A stretch of 64,000 nucleotides of DNA. It comes from Rhizobium sp. NXC24 (GTDB lineage: Bacteria > Pseudomonadota > Alphaproteobacteria > Rhizobiales > Rhizobiaceae). The translations under genes were made by a program, and so were the position numbers. The notes beneath the pieces were generated by a model. The model ran no database searches. It was not told where the DNA came from and saw only the letters and a list, made by a program, of their open reading frames with translations. Positions 1 to 64,000 of the stretch are shown here, piece by piece. The stretch covers positions 1,836,501-1,900,500 of the forward strand of contig NZ_CP024311.1 in NCBI RefSeq assembly GCF_002944315.1, read 5' to 3'. How positions within the stretch are numbered: position 1 is the stretch's first letter; every line of letters begins with the position of its first letter.

Positions 1-2
1 AT

Positions 3-293
3 GATGGGGATAAGTCGTTGATCGCAACAACCGTCGTCGGTAAGCAGGCGACTCCTGCAACCGATGACCCCGATGCCGAAAAGGCCGGCATCTTCGCCAA
101 AACGCCGTTCTGGCCGGTTACCGTCGCCTATTTCAACGACAAATCCAAGGGCGACGCCATTCCGGTCTATCGCATGTCGTTCAAGCTCTATGAAAACGGC
201 ATCACCCGCGACCTCACCATGGACTATGGTGATTTCGTTCTGACCGGCAAGCTCTCCAAGCTTGAAGTGCTCGACACCAAGGCCTGCCAATAG
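3..293 (+). CDS. EipB-like (DUF1849) envelope protein, 3' end
   Basis: The reading frame is open from the first complete codon at position 3 and ends with a TAG at 291-293, so only the C-terminal ~96 residues are in the window. The tail (YRMSFKLYENGITRDL, then MDYGDFVLTG, ending LDTKACQ with a near-terminal Cys) matches the C-terminal half of the DUF1849 family. In Brucella that family is represented by EipB, a periplasmic beta-spiral protein needed for envelope integrity; the C-terminal Cys forms a disulfide there. The family assignment rests on this fragment only. An internal ATC-preceded TTG at 18 is not a likely start. Confidence 0.7.
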   Translation, partial: DGDKSLIATTVVGKQATPATDDPDAEKAGIFAKTPFWPVTVAYFNDKSKGDAIPVYRMSFKLYENGITRDLTMDYGDFVLTGKLSKLEVLDTKACQ

Positions 294-512
294 GCTTTGC
301 GAGGCGCAGGCCACAAGGCAAATCTTCGTCATAAAACTGTGTCCGAAGCTTCACTATTCTGGGAAGCATTCGGCACGCCCTTGAGTGAGTCTCAGTTCCG
401 CAGTGCCGATCTGAAATTGTAGCGGGCCATGCGGGCCGAGCCGGTTATTGAAGAATGATCGGCAGATGTTCCGTAGTCCAGGTCCGTGTTGATAGACGAG
501 AAAGCACGAGCT

Positions 513-1592
513 ATGGCCAATACTGATCTCGCCCCGACCGCAAGTACCACTTTGCCGGTCGTTGCCGCCGATCCGGCGGAAATCGCCCGCATCGGCGACA
601 CCATCGATCTGACCGACCGCGCCGGCATTTCTGTTTATGGCGACCGCGCCCAGCAGTCTGTCTCCGACTATTCTGACCGGATTCTCCGCGAGGTCCGCAA
701 TCGGGATCTCGGCGAAGTTGGCAAGTTGCTGACCGATATCATCATCAAGTCGAAGAAGCTCGACCCGGCATCGCTGAAGGATGAGGGCTTTCTTTCCAAA
801 ATATTCTCGTCGTTCAAGGCCCGCCTGGAGCGCTTCAAGGAGGAATTCGAGGATGTGGCCGGCCAGATCGACCGCATTGGCCTCGAGCTCGACCGGCATA
901 AGGATACGCTGCGCCGCGACATCGCACTTCTCGACGATCTTCACGAGGAGACGAAGCAGTCCATCCTGCAGCTCGACGCCTATGTGCAGGCTGGCAAGAC
1001 TTTCGCAGAGCGTTTTCGCAGTGTCGAACTGCCGAAGTTGAAAAGTGCCGCCGAGGCCGCGGCTGCCAATCCCGGCGGCGGTATGCTGGAGGCTCAGACC
1101 TATCAGGACAGCTTGCAGGCCCTCGACCGATTGGAGAAGCGGGTGTTCTACCTGCAGCAGGCGCGCCAGCTCGGCATTCAGCAATTGCCGCAGATCCGCA
1201 TCGTGCAGGCCGGTGACGAGACGCTGATCGAGAACCTGCAGGCGACGTCGGCGCTGACGGTGCCGGCCTGGAAGCAGAAGATGGTGATCCTGCTTGGGCT
1301 GTCGAGGCAGAAATCAGCGCTTGAGCTGCAGAAGACCGTGACCGACGCCACCAACGACATGATCCGACAGGCGTCCGAGATGATGAAGGACCAGGCGATT
1401 GCCATCGAACAGCAGTCGCAGCGCGGTATCGTCGATATCGATACGCTCGCTGCCGCCAACCGTGACCTGATCGATACGATCAACGGTGTCCTGAAGGTGC
1501 AGGAAGAAGGCCGCAGGAAGCGCGCTCAGGCTGAGCAGCAGATGGAGAAAATGACCATCGATCTCAAGAAAGCGATGATCGAGGCGCGATGA
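513..1592 (+). CDS. TelA/KlaA-like toxic anion resistance family protein
   Basis: Soluble, largely helical protein of 359 residues with no signal peptide or membrane segment, so probably cytoplasmic. The pattern (helical N-terminal region, KLL.DIIIKSKKLDP, FLSKIFSSFKARLERFKEEFEDV, long C-terminal coiled coil ending in a Glu/Lys-rich tail) fits the TelA/KlaA family linked to tellurite and other anion resistance, whose biochemical role is unknown. The ATG at 513 (MANTDLAP) is preferred over an in-frame TTG/ATG-poor extension from 486. It is the first gene of a four-gene operon: its TGA overlaps the next ATG (ATGA at 1589-1592), implying translational coupling. Tellurite resistance itself is not shown by the sequence. 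Confidence 0.85.
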   Translation: MANTDLAPTASTTLPVVAADPAEIARIGDTIDLTDRAGISVYGDRAQQSVSDYSDRILREVRNRDLGEVGKLLTDIIIKSKKLDPASLKDEGFLSKIFSSFKARLERFKEEFEDVAGQIDRIGLELDRHKDTLRRDIALLDDLHEETKQSILQLDAYVQAGKTFAERFRSVELPKLKSAAEAAAANPGGGMLEAQTYQDSLQALDRLEKRVFYLQQARQLGIQQLPQIRIVQAGDETLIENLQATSALTVPAWKQKMVILLGLSRQKSALELQKTVTDATNDMIRQASEMMKDQAIAIEQQSQRGIVDIDTLAAANRDLIDTINGVLKVQEEGRRKRAQAEQQMEKMTIDLKKAMIEAR

Positions 1593-3169
1593 GCGGCATG
1601 ATGATCCGCACACTCCTCACCGGCCTGGCGCTGACGGCAGCTCTAGCCCTGACGGGCTGCAATTCCGGCGCAGGACCGAAGTTCTCGATCGTCTCCGGCT
1701 CGGAAAACACCGTTATCCAGCCGATCGTCGAAGAATTCTGCAAGCAGAAGAGCGCGACCTGCAGCTTCACCTACGAAGGCACGCTGGATATCGGCCTTGC
1801 GCTGCAAAGCAATGAGGGTGTCGAGCAGGACGCGGTCTGGCCGGCATCGAGCGTCTGGGTTGACATGTTCGACACCAAACGCCGGGTGAAGTCCCTGACC
1901 TCGGTGGCGCAGACACCGGTCATCCTCGGCGTGCGCAAATCCAAGGCGCAGGCGCTCGGCTGGATCGGCAAGCCGGTCTTTATGAAGGACATATTGGCGG
2001 CAGTGAAGAGCGGCTCGCTGAAGTTTCTCATGACCTCGGCAACCCAGTCCAATTCAGGCGCGAGCGCCTATTTGGCTATGCTCTCCAGCGCGCTTGGCAA
2101 TAAACCCGTTATCGAGCCGGGCGATCTCGACAAGCCCGACCTCCAAGGCACCGTCAGAGCGTTGCTTGCCGGGGTCGAACGCTCGTCCGGGTCGTCCGGC
2201 TGGCTCGCGGACCTCTACACGGACTCCGCTGGCAAGGGCGTGCTCTACGATGCCATGTGGAATTACGAAGCGGTGCTGAAAGAGACCAACGACAAGCTGG
2301 TCGGTATGGGCAAGGAGCCGCTCTATGCGATCTATCCGGCCGACGGTGTGGCGATTGCGGATTCACCGATCGGCTTTATCGATCATGGACGCGGTCCTGA
2401 GGTCGAGACCTTCTTCAACGAACTCGTTGCCTATCTGCGTTCCGCGCCTGTGCAGAAGCGCATCGCCGATACCGGCCGCCGCATCCCATTGGGAGACGTC
2501 GCGGCCAAAGCGGAGCCGAATTGGAATTTCGATCCGACCCGGTTGGTAACGGCGATCCGCATGCCGGAGCCGGCTGTGATTCGCCAGGCGCTCGATCTCT
2601 ATCAGGGCGCTTTGCGTAAGCCTTCGCTAACAGCTCTTTGTCTCGACTTCTCCGGTTCGATGGGAGGCAAGGGCGAACAGCAATTGCAGGCGGCCATGCA
2701 GTTTCTGTTCAATCCAAATGAAACTGGCAAGGTGCTGGCGCAATGGACGCCGGCGGATCGCATCATGGTCATTCCTTTCGACAGCCGCGTGCGGACGACC
2801 CTTTTGGCGACGGGCGACCCGGCGCAACAGAAGAGCCTTGTCGAGAAGGTGTCGCTGCAGCATGCCGATGGCGGTACCGATATGTACGCCTGCGCAAGCC
2901 GAGCGCTTGATCGCATGAAGGATACCCCAAACCTGTCGTCCTATCTGCCGGCGATCGTCATCATGACCGATGGAAAGTCCGAGGATGCAAGCCGCGATTT
3001 TCTGAGCGAGTGGACGGCAACCAACCCGCATGTGCCGGTCTTCGGCATCACCTTTGGCGACGCCGACAAGTCGCAGCTTGATGCCTTGACCAAAGCGACA
3101 TCGGGGCGTGTATTCGATGGCCGCGGCGATCTCGTCAGCGCGTTCCGCGCTGTGCGTGGTTACAACTAG
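1589..3169 (+). CDS. Lipoprotein with solute-binding-like region and C-terminal VWA domain
   Basis: 526 residues. The N-terminus is a lipoprotein signal (hydrophobic stretch then lipobox LTGC), so the mature protein should be membrane anchored on the periplasmic side. Residues ~30-320 look like a type II solute-binding fold (WPASS near W84, SNSG at 154-157). Residues ~345-526 are a von Willebrand A domain with a complete MIDAS metal site: DFSGS with D353/S355/S357, GGTDMY, and MTDG. VWA domains usually make metal-dependent protein contacts. No permease or ATPase gene is nearby, so a transport role is doubtful. It overlaps the TelA-like gene by 4 bp and lies 7 bp before the XpaC-like gene. Function unknown; the architecture is unusual. 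Confidence 0.85.
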   Translation: MSGMMIRTLLTGLALTAALALTGCNSGAGPKFSIVSGSENTVIQPIVEEFCKQKSATCSFTYEGTLDIGLALQSNEGVEQDAVWPASSVWVDMFDTKRRVKSLTSVAQTPVILGVRKSKAQALGWIGKPVFMKDILAAVKSGSLKFLMTSATQSNSGASAYLAMLSSALGNKPVIEPGDLDKPDLQGTVRALLAGVERSSGSSGWLADLYTDSAGKGVLYDAMWNYEAVLKETNDKLVGMGKEPLYAIYPADGVAIADSPIGFIDHGRGPEVETFFNELVAYLRSAPVQKRIADTGRRIPLGDVAAKAEPNWNFDPTRLVTAIRMPEPAVIRQALDLYQGALRKPSLTALCLDFSGSMGGKGEQQLQAAMQFLFNPNETGKVLAQWTPADRIMVIPFDSRVRTTLLATGDPAQQKSLVEKVSLQHADGGTDMYACASRALDRMKDTPNLSSYLPAIVIMTDGKSEDASRDFLSEWTATNPHVPVFGITFGDADKSQLDALTKATSGRVFDGRGDLVSAFRAVRGYN

Positions 3170-3176
3170 GACAGCA

Positions 3177-3794
3177 ATGCGTAACTGGTTCGGCAATGAC
3201 TGGAATTGGATCGTGGCGGGGCTTGCCGCTGCGATCGTCGTTCCCGTCTTGAGCTTCTTTGCGAAGATGCCATTGTGGATCGCGGCCGTCATCGGTCTGC
3301 TCGTCTTCGCAGGTCTTGTCTTCACTCTGTCGCCGCGCCGGCTTTTCGAAGGTCTGGATGCCAAAGCCATCGGTAGGGGACGTCTCGATTTCGCGCGCGA
3401 TCTCTTGAATGCGGCTGCACCGGCGGCGCAAAGGCTGGAAGCCTCGGCGGACCACATTACCAATAAGGTGACGGCAAAGCGCGTGCGGCATCTGGCCGAA
3501 ATCGCCGCAGATGTCTTTGCCAAGGTGGAGGCGAGCCCGGAAAGCGCCGGCACCGTACGGCGGTTCCTCAGTTACTATCTGCCGCGCGCGGCTGAAGTCG
3601 CCGAGGGTTTCGCCACCCTCGAGGCCAAACGCGTGCCCGACCAAAAGCGATTGCAGGATGTGGAGCTGGTGCTCACCAAGCTTGAGGACGCCTTCGTGCA
3701 CTATTCGGATAGCCTCGTCGACGACAGGCTCGACACGTTGGACACGGAACTGCGCCTCATACAGGCTTCGCTCAAAGAGGATATCGGACGCTGA
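3177..3794 (+). CDS. XpaC-like membrane protein
   Basis: 205 residues. Two closely spaced hydrophobic segments (about 12-30 and 34-52) anchor a cytoplasmic helical region. The C-terminal part (IAADVFAKVEASPESAGTVR, then RFLSYYLPRA) matches the XpaC family, named after 5-bromo-4-chloroindolyl phosphate hydrolysis in Bacillus, a label that says little about mechanism. XpaC and TelA genes are neighbours in many bacteria, which supports the call here. The start at 3177 (MRNWFGND) follows the upstream stop by 7 bp; a longer in-frame reading from 3108 overlaps the VWA gene and is rejected. Its TGA overlaps the next ATG at 3794. Confidence 0.75.
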   Translation: MRNWFGNDWNWIVAGLAAAIVVPVLSFFAKMPLWIAAVIGLLVFAGLVFTLSPRRLFEGLDAKAIGRGRLDFARDLLNAAAPAAQRLEASADHITNKVTAKRVRHLAEIAADVFAKVEASPESAGTVRRFLSYYLPRAAEVAEGFATLEAKRVPDQKRLQDVELVLTKLEDAFVHYSDSLVDDRLDTLDTELRLIQASLKEDIGR

Positions 3795-4900
3795 TGGCCA
3801 TTTCTCGCCGCGCCTTTGGAGTGGGACTTCTTGCTGCCGGCGTCGCCGGCACCGGCGGCTATTTCGCCGCGAAGGACAGGCCGGAGTTCCAGGGGCTACT
3901 CGGCAACCGCACGAAACTCTTCGGTTTCATCGGCGGGGAGAAAGAATCCTTTCTGGCTGACGAGGATGTCGTCGGCGCCCTGCGGGGCTACGGACTGGAT
4001 ATAGATACGCGTGTGGCCGGCTCCGTCGAGATGGTGCGCGAGCAGGCGCTTCTGCAGCAGAACCCCGCTTTCCTCTGGCCATCCTCCTCGATCATGGTCG
4101 ATATCGCCCGGCAGAACGGCATCAAGATCCGCAACAACCGTGTCGTGCTGAATACGCCGGTGGTTGTCTACACCTGGCAGCCGGTGGTCGACGGATTGAT
4201 GAAATCCGGGCTGGTTACCGTGACACCCGCGGGACAGCATCAGCTTGATCTGAAGGCATTGCTCGATGCCGTCCTTGCGGGAACGCACTGGTCCAAGCTC
4301 GGGGTCGCCTCGCTCTACGGGCAGGCGCGCATCGTATCGACCGATCCGAATCGCTCCAATTCCGGCTTCATGTTTGCCGGATTGGTGCTGAGCCTATTTG
4401 CCGGCAACGTCGCGACTGCCGCCGATCTCACACAGTCCGGCGACAAGGCGCAGACGATCTTCCGCAACATGGGCTTCAAGTCGCCGTCATCCGGCAAGCT
4501 TTTCGATCAATATCTGGCCGGCGGTCTTGGTGGCGAACCGATGATCGTCGGCTACGAGAATCAGTTGGTCGAATGGATCATCGCCGATCCCGAACGTTGG
4601 AAGCGCGTTCAAGCGAGCTCGACGGCAAAGCCCGTCGTCCTTTACCCGCATCCGACCGTCTATTCCTCGCATCCTCTGATCGTCGTCGACGAGACCGCCA
4701 ACCGGCTGATGGATGCGCTGACAAGCCCGAAGCTGCAGGAACTTGCCTGGACCAAGCACGGTTTCCGTGGGCCATTGGGCACGGCAACCGGAAATGCACA
4801 TGACGCCATTGCGGGCCTGCTGCCGGACGAAATCGACGCGGTCTTGCCCATGCCGGACGCCAACGTCATGCTGGCGCTACTCAATAAGGTCGCGAGCTGA
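3794..4900 (+). CDS. Tat-exported solute-binding-like protein
   Basis: 368 residues. The N-terminus carries a twin-arginine export signal (SRRAFGVG followed by a hydrophobic Ala/Gly-rich stretch), so the protein is probably exported folded. The rest resembles an ABC-type periplasmic solute-binding fold and shares local motifs with the upstream lipoprotein: LWPSSS at W95 versus VWPASS, and RSNSG ending at G191 versus QSNSG. The two are therefore probably paralogous domains. No cognate permease is encoded nearby. It starts within the stop of the XpaC-like gene (TGATG) and is the last gene of the operon. The ligand is unknown. Confidence 0.75.
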   Translation: MAISRRAFGVGLLAAGVAGTGGYFAAKDRPEFQGLLGNRTKLFGFIGGEKESFLADEDVVGALRGYGLDIDTRVAGSVEMVREQALLQQNPAFLWPSSSIMVDIARQNGIKIRNNRVVLNTPVVVYTWQPVVDGLMKSGLVTVTPAGQHQLDLKALLDAVLAGTHWSKLGVASLYGQARIVSTDPNRSNSGFMFAGLVLSLFAGNVATAADLTQSGDKAQTIFRNMGFKSPSSGKLFDQYLAGGLGGEPMIVGYENQLVEWIIADPERWKRVQASSTAKPVVLYPHPTVYSSHPLIVVDETANRLMDALTSPKLQELAWTKHGFRGPLGTATGNAHDAIAGLLPDEIDAVLPMPDANVMLALLNKVAS

Positions 4901-4934
4901 GGGCAGGGGTCTGTCGCATTTTTTCTGCGCAAGC

Positions 4935-5089
4935 CTTGCATTCTCGGTAAATCGAATGTATGGGCAGCCGCATTCCACACGTAAGGCATGGGATTGTCCG
5001 GGAGAAATCCGGATCGTTCCGCCCGGTGGCTTCCTCGAAGAGGAGGCTGTTCGCCTTGCGGAGGTTCAACCGGAAAAGGAGTCAAAGGC
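4935..5089 (+). promoter_or_regulatory. rpsB promoter candidate and structured 5' leader
   Basis: A CTTGCA at 4935-4940 and GTATGG at 4958-4963 are 17 bp apart and fit a rhizobial housekeeping promoter. The implied leader of about 120 nt is GC rich and can fold: GCTTCCTC at 5029-5036 pairs with GAGGAGGC at 5040-5047 (one G-U) over a 3-nt loop. A strong AAAGGAG ribosome binding site follows at about 5076. Ribosomal protein S2 leaders are autoregulatory in other bacteria; that role is an inference here. Confidence 0.4.
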
Positions 5090-5857
5090 ATGGCATTGCC
5101 TGATTTTTCTATGCGTCAGCTTCTGGAAGCTGGTGTTCACTTCGGCCATCAGACGCATCGCTGGAACCCGAAGATGAAGCCGTACATCTTCGGCGATCGT
5201 AACAACATCCACATCATCGACCTCGCCCAGACGGTTCCGTTGCTGAGCCGCGCTCTGCAGGTTGTCAGCGACACCGTTGCCCGTGGCGGCCGCGTCCTGT
5301 TCGTCGGCACCAAGCGCCAGGCGTCCGAACTGATCGCCGACAGCGCCAAGCGCTCGGCTCAGTACTACGTCAACGCCCGCTGGCTCGGCGGCATGATGAC
5401 CAACTGGAAGACGATTTCGAATTCCATTCAGCGTCTGCGCAAGCTCGACGAAATCCTCAACGGCGAAGCCCAGGGCTTCACCAAGAAGGAACGTCTGAAC
5501 CTTGAGCGCGAGCGCGAAAAGCTGGACAAGGCTCTCGGCGGTATCCGCGATATGGGCGGCACTCCGGACCTGATGTTCATCATCGACACCAACAAGGAAA
5601 AGATCGCGATCGACGAAGCCAAGCGCCTCGGCATTCCGGTCGTCGCCATCATCGACTCGAACTGCGATCCGGACCTGATCGACTATCCGATCCCGGGCAA
5701 CGACGACGCTTCGCGCGCGATCGCTCTCTACTGCGACCTGATCTCGCGCGCTGCCATCGACGGCATCGCCCGCCAGCAGAGCGCATCCGGCCGCGACCTT
5801 GGCGCTTCCGTCGAAGCTCCGGTCGAGCCGACTCTGGTGGACGGCACCGAAGCCTGA
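5090..5857 (+). CDS. rpsB: 30S ribosomal protein S2
   Basis: 255 residues, the usual length in rhizobia. The N-terminus [20 protein letters not shown] and the segments [22 protein letters not shown] and [12 protein letters not shown] are diagnostic of uS2. S2 joins the small subunit late and is needed for S1 binding. The ATG at 5090 is chosen because it has an AAAGGAG Shine-Dalgarno sequence and matches the conserved start; an earlier in-frame ATG at 4988 is in the leader. It is followed by tsf, the classic rpsB-tsf pair, after a 272-bp spacer with two hairpins. Confidence 0.98.
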
Positions 5858-5868
5858 TCGCGTCTTGT

Positions 5869-5890
5869 GGCGGACAAAAGCTTGTCCGCC
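5869..5890 (+). terminator. Perfect hairpin just after rpsB
   Basis: GGCGGACAA at 5869-5877 pairs perfectly with TTGTCCGCC at 5882-5890 around a 4-nt loop, 11 bp past the rpsB stop. No U-tract follows, so this could be an mRNA-stabilising or processing hairpin and not a terminator. Confidence 0.4.
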
Positions 5891-5910
5891 CGAGCGTATT
5901 GATATCCGGG

Positions 5911-5958
5911 ATAAGGCCGTTTGCGACTTCTAGGAGTTCGAGCGGCCTTATCACGTTT
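5911..5958 (+). terminator. Intrinsic terminator or attenuator between rpsB and tsf
   Basis: ATAAGGCCG at 5911-5919 pairs with CGGCCTTAT at 5943-5951, with partial inner pairing, and a run of five T follows at about 5955-5959. This fits a partial terminator that lowers read-through from rpsB into tsf. Confidence 0.5.
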
Positions 5959-6129
5959 TTGGTAACGCCTCGCCTGGGCGGAAAATCCAGGCACGTTCCA
6001 AACAGAATTCCATAGTATGACGCTGCTTCATAACGCTGTCATACTTACGGGTACATTTCGTCCCTCAAATCGGTGCCTCTTCGGCTTAACGCCGTTTGCC
6101 GCACCGTATGAACCGACAAGAGGAAGCTT

Positions 6130-7056
6130 ATGACCGAGATTACGGCTGCACTGGTGAAAGAACTGCGCGAAAAGTCTGGCGCAGGCATGATGGACTGCAA
6201 GAAGGCGCTGACGGAGACGAACGGGGATATCGAAGCCGCGATCGACTGGCTGCGCGCCAAGGGCATCTCCAAGGCCGACAAGAAGTCCGGCCGCACCGCC
6301 GCTGAAGGCTTGGTCGCCATTGCCGGCGCCGGTCACAAGGCCGTCGTCGTCGAGCTCAACTCTGAAACTGACTTCGTTGCCCGTAACGATGCCTTCCAGG
6401 ATCTTGCTCGCGGCATCGCCGAAGTTGCGCTGTCCACCAACGGCACTGTCGAAGCCGTTTCGGCTGCGACCTATCCCGCCTCCGGCAAGCCGGTCGCCGA
6501 CACCATCAAGGACGCGATCGCAACCATCGGCGAAAACATGGCGCTTCGTCGTGCGGTCAAGTTGGAAGTTGAGCACGGCGTCGTGGCGACCTACATTCAC
6601 AACGCTGCTGGCGACGGTATCGGCAAGCTGGGCGTTCTGGTTGCCCTGAAGTCGGTCGGTGACAAGGCCGTTCTGACGTCGATCGGCCGCCAGGTTGCCA
6701 TGCACATTGCTGCTACGAACCCGCTCGCCATCCGTCCGGAAGAAGTTGACGCTGCCGTCGCCGAACGCGAACGTAACGTCTTCATCGAGCAGTCCCGCGC
6801 CTCCGGCAAGCCGGACAACATCATCGAAAAGATGGTCGAAGGCCGCATGCGCAAGTTCTTCGAAGAAGTCGCTCTTCTGTCGCAGGCTTTCGTCATTAAT
6901 CCGGACCTGACCGTCGCCGCTGCCCTCAAGGAAGCTGAAAAGACCGCCGGCGCGCCGATCGAAATCACCGGCATGGCTCGTCTGCTTCTCGGCGAAGGCG
7001 TCGAGAAGGAAGAGACCGACTTCGCTGCCGAAGTCGCCGCTGCCGCCAAGGGCTGA
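6130..7056 (+). CDS. tsf: Translation elongation factor Ts
   Basis: 308 residues. EF-Ts is the nucleotide exchange factor that regenerates EF-Tu-GTP. The N-terminal UBA-like domain is clear ([21 protein letters not shown]), as is the core signature GLVAIAG...[15 protein letters not shown] near residues 60-85. The C-terminal dimerisation region includes [21 protein letters not shown], typical of the family. It lies between rpsB and pyrH on the same strand. The ATG at 6130 follows AAGAGGAAGC, a good ribosome binding site. Confidence 0.98.
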
Positions 7057-7087
7057 TCAACGAATTCATTTCGTCTGTTGACGAAAC

Positions 7088-7119
7088 GAAACCATATCCC
7101 AGATAGGTGAAACCATATC
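7088..7119 (+). repeat. Direct repeat GAAACCATATC x2, 21 bp apart
   Basis: The 11-mer GAAACCATATC occurs at 7088-7098 and 7109-7119, a period of 21 bp or two helical turns, in the tsf-pyrH spacer. A tandem binding site or simple duplication are both possible. Confidence 0.4.
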
Positions 7120-7132
7120 AGGGGAAACCCGT

Positions 7133-7158
7133 GGGCATCGCGTGACAACGCGGTGCCC
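7133..7158 (+). other. Hairpin upstream of pyrH
   Basis: GGGCATCGCG at 7133-7142 pairs with CGCGGTGCCC at 7149-7158 (one G-U pair) around a 6-nt loop. No U-tract follows. It lies in the tsf-pyrH spacer, 55 bp before the pyrH start, and may be a processing or leader structure. Confidence 0.4.
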
Positions 7159-7212
7159 TTCGTGTATCCGGCATTCACAATTATTACCCCGCGATCACTT
7201 CAAGGAGCGACA

Positions 7213-7932
7213 ATGTCCCAGCCGATCTACAAGCGCGTATTGCTCAAGGCCTCCGGCGAAGCTCTGATGGGCAGCCAGGGGTTCGGTATCGACGTTACCG
7301 TCGCTGACCGCATTGCATCCGATATTGCCGCAGCGCGCGAAATGGGTGTCGAGGTCGGCGTCGTCGTCGGCGGCGGCAATATCTTCCGTGGCGTTGCCGT
7401 GGCCTCCAAGGGCGGAGACCGCGTGACCGGCGACCACATGGGCATGCTCGGCACCGTCATCAATGCTCTGGCGCTGGCCACCTCGCTGCGCAAGCTGGAT
7501 ATCGATACAGTGGTGCTCTCAGCCATTTCCATGCCGGAGATCTGCGAGAGTTTCTCGCAGCGTGCGACGCTCTATCATCTGTCGCTCGGCCGCGTGGTGA
7601 TCTTTGCTGGCGGCACCGGCAATCCCTTCTTCACCACCGATTCCGCCGCAGCGCTGCGTGCCGCCGAAATGGGTGCGGAAGCGATCTTCAAGGGAACGCA
7701 GGTCGATGGCATCTATTCCGCCGATCCGAAGAAGTTCCCGGACGCCGAGCGTTTCGAACATTTGACCCACAGCCAAGTGCTGGAAAAGGGCCTCGCCGTC
7801 ATGGATGTGGCCGCCGTGGCGCTTGCACGGGAAAATTCAATTCCGATCATCGTCTTTTCCATTCATGAAAAGGGCGGTTTCGCAGAAATCTTGACCGGCG
7901 GCGGTCGTAAGACCATCGTATCCGACAATTGA
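7213..7932 (+). CDS. pyrH: UMP kinase
   Basis: 239 residues. Phosphorylates UMP to UDP with ATP in pyrimidine nucleotide synthesis; the bacterial enzyme is a hexamer of the amino-acid kinase fold. Visible motifs are KASGEAL (phosphate loop Lys), [26 protein letters not shown] and [13 protein letters not shown], all diagnostic. The ATG at 7213 is chosen for its AAGGAG at 7202-7207 and family start; an in-frame ATG at 7153 lies in the spacer. The gene sits in the conserved tsf-pyrH-frr order, 56 bp before frr. Confidence 0.97.
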
Positions 7933-7988
7933 CGTTCCTGTGGCACCGGGCCTTCCCGGCGCCGCCTATTACACGGGAGTATAAAAAC

Positions 7989-8549
7989 ATGAGTGAAGGC
8001 ACCGACCTCAAGGAACTGAAGCGCCGCATGGACGGCGCCATCGCGGCATTCAAGAGCGATATCGCCTCGCTGCGCACCGGGCGCGCGTCCGCCAACATTC
8101 TCGATCCGGTCACAGTTGAAGCCTATGGTTCGCGCATGCCGCTGAACCAAGTTGCCAACATCACCGTGCCCGAGCCGCGCATGCTGACCGTCTCCGTTTG
8201 GGACAAGTCGATGGTCGGCGCCGTCGAGCGCTCGATCCGCGAATCCAATCTCGGCCTCAACCCGATCGTCGATGGCCAAAATCTGCGTATTCCGTTGCCG
8301 GAACTCAACGAGGAGCGCCGCCGTTCTCTGGTCAAGGTCGCCCATGAATATGCCGAGAAGGCGAAGGTGGCGATTCGCCATGTCCGCCGCGATGGCATGG
8401 ACGGTCTCAAAAAGGCCGAAAAGGACGGTGTAATCGGTCAGGACGAAAGCCGTGCCCAGTCCGAGCGTGTACAGAAGATGACGGACGATACGATTTCCGA
8501 CATCGACCGCTTGCTAGCCGACAAAGAAAAGGAAATCATGCAGGTCTGA
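7989..8549 (+). CDS. frr: Ribosome recycling factor
   Basis: 186 residues, standard length. RRF splits the post-termination ribosome together with EF-G. The all-helical domain I contains [20 protein letters not shown] and the hinge/domain II region [16 protein letters not shown]. The C-terminal helix has the conserved [15 protein letters not shown] and [16 protein letters not shown] patterns. The ATG at 7989 ([10 protein letters not shown]) is preferred over an upstream in-frame ATG at 7929 that overlaps pyrH. uppS follows after a spacer holding an intergenic repeat. Confidence 0.97.
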
Positions 8550-8556
8550 TTGCACG

Positions 8557-8628
8557 CTAGAGCATCCCGCTTTCAATGGGGAAATATTGAAAGCGGCGAG
8601 GGTGCGCTAGATTTGAAGCCCTAGAGCA
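8557..8628. repeat. Rhizobial-type palindromic intergenic repeat
   Basis: CCGCTTTCAAT at 8567-8577 and ATTGAAAGCGG at 8586-8596 form a perfect 11-bp stem. The palindrome is bracketed by two copies of CTAGAGCA (8557-8564 and 8621-8628). The layout resembles the repeated intergenic elements common in Rhizobium genomes. It lies between frr and uppS. Confidence 0.5.
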
Positions 8629-8656
8629 TTTTCCTGCCGAACGAAACCGGATCCAT

Positions 8657-9403
8657 ATGACAGTTCCCACGTTCTCTGCCATACCTGATCACGTGGCCAT
8701 TATTATGGATGGCAACGGGCGTTGGGCCAACGCGCGCAGTCTGCCGCGCACCATGGGCCACCGCAAGGGCGTGGAGGCTGTGCGCGAAACCGTACGGGCG
8801 GCGGGCGATGTCGGTATAAAATATCTGACGCTCTTTGCCTTTTCCTCGGAGAATTGGCGTCGTCCGGAAACCGAGGTGAGCGATCTCCTCGGTCTGCTCA
8901 AGGCGTTCATTCGCCGGGATCTTGCAGAACTGCATCGCCAGAATGTTCGCATCCGCGTGATTGGCGACCGCTACAATCTGCGCAGCGATATCCTGCCGTT
9001 GTTGATCGAAGCTGAAGAGACCACCAAGGACAACACGGCGCTGACGCTGGTAATCGCCTTCAATTACGGCTCCCGCGATGAGATCACCCGTGCTTTCGTC
9101 AGCCTCGCCAAGGATGTCGAGACCGGGCGCCTGCGCCCGCAGGACATCCGTCCCGAATTGATCGATGCACGGCTGGATACCGCCGGAATTCCCGATCCCG
9201 ATCTCATCATCCGCACCAGCGGCGAAGAACGGCTGTCGAATTTCCTGCTCTGGCAGGCCGCCTATTCGGAATTCATGTTCATGCCGGAATATTGGCCGGA
9301 CTTCAGCCGCGACCTGTTCTTCTCCGCGCTGGAAAAATACGCTGCGCGTGATCGACGCTTTGGCGGTCTTTCCGCCAAACAAGCGGCGGCCGTGGGGTCC
9401 TGA
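8657..9403 (+). CDS. uppS: Isoprenyl transferase (undecaprenyl diphosphate synthase)
   Basis: 248 residues. Condenses isopentenyl diphosphate units in cis onto farnesyl diphosphate to build the C55 lipid carrier for peptidoglycan and polysaccharide synthesis. The catalytic Asp18 lies in [10 protein letters not shown], and the conserved blocks [41 protein letters not shown] and YSEF are all present. The TGA overlaps the cdsA ATG (TGATG at 9401-9405), so the two are coupled in an envelope operon. Confidence 0.97.
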
Positions 9404-10236
9404 TGAGCCGCGAACTCAGGCTGCGCATCATTTCCGGCATCGTTCTTGCCGTAGTCGTTCTAGCTGCCACCTGGTATGGCGGTCTGAGCTTTCGTATTCT
9501 GGCGGCGGCGATCGGCCTGCTCGTCTATTACGAATGGTCGACGATAACGGACCTGCATGGCCGCGATCCGCAGGGCAATGCGCTTGGCTGGCTGGGCCTG
9601 GTGCTCATAGCCGGCGCGACGCTGATGGCGGAATCCGTCTATTCCCTCGAGGTTTTGGTCATCTTTGTGGCGGTGACGGCGATCATGGTTGCCGTGCGCC
9701 ATAAAAGCTGGTGGTTGCCCGGTGGAATATTCTATGCGGGACTGACGGCGATCGCCCTTGCCGAGATTCGGGATGACGATCTGCGCGGCTTCGTGCTGAT
9801 GCTGTTCATTTTCGCCACCGTTTGGGCAACGGATATCTTTGCCTATTTCGTCGGTCGCGCCATCGGCGGCGCCAAGCTTGCGCCGCGCATATCGCCTGGC
9901 AAGACCTGGTCGGGCGCCATCGGCGGCGCCATCGCCGCGGTGGTGGCCGGAACAGCGGTCGTCTGGAGCTTTTTCTCGGCAGATGGTTTATGGATTCCTG
10001 CGCTTACGCTGGTTTTGTCAATCTGCAGTCAAATTGGCGATTTATTCGAGTCTTTCATCAAGCGCCGCTTCGGCGTCAAGGACTCCAGCCATCTGATTCC
10101 CGGCCATGGCGGCGTCATGGACAGGGTCGATGGACTAATTTTTGCTTGTTTTGCGGCGTTTTTGTTGGCTATCGTAATATCACTGACAATGAGCGGCGAG
10201 ACTATGTCATTGGGCGGCGTTCTGCTCGGTGTCTGA
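9403..10236 (+). CDS. cdsA: Phosphatidate cytidylyltransferase
   Basis: 277 residues. Integral membrane enzyme that makes CDP-diacylglycerol from phosphatidic acid and CTP, the branch point for phospholipid synthesis. Several hydrophobic helices are visible. The C-terminal family signature is intact: SFIKRRFGVKDSSHLIPGHG followed by GVMDRVDG, carrying the metal-binding Asp residues. A second conserved block, RISPGKTWSGAIGG, lies mid-protein. It starts inside the uppS stop and is 24 bp upstream of rseP, as in other alphaproteobacteria. Confidence 0.96.
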   Translation: MSRELRLRIISGIVLAVVVLAATWYGGLSFRILAAAIGLLVYYEWSTITDLHGRDPQGNALGWLGLVLIAGATLMAESVYSLEVLVIFVAVTAIMVAVRHKSWWLPGGIFYAGLTAIALAEIRDDDLRGFVLMLFIFATVWATDIFAYFVGRAIGGAKLAPRISPGKTWSGAIGGAIAAVVAGTAVVWSFFSADGLWIPALTLVLSICSQIGDLFESFIKRRFGVKDSSHLIPGHGGVMDRVDGLIFACFAAFLLAIVISLTMSGETMSLGGVLLGV

Positions 10237-10260
10237 AATCAACGCGAACAGGATCGTTGC

Positions 10261-11934
10261 ATGGGTAGCGTGGCAGGCATCATCGGCTTCTTGACGAACA
10301 ACGTCATCACGTTTGTTTTCGTTCTGTCATTGCTCGTCTTCGTGCACGAAATGGGTCATTATCTGGTCGGGCGCTGGTCCGGCATCCGTATTATGGCCTT
10401 TTCGATTGGCTTCGGTCCGGAAGTCGCCGGCTTCACTGACCGCCACGGCACGCGCTGGAAGCTATCGGTCATTCCGCTCGGCGGCTATGTCCGCTTCTTC
10501 GGCGACGAGGATGCCTCCAGCAAGACCGATGTCGATCAGCTCTCGGCCATGACGGAAGAGGAGCGCGCCCGGTCTTTCGCCGGCGCCAAGCTGTGGAAGC
10601 GAGCCGCAACTGTCGCGGCAGGTCCGATCGCCAACTTCATTCTCGCCATCGCAATCTTCGCCGTTCTCTTCGGCGTCTATGGTCGTACCGTCGCCGATCC
10701 GGTCGTGGCCGTGGTCATGCGCGGCGGTGCCGCCGCTGAAGCGGGGATCGAACGCGGCGACCGTCTCGTCGCGATCGACGGCACCAAGGTGACGACGTTC
10801 GACGAGGTGCAGCGTTATGTCGGCCTGCGGCCCGGTCGCAATATCGTTCTGACCGTCGAACGCGACGGTCAGAAGCGCGACTTCCGCATCGTGCCGAAAC
10901 TCGTGGAAGACACCGATCAGTTCGGCAACAAGATGGAAATGGGGCGCATCGGCATCGCGCTCGTCGATCCGCTGGTAACGGCGATCGAGCCGGGCGGACC
11001 GGCAGCGAAGGCGGGCGTGCAGGCGGGCGATCGCCTGATCGCCGTCGACGGCAATAATGTCGCGACCTATTATGATATCGCCCGCTATGTCACCGATCGC
11101 GCTGGAAAAAACCTCGTTTTGACGGTCGAACGCAACGGCCAGACGCGCGATTTTCCGATGGTGCCGGAAACATTGACCGCGACAGACGCTTCCGGAAAGA
11201 AGAAGGACGTCGGCAGCATCGGCATTTCGCCGATCGACCCGCTCGTCGCTTCAATCGCACCGGATAGCCCAGCGCAAGAGGCTGGCATCGCGCTTGGCGA
11301 CCGTATCCTCTCCGTGGACGGGCGTGTGATCGATTCCATCGGCGAAGTGCAGCGTTATGTGGCGTCCCGTCAGGACAAGCCCGTGACGTTGTCCGTCAAG
11401 CGTAGCGGCGGGACACTTGACGTCCAGGTCACTCCGAAGAAGACCGAAGAGCCGGATGCCTTCGGCAACGAGATGGAGATCAACAGCATCGGGATTACCG
11501 ACGGCCAGAAGCCCTTCAAGCTCCGTTATGAGGCATATGGCCCGTTTCAGGCGCTGGGCGAAGGCGTCAGGCAGACCGGCAGCATCGTGTCCGGCACCTT
11601 CGAATATCTCGGCAATGTCATCGGCGGTTACATGAAGGCGGATCAGCTCGGCGGCCCCATTCGGGTGGCTCAGCTTTCCGGCCAAATGGCAACCCTGGGC
11701 TTTTCGGCGGTGCTCCAATTCGCCGCCATACTTTCTGTTTCCATTGGGTTATTAAATTTGATGCCGGTGCCGGTACTTGATGGCGGGCACTTGATGTTCT
11801 ATGCGATTGAAGCCGTGAGGGGAAAACCATTGGGTGCTCGGGCACAAGACATCGCTTTCCGAATTGGTTTTGCGATGGTGCTGTCACTCATGGTGTTTGC
11901 GACATGGAATGACATCAGCTCCAGGATAGGCTGA
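10261..11934 (+). CDS. rseP: RseP site-2 metalloprotease with three tandem PDZ domains
   Basis: 557 residues. Membrane-embedded zinc protease of the S2P (M50) family that cleaves anti-sigma factors and leftover signal peptides. The active site is VHEMGH (H29, E30, H33) in the first transmembrane helix, with the second metal ligand in VLDGG (D507). Between them are three consecutive PDZ domains of exactly 90 residues: 146-235, 236-325 and 326-415, beginning DPVVA, DPLVT and DPLVA. E. coli RseP has two PDZ domains in ~450 residues and many rhizobial homologues have one in ~375, so this protein appears to have gained two. The catalytic parts look intact. It lies between cdsA and bamA. Confidence 0.95.
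   Translation: MGSVAGIIGFLTNNVITFVFVLSLLVFVHEMGHYLVGRWSGIRIMAFSIGFGPEVAGFTDRHGTRWKLSVIPLGGYVRFFGDEDASSKTDVDQLSAMTEEERARSFAGAKLWKRAATVAAGPIANFILAIAIFAVLFGVYGRTVADPVVAVVMRGGAAAEAGIERGDRLVAIDGTKVTTFDEVQRYVGLRPGRNIVLTVERDGQKRDFRIVPKLVEDTDQFGNKMEMGRIGIALVDPLVTAIEPGGPAAKAGVQAGDRLIAVDGNNVATYYDIARYVTDRAGKNLVLTVERNGQTRDFPMVPETLTATDASGKKKDVGSIGISPIDPLVASIAPDSPAQEAGIALGDRILSVDGRVIDSIGEVQRYVASRQDKPVTLSVKRSGGTLDVQVTPKKTEEPDAFGNEMEINSIGITDGQKPFKLRYEAYGPFQALGEGVRQTGSIVSGTFEYLGNVIGGYMKADQLGGPIRVAQLSGQMATLGFSAVLQFAAILSVSIGLLNLMPVPVLDGGHLMFYAIEAVRGKPLGARAQDIAFRIGFAMVLSLMVFATWNDISSRIG
10696..11502 (+). repeat. Three in-frame 270-bp PDZ-coding repeats inside rseP
   Basis: Units at 10696-10965, 10966-11235 and 11236-11502 encode homologous PDZ segments with a constant 90-codon period and no indels until the last boundary. 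Shared markers are AG.(x3-4)GDR, the following V/I-DG, a RYV, LTVER.GQ and FGN.ME or its equivalent. DNA identity has drifted, so the duplication is not recent. Confidence 0.9.
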
Positions 11935-12128
11935 TGGGGCATTTAGAGAGGAAATTACGATTTATTTACGATGTTTCAAAGCTGTAGTGGCGAATGAGCC
12001 ACGGTTTGAAATGAAGTAAACAGAAATTAACTTGCTCCCTTGCTTGTATGTCAAAAGCGGGTAAAACGACACACGTGGCCGGAATCGGGTTCGCTCGGGG
12101 CTGGGGACGACTGATAAAAAGGTAAGAA

Positions 12129-14468
12129 GTGAAAATGAAGGCTGGTTCAAGATTATTGAACGCAGTGTCGGCGGTAGCGCTGTCTGCAGGTGTTGTTGCG
12201 TCGGGCGCTGGTGTTATCACCCTTGCTTCTGCCTCAGTCGCAGAAGCCGCTGTCATACAGCGGGTCGATGTCAGGGGAGCTGGACGCGTTGGTGCAGAGG
12301 CTGTTCGCGACAATATCACGATCAAGCCCGGCAAGAGCTTTTCGCCAGCCGACATCGACAATTCGGTAAAGCAACTTTATGCCACCGGATACTTCTCCGA
12401 TGTAAACATGACTGTCTCTGGCAGCACGCTGGTCATTGCCGTCAAGGAAAACCAGTTGATCAATGCCGTGGTTTTCAACGGCAACCATAAGATCAAGGAC
12501 GACAAGCTCCAGGGCATCGTTCAGACCCATGCCGCCGGTCCTTACAGCGAAACCCAGGTCCAGGCCGACATCAAGACCATCAAGGACGCTTACGCCGCAA
12601 TTGGCCGTAATGAAGTCCAGGTGACGACGCAGACCGTTCCGGTCGCTGAGGGCCGCATCAACGTGGCCTTCGTCATCAACGAAGGTGACCGCACCAAGAT
12701 CGACAAGATCAATTTCTCGGGCAACCAGGCTTACAGCAGCGGCCGTCTTGCTTCGGTGATCAGCACCAAGAAGTCGAACTTCCTGTCGTTCCTGACCCGC
12801 AAGGACGTTTATAGCGCCGAGCGCCAGCAGGCGGACCAGGATGCGCTGCGTCAGTTCTACTACAATCACGGTTATGCCGACTTCCGCATCGTCAGTGCCG
12901 ATGCGACGCTGAACGAGCAGAACAACGAATACACGCTGAACTTCAACGTCGATGAAGGTCCGCGCTACACCTATGGCGACATCAACGTGGTGTCGACGGT
13001 CGAGGGCATCAATGCGGACGACCTGAAGAGCCTGGTCATCACCCACAAGGGCGATGTCTACAGCGCCAAGGATATCCAGACCTCGATCGAGAACATTTCC
13101 AAGCGCGTTGCTGCGGCCGGCTATCCGTTCGCCCGCATCACGCCGCGCGGCAATCGTGACCTCACCGGCCACACGATAGGTATTGAATATTTGGTCGATC
13201 AGGGCGAACGCGCCTATGTCGAGCGCATCGAAATCCGCGGCAACACCCGCACGCGTGATTACGTCATTCGCCGCGAGTTCGATCTCAATGAAGGCGATGC
13301 CTTCAACCAGGAAATGATCACCCGCGCCAAGCGTCGCCTCGACGCCCTCGGCTACTTCACCAAGGTTGACATTAGCACGGCCCAGGGCAGCGCTCCGGAT
13401 CGCGTCGTCGTGATCGTCAACGTCGAAGACCAGCCGACCGGTTCGTTTGGTATCGGTGCTGGTTACGCCGTCGGCAACAACGGCGGTCTGCTGCTCGAAG
13501 CTTCGGTCGAAGAAAAGAACTTCCTCGGTCGGGGCCAGTACATCCGTATCGCCGCAGGTGCCGGCACGGAAGGCAACCGTACCTATAACATCTCGTTCAC
13601 CGAGCCCTATTTCCTCGGCTATCGTCTGGCTGCCGGCTTTGACATCTTCAGGAACCAGACCTCGAGCGACGATTTCTACGATTATTCGGAAGAAGGCTTC
13701 TCGCTGCGCGTCACCGCGCCGATCACCGAGAACCTGGCGACGACCCTGCGCTACAACTACAAGCGTCTTCAGTATGATGGCACCGACGATTGGGAGAACA
13801 ATCTGTCGGCTCCGTATCTGAATCTCGTGAACAACAGCCCGTGGGTGCAGTCGACGATTTCGCAGACCTTTACCTACAACACGCTCGACGATCAGAACCT
13901 GCCGCGCGAAGGTATCATCGCCAAGTTCACGCATGAATATGCGGGTCTGGGCGGCGACTCCGACTTCTACAAGCTGAGCGGCAAGGCGCGTTACTACAAG
14001 ATGATCAGCGACGAAGCCGACATCATCGGCTCGCTGACGGTTGGCGCCGGTTATGTCATGCCGACAGGCGATCACCTGAACGTCTTCGATCAGTTCACGC
14101 TCGGTGGCCGTGAAATCCGCGGCTTCGAGAATGCCGGTATCGGTCCGCGTTCGTCGCATGGCGATGCGCTCGGCGGCACGACCTACTTCACGGCTTCGGC
14201 TGAAGCAAGCATGCCTATGCCGGGCGTTCCGCAGGATATCGGTCTGCGCGTCGCAGCCTTTGCCGATGCGGGTACGCTCTACGGCAACAAGGCTGACCTC
14301 TTCGGTGACGTACTGCACAACGACAGCTCGATCCGTGCTTCGTTGGGTGCGGGCCTGATCTGGTCGTCGCCCTTCGGCGTCATCCGAGTTGACTATGCCG
14401 TGCCGGTTCTCAAGGAAGACTACGACAAGACTGAGAATTTCCGGTTTGGCATCGCCAACCAGTTCTGA
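12129..14468 (+). CDS. bamA: Outer membrane protein assembly factor BamA
   Basis: 779 residues from GTG 12129, or 777 from ATG 12135; AAGG and AAGAAG upstream could serve either start. The essential core of the BAM complex, which folds beta-barrel proteins into the outer membrane. There is a signal peptide (to about residue 40, ending EAAVIQ), five POTRA repeats across ~40-430, and a C-terminal 16-strand barrel. The barrel carries the loop-6 motif REIRGFE and ends in the outer-membrane C-terminal Phe (RFGIANQF). It follows rseP and precedes lpxD, the usual order. Confidence 0.97.
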
Positions 14469-14518
14469 TATCGGCAGCCCAGAACTGCGGGCTTAACACC
14501 GTTCTGGAGCTGGTGCTT

Positions 14519-15586
14519 ATGGAACATATCGATTTTTTCCCGTCCCATGATGGCGTCAGCCTTCGTGCGCTGGCCGAGTATCTTGGGGCGGAACTTGCTG
14601 ACGAGGCCTTTGCCGGCGTCGTCATCAAGTCCATCGCTCCCGTCTACCGGGCGGGCGAAGGCGACGTTTGCTACATTCTCTCCCGGAAGAATCGTGCGGA
14701 ACTGGAGACCTGTCGGGCTTCGGCGATCATTTGCTTGCCGGCGCTGAAGTCTTTCGTTCCCGCGCATATCCCGGTCCTCCTTTCCAGAAAGCCGCACACG
14801 GATTTCGCGCTGGCGGGCGCTCTGCTGCATCCGCAAGCCATGCGTCCGGTTGCACTGACCTCTGCGCCAACGCTGATTTCGCCGGCGGCCTTCATCGATC
14901 CGACCGCCAAGCTTGAGGCTGACGTCGGCGTTGAGCCGTGCGCGGTTATCGGACCGGGTGCTGAGATCGGGGAGGGTACGCGCATCGGAGCCGGCGCGAT
15001 GATCGGGCCGGGTGTCAAGATCGGGCGCAATTGCACGATCGGCGGCGGCGCCAGCGTGCTTTGCTCCTACCTCGGCAATGGCGTCATCATTCACAATGGC
15101 GCGCGTATCGGCCAGGATGGTTTTGGATATGCGCCAAGCCCGCGTGGTATGGTGAAGATCGTGCAGATCGGCCGTGTCATCATTCAGGACAATGTCGAGA
15201 TCGGCGCCAATACCACGATCGATCGCGGCACCATGGATGACACTGTCATCGGCGAGGGCACCAAGATCGACAATCAGGTGCAGATCGGACATAACGTCCG
15301 CATCGGCCGCCACTGCGCGATCGTCAGCCAGGTCGGCATTGCCGGCAGCACGGTGATCGGCGACGGTGTGCAGATCGGTGGTCAGGCGGGCTTGAACGGC
15401 CATATTCATATCGGCGACGGTGTTCAGATCGGTGCCAAAAGCGGCGTGATGAACAGCATTCCGGCGGGCGAGCGCTATGCGGGCCTTCCGGCACGGCCAT
15501 TGTGGGATTTTCTAAGAGAGTCGGCGGAGATCGCAAAACGGTCAGGAGCCAGAGAAAAGAAGGACGGGAGTGCGGAGCATGACTGA
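14519..15586 (+). CDS. lpxD: UDP-3-O-acylglucosamine N-acyltransferase
   Basis: 355 residues. Adds the N-linked hydroxyacyl chain in step three of lipid A synthesis. The N-terminal uridine-binding domain (to ~110) is followed by a left-handed beta helix built of hexapeptide repeats (for example [20 protein letters not shown]) with the catalytic His in [11 protein letters not shown]. The ATG at 14519 (MEHIDFF) has GGAG 9 bp upstream and is preferred over a GTG six bases earlier. It overlaps fabZ by 8 bp. Confidence 0.96.
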
Positions 15587-16052
15587 AGAAGCCAAGACGT
15601 CGCTGTCGTCGGCAGACGTCATCGAGATCATGAAGCTTTTGCCGCATCGCTATCCCTTCCTGATGGTCGACAAGATCATCGAGATCGATAGCGATAATTC
15701 CGCGATCGGCATCAAGAACGTCACCGCAAACGAACCGCAGTTTACCGGCCACTTCCCGGGATCGCCAATCATGCCGGGCGTTCTGCTCATCGAAGGTATG
15801 GCGCAGACGGCAGGCGCGATCTGCGCCCGCAAGGACGGAATCGGCGGCAATCTCGTCTACTTCATGACGATCGACAATGCCCGCTTCCGCAAGCCGGTCG
15901 TACCTGGCGATCGTGTTGAATTCCACGTTGTCAAGCTGAAGCAGCGCGGTACGATCTGGAAGTTCCATTGCGACGCCAAGGTCGATGGCTCGCTGGTTGC
16001 CGAGGCCGATATCGGCGCGATGATCGTACGGAAGGACCAAGAGCAGGCATGA
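15579..16052 (+). CDS. fabZ: 3-hydroxyacyl-ACP dehydratase FabZ
   Basis: 157 residues. Dehydrates 3-hydroxyacyl-ACP to trans-2-enoyl-ACP in fatty acid elongation and competes with LpxA and LpxD for hydroxyacyl-ACP. The hot-dog fold catalytic His is in [14 protein letters not shown] and the Glu in [11 protein letters not shown], preceded by the conserved [11 protein letters not shown]. The start at 15579 overlaps the lpxD stop, and its own stop overlaps the lpxA start (ATGA at 16049-16052), so the lpx genes are translated together. Confidence 0.97.
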
Positions 16053-16864
16053 GCAGTATTGCAAAAAGCGCGCGCATTCATAAGCTCGCGGTCGTTGAGG
16101 ATGGAGCGGTCATCGGCGAGAATGTCGTCGTCGGCCCGTTCTGCCATGTCGGCCCCAAGGTCGTGTTGCATGATGCTGTTCAGCTCTTGACGCATGTGGT
16201 TGTGACCGGCCGGACGACGATCGGCAAGGGCACGAAGATATTCCCGATGGCGGTCGTCGGTGGCGATCCGCAGAGCGTGCATCACGGCGGCGAAGAGACG
16301 ACGCTGGACGTCGGCGAGAATTGCACGATCCGCGAAGGCGTGACGATCAATACCGGTACCGCCGACTACGGCGGCAAGACCATCATCGGCAACAACAACC
16401 TGTTCCTTGCCAATTCCCACGTCGCCCATGATTGCCGCGTCGGCAACAACGTCATCATGTCGAACAATGTCATGCTGGCCGGGCATGTCACCGTCGAAGA
16501 CCGCGCCATCCTCGGCGGTGGCTGCGCGGTGCATCAATTCACCCGCATCGGCCGTCAAGCCTTCATCGGCGGTCTTTCGGCCGCCAGCTATGACGTCATT
16601 CCCTATGGCATGCTGAACGGAAATCCAGGCGTACTCTCGGGTCTCAATATTGTCGGCATGACGCGCGCCGGAATTGAGCGCTCGGTCATCCATACGGTTC
16701 GTCGCGCCTATAAGAGCATTTTCGAAGGCGAAGGCTCGATCCGCGACAATGCGGCGGCGATCCGCGAAGAATATGCCGATTGTAAGGAAGTGATCGAGAT
16801 CCTCGATTTCATCGCCGCCGAAAGTGATCGCGCATTGTCGTCACCCAATCGCGGTAAGGGCTGA
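16049..16864 (+). CDS. lpxA: UDP-N-acetylglucosamine acyltransferase
   Basis: 271 residues. Catalyses the first step of lipid A synthesis, O-acylating UDP-GlcNAc from hydroxyacyl-ACP. The N-terminal two thirds is a hexapeptide left-handed beta helix, with the catalytic His in [12 protein letters not shown]. The C-terminal helical region begins near [17 protein letters not shown], typical of LpxA. The ATG at 16049 overlaps the fabZ stop; a longer in-frame reading inside fabZ is rejected. lpxI follows one base after the stop. Confidence 0.97.
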
Positions 16865-16865
16865 G

Positions 16866-17747
16866 GTGGCCGCGAGCGGTCAAAACCATGCGGGCAGGCT
16901 GGCGATCATCGCAGGCAGCGGCTTTTTGCCGGCCTATGTTGCCGATGCCGCCCGGCAGGCAGGCGAAAATCCCGTTATCATTGCGCTGACGGATGAGGCG
17001 GATCGCGACTGGTCCGCTTTCGATCATGCCAATCTCGGCGTCGGCAATTTTGCCGGCCTGGAGGCCATGTTTCGCCGCTATGGAGTCGACCGGGTCGTCA
17101 TGTCCGGCGCTGTCGCGCGTCGTCCGCCCTGGCGCGATGTGCGTCCGACCTGGCGCGTGATCAAGGAATTGCCGTCGACCATCCGCACCCTTCTTTCCGG
17201 CGGCGACAATGCTGTGCTGCAGATGGTTATCCGTTTGATCGAGGCCGGCGGTGTCCGCGTCGTCGGCGCGCATGAGATCGCGCCGGATCTGCTGGCGACC
17301 ACCGGGCCGCTCGGCCGTTTCTCGCCATCGGAAGAGGATCTGCGCGATATCGCGCAGGGAGCGAAGGCAGCCATTGCCCTTGGATTGCTGGATGTCGGGC
17401 AGGGTGCCGTCAGCGTCGGCGGCCGTGTCGTGGCGCTGGAGGGCGCCGAGGGCACAGACAAGATGATCGAGCGCGTCTCCGGTTTGCGAGCCGAAGGGCG
17501 CATATCGGCGCGTCGCCGGGGCGTATTGGTGAAGCTCTGCAAGCCGCAGCAGGACGTGCGCGCCGACCTTCCGTCGATCGGGGTTTCGACCGTGTTCAAC
17601 GCAAAGAAGGCCGGCCTTGCCGGCGTCGCCGTCGAGGCGGGCAGGGCGCTGGTGCTGGAGCGCGAAGCGGTCATTGCGGCTGCCGACGAAGCCGGGCTGT
17701 TCGTCTGCGGCATCGATCGCGGCCTTAGCGCGGAGGGCTTTATGTGA
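16866..17747 (+). CDS. lpxI: UDP-2,3-diacylglucosamine pyrophosphatase LpxI (DUF1009)
   Basis: 293 residues from a GTG start at 16866. LpxI hydrolyses UDP-2,3-diacylglucosamine to lipid X and UMP, the alphaproteobacterial replacement for LpxH. Supporting motifs are the N-terminal LAIIAGSGFLPAYVADAARQ, the middle block SGGDNAVLQMVIRLIEAGG, and the C-terminal IGVSTVFNAKKAGLAGVAVE. A frame extension to 16824 overlaps lpxA. The gene sits between lpxA and lpxB, the position expected for this function, and overlaps lpxB by 4 bp. Confidence 0.93.
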   Translation: MAASGQNHAGRLAIIAGSGFLPAYVADAARQAGENPVIIALTDEADRDWSAFDHANLGVGNFAGLEAMFRRYGVDRVVMSGAVARRPPWRDVRPTWRVIKELPSTIRTLLSGGDNAVLQMVIRLIEAGGVRVVGAHEIAPDLLATTGPLGRFSPSEEDLRDIAQGAKAAIALGLLDVGQGAVSVGGRVVALEGAEGTDKMIERVSGLRAEGRISARRRGVLVKLCKPQQDVRADLPSIGVSTVFNAKKAGLAGVAVEAGRALVLEREAVIAAADEAGLFVCGIDRGLSAEGFM

Positions 17748-18925
17748 GCGGTGTGCCGTTAAAGCTTGCCGTCGTAGCCGGCGAGGTCTCCGGCGATCTG
17801 CTCGGCGGCGATCTCGTCGCGGCATTGAAGCAACGTTACGATGGCGCCGTCGAACTGATCGGCGTTGGTGGCGATGCCCTGGAAGCACAGGGTCTGCGTT
17901 CGCTTTTTGATTATTCCGAACTGTCGATCATGGGTTTTGCGCAGGTCATCAAGCGACTGCCGAAACTGCTTGCCCGCATCCGCCAGACGACGGACGCCAT
18001 TATCGCAGCCAAGCCGGACGTGCTCCTGATCATCGATAGCCCGGATTTCACCCATCGCGTTGCCAAGAAGGTGCGCGCGGCGCTGCCGGACTTGCCGGTC
18101 GTCGACTATGTCTGCCCGAGCGTGTGGGCGTGGAAAGAATATCGCGCGCAGAAAATGCTCGCCTATGTCGATCATGTCCTCGCCATCCTGCCGTTCGAGC
18201 CGGCAGCGATGCAGCGCTTGGCGGGGCCGGCCACGACCTATGTCGGCCATCGGCTGACGGTGGATTCGAGCTTGGTCGAAACCCGCCGCCGGCGTGCGCT
18301 TCGCCCTTTCGGCGCGCCTGACGGAGAAAAGACGATCCTGTTGCTTCCCGGTTCGCGTTCCTCGGAAATCCGTCAGCTTCTGCCGGTTTTCGAGCAGGCG
18401 GTAACGGAGCTTAGCCGGCGAAACGATCGCGTTCGTTACGTGTTGCCGACCGTTCCGCGACAGGAGGCATTGGTGCGCTCCCTCCTTGAAAACTGGCGCG
18501 TCAAGCCAGATGTCTTCGTCGGCCAGGATGCCAAATGGAACGCTTTCGCGGAAGCGGATGCGGCGATGGCGGCTTCCGGCACCGTGGTGCTGGAATTGGG
18601 CCTTGCGGGCGTTCCCGTCGTCTCGGCCTACAAGACGGAATGGCTTGCCCGATTCGTACTCTCGCGCATCAAGACCTGGACGGCAGCTCTGCCGAATTTG
18701 ATTGCCGACTATGCCGTCGTGCCCGAACTGATCAACGATGTGCTGCGCCCCGGTCTGCTGGCGCGCTATATGGAGCGGCTGTCGAGCGATACGCCCGAGC
18801 GTGCAGCCATGCTTCAGGGTTACGATCTGGTCTGGCAGCGGATGCAGACCGAGGAGCCGCCCGGCGAAAAGGCCGCGGCGATCGTTCTCGATGTCCTGTC
18901 CAAGAAAAAACCCGGCCATTTCTGA
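17744..18925 (+). CDS. lpxB: Lipid-A-disaccharide synthase
   Basis: 393 residues from a GTG start overlapping the lpxI stop (GTGA). A GT-B glycosyltransferase that joins lipid X and UDP-diacylglucosamine into the lipid A disaccharide. Diagnostic segments are VVAGEVSGDLLGGDLV at the N-terminus, GFAQVIKRLPKLLARI, IDSPDFTHRVAKKVR, YVCPSVWAWKEYRAQKM and the nucleotide-binding region LLPGSRSSEIRQLLPVF. It ends the lipid A operon, with a strong hairpin overlapping its last codons. Confidence 0.97.
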   Translation: MSGVPLKLAVVAGEVSGDLLGGDLVAALKQRYDGAVELIGVGGDALEAQGLRSLFDYSELSIMGFAQVIKRLPKLLARIRQTTDAIIAAKPDVLLIIDSPDFTHRVAKKVRAALPDLPVVDYVCPSVWAWKEYRAQKMLAYVDHVLAILPFEPAAMQRLAGPATTYVGHRLTVDSSLVETRRRRALRPFGAPDGEKTILLLPGSRSSEIRQLLPVFEQAVTELSRRNDRVRYVLPTVPRQEALVRSLLENWRVKPDVFVGQDAKWNAFAEADAAMAASGTVVLELGLAGVPVVSAYKTEWLARFVLSRIKTWTAALPNLIADYAVVPELINDVLRPGLLARYMERLSSDTPERAAMLQGYDLVWQRMQTEEPPGEKAAAIVLDVLSKKKPGHF

Positions 18926-18936
18926 CCGGGTTTTTT
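18905..18936. terminator. Bidirectional intrinsic terminator between lpxB and gltA
   Basis: AAAAAACCCGG at 18905-18915 pairs perfectly with CCGGGTTTTTT at 18926-18936 over a 10-nt loop. The flanking A and T runs let it act on both strands, fitting the convergent lpxB (+) and gltA (-). It overlaps the lpxB stop. Confidence 0.9.
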
Positions 18937-18955
18937 GTTGTCTCGCTTCTTCGGC

Positions 18956-20245
18956 TTAACGCTTGGAAACCGGAACGTATTCGCGCTGCGGTTCGCCGGT
19001 ATAGAGCTGGCGCGGGCGGCCGATACGCTGTTCCGGATCTTCGATCATCTCGTTCCACTGGGCGATCCAGCCGACGGTGCGGGCAAGCGCAAACAGCACC
19101 GTGAACATGGTCGTGGGGAAGCCGAGAGCCTTCAGCGTGATGCCGGAATAGAAGTCGACATTCGGGTAAAGCTTCTTCTCGATGAAATAGTCATCGGTCA
19201 GCGCGATACGCTCCAGTTCGATCGCGATGTCGAGCAGCGGATCGTCCTTAATGCCGAGTTCGCCGAGAACCTCGTGCGCCGTCTTCTGCATGATCTTGGC
19301 GCGCGGATCGTAGTTCTTGTAGACGCGATGACCGAAGCCCATCAGACGGAACGGATCGTTCTTGTCCTTGGCGCGGGCGATATATTCCGGAATGCGGTCA
19401 ACCGTGCCGATTTCCGTCAGCATGTTGAGCGCAGCTTCGTTGGCGCCGCCGTGAGCGGGACCCCAGAGGCAGGCGATGCCGGCGGCGACGCAAGCGAAGG
19501 GATTGGCGCCGGAAGAGCCCGCGAGGCGAACCGTCGATGTCGACGCATTCTGCTCGTGATCGGCGTGCAGGATGAAGATGCGGTCCATGGCGCGGGCAAG
19601 CACCGGGTTGACCACATATTCTTCGCAGGGCACGGCAAAGCACATGCGCAGGAAGTTCGACGCATAATCGAGGTCGTTCTTCGGGTAAACGAAGGGCTGG
19701 CCGATATGGTACTTGTAAGCCATGGCGGCAAGCGTCGGCATCTTGGCGATCATGCGCAGGCTTGCGACCATGCGCTGGTGCGGATCGGTGATGTCGGTGG
19801 AGTCGTGATAGAAGGCCGACAGAGCGCCGACGCAGCCGCACATGACGGCCATCGGATGCGCATCGCGACGGAAGCCGGTGAAGAAGCGAGACATCTGTTC
19901 ATGCACCATGGTGTGGTGCACGACCCGGTAATCGAAGTCCTTCTTCTGGGCTGCGGTCGGCAATTCGCCGTAGAGCAGCAGGTAACAGACTTCGAGGAAG
20001 TCGCCGTGTTCGGCAAGCTGTTCGATCGGATAACCGCGATGCAGCAGAACGCCTTCGTCGCCATCAATAAAGGTGATGCTGGATTCGCACGACGCAGTCG
20101 AAGTGAAGCCAGGATCGTAGGTGAAAGTGGAGGTGTTCTTATAAAGGGCACCAATATCAATGACACTTGGGCCGATGGTTCCGGACTTAACCGGCAAATC
20201 CACCGTCTTTTCACCCCAAGTTAGTTTCGCGCTTTGTTCCGTCAT
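18956..20245 (-). CDS. gltA: Citrate synthase (type II, hexameric class)
   Basis: 429 residues. Condenses acetyl-CoA and oxaloacetate to citrate at the entry of the TCA cycle. The catalytic residues sit in the expected blocks: His in [15 protein letters not shown], His in [13 protein letters not shown], and Asp in PNVDFYSG. The N-terminal extension ([20 protein letters not shown]) is of the Gram-negative, NADH-sensitive type. It is convergent with the lpxB operon and divergent from comEC, with 280 bp of shared upstream DNA. Acetyl-CoA would come from the PDH operon 11 kb away. Confidence 0.97.
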
Positions 20246-20525
20246 GCTGATCCTCCAAGATTTGGCGGGATTGGCGCCTTAAAAAGCGCCAAAGGGTTAA
20301 GCGACTAACGATTAGCTATATGATCCAGAGCCTAATGCCAAGTTATCCTTACGCCTATTTGTGCATTGCAGTATCAACTTTTGGGCACTGCGGTAGAAGG
20401 GACCGTTTTGCGCAAGCGTGAATTAGCGTCTTTTGTCGGCGATGATGCCGATTTCAGTTGAAATCACTGGCCGGTGACGGCAAAACTCCCGCTATAGCTG
20501 TAGTTTTGCGTGGGCGCTGGAATAT

Positions 20526-22985
20526 ATGCCTAATTTAGAGGCACCGGATCCGCAGGTAGATAGTCGGGAATTGGCTGCGGTTGCCGTGCGCGAGCAGGGC
20601 GTGGGCGCCGTTATTTCTCGTGCCAAAGCGTCGCGGCCGGAGCGGACACAGGACCACGCCGCGCTTATTGCCCGTCTTCGCCTCGCGGCGGGCAGCATCC
20701 GACTCGGCATTTACCATTTAGCCGAAGAAGAGGCGGCGCACGGTCGCGCGATGCTATTTGCGCCGGTCTACATCGGCGCCGGCGCGATCGTCTGGTTCTC
20801 AGTCGGAGCCGATCCGCCGCCGCAGGCTGTTTTTACGGCCCTCCTTATCTTCGCTGTCGCATTCTTCCGCCAGCAGCAGGCGGGGCGAGTGCTACAGCAC
20901 ATATTGTTTGCCGGCATGCTGGTGTGCTCCGGCATGGCTCTGGCGCAATGCGAAACCTGGCGCGCATCGACGGTGATGCTCGACTCTGCGGTGACGACCA
21001 CCATCACCGGGCGGATCGAACGGCGTGAAGCCGACGACAAGGGCCGTTGGCGCTATGTCGTCGCCCTGGAGGCAACGGAAAAACCGACCATTCGCAGGCC
21101 GCCGGCGCAGATCACCATTTTCGTGCGCAAACAGCTCCAGCCCTTCGAACTCGGCGACCGCATTCAGGGTAGAGCGCGGTTGACGCCGCCGGCCGGACCT
21201 GCCTTGCCCGGCCTCAACGATTTCGCCTTCAGCGCCTATTTCGATGGCACCGGCGCGAATGGCTTTGCCTATGGAACGCCGACACTATTGTCACCGACTG
21301 GTGATGTAGTTCAGGGATCGGTCCTCGACAAGGCGGATATCTGGCTTGCCGGTTTGCGCAGCCATATCGGCGATAGAATCAGGACGCTTTTGCCCGGAGA
21401 CACCGGCGCCTTTGCGGCTTCGCTTGTCACCGATGAGAGACGAGCGATCTCAGACGATACGACGGAAGCGCTGCGGACCTCGGGTCTTGCGCATATCATC
21501 GCCATCTCCGGCCTGAACATGGCGCTCTCCGCGGGCATCTTTTATGTCGGTTTACGCTACGCCCTCAGTCTGTTTTTCGGCGTGGCACAGGCTTGGCCAA
21601 CAAAGAAGATTGCGGCCTTCGGCGCGCTAGTTACAGTGACGGCTTATTATCTCATTTCCGGCTTCGGGGTATCCGCGGAGCGTGCCTTCATCATGATGGC
21701 TATCATGCTGATCGCCGTGCTCTTCGACCGACCATCCATTAGCCTGCGCAACGTGGCGCTATCGGCGATAGTCATTCTCATACTGTCGCCTTCGCAGGCG
21801 CTCGGACCAAGTTTTCAGATGTCTTACGCCGCGACCCTGGCGTTGGTGTCCGGCTATTCGCTCTGGGCGAGGAGGCCGCATCGGGAGAGCGTTCTCTCCC
21901 GGTTCCGGGTCATGCGTCCGCTGCTCTTCGTTTCCCGTTTCTTCGGAAGCATATTGTCGACCTCTTTTATAGGCGGCGCATCGACGGCAATCTTCTCGAT
22001 AGAACATTTTCACCGGTTGGCGACATATGGCCTCGTTGCCAATCTGGCGGCTATGCCGGTCGTCTCCTTTGTCGTCATGCCGTTTGGCATGGCGGCGACG
22101 CTACTGATGCCATTTGGCGTTGATGCCCCTTTCTGGCAGATAACCGGCTGGGGACTTGATGTCGTCATCGTCATTGCCAAAACGGTTGCCGCCTGGGGCG
22201 GTAATATTCCCTTCGGCCGGCTGCCGGTCTGGCTGTTCCCGACGGTCATAGCCGGCTTCTTGCTGATGACCTTGCTGAGAACATGGCTGCGACATGCAGG
22301 TGCGCTCTTGATCACCGGTTCGGTCGCAGTCGTGGCGCTCGGCCCCGGTGTCCTGAAGCCTGATCTCATGATCTCCGAGGACGGCACGCTGGTCGCCTTG
22401 TTGCGCAACGGTGCGTTGACGACAAACCGCGAAAAACCGCCGGATTTCATCTTCGAGCAATGGCAAAGAGCATTGGCGATCACCGAGCAGCAACCGCCAA
22501 CGATGCTTCCGCCGGATAGTCAGCTCCCCAAAATCAGCAAATCAGACAAGCATCGTCGCCTGAATTCCGAAGAACAGAGCGCCGTTCGAAAGGCGATGGA
22601 TGCGGCATTAGACGCGGCCGGGCCGGGCGGTTTCGCCTGCCAAAAAGGTGCATGGTGCGTGGCAATGCTGGATAATGGCGACATGCTTGTCACCATTGAA
22701 GATGCCGCCTATCTCGCTCCGGCCTGCGACACGGCCAATATCGTCATCACCTCCGTACGGCTGCGTCTTGATCGCTGCCGCTCTGGCGCCACGCTCTTCA
22801 CAGGTGCAACATTGCGCCGCACAGGGTCCATCGAAATGAGCCTTAGCACCGATAAACCGATAATGACGGCAGCGTTTGAAAACCTTTCGCGGCCATGGAG
22901 CCTGCATCGCTCCTACGACTGGCGAACAGACACTTTTGGCGCGCCGCTCAAGCCGGCGTCACCGGTCAGTGATAGCGGCGAATGA
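20526..22985 (+). CDS. comEC: ComEC/Rec2 family membrane protein
   Basis: 819 residues. Polytopic inner-membrane protein of the DNA-uptake channel family. An N-terminal hydrophilic region (~70 residues) leads to membrane segments, a soluble OB-like DUF4131 region (~150-290), and then the Competence core with [20 protein letters not shown] and [15 protein letters not shown]. The C-terminal soluble part (~620-819) lacks the HxHxDH metal motif of the beta-lactamase-like nuclease domain. Natural transformation is not established for this lineage. Its 3' end overlaps the convergent lexA by 20 bp. Confidence 0.88.
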
Positions 22986-23688
22986 GACCGACGAGCTTGC
23001 CTTGTACCTTCACTCGATCCGGCCCAAAGATGCGGGTTTCGTAAGCAGGGTTTGCCGCTTCAAGCGCGATCGAGGCTCCCTTGCGGCGGAAGCGCTTCAA
23101 TGTCGCCTCTTCATCATCGACGAGAGCGACGACGATGTCGCCGGGATTGGCGGTCGTGGCGTTGCGGATGATGACGGTATCGCCGTCAAAGATGCCGGCA
23201 TCGATCATGGAGTCGCCCTTGACCTCCAGCGCATAATGCTCGCCGGAGCCGAGCATGTCGGCGGGAACGGTGATGTCGTGAGTATTGTTCTGGATGGCCG
23301 AGATCGGAACGCCGGCGGCAATGCGGCCCATGACGGGTACCGAAACCGAACTGTTGTTGTCCTCACTCACCGGCTTGGTGGGTGCGGGCGGCGGCACAAG
23401 TTGCGGCTTGCCAAGGCTACCCTCGATGACGCTTGGCGAAAAGCCGCGGCGAGGCTGCAGGCTCGGGCTATAGGCCTCCGGTAGCTTGATGACCTCCAGC
23501 GCCCGGGCCCGGTTCGGCAGGCGACGGATGAAGCCGCGTTCTTCCAAAGCCGTGATGAGACGGTGAATACCGGATTTGGACGCAAGGTCCAGCGCATCTT
23601 TCATCTCGTCGAAAGATGGCGGAACACCGGACTCCTTCATTCGTTCGTGAATGAAGAGAAGCAGTTCCTGCTGCTTGCGCGTCAACAT
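22966..23688 (-). CDS. lexA: SOS repressor LexA
   Basis: 240 residues. Represses DNA-damage genes and self-cleaves when RecA is activated. An N-terminal winged helix (1-65, [20 protein letters not shown]) is followed by a linker and the S24 peptidase domain. The cleavage bond is A125-G126 in GRIAAGVP, with catalytic S160 (KGDSMIDAG) and K198 (EEATLKRF). The ATG at 23688 is chosen for the conserved MLTRKQQ start; the frame continues upstream to 23805 but without a family match. An SOS box lies 60 bp upstream, so it should repress itself. Confidence 0.97.
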
Positions 23689-24081
23689 CGTTTTGAACCT
23701 CGGGACTGAGAAGGTGTCGTGAAACAAATCCAGAACGGACACTATATGTTCCATATGTGTTCCGCAAGCCCTTAAATTTCGGTGAACATTTTGTAGGTGC
23801 ATCAAATAAATGGGAACATAACAGGTCCCGGGCAGATGACTTTTTTCCCGGCACCTTCAAACTAAATAGCAGAAATATATGCGGAATCGGGCGAAGCAAA
23901 ATTTCGGACGATCCCAAAACGGATTATCTCCAAGGCGGCGAAAAGCCATGTTCTTCGTTCTATAAGCTCTTTGGAGGACGACACTCTCCGAACCATGGAG
24001 AGCAAGCTATGGATCTGACTGGGAATCCGGATTTCTGAGGGGCCGGGATTGGTGCCATCCGTAGTAATATTCGATGGGATA
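23689..24081. other. 393-bp intergenic region, lexA to DUF2721 gene
   Basis: Apart from the SOS box near the lexA end I see no convincing gene. A short plus-strand reading frame at 23757-24038 has unrhizobial composition and no family match. A CTCTCC/GGAGAG hairpin lies at 23984-24002, beside a tiny frame encoding seven residues, with no supporting evidence for a leader function. Confidence 0.5.
23748..23762 (-). promoter_or_regulatory. LexA-binding SOS box (GTTC-N7-GTTC)
   Basis: GTTC at 23748-23751 and GTTC at 23759-23762 are separated by exactly seven bases (CATATGT). This is the established alphaproteobacterial LexA operator, read as GAAC-N7-GAAC on the lexA strand. It lies 60 bp before the lexA start, as expected for autoregulation. 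Confidence 0.9.
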
Positions 24082-24573
24082 TCAATAGGTTGAACTTTTC
24101 CTCGAACTCCCGTGCCGGTGCTCGAGCAAGGTACGGTCGTTGGCGATCTGCCTTAGCATGCTGCGCCCGGCCAGAATCATCTCGACGAGAAAGGCCACAA
24201 AGGCGCCCATGAGTGCGAAGACGGCAAGGCCAAAGAGCCAGAGCAGCAATTGCTCGCGAAATTGCTGTCGAATTGCACCGCCCATGAGGCCGAGCGTCGC
24301 AAGGCATGTGAACACGCCCGATGCCGTGCCGAGCAGAACTGCGATCTCCAGCGCCAATGTTCGCCGTCGCAGATAATAGAGCTGCAGCAACCGCGTTTCA
24401 TCCGGGTCCTCAGAGGTCACCCGTTCGAAAAGGCTGTTGACCCGGTCGGAGACGCGGGCGAGCCTGGCCGAGAAGACATTGAGGCACCCGGCGGTGCCCG
24501 CCAGCAGAAAGACCGGTGTCAGCGCTATTTGAATAACGTGCGCGGCAATAGACGTCAGATGGTCATTCAGCAC
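24082..24573 (-). CDS. DUF2721 membrane protein
   Basis: 163 residues. The N-terminal hydrophobic segment (IQIALTPVFLLAGTAGCLNV) is followed by the family-typical FSARLARVSDRVNSLF, then two more membrane segments (about 70-95 and 105-130). This arrangement matches DUF2721, a family of unknown function. It sits on the same strand as the MscS-type gene, about 105 bp downstream of it, and the two might share a transcript. No catalytic residues are evident. Confidence 0.8.
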   Translation of the reverse strand: MLNDHLTSIAAHVIQIALTPVFLLAGTAGCLNVFSARLARVSDRVNSLFERVTSEDPDETRLLQLYYLRRRTLALEIAVLLGTASGVFTCLATLGLMGGAIRQQFREQLLLWLFGLAVFALMGAFVAFLVEMILAGRSMLRQIANDRTLLEHRHGSSRKSSTY

Positions 24574-24678
24574 ATTGGATCTCCTTTCTGTCCAACGTCA
24601 TCCGGTATCGGCTCCAGGGTTGTCGCCTTGCCAAAGAGGGCGCGGAGATGAGGCTGGTGACTGATCTCGCGCGAACGT

Positions 24679-26838
24679 TCAGGTCGGCGGCGCTGCCGAT
24701 TGCGTCATTTGCTCAGCGATCTTCTTTCTCTGCAGTGTCATGGCTGCGATCGCGGCATCGGATTTTTCCTCGCCACCCACCTGCACTGTCGGCTGAGCGA
24801 AGTCGATGCCGTTTTCCATGAAGGCGTCGCGGATCATGGTATAGGCCTGGCGCCGTATGTAGGTTTGCCGACCGGGGAGGGCGGTAAAAGCAAAGCTCAG
24901 TTCGATACCGAAGTCGCCAATTTGCTCCACCCCCTTCATTTTCAGGGTCTCAAGAATCTGCGGTCCGATTTCCGGATCTTCTTTCAACTGCTCTCCGATT
25001 TGCTTGACGATCCTTTTCGCCTTGGCGACGTCGGTATTGAACGGAACCCGTAGCAGGAATTTATCGATCGCCCAGTCGCGGCTCATGTTCTGAACGGCGC
25101 CGAGTTCGCCGAAGGGAACTGTGAACACCGGACCATGATGATGTCGAAGCCTGACGGAACGCAGGCTGAACGATTCCACGGTTCCCTTGTAGCTGCCGCT
25201 TTGAACGTATTCGCCGACGCGGAAGGCATCGTCCATCAGGTAGAAAATGCCGCTGACGATATCCTTGACGAGCGTTTGCGAGCCGAAGCCGATCGCCACG
25301 CCGAATATGCCGGCCCCCGCAATCAACGGCCCGATCTGCACGCCCATTTCGGACAGCACGGTGAGGACGGCGGCTGCGATAACGATGGCTGCCAGTGCGT
25401 TGCGGAAGATCGGCAACAGGGTGCGAAGGCGGCCCGCGCGCGCGGCTTCCGCCGATGGCGAGGAGGCACTGCTATCGGCGGCGCTCAATTTCTCGTCAAT
25501 GAATGCCCTCGACAATTGCCAGCAGAGATCGGCCAAAATCAGAACGACGACGCTCTTCAGCGCACCGCGAACAGCGGCGTCGATCGCCGGATTTTCTCGT
25601 GCGAGGATGTTGGGATCATAGTGCCAGACGACGGTAATCCAGGCGACCGCGGCTACGATGACGAGCGCCCGCGCACCGCGGATGGCCAGCACCATGCGCG
25701 CACTGTTCTTGTTGTCACCAGGCCAGCGTCCCTTTGCGAATGCTTCGGCCGTCCGTCCGACGGCAGTCAATAGCCCCGGAAGAACAACGACATAGATGCC
25801 AAGCCAGAAAAGGCCGACGAAGTTGGCCACCCAAAGAAGCCAGAGGCAGGCAACGTAGAGTGAATAAAGGATGTTCATAAGCGTCAGCTGTCGGGCAGCG
25901 GTTTCCTTGCCCGGTCGCCGCCATACGGCTTCGAGCGTAATCAGCAATAGGAGAATGGAGAACCCGTGGGAGACGACGGTGCCGACATCTCCGTCGATGG
26001 AGAGCGGTCTGGTCAGCGACGTCGTGGCGCCGGCTATCGCCAAAACGGCAATGAAGAGACAAGCCCTACGATAGCCGAAGGCCGACAGAGAGCCCGCGTC
26101 CATCGATAGTCTGCAGACGGCAAATGCGAGGCGAGCGGCAATGAATGCCGTCAGATAAAACAGGATCACCACATGCAGTAGCGGCGGCCAGTCAATGGCT
26201 AGGAAAATGGCGGAGCTGACGAGGGTGAAAGTAATCCACGGTCCTAATTCTCCGATCGTATGTGCGACAAGAGGATTTGGAAACTGGGCTTTCAGGACGG
26301 TTTTCTTGAAAAACCATTCCGCAGCGAGACCGACGCAGACCAATGCGGCGAACATGACGACGGCAGGCGCAAAGCCGTTGTTCCTTGCCTGCTCACGCAC
26401 CCTGCTCGCTGCAGCGGCGAGCTGCCCCGGTACATTGGGAATCGCCGACCGTAGCGCCTTATATCGGGCGCGAGCGCGGGCCTCTCCGGTTTCGACCAGC
26501 GTCGCCGTCGCCGAAGGTGCCGGCTGTTGCTCGGCTGCTTGCCGCTTTTCCAGCCATTGGCGCAGCTCCGGATCATTCATCAGACGCAGCAATTCCGATA
26601 GCTTTGCAGGCGGTGCTGTGGGGGCCGTTTCGGGGGTCTGCGCGTGGCACAGTTGCGGCGCAATAGCCGTGAAAACAAGGATAAGTGCAACGGCGACCAA
26701 GCCGCTGGGCATAAGGGAAATCAAGCGAGCGACAGAATCCGTGAACCTTCGGACGTGGCCCACCAGGGCCAGACAAAGAGAAGCCGTCAAATGTAAGACC
26801 GGGCGTATGGGCGCCCCCTCGACGAGCATCAAGCGCAT
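24679..26838 (-). CDS. MscS-family mechanosensitive ion channel
   Basis: About 719 residues. A large N-terminal periplasmic and multi-spanning region precedes the MscS core. The pore helix region is GPLIAGAGIFGVAIGFGSQT followed by LVKDIVSGIFYLMDDAFRVG, and the beta domain has VESFSLRSVRLRHHHGPVF. MscS channels release solutes on hypo-osmotic shock. The start is uncertain: ATG 26838 lies just after GGGGGAG, while an internal ATG at 26712 would begin directly with a clean signal peptide (VALILVFTAIAPQLCHAQ). It is divergent from the VOC gene. Confidence 0.88.
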   Translation of the reverse strand: MRLMLVEGAPIRPVLHLTASLCLALVGHVRRFTDSVARLISLMPSGLVAVALILVFTAIAPQLCHAQTPETAPTAPPAKLSELLRLMNDPELRQWLEKRQAAEQQPAPSATATLVETGEARARARYKALRSAIPNVPGQLAAAASRVREQARNNGFAPAVVMFAALVCVGLAAEWFFKKTVLKAQFPNPLVAHTIGELGPWITFTLVSSAIFLAIDWPPLLHVVILFYLTAFIAARLAFAVCRLSMDAGSLSAFGYRRACLFIAVLAIAGATTSLTRPLSIDGDVGTVVSHGFSILLLLITLEAVWRRPGKETAARQLTLMNILYSLYVACLWLLWVANFVGLFWLGIYVVVLPGLLTAVGRTAEAFAKGRWPGDNKNSARMVLAIRGARALVIVAAVAWITVVWHYDPNILARENPAIDAAVRGALKSVVVLILADLCWQLSRAFIDEKLSAADSSASSPSAEAARAGRLRTLLPIFRNALAAIVIAAAVLTVLSEMGVQIGPLIAGAGIFGVAIGFGSQTLVKDIVSGIFYLMDDAFRVGEYVQSGSYKGTVESFSLRSVRLRHHHGPVFTVPFGELGAVQNMSRDWAIDKFLLRVPFNTDVAKAKRIVKQIGEQLKEDPEIGPQILETLKMKGVEQIGDFGIELSFAFTALPGRQTYIRRQAYTMIRDAFMENGIDFAQPTVQVGGEEKSDAAIAAMTLQRKKIAEQMTQSAAPPT

Positions 26839-27250
26839 GTCTCCCCCAAGCACCCGACAATCAGATTGAGTACTGCTGCAAAGATAGAAGTAACGACGGG
26901 CCGCTTTTCTGCCTTTCCGAGATCGGATGGTGAATTGCGTTGCCGTTGGACAATCCGAACTGAAGAATGCGCGTCTTTGTCTTGCTGCCGGGAAACGGAC
27001 TTTTCGGCGCTATCCTCACCCGTATCACTTACCTGTTGCCGCACTACAGGTCATTTATTGCAGTATGATGCGGATATTGCTCGAATTATTGCCCTCTCAC
27101 AAGGGAGAGTTTGGTGCCAGCACATATATAATTCGGCTAGTTCGCGTGCGGATTTTTGCGGGAGCGCTCTTCTGTCGTCTGCTCCGACGCTTTGATCTTG
27201 AATTGAGCGGCAGATGGGCGCAAACCTGCCGACGAATGAAGGGGGAGACC
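26839..27250. other. 412-bp divergent intergenic region
   Basis: Separates the minus-strand MscS-type gene from the plus-strand VOC gene. Reading frames here are short and out of register with known families. It probably holds both promoters; I could not identify specific boxes. Confidence 0.4.
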
Positions 27251-28138
27251 ATGACCTCATCGCCGCATCCGCTGGATCATCTCGTTCTGCCGACGGTCAA
27301 TATCGCCTTGGCGCGGGAGCGGCTGGGCAAGCTTGGTTTCACCGTAGCGTCCGATGCCCGACATCCCTTCGGCACGGAGAATGCCTGCGTTTTCTTTGCT
27401 GACAGGACCTATCTGGAACCCTTGGGTGTTGCATCGCAGGAGCAGTGCGAGGCGAGCGTGGGGGAGGGCAATGTTTTCGTCGCCCGCGACCAAGCCTACC
27501 GTTTTCGCATCGGCGATGAGGGATTTTCGGCCGTCGTTTTCGGCACGGACGACGCGGTCGCCGATGACGAACGATTCCGGGTCAACACCATATCAGCCGG
27601 AAACATGCTGGATTTTGCCCGGCCGATGCGTATGCCGGATGGCTCGGAGGTGACGGCAGGTTTCCGTCTTGCTTTCGCAGCCGATTTGCGTTCGCCGGAT
27701 TTCTTCACCTTCTGCTGCCAGCGCATCAATCCATTGCCGGCCGATCGCGGCGCCCTGGAGCGGCATGCCAATGGCGTGACCGGCATAGCAAGGGTTGCCG
27801 TCTCGGCGCCGAATCCGGCTGCGTTCCGTGGCTTTTTCGAGCAGGTCGTCGATGGACCAAAGATATCGGATCATTCCTTCGGCTTGACGATCCACGCGGC
27901 CAATACCGGGATCGAGGTTCTGACCCCGGAGGGCATGGAAGCCTTCTACGATCTATCCTTGTCGGGGGACGATCCCGGCCTTCGCGCACGGGCAATCCTT
28001 TTCAAGACGCGCGATCTTTCCGTGACATCGTCGCATTTGGCTGCTAACGGCGTCACATACACGCGTAAGAACAATCGTATTTTGGCAAAGCCCGCCCCCG
28101 GACAGGGCGCGTTGTTCGCCTTCGAGGAGATAGCATGA
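27251..28138 (+). CDS. VOC (glyoxalase-like) family protein
   Basis: 295 residues from the ATG at 27251, preceded by GGGGGAG. The opening [20 protein letters not shown] with its metal-type His, and the paired beta-alpha modules (residues ~8-150 and ~165-290, the latter starting [20 protein letters not shown]), indicate a Glyoxalase_3 type vicinal oxygen chelate fold. Substrate is unknown; such proteins can be dioxygenases, isomerases or binding proteins. Its TGA overlaps the kdsA ATG (ATGA), so it is translated with kdsA, though no functional link is known. Confidence 0.8.
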
Positions 28139-28974
28139 GCACCAATTCCGAAGTGATCGTCGGCGAGGGCGCATCCAAGGTTCTGTTTTCCAATAGCGCC
28201 AAGCTGTCGCTGATCGCCGGCCCCTGCCAGATGGAAAGCCGCGATCATGCCTTCATGATCGCCGGCGTGTTGAAGGAACTCTGCGACAAGCTCGGTATCG
28301 GTCTTGTCTACAAGTCGTCCTTCGACAAGGCGAACCGCACGTCGCTCTCCGGCAAGCGCGGCATCGGGCTGGAAAAGGCATTGGAGGTCTTTGCCGATCT
28401 CAAGAAGGAATATGGCTTTCCCGTCTTGACCGACATCCATACGGAAGAACAGTGCGCCATTGTCGCCAAGACGGTCGATATTCTGCAAATCCCGGCCTTT
28501 CTGTCGCGCCAGACCGATCTTCTTGTCGCAGCCGCCAAGACCGGCCGCGTCGTCAACATCAAGAAGGGTCAGTTCCTCGCGCCCTGGGACATGAAGAACG
28601 TGCTCGCCAAGCTGAATGAGAGCGGCAATCCCAATGTGCTTCTGTGCGAGCGCGGCGCGTCCTTCGGTTACAATACGCTCGTTTCCGACATGCGCTCGCT
28701 GCCGATCATGGCGGCGATGGGTGCGCCGGTGATTTTCGATGCGACGCATTCCGTACAGCAGCCGGGCGGACAGGGTGGTTCGACGGGCGGCGACCGCCGA
28801 TTCGTCGAAACCCTGGCGCGCGCAGCGGTCGCTGTCGGCGTCGCCGGCCTCTTCGTCGAGACGCATGAGGATCCGGACAATGCCCCTTCGGACGGTCCGA
28901 ACATGGTTTATCTGAAGGACATGCCGCGGCTTCTGGAAAAGCTGCTTGCCTTCGACGCGATCGCCAAGGCCTGA
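28135..28974 (+). CDS. kdsA: 3-deoxy-8-phosphooctulonate synthase
   Basis: 279 residues. Condenses phosphoenolpyruvate and arabinose 5-phosphate to Kdo-8-phosphate for the lipopolysaccharide inner core. Family motifs are [68 protein letters not shown] and [20 protein letters not shown]. The next gene, eno, makes its substrate phosphoenolpyruvate. Overlaps the VOC gene stop by 4 bp. Confidence 0.97.
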
Positions 28975-29102
28975 GAAATGGGAGGCGTTCAACAGGCTGA
29001 CATGAATTTGCGCTACGCGGCCTGTAGGCGCTTCAATCGAGGATGCGGGGCGGCATTGTAATTTCCGCACCTTCGACTTAGACAGATTTCAATCGATTAT
29101 AA

Positions 29103-30398
<1,296 letters not shown>

Positions 30399-30498
30399 TA
30401 ATGCATACCCCTGAAAATCCAAGGGATTTTCGCAAAGGCCTATTCTGCGTCGGGTAACAATCCGAGTCGCCTTATAAGCCAATAATTTCCAGCTCTTG

Positions 30499-30524
30499 AA
30501 CCGCGCCTTCGGGCGCGGTTTTTT
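30499..30524 (+). terminator. Intrinsic terminator after eno
   Basis: AACCGCGCC at 30499-30507 pairs with GGCGCGGTT at 30512-30520 across a TTCG tetraloop, followed by four T. The stable UUCG-type loop and U-tract make this a strong terminator. Confidence 0.9.
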
Positions 30525-30672
30525 GTTGGAAAAATGGCAGAGTCAACGGATGGTTAATCTCTGGCGGCTAGTGTTGTCATAGATGTTTGATTTAGCATGA
30601 TCTTATCCGGAAACCCGTTGTGCGGACCTGAGGTCGGGATCATTCTCGGTAGAGCCTTTTGAGCAAGCGAGT

Positions 30673-30984
30673 ATGTGGACAAAATATCATAAGAAGAGAA
30701 AGTTCGGCCGTTTCGTTCTCCCCGCTATCACGGTCGCCTTCGTGAGCTATTTCGGCTACCACTGCGTTCACGGCGACTACGGTCTGAAGGCAACCGAGGT
30801 TTTCGAGAAGCAGCGCATCGACCGCGGCAAAGAGCTTGCCGATCTCGTCGCCAGGCGCGAACACCTTGAAAAGGAAGTAGCTTTGCTCAGCGATGGCTCG
30901 CTGGACAAGGATATGCTCGACCAATATGCGCGCTATCAACTGACCTATTCCAAAGCCGACGAGATCGTTATTTTCAACAAATAG
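30673..30984 (+). CDS. FtsB/DivIC-like septum formation protein
   Basis: 103 residues. A short cytoplasmic N-terminus, one membrane segment (about 14-33, FVLPAITVAFVSYFGYHCV) and a coiled coil (about 45-85, KQRIDRGKELADLVARREHL) match the FtsB/DivIC family. In E. coli FtsB forms a complex with FtsL and FtsQ in the divisome. The position between eno and the PDH operon is the usual one for this gene in alphaproteobacteria. It has its own terminator. Confidence 0.88.
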   Translation: MWTKYHKKRKFGRFVLPAITVAFVSYFGYHCVHGDYGLKATEVFEKQRIDRGKELADLVARREHLEKEVALLSDGSLDKDMLDQYARYQLTYSKADEIVIFNK

Positions 30985-30986
30985 CC

Positions 30987-31020
30987 GCAATTAACCGAAT
31001 TTCGGTTAATTGCCTTTTTT
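30987..31020 (+). terminator. Intrinsic terminator after the ftsB-like gene
   Basis: GCAATTAACCGA at 30987-30998 pairs perfectly with TCGGTTAATTGC at 31002-31013 over a 3-nt loop, followed by CTTTTTT. It separates the ftsB-like gene from the PDH operon. Confidence 0.9.
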
Positions 31021-31141
31021 GTAAGCATATCAATCGCTTGCAAAGAATATGAGCCATGCAATTATAGCATTGCTGTGGCGAGCAATCTTCCCTATGTTAC
31101 GCGGCACTACAAAACGAGGCTACTCACATAGGGAGGGTTGA

Positions 31142-32185
31142 ATGGCGCCGCGAAAAACCGCGTCCGTTTCCAGCCGTAAGACAACATCCAAGCCTGTCAA
31201 AGACACCAATGGTGGTGCGATCGCGGATTTCGACCGCGATGAGGAGCTCAAGGCCTATCGTGAGATGCTCCTGATCCGCCGCTTCGAAGAGAAGGCCGGC
31301 CAGCTCTACGGCATGGGCTTCATCGGCGGTTTCTGTCACCTTTACATTGGCCAGGAAGCTGTCGTCGTCGGCATGCAACTGGCGCTGAAGGAAGGCGATC
31401 AGGTCATCACCGGCTACCGCGACCACGGTCACATGCTGGCAACCGGCATGAGCGCCCGCGGCGTTATGGCCGAGCTTACCGGACGCCGGGGCGGCTATTC
31501 CCGAGGGAAGGGTGGCTCCATGCACATGTTCTCCAAGGAAAAGAACTTCTACGGCGGCCACGGCATCGTCGGCGCGCAGGTCGCGCTCGGCACGGGCCTC
31601 GGCTTCGCCAACTGGTACCGCGGCAATGACAATGTCAGCGTCGCCTATTTCGGCGATGGCGCCGCCAACCAGGGCCAGGTCTCCGAAAGCTTCAACATGG
31701 CGCAGCTCTGGAAGCTGCCGGTGATCTACGTGATCGAGAACAACCGTTACGCCATGGGCACGTCGACGGCGCGCGCCACCGCGCAGGCGGACTTCTCCAA
31801 GCGCGGCTCCTCCTTCGGCATTCCCGGCATTCAGGTCGACGGCATGGATGTCCGCGCCGTCAAGGCCGCTGCCGACGAAGCTGTCGAATATTGCCGGTCC
31901 GGCAAGGGCCCGATCATTCTGGAAATGCTGACCTATCGCTACCGCGGCCATTCCATGTCGGACCCGGCCAAGTATCGGTCCAAGGACGAAGTGCAGAAGA
32001 TGCGCTCCGAGCATGACCCGATCGAGCAGGTTCGCGCCCGCCTTCTGGAAAAGGGCTGGGCGTCGGAAGACGATCTGAAGGCGATCGACAAGGATGTCCG
32101 CGATATCGTCGCCGACAGTGCCGATTTCGCCCAGAACGATCCGGAGCCGGATGCTTCCGAGCTCTACACCGACATTCTGCTCTAA
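31142..32185 (+). CDS. pdhA: Pyruvate dehydrogenase E1 alpha subunit
   Basis: 347 residues. Thiamine-diphosphate-dependent decarboxylation of pyruvate as an alpha2beta2 E1 with PdhB. The ThDP-binding motif runs from YFGDGAANQGQVSESFNMA to VIENNRYAMG. The phosphorylation-loop region YRYRGHSMSDPAKYRSKDEV is typical of this class. An Ala/Ser/Lys-rich N-terminal tail of ~25 residues precedes the core. The ATG follows GGGAGGG. pdhB starts 18 bp later. Confidence 0.97.
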   Translation: MAPRKTASVSSRKTTSKPVKDTNGGAIADFDRDEELKAYREMLLIRRFEEKAGQLYGMGFIGGFCHLYIGQEAVVVGMQLALKEGDQVITGYRDHGHMLATGMSARGVMAELTGRRGGYSRGKGGSMHMFSKEKNFYGGHGIVGAQVALGTGLGFANWYRGNDNVSVAYFGDGAANQGQVSESFNMAQLWKLPVIYVIENNRYAMGTSTARATAQADFSKRGSSFGIPGIQVDGMDVRAVKAAADEAVEYCRSGKGPIILEMLTYRYRGHSMSDPAKYRSKDEVQKMRSEHDPIEQVRARLLEKGWASEDDLKAIDKDVRDIVADSADFAQNDPEPDASELYTDILL

Positions 32186-32203
32186 ATCGGGGAGGGACGA
32201 TCC

Positions 32204-33574
32204 ATGCCCATCGATATTCTCATGCCTGCCCTCTCTCCGACGATGGAAGAGGGCACCCTTTCCAAGTGGCTCAAGCAGGAAGGTGACAAGGTCACCTCCG
32301 GCGACGTCATTGCCGAAATCGAGACCGACAAGGCCACGATGGAAGTGGAAGCCGTCGACGAAGGCACGATCGGCAAGCTGCTGATCGAAGCCGGCACCGA
32401 AGGCGTCAAGGTCAACACCAAGATCGCGATCCTGTTGCAGGACGGCGAATCCGCTTCGGACATCTCGACGGCGAAGGCCGCTCCGGCCGCCGAACCGGTC
32501 AAGACCGAAGCGCCCGCCGCCGCTGCCCCGGCGCCCGTTCCGGCACAGCCGAAAGCCGCCCCTGCCGATCCGGAAATTCCGGCCGGCACGGAAATGGTGT
32601 CGATGACAGTGCGTGAAGCGCTGCGCGATGCCATGGCCGAAGAAATGCGCGCCGATCCGGACGTCTTCGTCATGGGCGAAGAAGTTGCCGAATACCAGGG
32701 CGCCTACAAGGTTACCCAGGGCCTGCTGCAGGAATTCGGCCCCCGCCGCGTTGTCGATACCCCGATCACCGAGCACGGCTTTGCCGGTGTCGGCGTCGGT
32801 GCTGCCATGGCCGGCCTTCGCCCGATCGTCGAGTTCATGACCTTCAACTTCGCCATGCAGGCGATTGACCACATCATCAATTCCGCTGCCAAGACGCTCT
32901 ACATGTCCGGCGGCCAGATGGGCGCTCCGATCGTCTTCCGCGGCCCGAACGGCGCGGCAGCCCGCGTCGCCGCTCAGCACAGCCAGGACTATGCGGCCTG
33001 GTACAGCCAAATTCCGGGCCTCAAGGTCGTCATGCCCTATACGGCAGCCGACGCCAAGGGCCTGCTGAAGGCCGCGATCCGCGATCCGAACCCGGTCATC
33101 TTCCTTGAAAACGAAATTCTCTACGGTCAGCACTTCGATGTGCCGAAGCTCGACAATTTCGTTGTGCCGATCGGCAAGGCCCGCATCCATCGCTCCGGCA
33201 AGGACGCAACGGTCGTCTCCTTCGGCATCGGCATGACCTATGCCACCAAGGCGGTTGCCGAGCTCGAAGCCCAGGGCATCGATGTCGAGCTAATCGACCT
33301 TCGTACCATCCGCCCGATGGACCTGCCGACCGTCATCGAATCGGTCAAGAAGACCGGTCGCCTGGTGACCGTCGAGGAAGGCTATCCGCAGTCCTCCGTC
33401 GGCACGGAAATCGCAACCCGCGTCATGCAGCAGGCCTTCGACTATCTCGATGCGCCGATCCTGACGATCGCTGGCAAGGATGTGCCCATGCCCTACGCCG
33501 CCAATCTCGAGAAGCTGGCGCTTCCGAATGTCGGTGAAGTGGTCGATGCGGTGAAAGCCGTTTGCTACAAATAA
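32204..33574 (+). CDS. pdhB: Pyruvate dehydrogenase E1 beta with fused lipoyl domain
   Basis: 456 residues. Residues 1-80 are a lipoyl domain with the modified Lys at K43 ([13 protein letters not shown]), joined by a 40-residue Ala/Pro linker to the E1 beta transketolase domains (~125-456). A lipoyl domain on E1 beta is characteristic of alphaproteobacterial PDH. E1 beta motifs include [38 protein letters not shown] and [14 protein letters not shown]. pdhC follows after 15 bp. Confidence 0.97.
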
Positions 33575-33589
33575 GGGGAGGGCTCTTCG

Positions 33590-34936
33590 ATGCCTATCAA
33601 CATCACCATGCCTGCCCTCTCGCCGACCATGGAAGAGGGCAACCTCGCCAAATGGCTGGTCAAGGAAGGCGATAAGATCAAGTCCGGTGACGTCATCGCC
33701 GAGATCGAGACCGATAAGGCGACGATGGAAGTCGAGGCCGTCGATGAAGGCACCGTTGCCAAGATCGTCGTTCCCGCCGGCACCGAAGGCGTCAAGGTCA
33801 ATGCGCTGATCGCGGTTCTGGCTGGCGAAGGCGAGGATGTCTCTGCCGCTGCCTCGGGCGCCGCTGCTCCGGCTGCTGCGGCACCTGCACCTGCGCCGAA
33901 GGCAGACACGGCTCCAGCCCAGTCCGCACCGGCCGCTCAGCCGGCGCCGGCCGCGCCTGCGGCTCTCTCGACGGATGGTCATCGCACCTTCGCATCGCCG
34001 CTCGCTCGGCGTCTTGCTAAGGAATCCGGCATCGATCTGACTGCGCTCGTCGGCTCCGGCCCGCATGGCCGTGTGGTCAAGAAGGACATCGAAGCCGCCG
34101 TCTCCGGCGGTGTTGGCAAAGCCGCTCCGGCGGCTGCTCCCGCCGCCCAGCCGGCCGCTGCTGCACAGGCTCCGGCCGCAGCCGCGCCGAAGGGCATGTC
34201 GGACGATGCCGTCCTCAAGCTGTTCGAGCCCGGTTCCTACGAGCTCGTGCCGCATGACGGCATGCGCAAGACGATCGCCAAGCGCCTGCAGGAATCCAAG
34301 CAGACGATCCCGCACTTCTACGTCTCGGTCGATTGCGAACTCGACGCGCTGCTGGCGCTGCGCACGCAGCTCAACGATTCGGCACCGAAGTCGAAGGACG
34401 GTGCGCCGGCCTACAAGCTCTCGGTCAACGACATGGTCATCAAGGCCCTGGCGCTGGCGCTGCGCGACGTTCCGGATGCCAATGTGTCGTGGACCGACAG
34501 CAGCATGGTCAAGCACAAGCATGCCGATGTCGGCGTTGCCGTTTCCATTCCGGGCGGCCTGATCACGCCGATCATCCGCAGCGCCGAACTGAAGACCCTC
34601 TCGGCCATCTCCAACGAGATGAAGGACTACGGCAAGCGCGCCAAGGAACGCAAGCTGAAGCCCGAGGAGTATCAGGGCGGTACGACGGCCGTGTCCAACA
34701 TGGGCATGATGGGCGTCAAGAACTTCGCCGCCGTCGTCAACCCGCCGCATGCGACCATCTTGGCCGTTGGCGCGGGCGAGCAGCGTGTGATCGTCAAGAA
34801 GGGCGAGATGGCCATCGCCACCATGATGACCGTCACGCTGTCGACCGACCATCGCGCCGTCGACGGTGCGCTTGGTGCGGAACTGCTGGCGGCCTTCAAG
34901 GGCTACATCGAAAATCCGATGGGGATGCTCGTCTGA
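33590..34936 (+). CDS. pdhC: Pyruvate dehydrogenase E2 (dihydrolipoamide acetyltransferase)
   Basis: 448 residues. N-terminal lipoyl domain (1-80, K43 in [13 protein letters not shown]), an Ala/Pro linker, a peripheral subunit-binding domain (about 130-170, [20 protein letters not shown]), a second linker, and the acetyltransferase core (~210-448). The catalytic motif near the C-terminus is [10 protein letters not shown] (H and D). Its lipoyl domain is closely similar in DNA and protein to the one on pdhB, suggesting duplication or gene conversion. Transfers acetyl groups to CoA. Confidence 0.97.
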
Positions 34937-34961
34937 GCCTTGTCGTCAAACGGAGGCATGC

Positions 34962-35603
34962 ATGACCAAGACCGTTCTGTGTTATGGCGACTCGCTGACA
35001 TGGGGCTATAGCGCCGAAACGATCGGTCGTCATGCTTTCGAAGATCGGTGGCCGAGCGTGCTGCAAAAGGCGCTCGGCGATCAGGTCCGGATGATTCCGG
35101 AAGGGCTGAACGGCCGCACCACGGCTTTCGATGACCATCTCGCCGATTGCGACCGTAACGGCGCGAAGGTATTGCCGACGATCCTGCAGACGCATGCGCC
35201 GCTCGATCTCGTCATCATCATGCTGGGCACCAACGACATGAAGCCGGTGATCGCCGGTTCGGCCTTTGCTGCCTTGCAGGGCATCAGCCGGTTGATTCAG
35301 CTCATACGCAATCATACATGGGCGTTCGAATATGATGTCCCCGACATTCTGATCGTCGCGCCTCCCGTCATCACCGAGACCGCCAATCCGGCTTTCGCCG
35401 CTCATTACCTCGGCGCGATCAAGGAGTCGGCGAAGCTTGCGACGCTCTACCGCGATCTGGCCGACGAGCTTGGCTGCGGTTTTTTCGATGCAGGCACGGT
35501 TGCCGTGACGACGCCGCTCGACGGGGTGCATCTCGATGCGGAAAACACCCGGGCGCTCGGTCGTGGCCTCGAGCCGATCGTGCGAATGATGCTTGGACTT
35601 TAA
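34962..35603 (+). CDS. SGNH/GDSL-family hydrolase (arylesterase or acyltransferase type)
   Basis: 213 residues, no signal peptide. All four SGNH blocks are present: Ser in CYGDSLTWGYS, Gly in EGLNGRTT, Asn in MLGTNDMK, and the Asp/His pair in DGVHLD. The spacing and EGLNGRTTAFDDH segment resemble the cytosolic octameric esterase/acyltransferases of the MsAcT and arylesterase group. It is placed inside the PDH operon between pdhC and lpdA, 25 bp after pdhC. Physiological substrate is not known. Confidence 0.9.
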   Translation: MTKTVLCYGDSLTWGYSAETIGRHAFEDRWPSVLQKALGDQVRMIPEGLNGRTTAFDDHLADCDRNGAKVLPTILQTHAPLDLVIIMLGTNDMKPVIAGSAFAALQGISRLIQLIRNHTWAFEYDVPDILIVAPPVITETANPAFAAHYLGAIKESAKLATLYRDLADELGCGFFDAGTVAVTTPLDGVHLDAENTRALGRGLEPIVRMMLGL

Positions 35604-35613
35604 CTATTTGATT

Positions 35614-35654
35614 GAGCACGATCTTGCTCGCCGCTTCGGTTCGGCATCGTGCTT
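35614..35654. repeat. Palindromic intergenic element before lpdA
   Basis: AGCACGAT at 35615-35622 pairs with ATCGTGCT at 35646-35653. The minus-strand reading (AAGCACGATGCCGAA then GAAGCGG) resembles a degenerate copy of the common rhizobial intergenic palindrome seen near 41.7 kb. Confidence 0.45.
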
Positions 35655-35711
35655 CGGGAAAATTAAGGCAGGCTGCGCTTCGATCGGCCGCCAACCAAAG
35701 GCAGGAAACAT

Positions 35712-37157
35712 ATGGCTGAGAATTACGACGTCATCATCATCGGCTCTGGCCCTGGCGGCTATGTCGCCGCCGTGCGCGCCGGCCAGCTTGGCCTGAAGAC
35801 GGCGATCGTCGAACGCGAGCACCTGGGCGGCATCTGCCTGAACTGGGGCTGCATTCCGACCAAGGCGCTGCTGCGTTCGGCCGAAATCCTCGATCATTCC
35901 AATCATCTGAAGGACTACGGTCTTGTCCTCGAAGGCAAGGTAACGCCGGATGTCAAGGCGGTCGTCGCCCGTTCGCGCGGTGTTTCCGCCCGCCTCAACA
36001 CGGGTGTTGGCTTCCTGATGAAGAAGAACAAGGTCGATGTGATCTGGGGCGAAGCCAAAATCACCAAGCCCGGCGAAATCGTCGTCGGCAAGTCGACCAA
36101 GCCGGTTGTCGAGCCGCAGCATCCGCTGCCGAAGAACGTCAAGGGCGAGGGCACCTATACCGCCAAGCACATCATCGTCGCCACGGGCGCCCGCCCGCGC
36201 GCGCTGCCCGGCATCGAGCCGGATGGCAAGCTGATCTGGACCTATTTTGAGGCACTGAAGCCGGATTTCCTGCCGAAGTCGCTGGTGGTCATGGGTTCCG
36301 GCGCGATCGGCATCGAATTTGCGAGCTTCTATCGCTCGATGGGTGTCGATGTCACCGTCGTCGAAATCATGCCGACCATCATGCCAGTCGAAGACGCCGA
36401 AGTCTCCGGCATCGCCCGCAAGCAGTTGGAAAAGCGCGGCCTGAAGATCTTCACCAAGACGAAAGTCACCAAGGTCGACAAGGCTGCGAACAGCATCACC
36501 GCGCACATCGAGACCGAGGACGGCAAGGTACAGCAGATCACGGCTGACCGCATGATCTCCGCCGTCGGCGTGCAGGGCAACATCGAAAATCTTGGCCTGG
36601 AAGCGCTCGGCGTGAAGACCGATCGCGGTTGCGTCGTCATCGACGGCTACGGCAAGACCAATGTGCCGGGCATCTATGCGATCGGCGACGTCGCCGGTCC
36701 GCCGATGCTGGCGCACAAGGCCGAGCATGAGGGCGTGGTCTGCATCGAGAAGATCGCCGGCCTGCCGAACGTGCATCCGACCGACAAGAGCAAGGTGTCG
36801 GGCTGCACCTATTGCCAGCCGCAGGTCGCCTCTGTCGGCCTGACGGAAGCCAAGGCAAAAGAACTCGGCCGCGACATTCGCGTCGGCCGCTTCCCGTTCA
36901 CCGCCAACGGCAAGGCGATCGCGCTTGGCGAGGACCAGGGCCTCTGCAAGGTCATCTTCGACAAGAAGACCGGCGAACTGCTCGGCGCGCATATGGTCGG
37001 CGCCGAAGTCACCGAACTGATCCAGGGCTTCGTCGTCGCCATGAACCTGGAGACGACGGAAGAGGAACTGATGCACACGATCTTCCCGCATCCGACCGTT
37101 TCGGAAACGATGAAGGAAGCCGTGCTGGACGCTTACGGACGCGTGCTCAACGCTTGA
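35712..37157 (+). CDS. lpdA: Dihydrolipoyl dehydrogenase (E3)
   Basis: 481 residues. FAD-dependent reoxidation of the dihydrolipoyl groups of the PDH complex, passing electrons to NAD. The FAD motif GSGPGGYVAA (11-20), redox-active C42/C47 in GGICLNWGCIPTKALLR, the NAD motif MGSGAIGIEFASFYRSMG and the C-terminal active-site HPTVSE are intact. It is the last structural gene of the PDH cluster, separated from pdhC by the SGNH hydrolase gene. Confidence 0.97.
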   Translation: MAENYDVIIIGSGPGGYVAAVRAGQLGLKTAIVEREHLGGICLNWGCIPTKALLRSAEILDHSNHLKDYGLVLEGKVTPDVKAVVARSRGVSARLNTGVGFLMKKNKVDVIWGEAKITKPGEIVVGKSTKPVVEPQHPLPKNVKGEGTYTAKHIIVATGARPRALPGIEPDGKLIWTYFEALKPDFLPKSLVVMGSGAIGIEFASFYRSMGVDVTVVEIMPTIMPVEDAEVSGIARKQLEKRGLKIFTKTKVTKVDKAANSITAHIETEDGKVQQITADRMISAVGVQGNIENLGLEALGVKTDRGCVVIDGYGKTNVPGIYAIGDVAGPPMLAHKAEHEGVVCIEKIAGLPNVHPTDKSKVSGCTYCQPQVASVGLTEAKAKELGRDIRVGRFPFTANGKAIALGEDQGLCKVIFDKKTGELLGAHMVGAEVTELIQGFVVAMNLETTEEELMHTIFPHPTVSETMKEAVLDAYGRVLNA

Positions 37158-37212
37158 TAATCTCCTGGCTCGCCCTTTATCCAGAGGGTGGAAAACAGGA
37201 AAGGAAATCAAT

Positions 37213-37467
37213 ATGTCTATCACTACGGAAGGTTGGGTCGTCTTTCTTCTTATCGGTCTGGTCGCGGGCTTTCTCGCGAGCCTGGTCGTCGGTGGAGGCG
37301 GGCTCATCAGTTGCCTGGTGAGCGGCGTGATTGGTGCTTTCGTGGGCGGTTTCCTGTTCCATTATTTTGGGATTTCGCTCGGCATTGAAAATGCACTGGT
37401 GGTGGAAATCATCCATGCCACCGTCGGTGCGATCATCGTGGTGCTATTGGCGAGATTAATCGCCTGA
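37213..37467 (+). CDS. GlsB/YeaQ/YmgE-family small membrane protein
   Basis: 84 residues, three hydrophobic segments rich in Gly (VFLLIGLVAGFLASLVVGGG, LVSGVIGAFVGGFLFHYFG, ATVGAIIVVLLARLI). This is the pattern of the transglycosylase-associated family, which is often stress induced but has no proven enzyme activity. AAGGAAA precedes the ATG. It is the first of two such genes in tandem, 10 bp before the next. Confidence 0.85.
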   Translation: MSITTEGWVVFLLIGLVAGFLASLVVGGGGLISCLVSGVIGAFVGGFLFHYFGISLGIENALVVEIIHATVGAIIVVLLARLIA

Positions 37468-37480
37468 GATCGGGGATGTG

Positions 37481-37729
37481 ATGGAAAGTGTCGGCTGGCT
37501 GGGTCTGGTCATCATCGGCGGTCTCGCGGGCTGGCTTGCGGGAAAGCTGATGGAGGTGCGCTACGGCATCATCCTCAACATCGTGCTTGGCATTGCCGGC
37601 TCGGTCGTTGCCGCTGCCATTTTGGTGCAATTGCATGTCGGCGTGCCCGGCGGCCGGATCGGCTATTTCGTCACCGGTTTCATTGGTGCGTGCATTCTGA
37701 TATTTCTCGCCAAACTCGTCCGGCGATGA
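37481..37729 (+). CDS. GlsB/YeaQ/YmgE-family small membrane protein, second copy
   Basis: 82 residues from the ATG at 37481; a GTG three bases earlier is an alternative. Three Gly-rich membrane segments (GLVIIGGLAGWLAGKLMEV, IILNIVLGIAGSVVAAAIL, GYFVTGFIGACILIFLAKLV). It is much closer to the paralogue at 60393-60650 than to its tandem neighbour, sharing GG.AGWLA.KLME and TGFIGACILIF. Function unknown. Confidence 0.85.
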   Translation: MESVGWLGLVIIGGLAGWLAGKLMEVRYGIILNIVLGIAGSVVAAAILVQLHVGVPGGRIGYFVTGFIGACILIFLAKLVRR

Positions 37730-37765
37730 ATGGGCCGCGACTGAGCGGCGGAAAGTAGACATTTC

Positions 37766-38737
37766 ATGGTCACGATTCTCGACACGATCAATCCAGACGC
37801 AAAGCGGGTCAGGCATCCGGAAAAGGCGCATCGGCCGGATACGGAAGTCCTGCGCAAGCCGGATTGGATCCGTGTCAAGGCGCCGACATCGAAGGGCTAT
37901 GCCGAGACCCGCTCGATCGTGAAGGAACACAAGCTCGTCACGGTTTGCGAAGAGGCCGGCTGCCCGAACATCGGCGAATGTTGGGACAAGAAGCACGCCA
38001 CCTTCATGATCATGGGCGAGATCTGTACCCGCGCTTGTGCCTTCTGCAACGTCTCTACCGGCAAGCCGAACGCGCTCGATATGGCCGAGCCTGAAAACGT
38101 CGCCAAGGCCGTCAAGGAAATGGGCCTCAGCCACGTCGTCATCACCTCCGTCGATCGCGACGATCTGGAAGACGGCGGCGCCGAGCACTTCGAAAAGGTG
38201 ATCTGGGCGATCCGCGCCGCTTCGCCGACAACGACAATCGAAATCTTGACGCCGGACTTCCTGAAGAAGCCGGGCGCATTGGAGCGCGTCGTCGCCGCCA
38301 AGCCGGACGTCTTCAATCACAATATGGAAACCGTCGCCGGCAACTATCTGACCGTACGTCCCGGCGCCCGCTATTTCCACTCGATCCGCCTGCTGCAGCG
38401 GGTCAAGGAACTCGATCCGACCATGTTTACCAAGTCCGGCATCATGGTCGGTCTCGGTGAAGAGCGCAATGAAGTGCTGCAGTTGATGGATGATCTCAGG
38501 ACGGCCGATGTCGACTTCCTGACCATCGGCCAGTATCTGCAGCCGACACGCAAGCATCATCAGGTCATGAGCTTCGTCACGCCGGATGAATTCAAGTCCT
38601 ACGAGACGGTTGCCTATACCAAGGGCTTCCTCATGGTCGCCTCCAGCCCGCTCACCCGCTCTTCCCATCACGCCGGCGACGATTTCGCCCGGCTGCGGGC
38701 TGCCCGCGAGAAGAAGGTTCTGCTGGCCGCAGAGTAA
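37766..38737 (+). CDS. lipA: Lipoyl synthase
   Basis: 323 residues. Radical SAM enzyme that inserts two sulfurs into octanoyl groups on lipoyl domains, such as those of PdhB and PdhC just upstream. The auxiliary cluster cysteines are C61, C66 and C72 ([12 protein letters not shown]), and the radical SAM triad is C87, C91 and C94 (CTRACAFC). A C-terminal SSHHAGDDF holds the Ser that ligates the auxiliary cluster. It is followed by a strong terminator, so the next gene is probably transcribed separately. Confidence 0.98.
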
Positions 38738-38763
38738 AATACAAGTCTCTTGCCTTTTGAACG

Positions 38764-38790
38764 AACCGCGGCGATTGTGCCGCGGTTTTT
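38764..38790 (+). terminator. Intrinsic terminator after lipA
   Basis: AACCGCGGC at 38764-38772 pairs perfectly with GCCGCGGTT at 38779-38787, followed by a T run to 38790. It lies 27 bp after the lipA stop. Confidence 0.9.
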
Positions 38791-38889
38791 CGTTCGCGCC
38801 GTCACCTGTTCGTCATTGGAGCGGCCTAAGGGACACGCCGCCGTTTGTTACCGGTTTCGGCGCTTTAGAATCGACTATGGAGCTGGACC

Positions 38890-39483
38890 GTGGAGCAGAT
38901 CGTCGCGCCGCAGGCGCTCCCTTATGCCGTCGATATAGAGACGGCAGTGTCTATTCTCAGAAGTGCCAACCGGATTCTCGTCATCGGCTGTTCCGGTGGA
39001 GGCAAGTCGACGCTGGCGCAGAAGATCGTTGTTTGCCTGGACTTGCCTTACGTCTCAATGGATCGGGAGTTTTTCTGGCTGCCTGGCTGGATGAAGAGAG
39101 ACAAAGCGGAAGAGCGCAATCTAATTGCGGGGAAAGTCGCAGAGGATCGCTGGCTGATTGATGGGACAGGGCCGTCAAGCTTCGATCTGAGATTACCGCG
39201 GACCGAACTTGTTCTTTGGGTGCGTATGCCGCGCTGGCTATGTATGTGGGGGGCTCTATCGAGAGCGTTGCGATGGCTGGGACGGTCGCGCCCCGATATG
39301 GCGCCGGGTTGTCCAGAGCGCATCGATTGGGAGTTCCTGCGTTACATATGGGATTGGGAGCGGAAATTTGCGCCGAAAGTGCTCGCGGGCCTCATCGAAC
39401 ACGGCCCCGATGTGCCTGTTCTGCAGCTAAAATCCCGCGGCGAAATGCGTCAGCTTCTTGATCTTCTGAACCGTCCTGCTTAA
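38890..39483 (+). CDS. Adenylate-kinase-like P-loop protein
   Basis: 197 residues from a GTG start with GGAG 6 bp upstream. A Walker A motif GCSGGGKST (about 33-41) begins a short nucleotide-kinase fold; LPYVSMDREFFWLPGW and WLIDGTGPSSFDLRLPR match the DNA-topology-modulation/FlaR-like AAA group. Its substrate is unknown. It sits between lipA with its terminator and the COQ10-like gene, which are direct neighbours in several rhizobia as far as I recall, so it may be an insertion. Confidence 0.75.
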   Translation: MEQIVAPQALPYAVDIETAVSILRSANRILVIGCSGGGKSTLAQKIVVCLDLPYVSMDREFFWLPGWMKRDKAEERNLIAGKVAEDRWLIDGTGPSSFDLRLPRTELVLWVRMPRWLCMWGALSRALRWLGRSRPDMAPGCPERIDWEFLRYIWDWERKFAPKVLAGLIEHGPDVPVLQLKSRGEMRQLLDLLNRPA

Positions 39484-39492
39484 TTGCCGCTC

Positions 39493-39939
39493 ATGCCTCA
39501 GTTCGAAACGCACCGCCCCGTCCCACACTCGCCTGAACAGATGTTCGACCTCGTCGCCGATGTCGAGCGCTATCCGGAATTCCTGCCGCTTTGCGAGGCG
39601 CTGATTGTCCGCAATCGCAAGGAGCGCGACGGCAAGATCCTGCTGATTGCCGATATGACTGTCGGCTACAAGGCGATCCGCGAGACCTTTACGACGCAGG
39701 TGCTGCTCAACAAGCCGGAACGGGCGATCGACGTGAAATATATCGACGGGCCGTTCAAATATCTCGACAATCGCTGGCGCTTCACGCCATCGGAAAACGG
39801 CGGCTGCAGCATTGATTTCTTCATCGACTATGAGTTCAAGAGCCGCATCCTCGGCGCCCTGATGGGGTCGATGTTCGATCGCGCTTTCCGTATGTTCACG
39901 GATGCCTTCGAGACACGCGCGAAGAAGATCTACGCCTGA
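39493..39939 (+). CDS. COQ10/RatA-type START-domain protein
   Basis: 148 residues. The opening FETHRPVPHSPEQMFDLVAD, then VERYPEFLPLCEAL, and the C-terminal FDRAFRMFTDAFETRAKKIY are typical of the COQ10/polyketide-cyclase START family. In eukaryotes and alphaproteobacteria it binds ubiquinone and supports respiration; the E. coli homologue RatA has been described as a toxin that affects 70S assembly. I favour the quinone role. The ATG at 39493 is used; a TTG nine bases earlier is less likely. Confidence 0.88.
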   Translation: MPQFETHRPVPHSPEQMFDLVADVERYPEFLPLCEALIVRNRKERDGKILLIADMTVGYKAIRETFTTQVLLNKPERAIDVKYIDGPFKYLDNRWRFTPSENGGCSIDFFIDYEFKSRILGALMGSMFDRAFRMFTDAFETRAKKIYA

Positions 39940-39954
39940 GGCGGGAGTTAGGCA

Positions 39955-40452
39955 TTACTTGCCGAGAGTGATCAGCATTTCCAATGCGGTCTTCAAGGTG
40001 GCGAGCCGAACCTTGTCGCGGCCGATATCGCCATAGCGCATTTCATGATGGATGAGTGCGCCGTTACGCGCCTTGGCGGCGAGGTGGACCAGCCCCACGG
40101 GCTTTTCCGCAGAGCCGCCAGCGGGTCCGGCAACACCGGTGACTGCGACGGCAAAGTCAGCCCGGGAGCGGAAAAGGGCGCCATGCACCATCTGCAGCGC
40201 CGTCTCCCTGGAAACAGCACCGAACTGCACGAGCGTCTGCTCCTGCACGCCGAGCATGTCCATCTTCGCCGTATTCGTATAGGTCACGAAGCCGCGGTCG
40301 ACGACGGCTGAGGAACCGGGAATTTCCGTCAAAGCGCCCGCGATCAGCCCGCCGGTGCAGGATTCCGCCGTGGCGACCATCCAGCCTTTGGCGGCGAAAT
40401 CGGTGATGATGCCCTGGGCGAGCGCGAGAATATCGTCGGGAAAATGCGTCAT
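39955..40452 (-). CDS. CinA-family nicotinamide-nucleotide amidohydrolase (PncC type)
   Basis: 165 residues, equal to the C-terminal CinA domain alone. PncC deamidates NMN to nicotinate mononucleotide in pyridine nucleotide salvage. Motifs are [40 protein letters not shown] and the highly conserved [19 protein letters not shown]. It overlaps ispDF by 4 bp on the minus strand, indicating co-translation. Confidence 0.93.
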
Positions 40453-41669
40453 GCCTTGCCTCCGCGATAAACCACCGTTGCCGTCGCGATAGCTGCGATG
40501 CCCTCGCGGCGGCCAACGAAGCCGATCTTTTCGTTTGTGGTCGCCTTCACCGAGCAGCGCTCCAGGCTGATTCCCAGGAACTCGGCGAGTTTCGCGCGCA
40601 TCGCCTCACGGTGCGGTCCGACCTTCGGCGCTTCGGCAATCAACGAGATATCGGCATTCATGATGGTGCCGCCGTGATCGCGCACGATCTTTGCCGCATG
40701 TTCGATGAAGATGCGGGAGGGGGCGCCCTTCCATTGCGGATCGGAGGGCGGAAAATGGTCGCCTATATCGCCGGCGCCACAGGTGGCGAGCAAGGCGTCC
40801 GTCAGCGCGTGCAGGGCGACATCGGCGTCGGAATGGCCCTTCAGCTTTTGGTCATGCGAAATGAAGACGCCGCAAAGTGTTACGCCGTCGCCCGGCTCGA
40901 GCTGGTGGACATCGTAGCCGTTGCCAGTGCGCACATCCGGCAGCAGGCCTGCGGAAAGCTTTTCATCGGCCATGGCGATATCCCTTTTGATCGTCAATTT
41001 CACATTGTCCGAACTGCCGGCAACGAGCGTCACCGGCAGGCCGTTCCATTCGGCGATCGCGGCATCGTCGGTGAAATCCGTCTTATTCTCGGCGGCGGCT
41101 TTTTCATGCGCCGCTAGAATATCGGCGTATCGGAAAGACTGCGGTGTCTGCGCGGCGTAAAGGCCCGAGCGGGGTACGGTTTCGGTTACTAGTCCAGCCG
41201 CATCGGCCCGTTTCAGCGTATCCGTCACGGGCATGGCAGGCAGCACGGCAGGTGCACCGGCAGCCAGCGCGGCGGCGACGCGATCGAGCAGATCATGGTC
41301 GAAGAAGGGGCGTACGGCATCATGGATCATGACATGCGTGACGCCGGCATTTTCCAGTTTCCGCAACCCCGCAAGCACCGATTGCTGACGGGACACGCCG
41401 CCAAAAGCAATCTCGACCTCGGACGAATCGGCAGCCTGTTGCAGCGCGGCTTGGAGCAATGTCTCGTCGTCGCGATGAATGACAACCACGATCTTTGCCG
41501 CCTGCGGCCATGTCACGAATTTTTCAAGCGTATGCGCAATAACCGACCGGCCGCCGATCGGGCGATATTGCTTCGGACCTTCTTCGGGCGATCCCGCCCG
41601 CTCGCCACGTCCGGCTGCAACGATCACGATTCCGATCGACATCGGTTGCAATGAGTGCATTTGCGTCAT
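40449..41669 (-). CDS. ispDF: Bifunctional IspD/IspF isoprenoid synthesis enzyme
   Basis: 406 residues. The N-terminal IspD domain (~10-235, [10 protein letters not shown] and KQYRPIGG) makes CDP-methylerythritol; the C-terminal IspF domain (~245-406) cyclises the phosphorylated product. IspF metal ligands are in GYDVHQL and [17 protein letters not shown], with [16 protein letters not shown] near the end. IspE is not encoded here. Fusion of IspD and IspF is typical of alphaproteobacteria. ATG choice among three near the N-terminus is uncertain. Products feed UppS. Divergent from dusB. Confidence 0.96.
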
Positions 41670-41694
41670 AAACCCCCAGGGATGAAAGGCTTTC

Positions 41695-41782
41695 GCTCCA
41701 GCATGATCCCCAAAAGTGTGAAGCGGTTCTTGGATGGGATCATGATAAGCAGATCGCCAAAGCGGGATCTCGCTCTAGCAGG
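41695..41782. repeat. Rhizobial intergenic palindromic repeat upstream of ispDF/dusB
   Basis: CATGATCCC at 41702-41710 and GGGATCATG at 41736-41744 flank AAAAGTGTGAAGCGGTTCT. This closely resembles the abundant RIME-like intergenic element of Rhizobium (GCATGATCC, AAAAGTGTGAAGCGGTT, then the inverted arm). It sits in the divergent spacer. Confidence 0.75.
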
Positions 41783-41889
41783 GTCTATCGCCTCGAATAG
41801 GTATTTTCCAGCATTTGCCCAAAAAATATCGGCGTTCTCCGAAACCTCTTGGCAAGCTCCGCAAGACTGTCTAAAAATAGTGCAAATAT

Positions 41890-42918
41890 ATGGTGTGCCT
41901 GAAAGATAATCATTTGTTTCCGTCCGAGCTTGCAGCCCCATTTTCCATCGGCCCGGTGCCCATCCGCAATCGCGTGATCCTCGCGCCGATGTCGGGGGTC
42001 ACCGATTTGCCTTTCCGGCAGCTCGCCTTGCGCTATGGGGCCGGCCTGGTCGTGACGGAAATGGTCGCCAGCCGTGAATTGGTGCAGGACACGGCGGAAT
42101 CCTGGGCGCGCCTGAGAAGTGCCGGCCTGAAGCCGCATATGGTGCAACTGGCCGGCCGCGAGGCGCATTGGATGGCCGAGGCGGCGAAAATTGCCGCCGA
42201 CAATGGCGCTGACATCATCGACATCAATATGGGATGCCCGGCCAAGAAGGTCATCGGCGGCTATTCCGGCTCGGCGCTGATGCGCGATCCGGATCACGCG
42301 CTGAGCCTGGTCGAGGCGACGGTTAAGGCGGTCGATATTCCTGTGACGCTGAAGATGCGGCTCGGCTGGGACGAAAATACCATCAACGCGCCGCTTATCG
42401 CCCGCCGAGCCGAGGAAGCTGGAATCCAGCTCGTGACCATCCACGGTCGCACGCGCATGCAGTTCTACGAGGGCAGGGCGGATTGGGATGCGATCCGCGC
42501 CGTTCGCGATGTCGTCTCCATTCCGCTGGTGGCCAATGGCGATGTCGACACGCCTGAGGATGCGCTTGAGATACTTCGCCGCTCCGGCGCTGATGCGGTC
42601 ATGGTCGGTCGCGGCTGTCAGGGGCGGCCGTGGCACGCGGGCGTGCTTGCCGGCCATCGTCACCCGGACCGCAGCGAGATCGCCGATATCGCCTTAGAAC
42701 ATTATCAGATGATGCTCGCGTTCTATGGCGAAGCCGTTGGTATTCGTCATGCCCGTAAACATCTCGGCTGGTATCTGGACCGTTACGCTCCCACCATAAC
42801 AGGCGCTGAAAAGGCAGGGGTCATGACTTCGAAAGACAGCCGGGAAGTGGCGGCATTGTTCCATGCGGCTCTGCGGACCGCGTCCGATCTCGCCCAAGGC
42901 GTCCAGGAGGCCGCATGA
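41890..42918 (+). CDS. dusB: tRNA-dihydrouridine synthase (DusB/NifR3)
   Basis: 342 residues. FMN-dependent TIM-barrel enzyme that reduces uridine to dihydrouridine in tRNA. Motifs are [40 protein letters not shown] (catalytic Cys in GCPAKK), [11 protein letters not shown], and [12 protein letters not shown]. First gene of the conserved dusB-ntrB-ntrC operon (nifR3 in older naming), overlapping ntrB by 4 bp. The start may be slightly downstream, because the region before FPSELAAPF is not conserved. Confidence 0.96.
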
Positions 42919-44069
42919 GTTCCAAATCCGATTCCGGAGCCGCGGATCATATGGGCAGCGTGGCCATGGCCGTTCTCAACGCGATCCAGAACCCGGTCGT
43001 GATGGTCAACGAGGCCGGCCTGATCGCTTTTGCCAACTGGGAGGCCGAAGCCTTTTTCGGCGCCAGCGCCTCGCATCTGTCCCGCTATGAGATTTCCACC
43101 TTCATTCCCTTCGGCAGTCCGCTGCTGGCGCTGATCGATCAGGTGCGCGAACGCCGTGGCCCGGTCAACGAATACCGCGTCGATCTCAGCTCGCCGCGTC
43201 TCGGCCAGGACAAGCTTGTGGACATTTATGTCGCGCCGGTTTCAAGCGAACCCGGCTCTGTGGTGATCGTCTTTCAGGAACGGTCGATGGCCGACAAGAT
43301 CGACCGGCAATTGACCCACCGGGCTGCCGCCCGTTCGGTGACCGGCCTTGCGTCGATGCTGGCGCACGAGATCAAGAACCCGCTCTCCGGCATCCGTGGT
43401 GCGGCTCAATTGCTAGAACAATCGGTGGAGGATGATGATCGCGGGTTGACGCGCCTCATCTGCGACGAGACCGATCGCATCGTCTCGCTGGTCGACCGCA
43501 TGGAGGTCTTTTCCGATGAGCGTCCGATCGACCGTGTGCCGGTCAACATCCATTCCGTCCTAGATCACGTGAAGGCGGTCGCCAAGGCCGGTTTTGCGCG
43601 CAATATCAAGGTCACCGAGAATTATGACCCGTCATTGCCGGCTGTTTATGCCAATAGAGACCAGCTCGTGCAGGTCTTTCTCAATCTGGTGAAGAATGCT
43701 GCCGAAGCCATCGGCGATCGGCCGGATGGCGAGATCATGCTGACGACGGCCTATCGCCCGGGCATCCGCCTTTCCGTGGCCGGCACGCGCGAAAAGATTT
43801 CGCTGCCGCTGGAATTCTGCGTGATCGACAACGGCCCGGGCGTGCCCTCCGATCTTCTGCCGCATCTCTTCGATCCGTTCATCACGACGAAGACGAACGG
43901 GACCGGCCTCGGCCTCGCGCTGGTCGCCAAGATCATCGGCGATCATGGCGGCATCGTCGAATGCGATAGCCAGAATCACCGCACCACTTTCCGCGTCCTG
44001 ATGCCGGCCTCCAAAGGCATTACGCTTGAAGACGCTCCTCTTCCGAACTCCACAGGGACTACTCGATGA
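42915..44069 (+). CDS. ntrB: Nitrogen regulation sensor kinase NtrB
   Basis: 384 residues, cytoplasmic. An N-terminal PAS domain (~18-115) is followed by the dimerisation/phosphoacceptor helix with H151 in [20 protein letters not shown], then the HATPase domain with N box ([12 protein letters not shown]) and G boxes ([23 protein letters not shown]). NtrB phosphorylates NtrC under nitrogen limitation and is controlled by PII. Overlaps dusB upstream and ntrC downstream by 4 bp each. Confidence 0.97.
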
Positions 44070-45517
44070 CAGCTACGATCCTTGTCGCTGATGACGATGC
44101 GGCCATCCGTACCGTGCTCAATCAAGCCTTGAGCCGCGCGGGTTATGATGTGCGCATCACATCCAATGCCGCCACGCTCTGGCGTTGGGTTTCCGCCGGC
44201 GAAGGCGACCTCGTTGTAACCGATGTCGTGATGCCTGACGAAAACGCCTTCGACCTGCTGCCGCGTATCAAGAAGGCGAGGCCGGAGCTGCCTGTTCTGG
44301 TCATGAGTGCGCAGAATACCTTCATGACGGCGATCAAGGCCTCTGAAAAGGGCGCCTATGATTATCTGCCGAAGCCCTTCGACCTGACGGAGCTGATCGC
44401 CATTATCGGCCGCGCTTTGTCCGAACCGAAGCGCAAGCCCGCCAAGCTTGATGACGACATACAGGACGGAATGCCGCTGGTCGGCCGCTCTGCCGCCATG
44501 CAGGAAATCTACCGTGTGCTGGCGCGTCTGATGCAGACCGATCTGACGCTGATGATCACCGGTGAATCCGGCACCGGCAAGGAGCTCGTCGCCCGCGCGC
44601 TACATGATTACGGCAAGCGCCGCAATGGTCCCTTCGTCGCCATCAACATGGCGGCAATCCCGCGCGACCTGATCGAATCCGAATTGTTCGGTCATGAGAA
44701 GGGCGCCTTCACCGGCGCGCAGACGCGCTCGACCGGCCGCTTCGAGCAGGCCGAGGGCGGCACGCTGTTTCTCGACGAAATCGGCGACATGCCGATGGAC
44801 GCCCAGACGCGTCTGCTGCGCGTCCTGCAGCAGGGCGAATATACGACCGTTGGCGGCCGTACGCCGATACGCACCGACGTCCGTATCGTTGCCGCCACCA
44901 ACAAGGATTTGAAGCAGGCGATCAATCAAGGCCTCTTCCGCGAGGACCTCTATTACCGCCTCAACGTCGTGCCGCTGCGCCTGCCGCCGCTGCGCGATCG
45001 TGCCGAGGATATTCCCGATCTCGTCCGCCATTTCGTGCAGCAGGCTGAGAAAGAGGGGCTGGGCTCCAAGCGTTTCGACCAGGAAGCTCTGGAACTAATG
45101 AAGGCCTATCCTTGGCCTGGCAACGTGCGTGAGCTGGAAAATCTTATCCGTCGGCTGATGGCGCTCTATCCGCAGGATGTCATCACCAAGGAGATCATCG
45201 ATGCCGAACTGCGGGCTGATGTGCCCGACAGTCCGATCGAAAAAGGCCCGGTCCGCACGGGGAATATGACCATCGCCCAGGCGGTCGAGGAGAATATGCG
45301 CACCTATTTCGCGAGCTTCGGCGACAATCTGCCGCCGCCCGGGCTCTATGATCGCATCCTCACCGAAATGGAATATCCGCTGATCCTTGCGGCATTGACC
45401 GCAACCCGCGGCAATCAGATCAAAGCCGCCGATCTGCTCGGTCTCAACCGCAATACACTGCGCAAAAAGATCAGAGAACTGGGTGTTTCCGTCTATCGAA
45501 GCTCCCGGACGGCTTGA
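44066..45517 (+). CDS. ntrC: Nitrogen regulation response regulator NtrC
   Basis: 483 residues. Receiver domain with phospho-acceptor D53 ([10 protein letters not shown]), a sigma54-activating AAA+ domain with Walker A GESGTGKE, the sigma54-contact loop GAFTGA (in [11 protein letters not shown]), Walker [13 protein letters not shown], and a C-terminal Fis-type HTH ([20 protein letters not shown]). Activates glnA, glnK-amtB and similar genes when phosphorylated. No perfect NtrC operator was seen in the downstream spacer. Confidence 0.97.
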
Positions 45518-45530
45518 CAATGTGATCGGA

Positions 45531-45559
45531 TGCGTTGCATTTTCGCCACAATGCGTTGC
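45531..45559. repeat. TGCGTTGC direct repeat, 21 bp apart
   Basis: TGCGTTGC occurs at 45531-45538 and 45552-45559 in the ntrC-ntrY spacer, just after a TTGACA at 45514-45519 that overlaps the ntrC stop. This could be a regulatory site for the ntrYX promoter. Confidence 0.35.
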
Positions 45560-45798
45560 TTAAAGGTCACGCAGCCGGTTCACTGTTTTTATGGTAATGA
45601 TTCGTCGGGTGTGTTCCCACGCAAGGGGAAATTGTTCAGCAGTTTCAGTTCATTGTTCCAATGATTTGAAGCGGAGGTTTTGCGTCGAGCGCGAGGCCGG
45701 ATGACGGTTCCCACCTTTGCCTGTCACTCCTGCTGCTGCCAAAACGGTGCTGATGCAATTTTGGCCAAGGCGCCGACCGCCGCCTGGGCCCGGAGACG

Positions 45799-48078
45799 AT
45801 GGGAATGAAGCAGGACGCGGTGTCGCCGCAAGCGAGCGACGAGGCGGTCGTCAAAGTGACGGACCGTCGAGCATCCTTCGCCCTCCCTGGCCTGATCTTG
45901 GCCGGCGGCGCGCTTTTGTGCGCGATTGCGACGCTTCTGATGCTTCTGGGGCTGACACCGATTGCCCCTACATCCTCTGTCGTCTTCACCTCCGTTGTGA
46001 TCAACGGCCTGTTCGTTCTGGGGCTGATCGCCCTGATCGCACGCGAAGTTGCGCGCCTTGTGAAAGCGCGCAGTCGCGGCCGCGCGGCGGCGCGTCTGCA
46101 TATCCGCATCGTCGTTCTCTTTTCCATCGTTGCGATCACCCCGGCGATCCTCGTGGCCATTGTCGCCAGCTTGACGCTGAATGTCGGCCTAGACCGCTGG
46201 TTTGCGCTGCGCACGCAGCAGATCATCAGTTCCTCGCAGAATGTCGCCCAAGCCTACCTGATGGAGAACGCCAGCTACCTGCAGGGCCAGACCGTTTCCA
46301 TGGCGAACGATCTGGAGCGCAATCGCACGCTCTACAGCCTCGACCGCACCGGTTTTGCCGATCTGATGACCCGCCAGGCCAAGGGCCGCGGTTTGCTGGG
46401 CGCGTTTCTGGTGCGCCGTGACGGCAGCGCGATCGTTCAGGCCGACATCAAGACTGAGCGTCCGCTGCCGGCCATTCCGAAGGATGCGCTCGACGCCTCC
46501 GCGGACGGCCAGCCGACGCTCATACCGCCCGGAGTGACCAACCTCGTCGGCGCCATCCTCAAACTGGACGAGATTCCCGGCTCCTTCCTCTATACCGTCC
46601 GGGCCGTCGATCCGCGCGTCATGAACGCGATGCGCATGGTCGAAGACAACACGGCCGAATACAAGGCGATGGAAGCAGGACGCATGTCCCTGCAGATCGC
46701 CTTTGCCGTGCTCTATATCGGCTTTGCGCTGATCGTGCTTCTGGCGGCGATCTGGACCGCGATCGCGGTTGCCGACCGCATCGTTCGGCCGATCCGGCTT
46801 TTGATCAGTGCAGCCGACAATGTCGCCTCCGGCAACATGAATGTGCTGGTGCCGGTGCGCGCGGCCGATGGCGACGTCGGCAGCCTGTCGCGCACCTTCA
46901 ACAAGATGATCGCGGAGATACGCACCCAACGCGACGAGATTCTTGAAGCCAAGGACGAGGTGGATGACCGCCGCCGCTTCATCGAAGCGGTGCTCTCCGG
47001 CGTCACTGCGGCCGTGATCGGCGTCGAACACGACCGGCGCATCACCATTGCCAACACATCTGCCGAAGAGCTGCTGACCCTGAAGAGCGATGAGCTTGTC
47101 GGCAAGAACCTGGCGGAGATAGCCCCTGAGGTCGAGCAGGTGGTGACGGAAGCGACGACCCGGCATCGCAATGATTTCCGCAAGCAGATCAGCCTGGTGC
47201 GCGGCGGTACGGTGCGGACGCTGAGCGTCCAGGTGACGCGCGAGGAGTCGCGCGACGCGAATGAATCCTACGTCATCACGCTCGACGACATCACCGATCT
47301 GGTCATCGCCCAGCGCTCGACCGCTTGGGCCGATGTCGCCCGCCGTATCGCGCATGAGATCAAGAACCCGCTGACGCCGATCCAGCTTTCCGCCGAGCGC
47401 ATCCGCCGCCGCTTCGGCAAGAATATCGCCGAGGCCGATCGCCCGGTCTTTGATCAATGTACCGACACGATCATCCGCCAGGTGGGCGATATCGGTCGCA
47501 TGGTCGATGAATTCTCGTCATTTGCCCGCATGCCGAAACCGACGATGGAACCGAGCGATCTGCGCGACATCCTGCGCGACGCGGTGTTCCTGCGCGAAAT
47601 GGGAAACAATCACGTCAAGTTCGAGCGCGAACTCGGGGACGAGCGACTGGAAGGCATGTTTGACACGCGCATGCTGGGTCAGGCTTTCGGCAATCTCATA
47701 AAGAACGCCGTCGAGGCGATCGAGGGCGTGCCGAGCGGCGAGACCCGCGAGGAGCCTAAGGTCCTTGTACGTTCATCCCTGGATGCTGAGCGCGATCGCT
47801 TTACGGTCGACGTCATCGACAATGGCCGCGGCCTGCCGGTCGAGAATCGGCACAGCATTCTCGAACCTTACATGACGATGCGCGAGAAGGGGACGGGCCT
47901 CGGTCTCGCGATCGTCAAGAAGATCATTGAAGACCATGGCGGGCAGCTCGAATTGCATGATGCTCCCGCCGATTTCGACCAGGGCAGGGGTGCCATGATC
48001 CGCGTGCATTTGCCGCGTCGTGAGCAGGCCGCCGTCGCCCAGACAGCAAGTGACAAGGAAAGCGTATATGGCATCTGA
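45799..48078 (+). CDS. ntrY: Sensor histidine kinase NtrY
   Basis: 759 residues. Membrane sensor with three or four N-terminal membrane segments (~30-110) and another near 300-330, enclosing a periplasmic sensing region. A HAMP domain (~325-380), a PAS domain (~390-500) and the kinase core follow. The phosphoacceptor is in [20 protein letters not shown] and the ATP site has NLIKNAVEAIEG, VIDNGRGLP and GTGLGLAIVKKII. Pairs with NtrX in nitrogen and redox control. The start could be the second Met at 45805. Overlaps ntrX by 11 bp. Confidence 0.95.
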   Translation: MGMKQDAVSPQASDEAVVKVTDRRASFALPGLILAGGALLCAIATLLMLLGLTPIAPTSSVVFTSVVINGLFVLGLIALIAREVARLVKARSRGRAAARLHIRIVVLFSIVAITPAILVAIVASLTLNVGLDRWFALRTQQIISSSQNVAQAYLMENASYLQGQTVSMANDLERNRTLYSLDRTGFADLMTRQAKGRGLLGAFLVRRDGSAIVQADIKTERPLPAIPKDALDASADGQPTLIPPGVTNLVGAILKLDEIPGSFLYTVRAVDPRVMNAMRMVEDNTAEYKAMEAGRMSLQIAFAVLYIGFALIVLLAAIWTAIAVADRIVRPIRLLISAADNVASGNMNVLVPVRAADGDVGSLSRTFNKMIAEIRTQRDEILEAKDEVDDRRRFIEAVLSGVTAAVIGVEHDRRITIANTSAEELLTLKSDELVGKNLAEIAPEVEQVVTEATTRHRNDFRKQISLVRGGTVRTLSVQVTREESRDANESYVITLDDITDLVIAQRSTAWADVARRIAHEIKNPLTPIQLSAERIRRRFGKNIAEADRPVFDQCTDTIIRQVGDIGRMVDEFSSFARMPKPTMEPSDLRDILRDAVFLREMGNNHVKFERELGDERLEGMFDTRMLGQAFGNLIKNAVEAIEGVPSGETREEPKVLVRSSLDAERDRFTVDVIDNGRGLPVENRHSILEPYMTMREKGTGLGLAIVKKIIEDHGGQLELHDAPADFDQGRGAMIRVHLPRREQAAVAQTASDKESVYGI

Positions 48079-49432
48079 TATTCTCGTGGTGGATGATGAG
48101 GAAGATATCCGCGAAATCGTTTCGGGAATTCTTTCAGATGAGGGGCATGAGACTCGCACTGCGTTTGATAGTGACAGCGCTTTGGCGGCGATCTCCGACC
48201 GCGCGCCGCGGCTGATCTTCCTCGATATCTGGATGCAGGGCAGCAAGCTCGACGGACTGTCGCTGCTGGATGAGATCAAGACACGGCATCCGGAGCTGCC
48301 TGTCGTGATGATCTCCGGCCACGGCAACATCGAAACCGCCGTCTCCGCCATCAAGCGCGGCGCCTTCGATTTCATCGAGAAGCCGTTCAAGGCAGACCGG
48401 CTGATCCTGATCGCCGAACGGGCGCTGGAAAATTCCAAGCTGAAGCGCGAGGTCTCGGAGCTCAAGCGCCGCACCGGTGATGCCGTCGAGCTGATCGGCA
48501 CGTCGGTTGCCGTTTCGCAGCTTCGCCAGACCATCGACAAGGTCTCTCCCACCAATAGCCGCGTGATGATCTTCGGCCCCTCCGGTTCCGGCAAGGAGCT
48601 GGTGGCCCGTATGATTCACAAGAAGTCGTCGCGCGCCAATGGTCCTTTCGTCGCCTTGAATGCCGCAACGATCACGCCCGAACGCATGGAGATCGCCCTG
48701 TTCGGGACCGAGGGTTCGCCCGGCCAGCCACGCAAGATCGGCGCGCTGGAAGAGGCGCATCGGGGCATCCTCTATCTCGACGAAGTCGGCGAGATGCCGC
48801 GCGAGACGCAGAACAAGATCCTGCGCGTGCTGGTCGATCAGCAATTCGAGCGCGTCGGCGGCTCGAAGCGGGTGAAGGTCGATGTGCGCATCATATCGTC
48901 GACGGCCTACAATCTGGAAAGCCGGATTGCCGAAAGCCTGTTCCGCGAAGATCTCTACCATCGCCTGGCCGTGGTGCCGGTGCGGGTGCCTGCTCTCGCC
49001 GAGCGGCGCGAGGATATTCCATTCCTCGTCGATCAGTTGATGCGGCAGATTTCCGAGCAGGCCGGCATCCGCTCGCGCCGGATCGGCGACGACGCCATGG
49101 CGGTGCTGCAGGCGCATGATTGGCCGGGCAATATTCGCCAGCTTCGCAACAATATCGAACGCCTGATGATCCTGGCGCGCACCGATGGCCCGGATACGCC
49201 GATTACGGCGGAGATGTTGCCGACCGATCTTGGCGACATGCTGCCGAAGGTCTCCGCCAAGAACGACTATCACATCATGACGTTGCCGCTGCGTGAAGCG
49301 CGTGAAATGTTCGAGCGCGACTATCTGATTGCCCAGATCAACCGCTTCGGCGGCAATATTTCGCGCACGGCCGAGTTCGTCGGCATGGAGCGCTCCGCGC
49401 TGCATCGCAAGCTGAAGTCGCTCGGCGTCTGA
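48068..49432 (+). CDS. ntrX: Response regulator NtrX
   Basis: 454 residues. Receiver with D53 (IFLDIWMQGS), an AAA+ domain with Walker A GPSGSGKE and Walker B GILYLDEVGEM, and a C-terminal Fis-type HTH (GNISRTAEFVGMERSALHRK). The GAFTGA loop of sigma54 activators is absent; the equivalent stretch reads FGTEGSPGQPRKIG, as known for alphaproteobacterial NtrX, so it need not act with sigma54. The ATG at 48068 is chosen for MASDILVVDDE; an earlier frame lies inside ntrY. Confidence 0.96.
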   Translation: MASDILVVDDEEDIREIVSGILSDEGHETRTAFDSDSALAAISDRAPRLIFLDIWMQGSKLDGLSLLDEIKTRHPELPVVMISGHGNIETAVSAIKRGAFDFIEKPFKADRLILIAERALENSKLKREVSELKRRTGDAVELIGTSVAVSQLRQTIDKVSPTNSRVMIFGPSGSGKELVARMIHKKSSRANGPFVALNAATITPERMEIALFGTEGSPGQPRKIGALEEAHRGILYLDEVGEMPRETQNKILRVLVDQQFERVGGSKRVKVDVRIISSTAYNLESRIAESLFREDLYHRLAVVPVRVPALAERREDIPFLVDQLMRQISEQAGIRSRRIGDDAMAVLQAHDWPGNIRQLRNNIERLMILARTDGPDTPITAEMLPTDLGDMLPKVSAKNDYHIMTLPLREAREMFERDYLIAQINRFGGNISRTAEFVGMERSALHRKLKSLGV

Positions 49433-49438
49433 AATCAT

Positions 49439-49467
49439 TTGCGCGGCGGTGACGACCTGCCGCGCAA
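49439..49467 (+). terminator. Hairpin after ntrX
   Basis: TTGCGCGGC at 49439-49447 pairs perfectly with GCCGCGCAA at 49459-49467, 7 bp past the ntrX stop. There is no clean U-tract, so termination strength is uncertain. Confidence 0.45.
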
Positions 49468-49506
49468 CTCCTTCATGTCCTTATAAAACTCTGCTCAGGG
49501 TCCGCC

Positions 49507-50370
49507 ATGCCGAGAATAGCTTATGTGAACGGCCGTTACGTCAAGCACAGCGACGCGATGGTCCATGTGGAGGATCGCGGTTATCAATTCGCCGACGGCG
49601 TCTACGAGGTTTGCGAGGTCCGTCACAGCCTGATCGTCGATCTGACCCGGCATCTCGACCGTCTCAACCGCTCCCTCGGCGAGCTGCGCATCGCCTGGCC
49701 GATGAGCCGCGCGGTGCTGATCCATGTGATTCGCGAGACTCTGCGCCGCAATCATGTCCGCAACGGCCTTTTCTATCTGCAGGTTACGCGCGGTGTTGCC
49801 CGGCGGGATCATGTTTTCCCGGCCCCAGGGACGCCGTCCTCGATCGTCGTCACCGCCAAGAGCACCGATCCGTCCATCATCGCCAAGAAAAATGCCAATG
49901 GCATCAAGGCGATTACCGTGCGCGACAACCGTTGGGATCGGGTCGACATCAAGTCGGTCGGGCTTCTGTCGAACGCGCTGGCTCGCCAGCAGGCCAAGGA
50001 AGCCGGCGCGCAGGAAGCCATCTATATCGACCACAACGGCATGGTGAAGGAGGGGGCAGCGACCAACGTCTGGATCGTCGATTCCGATGGCAACCTGGTC
50101 ACGCGTCCGGCCGAGCACGGCATTCTGCGCGGCATCACGCGCACGACGCTGATCGACGTTGCCGCGAAATTGGAGCTTCCCATCGTCGAGCGGTTTTTCT
50201 CCGTCGAGGAGATGATGGCGGCGCGCGAAGTGTTCATCACGGCGGCCACAAGCATTTGTTTTCCGGTGGTCGCCATCGATGGCGAGACGATCGCCAACGG
50301 TCATCCGGGAACCGTTTCGCAGAAAATCCGCGAAGCCTTTTTCGACGTTGCGGAAAAGACTGCGATTTGA
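49507..50370 (+). CDS. dat: D-amino acid aminotransferase (class IV PLP)
   Basis: 287 residues. PLP enzyme interconverting D-amino acids and 2-oxo acids, supplying D-Glu or D-Ala for the cell wall. Class IV features are VHVEDRGYQFADGVYEV at the N-terminus, the probable Schiff-base Lys in RVDIKSVGLLSNALA, and the EGAATNVWIV and GILRGITR blocks near the C-terminus. It lies between ntrX and hfq, the usual rhizobial order. A branched-chain aminotransferase is the alternative, but the length and motifs favour Dat. Confidence 0.92.
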   Translation: MPRIAYVNGRYVKHSDAMVHVEDRGYQFADGVYEVCEVRHSLIVDLTRHLDRLNRSLGELRIAWPMSRAVLIHVIRETLRRNHVRNGLFYLQVTRGVARRDHVFPAPGTPSSIVVTAKSTDPSIIAKKNANGIKAITVRDNRWDRVDIKSVGLLSNALARQQAKEAGAQEAIYIDHNGMVKEGAATNVWIVDSDGNLVTRPAEHGILRGITRTTLIDVAAKLELPIVERFFSVEEMMAAREVFITAATSICFPVVAIDGETIANGHPGTVSQKIREAFFDVAEKTAI

Positions 50371-50478
50371 TACCAACATTCGCTGGAGAGGGGAGAATGA
50401 GGGTATCTCCTGTCCGGGGTCTCAGTATATCTTGATATTTCACCGGCTTAGGCCGGCAAAAAAGAAAGAAGCGGCGCG

Positions 50479-50721
50479 ATGGCGGAACGTTCTCAGAACT
50501 TGCAGGACCTATTTCTCAATACTGTTCGCAAGCAAAAGATTTCACTCACAATCTTTTTGATCAATGGCGTAAAGCTCACGGGCGTTGTTACGTCTTTTGA
50601 CAATTTCTGCGTCCTGCTGCGCCGAGACGGCCATTCTCAGCTCGTCTACAAGCATGCGATCTCGACGATCATGCCTGGCCAACCGATGCAGATGTTCGAG
50701 AGCGAAGAAGTCGCATCCTAA
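50479..50721 (+). CDS. hfq: RNA chaperone Hfq
   Basis: 80 residues, typical of alphaproteobacteria. Forms a hexamer that pairs small RNAs with mRNAs. Sm1 motif [20 protein letters not shown] then [20 protein letters not shown], and the Sm2 signature [10 protein letters not shown]. The short acidic tail is usual. An AAGAAAGAAGC stretch serves as ribosome binding site. hflX follows directly. Confidence 0.98.
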
Positions 50722-50736
50722 CTAGGATTTGCCGTT

Positions 50737-52134
50737 ATCACGACACGCGATACGAAAAACGATTCCATCATCCCGGAAACAGCAAAGCATCGGGATGATA
50801 CGCATGCTGTCGTCATTGTGCCTGTCCTGAAGCAGGCGCGCGCATCGCGCACCGCGCAGGCAGATGGTGCGACGACGACTACACGTTCCCCCGAAAGCCG
50901 GCTCGAAGAAGCCAAGGGTCTGGCGCTTGCCATCGACCTGGACGTCGTCAATGGCTCGATCGTGCCGATCAGCGATCCGCGTCCAGCGACGCTTCTCGGC
51001 ACAGGCAAGATCGAGGAAATCCGCGCGCTGCTCGATGAATTTAACGCCGGCCTGGTGATCGTCGATCATCCGCTGACGCCGGTACAGCAGCGCAACCTCG
51101 AGAAGGAATGGAACGCCAAGGTCATCGACCGCACGGGTCTCATTCTCGAAATCTTCGGCCGCCGCGCCTCCACCAAGGAAGGCACGCTGCAGGTCGATCT
51201 CGCACATTTGAATTACCAAAAAGGCCGGCTGGTTCGAAGCTGGACCCACCTTGAGCGCCAGCGCGGCGGTGCGGGCTTCATGGGCGGCCCCGGTGAAACC
51301 CAGATCGAGGCCGACCGGCGCATGCTGCAGGAGCGGATCATCCGGCTCGAGCGCGAACTGGAACAAGTGGTGCGCACCCGTCAGCTTCACCGTGCCAAGC
51401 GCAAGAAGGTGCCGCACCCGATCGTGGCATTGGTGGGCTATACCAATGCCGGCAAATCGACGCTGTTCAACCGAATTACCGGCGCCGGCGTCCTGGCCGA
51501 GGACATGCTGTTTGCGACGCTCGATCCGACGCTTCGGCGCATGAAGCTGCCGCATGGCCGCACCGTGATCCTCTCCGATACCGTCGGCTTCATTTCCGAC
51601 CTGCCGACCCATCTGGTGGCCGCTTTTCGCGCTACGCTGGAAGAAGTCCTGGAAGCCGACTTGATCCTGCATGTGCGCGATCTTTCGGATGACGACAACC
51701 CAGCGCAGAGCGCCGATGTCATGCGCATCCTCGGCGATCTCGGCATTGGCGAGGCGGAAGGGGCGGAGCGCATCCTCGAGGTCTGGAACAAGATTGATCG
51801 ACTGGAGCCGGAGGCGCACGATGCCATCGTCCAGAAGGCATCAACCGCCGAAAACGTGATCGCGGTCTCGGCAAGGAGCGGTGAGGGCGTCGATCGCCTG
51901 ATGAACGAAATCAGCCGCCGGCTTTCCGGTGTCCTGACCGAGACGACGATCACGCTGCCCGTCGACAAGCTGGCATTGTTGCCCTGGCTTTACAATCACG
52001 CCATCGTCGATAACCGGGAAGACAACGAGGACGGCACGATCACGTTGGATCTGCGCTTGACTGAGACGGAAGCCGCGGAGCTGGAACGGCGCATGGGCAA
52101 CGGCCCGAAGCCGCAGCGTGAGGATTGGGAATAG
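50737..52134 (+). CDS. hflX: GTPase HflX, probably starting at a non-AUG codon
   Basis: Ribosome-associated GTPase that splits stalled or stressed ribosomes. The GTPase domain has GYTNAGKST (G1), DTVGFISDLP (G3) and NKIDR (G4); the N-terminal HflX domain includes ETQIEADRRMLQERI. The first ordinary start is GTG at 50818 (438 residues), but the frame is open back to 50722 and encodes a family-like N-terminus (TTRDTKNDSI, then HAVVIVPVLKQA). AGGA at 50724-50727 is 9 bp before an ATC at 50737 where relatives would have ATG. I therefore prefer 50737. Follows hfq by 15 bp. Confidence 0.8.
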   Translation: MTTRDTKNDSIIPETAKHRDDTHAVVIVPVLKQARASRTAQADGATTTTRSPESRLEEAKGLALAIDLDVVNGSIVPISDPRPATLLGTGKIEEIRALLDEFNAGLVIVDHPLTPVQQRNLEKEWNAKVIDRTGLILEIFGRRASTKEGTLQVDLAHLNYQKGRLVRSWTHLERQRGGAGFMGGPGETQIEADRRMLQERIIRLERELEQVVRTRQLHRAKRKKVPHPIVALVGYTNAGKSTLFNRITGAGVLAEDMLFATLDPTLRRMKLPHGRTVILSDTVGFISDLPTHLVAAFRATLEEVLEADLILHVRDLSDDDNPAQSADVMRILGDLGIGEAEGAERILEVWNKIDRLEPEAHDAIVQKASTAENVIAVSARSGEGVDRLMNEISRRLSGVLTETTITLPVDKLALLPWLYNHAIVDNREDNEDGTITLDLRLTETEAAELERRMGNGPKPQREDWE

Positions 52135-52142
52135 GCGTCCTC

Positions 52143-52243
52143 GAGCGGTTCAGCTTTTCACGGAATGGCAGAACCGCTCTATCCTTTTGTTTTTTCGCAA
52201 TTCCGGACGGAAAACCGCTTCGCACTTTTCCTGGATTGCTCTA
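52143..52243. repeat. Rhizobial intergenic repeat, copy A
   Basis: GAGCGGTTC at 52143-52151 pairs with GAACCGCTC at 52171-52179, followed by a T/C-rich tract and CAATTCCGGACGGAAAACCG. A related copy in the opposite orientation is at 58989-59057. This is a recognisable rhizobial intergenic element, between hflX and mazG. Confidence 0.75.
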
Positions 52244-53077
52244 CTCGGCGAGCTGACGCTCGATCGCCTTCGCCGCCTGCCAGATATCTTCCATCCGTTC
52301 CAGAGAAGCGCCGTCCAGGGTTTCCCCTTCGGCGGCAAGTGTCGTTTCGATGTGATTGAAACGGCGGCGGAACTTCGTGTTGGTGCCGCGCAATGACTGC
52401 TCCGGGTCTGCCTTCACATGCCGCCCGATGTTGACGACGGCGAAGATCAGGTCGCCCAGTTCGTCGCCGACCTTGGCCTTGTCGCCGCTCGCAAGCGCCA
52501 CCCGCAATTCATCGATCTCCTCCTCGATCTTGTCGAGGATCGGCTCGGGTGCTGACCAGTCGAATCCGACTTTGGCGGCGCGTTCCTGCAATTTCAGGGC
52601 CTCGGTCAAAGCGGGGAATGTGCGCTGCACCGAGCCGAGGAAACCGGTTTTGAAATCTTCGGCAATACCCCGCCGCGCCCGCCGCCCGGCGCGCTCGCGC
52701 TTCTCTTCCGCCTTGATCTCCTCCCATTGCAGCTTCACAGCGTCGGGCGTGTCGGCGCCGGAGACGGCAAAGACATGCGGATGCCGGCGGATCATCTTGC
52801 GGGTAATGGCTTCCACCACATCGCCAAAGGAGAACTCGCCCGCTTCCTCGGCCATGCGAGCGTGGAAAACGACCTGCAGCAGGAGATCGCCGAGCTCCTC
52901 GCAAAGATCGTCCATATCCCTGCGTTCGATCGCATCGGAAACCTCGTAGGCTTCCTCGATCGTATAGGGCTTGATGGTCTCGAAGGTCTGGACAATGTCC
53001 CAGGGGCAACCGGTCTCGGGATTGCGCAGCGCCGCCATGATTTCGATCAGGCGGGATATGTCTCTCGATGCTTGCAT
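52241..53077 (-). CDS. mazG: Nucleoside triphosphate pyrophosphohydrolase MazG
   Basis: 278 residues, two tandem all-alpha NTP pyrophosphatase domains. Hydrolyses NTPs and dNTPs to monophosphates, housecleaning and stress-related. The N-terminal catalytic helices carry the ExxE pattern (TIEEAYEVSDAIERRDMDDL, then CEELGDLLLQVVFHARMAEE); the C-terminal domain has KIEEEIDELRVALASGD and VGDELGDLIFAVVNIGRH. The opening RLIEIMAALRNPETGCPWD is the classic family start. Convergent with hflX. Confidence 0.97.
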   Translation of the reverse strand: MQASRDISRLIEIMAALRNPETGCPWDIVQTFETIKPYTIEEAYEVSDAIERRDMDDLCEELGDLLLQVVFHARMAEEAGEFSFGDVVEAITRKMIRRHPHVFAVSGADTPDAVKLQWEEIKAEEKRERAGRRARRGIAEDFKTGFLGSVQRTFPALTEALKLQERAAKVGFDWSAPEPILDKIEEEIDELRVALASGDKAKVGDELGDLIFAVVNIGRHVKADPEQSLRGTNTKFRRRFNHIETTLAAEGETLDGASLERMEDIWQAAKAIERQLAE

Positions 53078-53102
53078 CGGGGCCTCTATAGTCTTGTCTA
53101 TC

Positions 53103-53699
53103 TCAGTTCAGTGGAATGTCATTGTCGCTCTTGGTCGCCTGATAGCTATCAGAGAGCGCGTTATAGGCGGCCTTGATGCGCGCCGTCTGTTCCTTGAGTG
53201 CCGCCTTCAGCGGGTCCGCCTCGGTTTCGACGAGATCGGCGACGGCAAAGCTGTTCCAGAAGGCGTTCTGCCGGCGATAGTCGCCCGGTTCCAGTCCGAA
53301 GACTTCTTTCAGGATCTTCAGGTCATGCGGGATCGCGAAGGCGTCGCGGGAATCCTCATGGCTGAAGAAGTAATAGAAATTATCGAAACCGGCCCAGGTG
53401 ATTGCCGACATGCACATGCTGCAAGGTTCGTGCGTAGAGAGGAAGATCAGCTCCTTGGTCGCAGGCTTCTCGCCGAGTTCGTAGAAGCGCTTCAACGCAT
53501 GCACTTCGCCATGCCAAAGCGGATTTTCGAGTTCGTTGTTCGTTTCGGCAATGACCAGCGACAGGTCGGATTTGCGCAGGATCGCGGCGCCAAACACCTT
53601 GTTTCCGGCGGCAACGCCCCTTTGCGTCAATGGCAGGATATCGTGTTCCATCACATCGAGGAGGCGAGGGGCGATGGTGTTGGCGGACAAGCGGCACAC
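53103..53699 (-). CDS. Nucleoside deaminase (CDA fold)
   Basis: 198 residues. The zinc site is complete: His and the catalytic Glu in LWHGEVHALKRF, and the paired Cys in STHEPCSMCMSAI. This places it in the cytidine/guanine deaminase superfamily. The extended C-terminus is unusual for TadA, and the FYYFFSHEDSRDAF stretch resembles guanine- or other nucleobase-type deaminases. The actual base is not determined. Adjacent to mazG on the same strand, both nucleotide-related. Confidence 0.88.
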   Translation of the reverse strand: MCRLSANTIAPRLLDVMEHDILPLTQRGVAAGNKVFGAAILRKSDLSLVIAETNNELENPLWHGEVHALKRFYELGEKPATKELIFLSTHEPCSMCMSAITWAGFDNFYYFFSHEDSRDAFAIPHDLKILKEVFGLEPGDYRRQNAFWNSFAVADLVETEADPLKAALKEQTARIKAAYNALSDSYQATKSDNDIPLN

Positions 53700-53978
53700 T
53701 CCGAAACTTTTTCCCTATCTTAACGGCATCGTCGGCCCTGCGGAATGCGCAAATGACGTATGGACTCCATTTGCCACAGGCAATAGGAATATCCGTGATA
53801 GCAAGAAGTCCTAAAAGTCTATGGATTTCCTGTATTTATGCTATTCTGACTGACTGGTGAGTTTTGCTCAAATCGGACAGATGTCGAGCAAAAGAATACG
53901 GACTCGGCGGAGCATTAGAATTTCTGTTTCTTCAATCTCCTGGCCGGTAAGGTGATATTCGGGCAATCTCGAAGTGGA

Positions 53979-55421
<1,443 letters not shown>

Positions 55422-55424
55422 TCC

Positions 55425-55739
55425 ATGGTCGACAAGGTTCTGACCGCAAACCGGCTGACCGACGGCATTGCCGTCTGGTGGAATGCCAATGGTGAGTGGG
55501 CAACCTCGCTGCAAGGGGCGCTGGTCGCTCGTCATGCCGAGGCGGAAGCCGCGCTCGAGGCGATCGGCAAGCAGGCCTATGCCGACAACAAGGTTGTCGA
55601 TGTTGCTCTGATCGAGATCCAGGAAACCGGCGGCAAGCTCTGGCCGCTGCGCCTGCGCGAGCGCATTCGCGCCGAAGGTCCCACTATGGAATACGCGCCG
55701 GGCTATGCCGCGGCCGATCCGGAATTCATTGCAGTCTGA
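55425..55739 (+). CDS. DUF2849 protein of the sulfite reduction operon
   Basis: 104 residues, soluble, no signal peptide. The segments KVLTANRLTDGIAVWW, VVDVALIEIQETGGKLWPLR and the tail YAPGYAAADPEFIAV match DUF2849. It is 3 bp after cysG and 7 bp before cysI, and this linkage is conserved. A role in sulfite reduction, possibly assembly or electron transfer, is inferred from position only. Confidence 0.85.
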   Translation: MVDKVLTANRLTDGIAVWWNANGEWATSLQGALVARHAEAEAALEAIGKQAYADNKVVDVALIEIQETGGKLWPLRLRERIRAEGPTMEYAPGYAAADPEFIAV

Positions 55740-55746
55740 GGAAATC

Positions 55747-57420
<1,674 letters not shown>

Positions 57421-57424
57421 GGAG

Positions 57425-57943
57425 ATGGCCATGACGAAGATTTGGCGGGAAACCGGTTTTGTCGCAAACGATCTCTGGATCATCGAGACCGATGAGCCGA
57501 AGGCGACCGAAGAGCAGAAGCCTCTGCTTGGCCTCGATGCCTTGATTGCCAAGGCCGAGGAAAGCAACGATGTCGGCCTTGGCGTATTGATCAAGCCGGC
57601 TGACGATGTGACGCGGCTGGAGCCCTATCTCTCCCGCCTGGAGATCGTCGCCGTAGCGTTTCCGGCTTTCAACGATGGCCGCGCCTTCAGCCATGCTTCG
57701 CTGCTGCGTCAGCGCCTTGGTTATGCCAATGAGCTGCGTGCGGTCGGCGATGTGCTGATCGACCAGATTCCGTTGATGCTGCGTGTCGGTATCGACAGTT
57801 TTGCGGTTACCAACGAGACGGCGCTGAAGAGGCTTTCGGAGCAGCGCCTTCCGGGCATTCCGCATCACTATCAGCCGACCGCCCGGCAAGCCGAAGATGG
57901 CCAAGCCTTTAGTTGGCGCCGTAAGGCGGCTAAAACGGCCTAA
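57425..57943 (+). CDS. DUF934 protein, probable sulfite reduction partner
   Basis: 172 residues from ATG 57425 (MAMTKIWRETGF). DUF934 proteins are encoded beside cysI in many proteobacteria and are annotated as possible oxidoreductases of sulfite reduction. Supporting motifs are VAVAFPAFNDGRAFSHASLL, RQRLGYANELRAVGDVLIDQ and CGFDSF-like RVGIDSFAV. Starts 4 bp after cysI. No cofactor motif is recognisable; biochemical role unproven. Confidence 0.87.
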   Translation: MAMTKIWRETGFVANDLWIIETDEPKATEEQKPLLGLDALIAKAEESNDVGLGVLIKPADDVTRLEPYLSRLEIVAVAFPAFNDGRAFSHASLLRQRLGYANELRAVGDVLIDQIPLMLRVGIDSFAVTNETALKRLSEQRLPGIPHHYQPTARQAEDGQAFSWRRKAAKTA

Positions 57944-58094
57944 TTCGGCTTCTAGCCCAGGGATGCCGGCAATGCGAAATACATCGGATTGCCGCATTCT
58001 TGGTATATACGGCTCACATGATGCGTGAATCCTGACCGGAACACGCATATTTTATGCCGGCGCCGTGGGATGGAATAGAATGCCTTTAAATCGG

Positions 58095-58115
58095 GGCTAT
58101 ATTATAATATCAGCC
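58095..58115. promoter_or_regulatory. AT-rich palindrome upstream of fpr
   Basis: GGCT at 58095-58098 and AGCC at 58112-58115 flank the self-complementary TATTATAATA at 58100-58109. It lies about 60 bp before the fpr start and may be an operator or overlap the promoter; the binding protein is unknown. Confidence 0.4.
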
Positions 58116-58173
58116 TCGCAAAACGCAGCCTGCCAAGAATGACGTGTACGACGAATACGGGATCCGATACCGA

Positions 58174-58986
58174 ATGAACGCCCCTGCCAAGACCGAAGAG
58201 TTTGTTTCCGCAGTGCCCGCCGGCGTCTTTGCCGAGAAGGTACTGAGCGTGACACATTATACCGACCGGCTCTTTCGCTTTACGATGACCCGGCCGCAGG
58301 GCTTCCGCTTCCGCTCGGGCGAATTTGCGATGATTGGCCTCATGGTCGACGGCAAGCCGCTTTATCGCGCCTATTCGATCGCGAGCCCCGCCTGGGCCGA
58401 CGAGCTTGAATTCTTCTCGATCAAGGTTCCGGACGGTCCGCTGACCTCGCATCTGCAGAACATCAAGCCGGGCGACGAGGTGCTGATGCGCAAGAAGCCG
58501 ACGGGTACGCTGGTGCTCGACGCGCTGACGCCTGGCAGAAGGCTCTATATGTTCTCGACCGGCACCGGCATCGCGCCCTTCGCCAGCCTGATCCGCGACC
58601 CTGAGACCTACGAGAAGTTCGAGGAAGTGATCCTCACCCATACGACCCGTGATGTCGCCGAGCTGAAATACGGCTTCGACCTCGTCGAGGAAATTCGCAA
58701 CGATGAAATCCTGAGTGAAGTCGTCGGCGACAAGCTGCGCCATTATGCGACCGTCACCCGCGAAGAGTTTCCCTTCAAGGGCCGCATTACCGATCTCATC
58801 GAAAACGGCAAGCTCTTCACCGATCTCGGCGTCCCCGCATTGGATCCTGCCATCGACCGCGGCATGATCTGCGGCTCCTCGGCGATGCTGAAGGATACCA
58901 AGGATCTGCTTGAGAAGGCAGGTCTTAGCGAGGGCGCCAACAGCAAGCCGGCCGAATTCGTCATCGAACGCGCCTTCGTCGGCTAA
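58174..58986 (+). CDS. fpr: Ferredoxin--NADP reductase
   Basis: 270 residues. FAD enzyme passing electrons between NADPH and ferredoxin or flavodoxin. The FAD motif RAYSIASPAW, the ligand loop MRKKPTGTLVLD, the NADP motif FSTGTGIAPFASLIRD and the C-terminal FVIERAFVG are typical of the bacterial subclass. It lies just after the sulfite reduction operon and may supply reducing power to CysI. The ATG at 58174 (MNAPAKTEEF) is preferred over 58144. A terminator follows. Confidence 0.95.
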   Translation: MNAPAKTEEFVSAVPAGVFAEKVLSVTHYTDRLFRFTMTRPQGFRFRSGEFAMIGLMVDGKPLYRAYSIASPAWADELEFFSIKVPDGPLTSHLQNIKPGDEVLMRKKPTGTLVLDALTPGRRLYMFSTGTGIAPFASLIRDPETYEKFEEVILTHTTRDVAELKYGFDLVEEIRNDEILSEVVGDKLRHYATVTREEFPFKGRITDLIENGKLFTDLGVPALDPAIDRGMICGSSAMLKDTKDLLEKAGLSEGANSKPAEFVIERAFVG

Positions 58987-58988
58987 GG

Positions 58989-59057
58989 CCGTTTTCCATC
59001 CGGGATTGCAAAAAAGATAAAGCGGTTCTGCGTTCCCATGAAAGGCTGAACCACTCT
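58989..59057. repeat. Rhizobial intergenic repeat, copy B (inverted)
   Basis: Read on the minus strand this resembles copy A at 52143-52243: GGTTCAGCC, GCAGAACCGCTT, a TATC/T-rich tract, GCAATCCCGGATGGAAAACGG. Arms GGTTC (59024-59028) and GAACC (59048-59052) can pair. It sits just after fpr. Confidence 0.7.
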
Positions 59058-59083
59058 CTGAACCTTCGGATATCGGAATAGGC

Positions 59084-59114
59084 AAGGCGGTCTCGACAGC
59101 GAGGCCGCCTTTTT
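59084..59114. terminator. Intrinsic terminator between fpr and gntR-type gene
   Basis: AAGGCGGTCTCG at 59084-59095 pairs with CGAGGCCGCCTT at 59100-59111 (one G-U) followed by T's to 59114. It serves the plus-strand fpr and touches the stop of the convergent regulator gene. Confidence 0.85.
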
Positions 59115-59728
59115 CATCTGTCGCTGAGATAATCGATCAGAGCCGCCATCGTCTTGCGGGCATCTTCGCTGTTGCCCCCATGGATCGCCCTGATGACGCT
59201 GACATGCAATGCGATCGAGCGGTCCATGCCGTCAGGCGTCGCGGTCGAATACCAGAGCCGACGTGAATGGGTCTGCACTGGCCCAAGTGCGGCCGTGATG
59301 AAGCCGTTCGGACAGGCATCCTCGAGAATTTCATCAAACGTCTTGTCGGCGGCAAAGAAGCCCGGCAGATCGCGCGTTGCGGCGCACTCGGTCATCAGCC
59401 GGGCGCATTCGAGCAGTTGTTCCCGCTGTTCCTCAGTGGCATGGCTGGCGACCAGCGACGCGGCGATCGGTTCGAGTTCGCGCCTGACCTGCATGACATG
59501 CATATGGTCTGCCAGCCGAATCTCCGCGATCTGCAATCCCACGCGCGGCCGTACATGGATCAGCCCTTGCCATGCCAGCTTCTGGATTGCCTCGCGCACC
59601 GGCGTGCGCCCATGGCCGGCCAATTCGATCAGTTGCTTTTCCGTGACCAGTGCACCCGGTTTCAGCGCCAGCGTAACGATCCGATGCTCGAGGGCGAGAT
59701 AGGCGCGGTGGCTTTGCGAATTCTGCAT
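59114..59728 (-). CDS. GntR-family transcriptional regulator (FCD/FadR type)
   Basis: About 204 residues from the ATG at 59728 (MQNSQSHRAYLALEH); upstream in-frame ATGs at 59752 and 59806 remain possible. The N-terminal winged helix spans ~15-75 (LVTEKQLIELAGHGRTPVRE, then KLAWQGLIHVRPRVG). The C-terminal helical FCD ligand domain (~85-204) contains RRELEPIAASLVASHA. FCD regulators usually respond to small carboxylates; no catabolic target gene is adjacent. Two palindromes lie upstream. Confidence 0.9.
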   Translation of the reverse strand: MQNSQSHRAYLALEHRIVTLALKPGALVTEKQLIELAGHGRTPVREAIQKLAWQGLIHVRPRVGLQIAEIRLADHMHVMQVRRELEPIAASLVASHATEEQREQLLECARLMTECAATRDLPGFFAADKTFDEILEDACPNGFITAALGPVQTHSRRLWYSTATPDGMDRSIALHVSVIRAIHGGNSEDARKTMAALIDYLSDR

Positions 59729-59743
59729 TCCCGGATGATTCCA

Positions 59744-59801
59744 TTGATACATCAAAAGTTGGCATGTCGTTGCCGCGATGGCAAGCGACTGTGATATATC
59801 A
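59744..59801. promoter_or_regulatory. Candidate GntR operators
   Basis: TTGAT-AC-ATCAA at 59744-59755 and the perfect palindrome TGATATATCA at 59792-59801 lie upstream of the regulator gene. Both resemble FCD-GntR half-site layouts, but the first overlaps the longer start option. Confidence 0.35.
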
Positions 59802-59971
59802 GGCAAGGGCGATGCAGGCGTAGCCTATTTGCACTCCGGTCGAACGATCGTGCTCACGTGGAATGCCTGCTGCAGTCGGGCGAACTCGCAGCAAAGTCTT
59901 TCCCGTATCGGGAAGGTGCTGGCGAGCGGACCTGTCGAAGTTCTGATTTGGTGGAGTCAACCGGTCAAAGG

Positions 59972-59991
59972 GCCGGGCGAGAGAGCCCGGC
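59972..59991. other. GC-rich hairpin near small gene
   Basis: GCCGGGC at 59972-59978 pairs perfectly with GCCCGGC at 59985-59991. It lies 22 bp past the stop of the small minus-strand gene at 60014 and has no clear U-tract, so it is only terminator-like. Confidence 0.35.
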
Positions 59992-60013
59992 ATTCTCTAG
60001 CCGTGATAGGGGA

Positions 60014-60220
60014 TCAATAGCCGATTGCGGAAGAAAGGCTGGGCGGCTTCCGCTTGGCAGCCATCAGCAAATCCAGTTCCGTAGCAGATGGTCCGAACTT
60101 GTCGAAGAGCCGCTTGGCTTCCTTGTCATCGAGGCGATACTTTCGTGCGAATTCGGCGATGCTGTAGGGGCGACCGCGTATTACCTTCCGGCCCGGCGTC
60201 TGATTGGCGCTTTGGGTCAT
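60014..60220 (-). CDS. Small protein of unknown function
   Basis: 68 residues, soluble. The central PYSIAEFARKYRLDDKEAKR, then LFDKFGPSATELDLLMAA, looks like a short helical, possibly HTH-like unit, loosely like DUF3606 proteins. AGGAGG sits 8 bp before the ATG, which strongly supports expression. No certain homologue recognised. Confidence 0.65.
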   Translation of the reverse strand: MTQSANQTPGRKVIRGRPYSIAEFARKYRLDDKEAKRLFDKFGPSATELDLLMAAKRKPPSLSSAIGY

Positions 60221-60314
60221 GCTTCCAACCTCCTCTTCCGTCTACCAACAAAAGCTAGGGCTGCGGGCGAGGTTGAAAAGGGTTGTGAAAGCCAAAATGT
60301 CACATAAATACAAT

Positions 60315-60347
60315 AAAAAAGGGAAGGCGAGATATCCCCGTCTTCCC
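60315..60347 (-). terminator. Intrinsic terminator after glsB-type gene
   Basis: On the minus strand GGGAAGACG (60347-60339) pairs with CGCCTTCCC (60329-60321, one mismatch), followed by a T run (60320-60315). It terminates the minus-strand gene ending at 60393. Confidence 0.75.
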
Positions 60348-60392
60348 CTTGACTATCTCTGTCCTGACGGATTTTGCTCGCTGAGCGGGCGC

Positions 60393-60650
60393 CTATCGTC
60401 TGATCAACCGACCGACGAAAATCAGGATGCAGGCGCCGATGAAGCCGGTGATCAGATAGTTGATCCATGCGTTGAACGGCAATGCGATGTGCAGAATCCC
60501 CAGGAGCCAGCTAGCAACAATCGCCCCGACAATGCCGAGGATGATGTTCATGATAAGACCCATGTTGCTTTCCATGAGCTTTTCGGCGAGCCAGCCTGCG
60601 AAGCCGCCAATGATGATTGCTGCGATCCAACCGACGTGTGCGTCTTCCAT
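60393..60650 (-). CDS. GlsB/YeaQ/YmgE-family small membrane protein, third copy
   Basis: 85 residues from the ATG at 60650, which has a perfect AGGAGG site; a longer reading from 60722 lacks one. Three Gly-rich membrane segments (AAIIIGGFAGWLAEKLMES, GLIMNIILGIVGAIVASWLL, YLITGFIGACILIFVGRLI). Closely related to the copy at 37481-37729. Function unknown, often stress-related. Confidence 0.87.
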   Translation of the reverse strand: MEDAHVGWIAAIIIGGFAGWLAEKLMESNMGLIMNIILGIVGAIVASWLLGILHIALPFNAWINYLITGFIGACILIFVGRLIRR

Positions 60651-60786
60651 AGAAATCCTCCTGAGGGAATCGGCGGGTTGCCAATAAATTTCGATATACA
60701 CCAAAAGCGATTCGGGCCGCAAACAATTGCGTCTGGGTTGCGATCAGAGCCGCTGGCGTGCAGATCCCGATTATTAAGGAAGAATG

Positions 60787-60993
60787 TTACCGTTGTTCCG
60801 GCGTGGCGAAGCAAGCTCTGAGATCGGCAAGCTGTTTTCTCAGCTCCTCGGCGACTTCATCGGTCGTGTCGATGAACCGGTTGTTTTCGACGGCGTGTAC
60901 ACGAATGCGGCCCTGCTTCAGACAATGCAGATGGAAACGCAAAAATTGCTCCTGTGCCTTGCACCATTTATCGAGTTCGGATTTCTGCTTCAT
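60787..60993 (-). CDS. Small protein of unknown function
   Basis: 68 residues, charged and helical (KQKSELDKWCKAQEQFLRFH, EVAEELRKQLADLRACF). GGGGA 6 bp before the ATG gives modest support. No family recognised. It neighbours the third GlsB-type gene on the same strand. Confidence 0.5.
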   Translation of the reverse strand: MKQKSELDKWCKAQEQFLRFHLHCLKQGRIRVHAVENNRFIDTTDEVAEELRKQLADLRACFATPEQR

Positions 60994-61456
60994 TGGCGTC
61001 CCCGACCCAGTGCCGGCCTCAACCTGATTCTGAACTGATGTCTCAAGAATTCAGGCGTCAAGCATTCAAAAAATCATCCTATCATACCGTGGTAACATTC
61101 TGAGGCAGTGATTGCCGAGTCAGTCATTTGAATGAGAAAAGCGTAGTTGCCACTCTAAAGGTGTGCGGCAAATCTCCCGAAAAGGCAGGTATAACCTATA
61201 AGATAATCCTTAAATTGAGGAATTCTGCGGTTTCCTATCATCAAAACGACCAATCCTTGCTTTTTTCGCGAAGAAAGACGCGGCTTCCTATGCTGATCTT
61301 CCCGATTTGCGCATCGACACAGGCAGCTTTCACCACTTCGACATGCGGAAAAGCGTTGTACGTCGTCGTAACCGCGATTTTATGGGTTGACCGCAATAGG
61401 GCGTCTGCATATGTTCCGCGCACTTCCAGCCGGGGTGCAATCATCCGCGGACGGGG
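60994..61456. other. 463-bp region before tRNA-Lys
   Basis: No strong gene. A minus-strand frame at 61241-61444 (67 codons, ARLEVRGTYADALLRS-like start MIAPRLEVRG) has acceptable composition but no convincing ribosome binding site or family match, so it is left as a possibility only. The tRNA promoter presumably lies here. Confidence 0.4.
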
Positions 61457-61531
61457 AGAGCGTAGCTCAGCCGGTAGAGCAACTGACTTTTAATCAGTAG
61501 GTCATGGGTTCGAATCCCATCGCTCTCACCA
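61457..61531 (+). tRNA. tRNA-Lys (anticodon TTT)
   Basis: Full cloverleaf: acceptor GAGAGCG (61457-61463) with CGCTCTC (61521-61527), D-arm GCTCAGCCGGTAGAGC, anticodon arm ACTGA/TCAGT with TTT at 61490-61492, T-arm GGGTTCGAATCCC, discriminator A and encoded CCA (61529-61531). Reads AAA and AAG Lys codons. Confidence 0.98.
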
Positions 61532-61625
61532 AAAACTCAGTAAAATTAGCAGCTTAAGGTGTGGGCACGGCGGGATATATGATTCGCTGCACCGAAGAAT
61601 CACGACTTGGTCCGTGGCCGGCTTA

Positions 61626-61859
61626 TTATCCGGCGGATGCGCGCTCTACATAACGCATGATTCTGGTTACGGTCGATCGACTGACGCCAGCCTCGCGGGC
61701 GATGCAATCCATCGACTTTCCTTCGGCTTTTAGCCGCAACACGCACTCGGCTTTATGCCTCATCGCACCGGCAGACGAATCGTGTACCGGAATCATGCCA
61801 AGGGAACCGCTATTTTCGATCCCTAAGGCTTCGAAATGCTGCATATCAACAGACGCCAT
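61626..61859 (-). CDS. Small HTH protein
   Basis: 77 residues. The C-terminal half, LRLKAEGKSMDCIAREAGVS then RSTVTRIMRYVERA, is a helix-turn-helix like those of resolvases and small regulators. AGGAG 7 bp before the ATG supports expression. No domain besides the HTH. It lies just after the tRNA gene; no integrase is visible. Confidence 0.65.
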   Translation of the reverse strand: MASVDMQHFEALGIENSGSLGMIPVHDSSAGAMRHKAECVLRLKAEGKSMDCIAREAGVSRSTVTRIMRYVERASAG

Positions 61860-62144
61860 AACACGCTCCTCGCAGTCGTGGGACGATTAGGAACAATGGT
61901 GCCCATGTCGAGCGAGGTAAATTCGGATATTAGCAGTATGTGAAAAAGGCACTAATTGGTGAACTGCTTCCGCCATCCGTATATGCCGCTGCACAGTGCC
62001 ATGGTTCAGGCGGGATCCTCCTGGCCGATTTTTCATCCAAGGATCAATGAAATGGCATCGCTCGCGCGCCCCTCGAAAAGGTGATTGGCCTTCCGGCTCC
62101 AGCAACGCTAGTAAGACGGCTGAATGACATAGCCGGAGTCTATC

Positions 62145-62897
62145 GTGTCGCTTGCCGATATCTCGCTTCTGAGCGCCTTGCTCGCCGGAGCGCTTTCGTT
62201 TCTTTCGCCCTGCGTGCTGCCGCTGGTGCCGCCTTATCTCTGCTATATGGCCGGCATTTCCGTCGAGCAATTTCGCGGTGGCGGAGCGGCCGTCGCGGCC
62301 GGGCCAGGCGTTCGCGGCAATGTCCTGTTTTCGGCGCTGTTCTTCACGCTTGGCTTTGCGACCGTGTTCATTGCGCTTGGCGCTGGCGCGTCCTCGATCG
62401 GCATTCTGCTGCGCCAGCATCTCGATATCCTAGCGAAAATAGGCGGCCTGATCATCGTCGTCATGGGCCTGAATTTCCTCGGCGTTTTCCGGCTCGGCAT
62501 TCTCGCCCGCGAGGCGCGTTTCCAGGGCGGCGGCAAACCGGCGACGCTGACAGGCGCCTATATCATGGGTCTTGCCTTCGCCTTCGGCTGGACGCCCTGC
62601 ATCGGTCCGGTGCTGGGCGCGATTCTCGGCGTTGCGGCTTCGCGTGAGACGATCGGCGCGGGCGCGGGGCTGCTCGCCATCTATTCGCTCGGCCTTGCTA
62701 TCCCCTTCTGGATCGCTGCCGGTTTTTCCGGTGCCTTCATGACCTTCCTTGTTCGCTTCCGCCGCCATCTCGGCACGGTGGAGAAGGTCATGGGCGGGCT
62801 TCTGGTGCTCACCGGTCTGGCGTTCATATTCGGTTATGTCAGCGACATGGCGATCTGGTTTCAGCAGACCTTTCCAATCCTGACGCAAATCGGCTAA
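62145..62897 (+). CDS. ccdA: Cytochrome c biogenesis protein CcdA
   Basis: 250 residues from a GTG start with GGAG 7 bp upstream. Six membrane segments. Transfers reducing equivalents from cytoplasmic thioredoxin across the membrane for periplasmic thiol reduction and cytochrome c maturation. The redox-active Cys lie in SFLSPCVLPLVPPYL and GWTPCIGPVLGAIL, the family pattern. Followed by an AEC transporter after 46 bp. Confidence 0.92.
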   Translation: MSLADISLLSALLAGALSFLSPCVLPLVPPYLCYMAGISVEQFRGGGAAVAAGPGVRGNVLFSALFFTLGFATVFIALGAGASSIGILLRQHLDILAKIGGLIIVVMGLNFLGVFRLGILAREARFQGGGKPATLTGAYIMGLAFAFGWTPCIGPVLGAILGVAASRETIGAGAGLLAIYSLGLAIPFWIAAGFSGAFMTFLVRFRRHLGTVEKVMGGLLVLTGLAFIFGYVSDMAIWFQQTFPILTQIG

Positions 62898-62943
62898 GCA
62901 ACTCCAGTCTCCCTTTCCAATCACCCAAAATGGGATATGCCCG

Positions 62944-63906
62944 ATGGCTGACATTGTCGGTCTGTTGCTGCCGTTCTTCGGCCTGATCGTAATCGGTTAC
63001 ATCGCCGCGCGCATCACCAGACAGCCGGCGGAAGCACTTGGCTGGCTCAATACCTTCATCATCTATGCGGCGCTGCCAGCCCTGTTTTTCAAGCTCGTCT
63101 CGCAAACGCCGATCGAACAATTGACGCGCGCCGATTTCATCATCACCGATCTGGCCGCGACCTATCTGATCTTCCTGCTGCTGTTCCTGGCCGGATGCTT
63201 TCTGCGCCGCAATTCGCTGGCCGACAGCACGATCCAGGCTTTCGCCGGCGCCTACGGCAACATCGGCTATATGGGGCCGGGTCTGGCGCTGCTGGCGCTC
63301 GGCGAAAAGGCCGCCGTTCCTGTCGCCCTGATTGTCTGCTTTGAAAATGCGCTGCATTTCATCGTCGCGCCGGCGCTGATGGCGATCGAGGGCGGCGACA
63401 AGCGATCGTCCGGACGGCTTGTCGCCGACATTGCCAGAAGAGTGCTGCTGCACCCCTTCATTGTGTCGACCGCGCTCGGCTTCGTCGCCGCTGCTTTTTC
63501 GGTCGGCCAGCCGGTCGCCTTCCAACACTTTGTCGACTATCTGGCGCAGGCCGCCGCACCCTGCGCATTGTTCGCCATGGGCGTGACGTTGGCGCTGCGG
63601 CCGCTGAAGCGTGTCCCGACCGAGATCGGCTATATCGTTCCGGCCAAACTCATTCTGCATCCGCTGGTCGTTTATGTCGCGCTGCAGGCAGTCGGCGGCT
63701 TCGATCCGATCTGGATCGAATCAGCGGTATTGCTCGCCGCCCTGCCAACGGCGACGAATGTATTCGTCATCGGCCAACAATATGGCGTCTGGCAGGAGCG
63801 GGCCTCCGCGACGATCCTCATCACCACCGCTTGTTCAGTCGCGACGGTCTCGCTGGTGCTTTATTTGATCAAGTCCGGTGCCCTACCGGCGCAGCTTTTC
63901 CCGTAA
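62944..63906 (+). CDS. AEC-family transporter
   Basis: 320 residues, about ten membrane helices in two halves. The N-terminal LLPFFGLIVIGYIAARI, the middle FAGAYGNIGYMGPGLALLAL and the C-terminal LLAALPTATNVFVIGQQYGV match the auxin efflux carrier (AEC) family, whose bacterial members export organic acids or unknown solutes. Substrate not identifiable. Its 3' end overlaps the convergent gene by 24 bp. Confidence 0.88.
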   Translation: MADIVGLLLPFFGLIVIGYIAARITRQPAEALGWLNTFIIYAALPALFFKLVSQTPIEQLTRADFIITDLAATYLIFLLLFLAGCFLRRNSLADSTIQAFAGAYGNIGYMGPGLALLALGEKAAVPVALIVCFENALHFIVAPALMAIEGGDKRSSGRLVADIARRVLLHPFIVSTALGFVAAAFSVGQPVAFQHFVDYLAQAAAPCALFAMGVTLALRPLKRVPTEIGYIVPAKLILHPLVVYVALQAVGGFDPIWIESAVLLAALPTATNVFVIGQQYGVWQERASATILITTACSVATVSLVLYLIKSGALPAQLFP

Positions 63907-64000
63907 CATCGACGGAAAACCGCGTAAGCCGCCGCCCGGCTCGATGCCTTCACGCATGACGATGTTGCGCAGTGGCGGAATGGCCGAAAGGACGTGCAGC
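63883..64000 (-). CDS. Probable ubiquinone hydroxylase (UbiH-like), 3' end
   Basis: The last 38 codons of a minus-strand gene that continues past the window, stop at 63883-63885. The sequence LRNIVMREGIEPGGGLRGFP, ending in basic KLRR, resembles the C-terminus of UbiH/UbiF-type FAD monooxygenases. The fragment is too short for certainty. Confidence 0.5.
   Translation of the reverse strand, partial: LHVLSAIPPLRNIVMREGIEPGGGLRGFPSMLREKLRR

Follow-up and report, generated by a model that had tools for sequence, protein, structure and literature searches.

Neighbouring genes for XpaC and TelA form a two-gene pair in Bacillota, exemplified by xpaC-yaaN and lmo1966-1967. In the literature consulted (PMC12791056, PMC11237479, PMC9239133, PMC3498285 and PMC3139573 among it), the xpaC-yaaN operon of B. 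subtilis belongs to sigma-W, a paper on CesSR of L. lactis lists an XpaC-like gene and telA1 as raised, and a Listeria lmo1967 mutant, cited second-hand, shows a 4-fold rise in sensitivity to nisin and a 2-fold rise to tellurite. Two phage-shock surveys contain none of the TelA or XpaC terms sought in them. Induction by, and protection from, membrane-active agents are established for these Bacillota relatives only. On a Cytobacillus plasmid, XpaC-TelA stands beside MoxR-VWA. In Alphaproteobacteria, XpaC and TelA are likewise adjacent as a family pair (PF10112 and PF05816; L221) and adjoin an SPFH-GYF protein, not solute-binding proteins (SBPs), in 2 of the 10 neighbourhoods fetched, the SPFH link resting on these two since the choice of open reading frames was poor in the rest, with TelA hidden in L218, L220, L225 and L226. 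Other described settings of TelA are the kla (telAB) operon of IncP and IncHI2 plasmids, in which KlaB is TelA, and the Ter-type systems (TerF, TerY), represented here by a locus with TelA beside a vWA protein (L227). Certain SBPs, such as 6lkg and AioX, serve signalling rather than transport and act with a histidine kinase.

The window, a stretch of 64,000 nucleotides from the chromosome of Rhizobium sp. NXC24, contains four coupled genes at positions 513-4900, between eipB and rpsB. The features of this cassette are as follows.

513..1592, plus strand: telA-like gene, 359 aa; PF05816, E 2.5e-94; an alternative in-frame GTG start at 486 is possible
1589..3169, plus strand: SBP-VWA lipoprotein gene, 526 aa; Pfam matches to SBP_bac_11 (E 7.5e-11) and VWA_2 (E 1.9e-9)
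1649..1660, plus strand: predicted lipobox LTGC with Cys24; residue +2 is Asn
1670..2620, plus strand: predicted class II SBP domain, covering about residues 28-344 of the lipoprotein
2048-2059, plus strand: SNSG motif of that SBP domain
2189-2200, plus strand: GSSG motif of that SBP domain
2618..3166, plus strand: VWA domain of the lipoprotein, about residues 344-526
2645-2659, plus strand: MIDAS residues D353-S355-S357
2876-2878, plus strand: MIDAS residue T430
2969-2971, plus strand: MIDAS residue D461
3177..3794, plus strand: XpaC-like gene, 205 aa; PF10112 (Halogen_Hydrol), E 3.7e-29
3794..4900, plus strand: second SBP gene, 368 aa, with an N-terminal anchor or signal
3803..3817, plus strand: SRRAF, Tat-type twin-arginine motif before a hydrophobic stretch
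4902..4925, plus strand: hairpin with T run just 3' of the last stop codon, a possible terminator from a consensus scan (shuffled sequence gives at least as many such sites: mean 4.4, against 3 here)

The telA-like and lipoprotein genes overlap by ATGA, 7 bases separate the lipoprotein gene from the XpaC-like gene, and the XpaC-like stop overlaps the second-SBP start in TGATG. These frames and junctions, as given in an earlier note on this DNA, were borne out on re-reading the sequence, as was its description of a MIDAS-bearing lipoprotein fused to a solute-binding fold. A promoter scan returned one site, which is the chance level. As in Bacillota, XpaC and TelA belong to one unit, here with the VWA gene between them; the single Bacillota locus examined (L230) has neither an SBP nor an SBP-VWA lipoprotein. 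The tight gene overlaps recall the kla operon. Identity with the klaABC tellurite operon was rejected on gene content, judged from sequence profiles only: KlaA proves to be TelA-like too, and Pfam links KlaC to neither XpaC nor the SBPs. The vWA protein at L227 is TerF-like, whereas the cassette carries its VWA domain on an SBP-fused lipoprotein and has no other Ter gene in the unit; the grouping of TelA and XpaC with Ter-type stress systems, also put forward earlier, is in line with that one neighbour. Both families are tied to envelope stress. Unlike signalling SBPs such as 6lkg, the cassette has no histidine kinase in the unit. The possibility had been raised that this exact composition was already published. 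Searches of one open-access library yielded no paper on it; novelty is limited by a 2012 survey of Ter systems that may touch on related neighbourhoods. The cassette is a real and apparently uncharacterised system.

The TelA and XpaC families are both recognised over their full length, above the curated cut-offs. TelA matches PF05816 at 316.5 bits (cut-off 30; model positions 3-331 of 332), and a hydropathy scan finds no transmembrane segment in the window copy or in 82 of 83 sequences. The XpaC-like protein matches PF10112 at 102.5 bits (cut-off 29.8; model positions 2-190 of 191). Its hydrophobic N-terminal region, at about 3204-3329, is read here as a putative hairpin; this is our own reading, because the scan separates one segment only (residues 33-51). 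Sequence searches of the PDB gave no match for XpaC and, for TelA, matches at E 0.35-0.84 that look like chance.

The SBP-VWA protein is a predicted lipoprotein: the lipobox pattern is present in 83 of 85 relatives, the other two having Cys in a near-lipobox, and residue +2 is N in 54, D in 15, S in 9 and G in 5, with none found in 2. The MIDAS is complete, and D353, S355, S357, T430 and D461 are invariant in 7/7 sequences, which marks a putative metal site from sequence. The AlphaFold2 model has a mean pLDDT of 84. Searched against the PDB, the lipoprotein profile matched VWA proteins and the profile of its SBP half matched P5PA (6wce, E 0.00082) and 6lkg (E 0.0075).

The second SBP scores E 0.0032 against SBP_bac_11, under the family cut-off, and is predicted from its model to adopt the class II SBP fold; the predicted structures display the two lobes of that class. 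At the level of sequence profiles, it is a paralog of the lipoprotein's own SBP domain, a relationship missed by the earlier note. BLASTP between the two gives only E 0.021; profile comparison, which places the SNSG, SSG, YE and YP motifs in register, settled the matter. PDB sequence searches with the single sequences P0002 and P0004 found no match, and the second-SBP profile found one weak, unrelated match. Structure comparison places sulfate-binding proteins among the nearest relatives of the SBP halves, along with 6lkg, whose title names a two-component signalling SBP; the scores of ferric, thiamin, polyamine and sugar-phosphate SBPs come close to those of the sulfate-binding ones. The SRRAF motif makes the second SBP a predicted Tat substrate. 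SRRx[FLIV] occurs in 79 of 84 SBP sequences, and the exceptions number five, the four plasmid copies from outside the Alphaproteobacteria and one frame truncated at its N terminus, which indicates that the motif marks the alphaproteobacterial branch and not the whole family. The proposal of a Tat-exported partner therefore holds for the motif in this lineage and does not carry over to those plasmid copies.

All four genes were recognised in 96 of the 108 stretches examined, a sample with many close relatives and some duplicates, and in three further stretches diverged genes fill the empty slots. Each gene shows dN/dS of 0.04-0.18 against four relatives, consistent with purifying selection; together with the joint occurrence, this places the four-gene unit beyond chance. 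The earlier note had named conservation outside close relatives as a point on which its proposal could fail; the unit survives this check and extends far beyond them, to Alphaproteobacteria, Betaproteobacteria and one actinomycete, the non-proteobacterial copies being known here from plasmid records alone. An alignment-based search of a genome collection gave 331 relatives, and the best 80 are all Alphaproteobacteria by title. Three gene orders occur and are circular permutations. The first gene of the Deinococcus copy encodes an SBP; its assignment to TelA was rejected on re-examination. All eight genomes of the class with the SBP-VWA fusion also hold TelA (25/289 overall), and seven of the eight hold PF10112 (17/289 overall). 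Pairwise identities of the four proteins correlate across 23 loci (r 0.81-0.97, with the organism tree not controlled for). SBP and VWA occur without TelA near by at four loci (L023, L116, L136 and L149). The cassette site lies beside rpsB in 51 of the 108 stretches, and within Rhizobium the cassette has been lost repeatedly at one site; being lost so often, it is not essential.

We tentatively favour the view that the cassette is an envelope-spanning stress module in which XpaC and TelA are joined to a periplasmic front end that reads a ligand; this view is possible and somewhat short of probable. Its envelope-stress role is extrapolated from the relatives, and its topology, ligand class, contacts and direction of signal are what we infer. 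The earlier note's device for sensing or chelation across the envelope is supported in part, as a conserved unit; its sensing, chelation and any metal role are conjectural. XpaC would be an inner-membrane protein whose own domain faces the cytoplasm, with TelA as a soluble partner. The outer part would consist of the two paralogous SBPs, one fused to the MIDAS-VWA domain and lipid-tethered, the other anchored through its N-terminal helix; both would probably sample the same class of small periplasmic ligand, likely anionic. Cleft closing, with a divalent metal in the MIDAS, would make or break the contact of the lipoprotein with its anchored paralog, and the latter would relay the contact state to XpaC and thence to TelA, which would then protect or remodel the membrane. 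That the SBP pair is a ligand- and metal-gated periplasmic clasp driving XpaC and TelA, and with it a new class of kinase-less trans-envelope receptor, is a more doubtful proposition. The stress-module reading is supported by the conserved unit (96/108) with its permuted orders, co-occurrence and correlated identities, by the SBP motifs in register and the invariant MIDAS, by the cited passages on sigma-W, CesSR and lmo1967, by the two alphaproteobacterial pairs beside SPFH proteins, and by sulfate-binding proteins and 6lkg among the structural relatives. Against it, XpaC seems to offer little to the periplasm, four loci with SBP and VWA lack TelA near by, the cassette is often lost in Rhizobium, and the near-equal scores of other SBP types mean that structure does not fix the ligand class.

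The twin SBPs, with no permease in the unit, would also suit periplasmic capture, in which SBPs and metal site would sequester a toxic oxyanion or metal, TelA and XpaC would see to membrane damage, and resistance would come from buffering with no signal. The name of the TelA family points the same way, as does the weak effect on tellurite cited for Listeria. Stoichiometric binding by two anchored SBPs would be a weak defence, however, and the cited passages tie XpaC-TelA to envelope stress more than to tellurite, which leaves capture unlikely.

SBPs are classical transport parts, and they might pass ligand to an ABC permease near by or elsewhere that the cassette regulates or loads. The cassette is itself no ABC importer: no permease or ATPase gene lies between eipB and rpsB, and none is constant among 94 loci of 21 lineages, which upholds the earlier statement that the unit lacks both. 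In 7 of the 21 lineages the flanking DNA examined does hold ABC genes of several kinds (background rate uncontrolled), which would accommodate a role in transport: in Devosia (L117) a permease gene immediately precedes TelA on the same strand, at L120 a permease lies near the cassette, and at L149 an ATPase lies downstream. These are common genes that differ in kind, distance and strand, with 26-42% identity between lineages, and we consider a transport helper improbable. The 94 loci hold no constant fifth gene; a LysR-like regulator recurs in the flanks of three lineages, and one frame is common to the flanks of Devosia and Rhizobium relatives.

MIDAS-bearing VWA domains, such as those of chelatase subunits, work elsewhere as metal-dependent chaperones; by that precedent and the MoxR-VWA neighbours on the Cytobacillus plasmid, the VWA-SBP protein could be a metal-dependent chaperone that matures a periplasmic metalloprotein or envelope protein, which is very unlikely given that neither an AAA+ ATPase nor a client enzyme turns up repeatedly around the cassette. 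A mobile defence cassette against envelope-attacking phage or toxins, suggested by patchy spread, transfer between phyla, megaplasmid copies and Wadjet-like genes adjoining the Variovorax cassette, is likewise very unlikely in view of the fixed site beside rpsB, unlike a defence island, the repeated decay in Rhizobium and the absence of any match to known anti-phage systems up to E 1 for all four proteins (PADLOC 2.0.0).

TelA and XpaC are widespread families that in Bacillota contribute to tolerance of membrane-active agents, and we know of no mechanism for them. The SBP-wired version offers an experimental handle, because the ligands of binding proteins can be identified and solved. Should the front end of the stress module prove to sense a ligand, a plant symbiont that is easy to handle would allow a direct test of what stimulates a TelA system, and the clasp, if true, would give the orphan TelA family a defined stimulus.

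The four coupled genes at 513-4900 encode TelA (PF05816), a lipoprotein joining a class II solute-binding fold to a MIDAS-bearing VWA domain, an XpaC-like protein (PF10112) and an N-terminally anchored second solute-binding protein (SBP), a paralog of the lipoprotein's SBP half. The frames and junctions of this cassette hold as the earlier note described them. The window comes from contig 1 of a Rhizobium genome of 7.3 Mb; by the VWA protein, the closest named relatives among the best 80 of 331 matches are R. leucaenae, Rhizobium sp. SEMIA4064 and Rhizobium sp. BK313 (94-95%). The downstream neighbour of the cassette is rpsB, and other features of the window are as follows.

18-293: EipB-like gene (PF08904), 3' end only, immediately upstream of the cassette
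4976-5089: match to the rpsB leader RNA (RF01815, 45.9 bits against 40)
61456-61528: tRNA gene (RF00005)

The family name of the upstream neighbour itself denotes envelope integrity. The last stop codon of the cassette is followed by a hairpin and T run of a kind that shuffled sequences show no less often.

Conservation of the cassette was assessed with four protein profiles, each built from 4-5 sequences of the window and plasmid copies, which match by construction. The profiles were run on the open frames of 108 stretches, consisting of the window and 107 fetched loci of more than 8 kb, with 48 shorter loci excluded. All four proteins are present in 96 of the 108 stretches, which comprise many close relatives and, in some cases, the same genome twice. 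The four genes are thus conserved as a unit outside close relatives, and the unit extends to Sphaerotilus, Variovorax and the actinomycete Nonomuraea. Among the remaining 12, the empty slots of L139, L140 and L141 hold diverged members (XpaC of L139 and both XpaC and TelA of L140 are verified by Pfam; XpaC of L141 was assigned by eye), L128 stops at a contig edge, and L024, L025, L150 and L151 have matches to the VWA profile only. TelA was not found within stretches L023, L116, L136 and L149; the genome of L136 carries it on a different contig.

The order TelA-VWA-XpaC-SBP is found in nearly all alphaproteobacterial copies seen. Sphaerotilus, Variovorax, Nonomuraea and two proteobacteria of other classes (L147 and L148) display SBP-TelA-VWA-XpaC, and one alphaproteobacterium (L140) displays VWA-XpaC-SBP-TelA; all three can be read from a single cycle by circular permutation. 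In Deinococcus the copy reads SBP-VWA-XpaC.

Full-length copies of the fusion occur in 8 of 289 genomes sampled from the whole class, and matches that pass E 1e-25 in 9 of 398 across the phylum, the window's own genome counted in both. Twelve further genomes of the class match only in the VWA domain of other proteins. TelA is present in all eight fusion genomes, adjoining the fusion in seven, versus 25 of 289 above the cut-off overall, and PF10112 in seven of the eight versus 17 of 289; 17 of the 25 TelA genomes have no fusion. We take XpaC-TelA to be the more widespread core, with the periplasmic part as an addition. Across 23 loci, the four proteins show correlated pairwise identities (r 0.81-0.97, organism kinship not controlled). 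The Nonomuraea proteins are closer to those of the proteobacterial loci L020 and L147 (43-45% identity for the VWA protein, 53-54% for TelA) than the window's are (32-33% and 25-27%), which suggests that the set has moved between phyla.

Within the genus, the second SBP is matched in 67 of 148 genomes. By hand count from the table, 58 of these are full length and 9 partial, consisting of one truncated by a contig end, two split into two pieces and six C-terminal pieces only. The full fusion is present in 14 of 37 same-genus genomes. In 20 of the other 23, the four proteins leave no trace within 1.5 kb of rpsB; two retain an SBP remnant, one of them weak (E 2.7e-6), and in one the SBP gene is cut by the contig end. 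In 22 of the 23, eipB adjoins rpsB. Loss of the cassette has thus recurred at a single site. In genomes that keep it, the cassette is constrained: dN/dS against four relatives is 0.04-0.18 for each gene. In Mesorhizobium loti UFLA 01-765 (L125), the VWA gene lies in two overlapping frames, and is thus broken or misassembled.

Among frames of at least 110 aa at 94 loci from 21 lineages, no additional family is invariably found next to the cassette. ABC ATPases or permeases occur nearby in 7 of the 21 lineages and vary in kind (26-42% identity between lineages), distance and strand; a raw count of this kind decides neither for nor against a transport link. In Devosia insulae (L117, 2-2693), ABC permease frames immediately precede TelA and share its strand, and L120 has similar ones. 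On a Variovorax plasmid (L021, 1-15464), the cassette is flanked by flotillin and YqiJ-like genes at one end and by Wadjet-like genes at the other. A Thiodictyon plasmid (L024, 6704-10735) encodes a more distant pair, in which an SBP-VWA protein is followed by another SBP; a third small protein comes next, and TelA is absent.

Ten other TelA neighbourhoods were fetched. In two alphaproteobacterial ones (L219 and L221), XpaC-TelA has as neighbours an SPFH (Band_7_1) protein that also carries a GYF_2 domain, and a zinc-ribbon protein, an arrangement that to us resembles the pspA-ydjG-ydjH-ydjI operon of Bacillus subtilis, named in PMC3498285; a third has TelA followed directly by a vWA-TerF-like gene (L227, 3178-6056). 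On a Cytobacillus plasmid (L230, 2712-7980), an XpaC-TelA pair adjoins a convergent VWA-MoxR pair. In B. subtilis, xpaC-yaaN is a core sigma-W operon (PMC3498285), and a table on Lactococcus lactis CesSR gives 10.3 for an XpaC-like gene and 3.44 for telA1 (PMC3139573). According to PMC12791056, which cites Collins 2010, garvicin KS elicits a response of lmo1966 and lmo1967 in Listeria, and loss of lmo1967 by mutation raises the sensitivity to nisin 4-fold and that to tellurite 2-fold. TelA relatives occur on 612 of 72,556 plasmid records, including 224 from Acinetobacter and 182 from Enterobacter. KlaA of IncP and IncHI2 plasmids (L228 and L229) belongs to the TelA family (36.4 and 39.5 bits against 30); klaABC differs from the cassette in this and in KlaC, which matches neither XpaC nor an SBP. 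Searches of one open-access library, which does not cover a survey of Ter systems, showed no paper on the four-gene set. The fusion is named 'substrate-binding and VWA domain-containing protein' in the Variovorax plasmid record; the protein is thus already recorded but, as far as found, not studied.

Going by signals and folds, the two binding proteins and the metal-site domain would lie outside the inner membrane, XpaC at the membrane and TelA beneath it. The duplication of the SBP, with the VWA domain on one copy, suggests that the two bind one ligand, or related ones, and also recognise one another. Weak points of a mechanism built on this layout are the small periplasmic face of XpaC, the four loci without nearby TelA and the ABC neighbours in some lineages. 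In the proposed mechanism, whose ligand and signal we infer, ligand and metal would control how the lipoprotein engages the anchored SBP, and the effect would pass by way of XpaC to TelA. By analogy with its relatives, the XpaC-TelA half may have a stress role.
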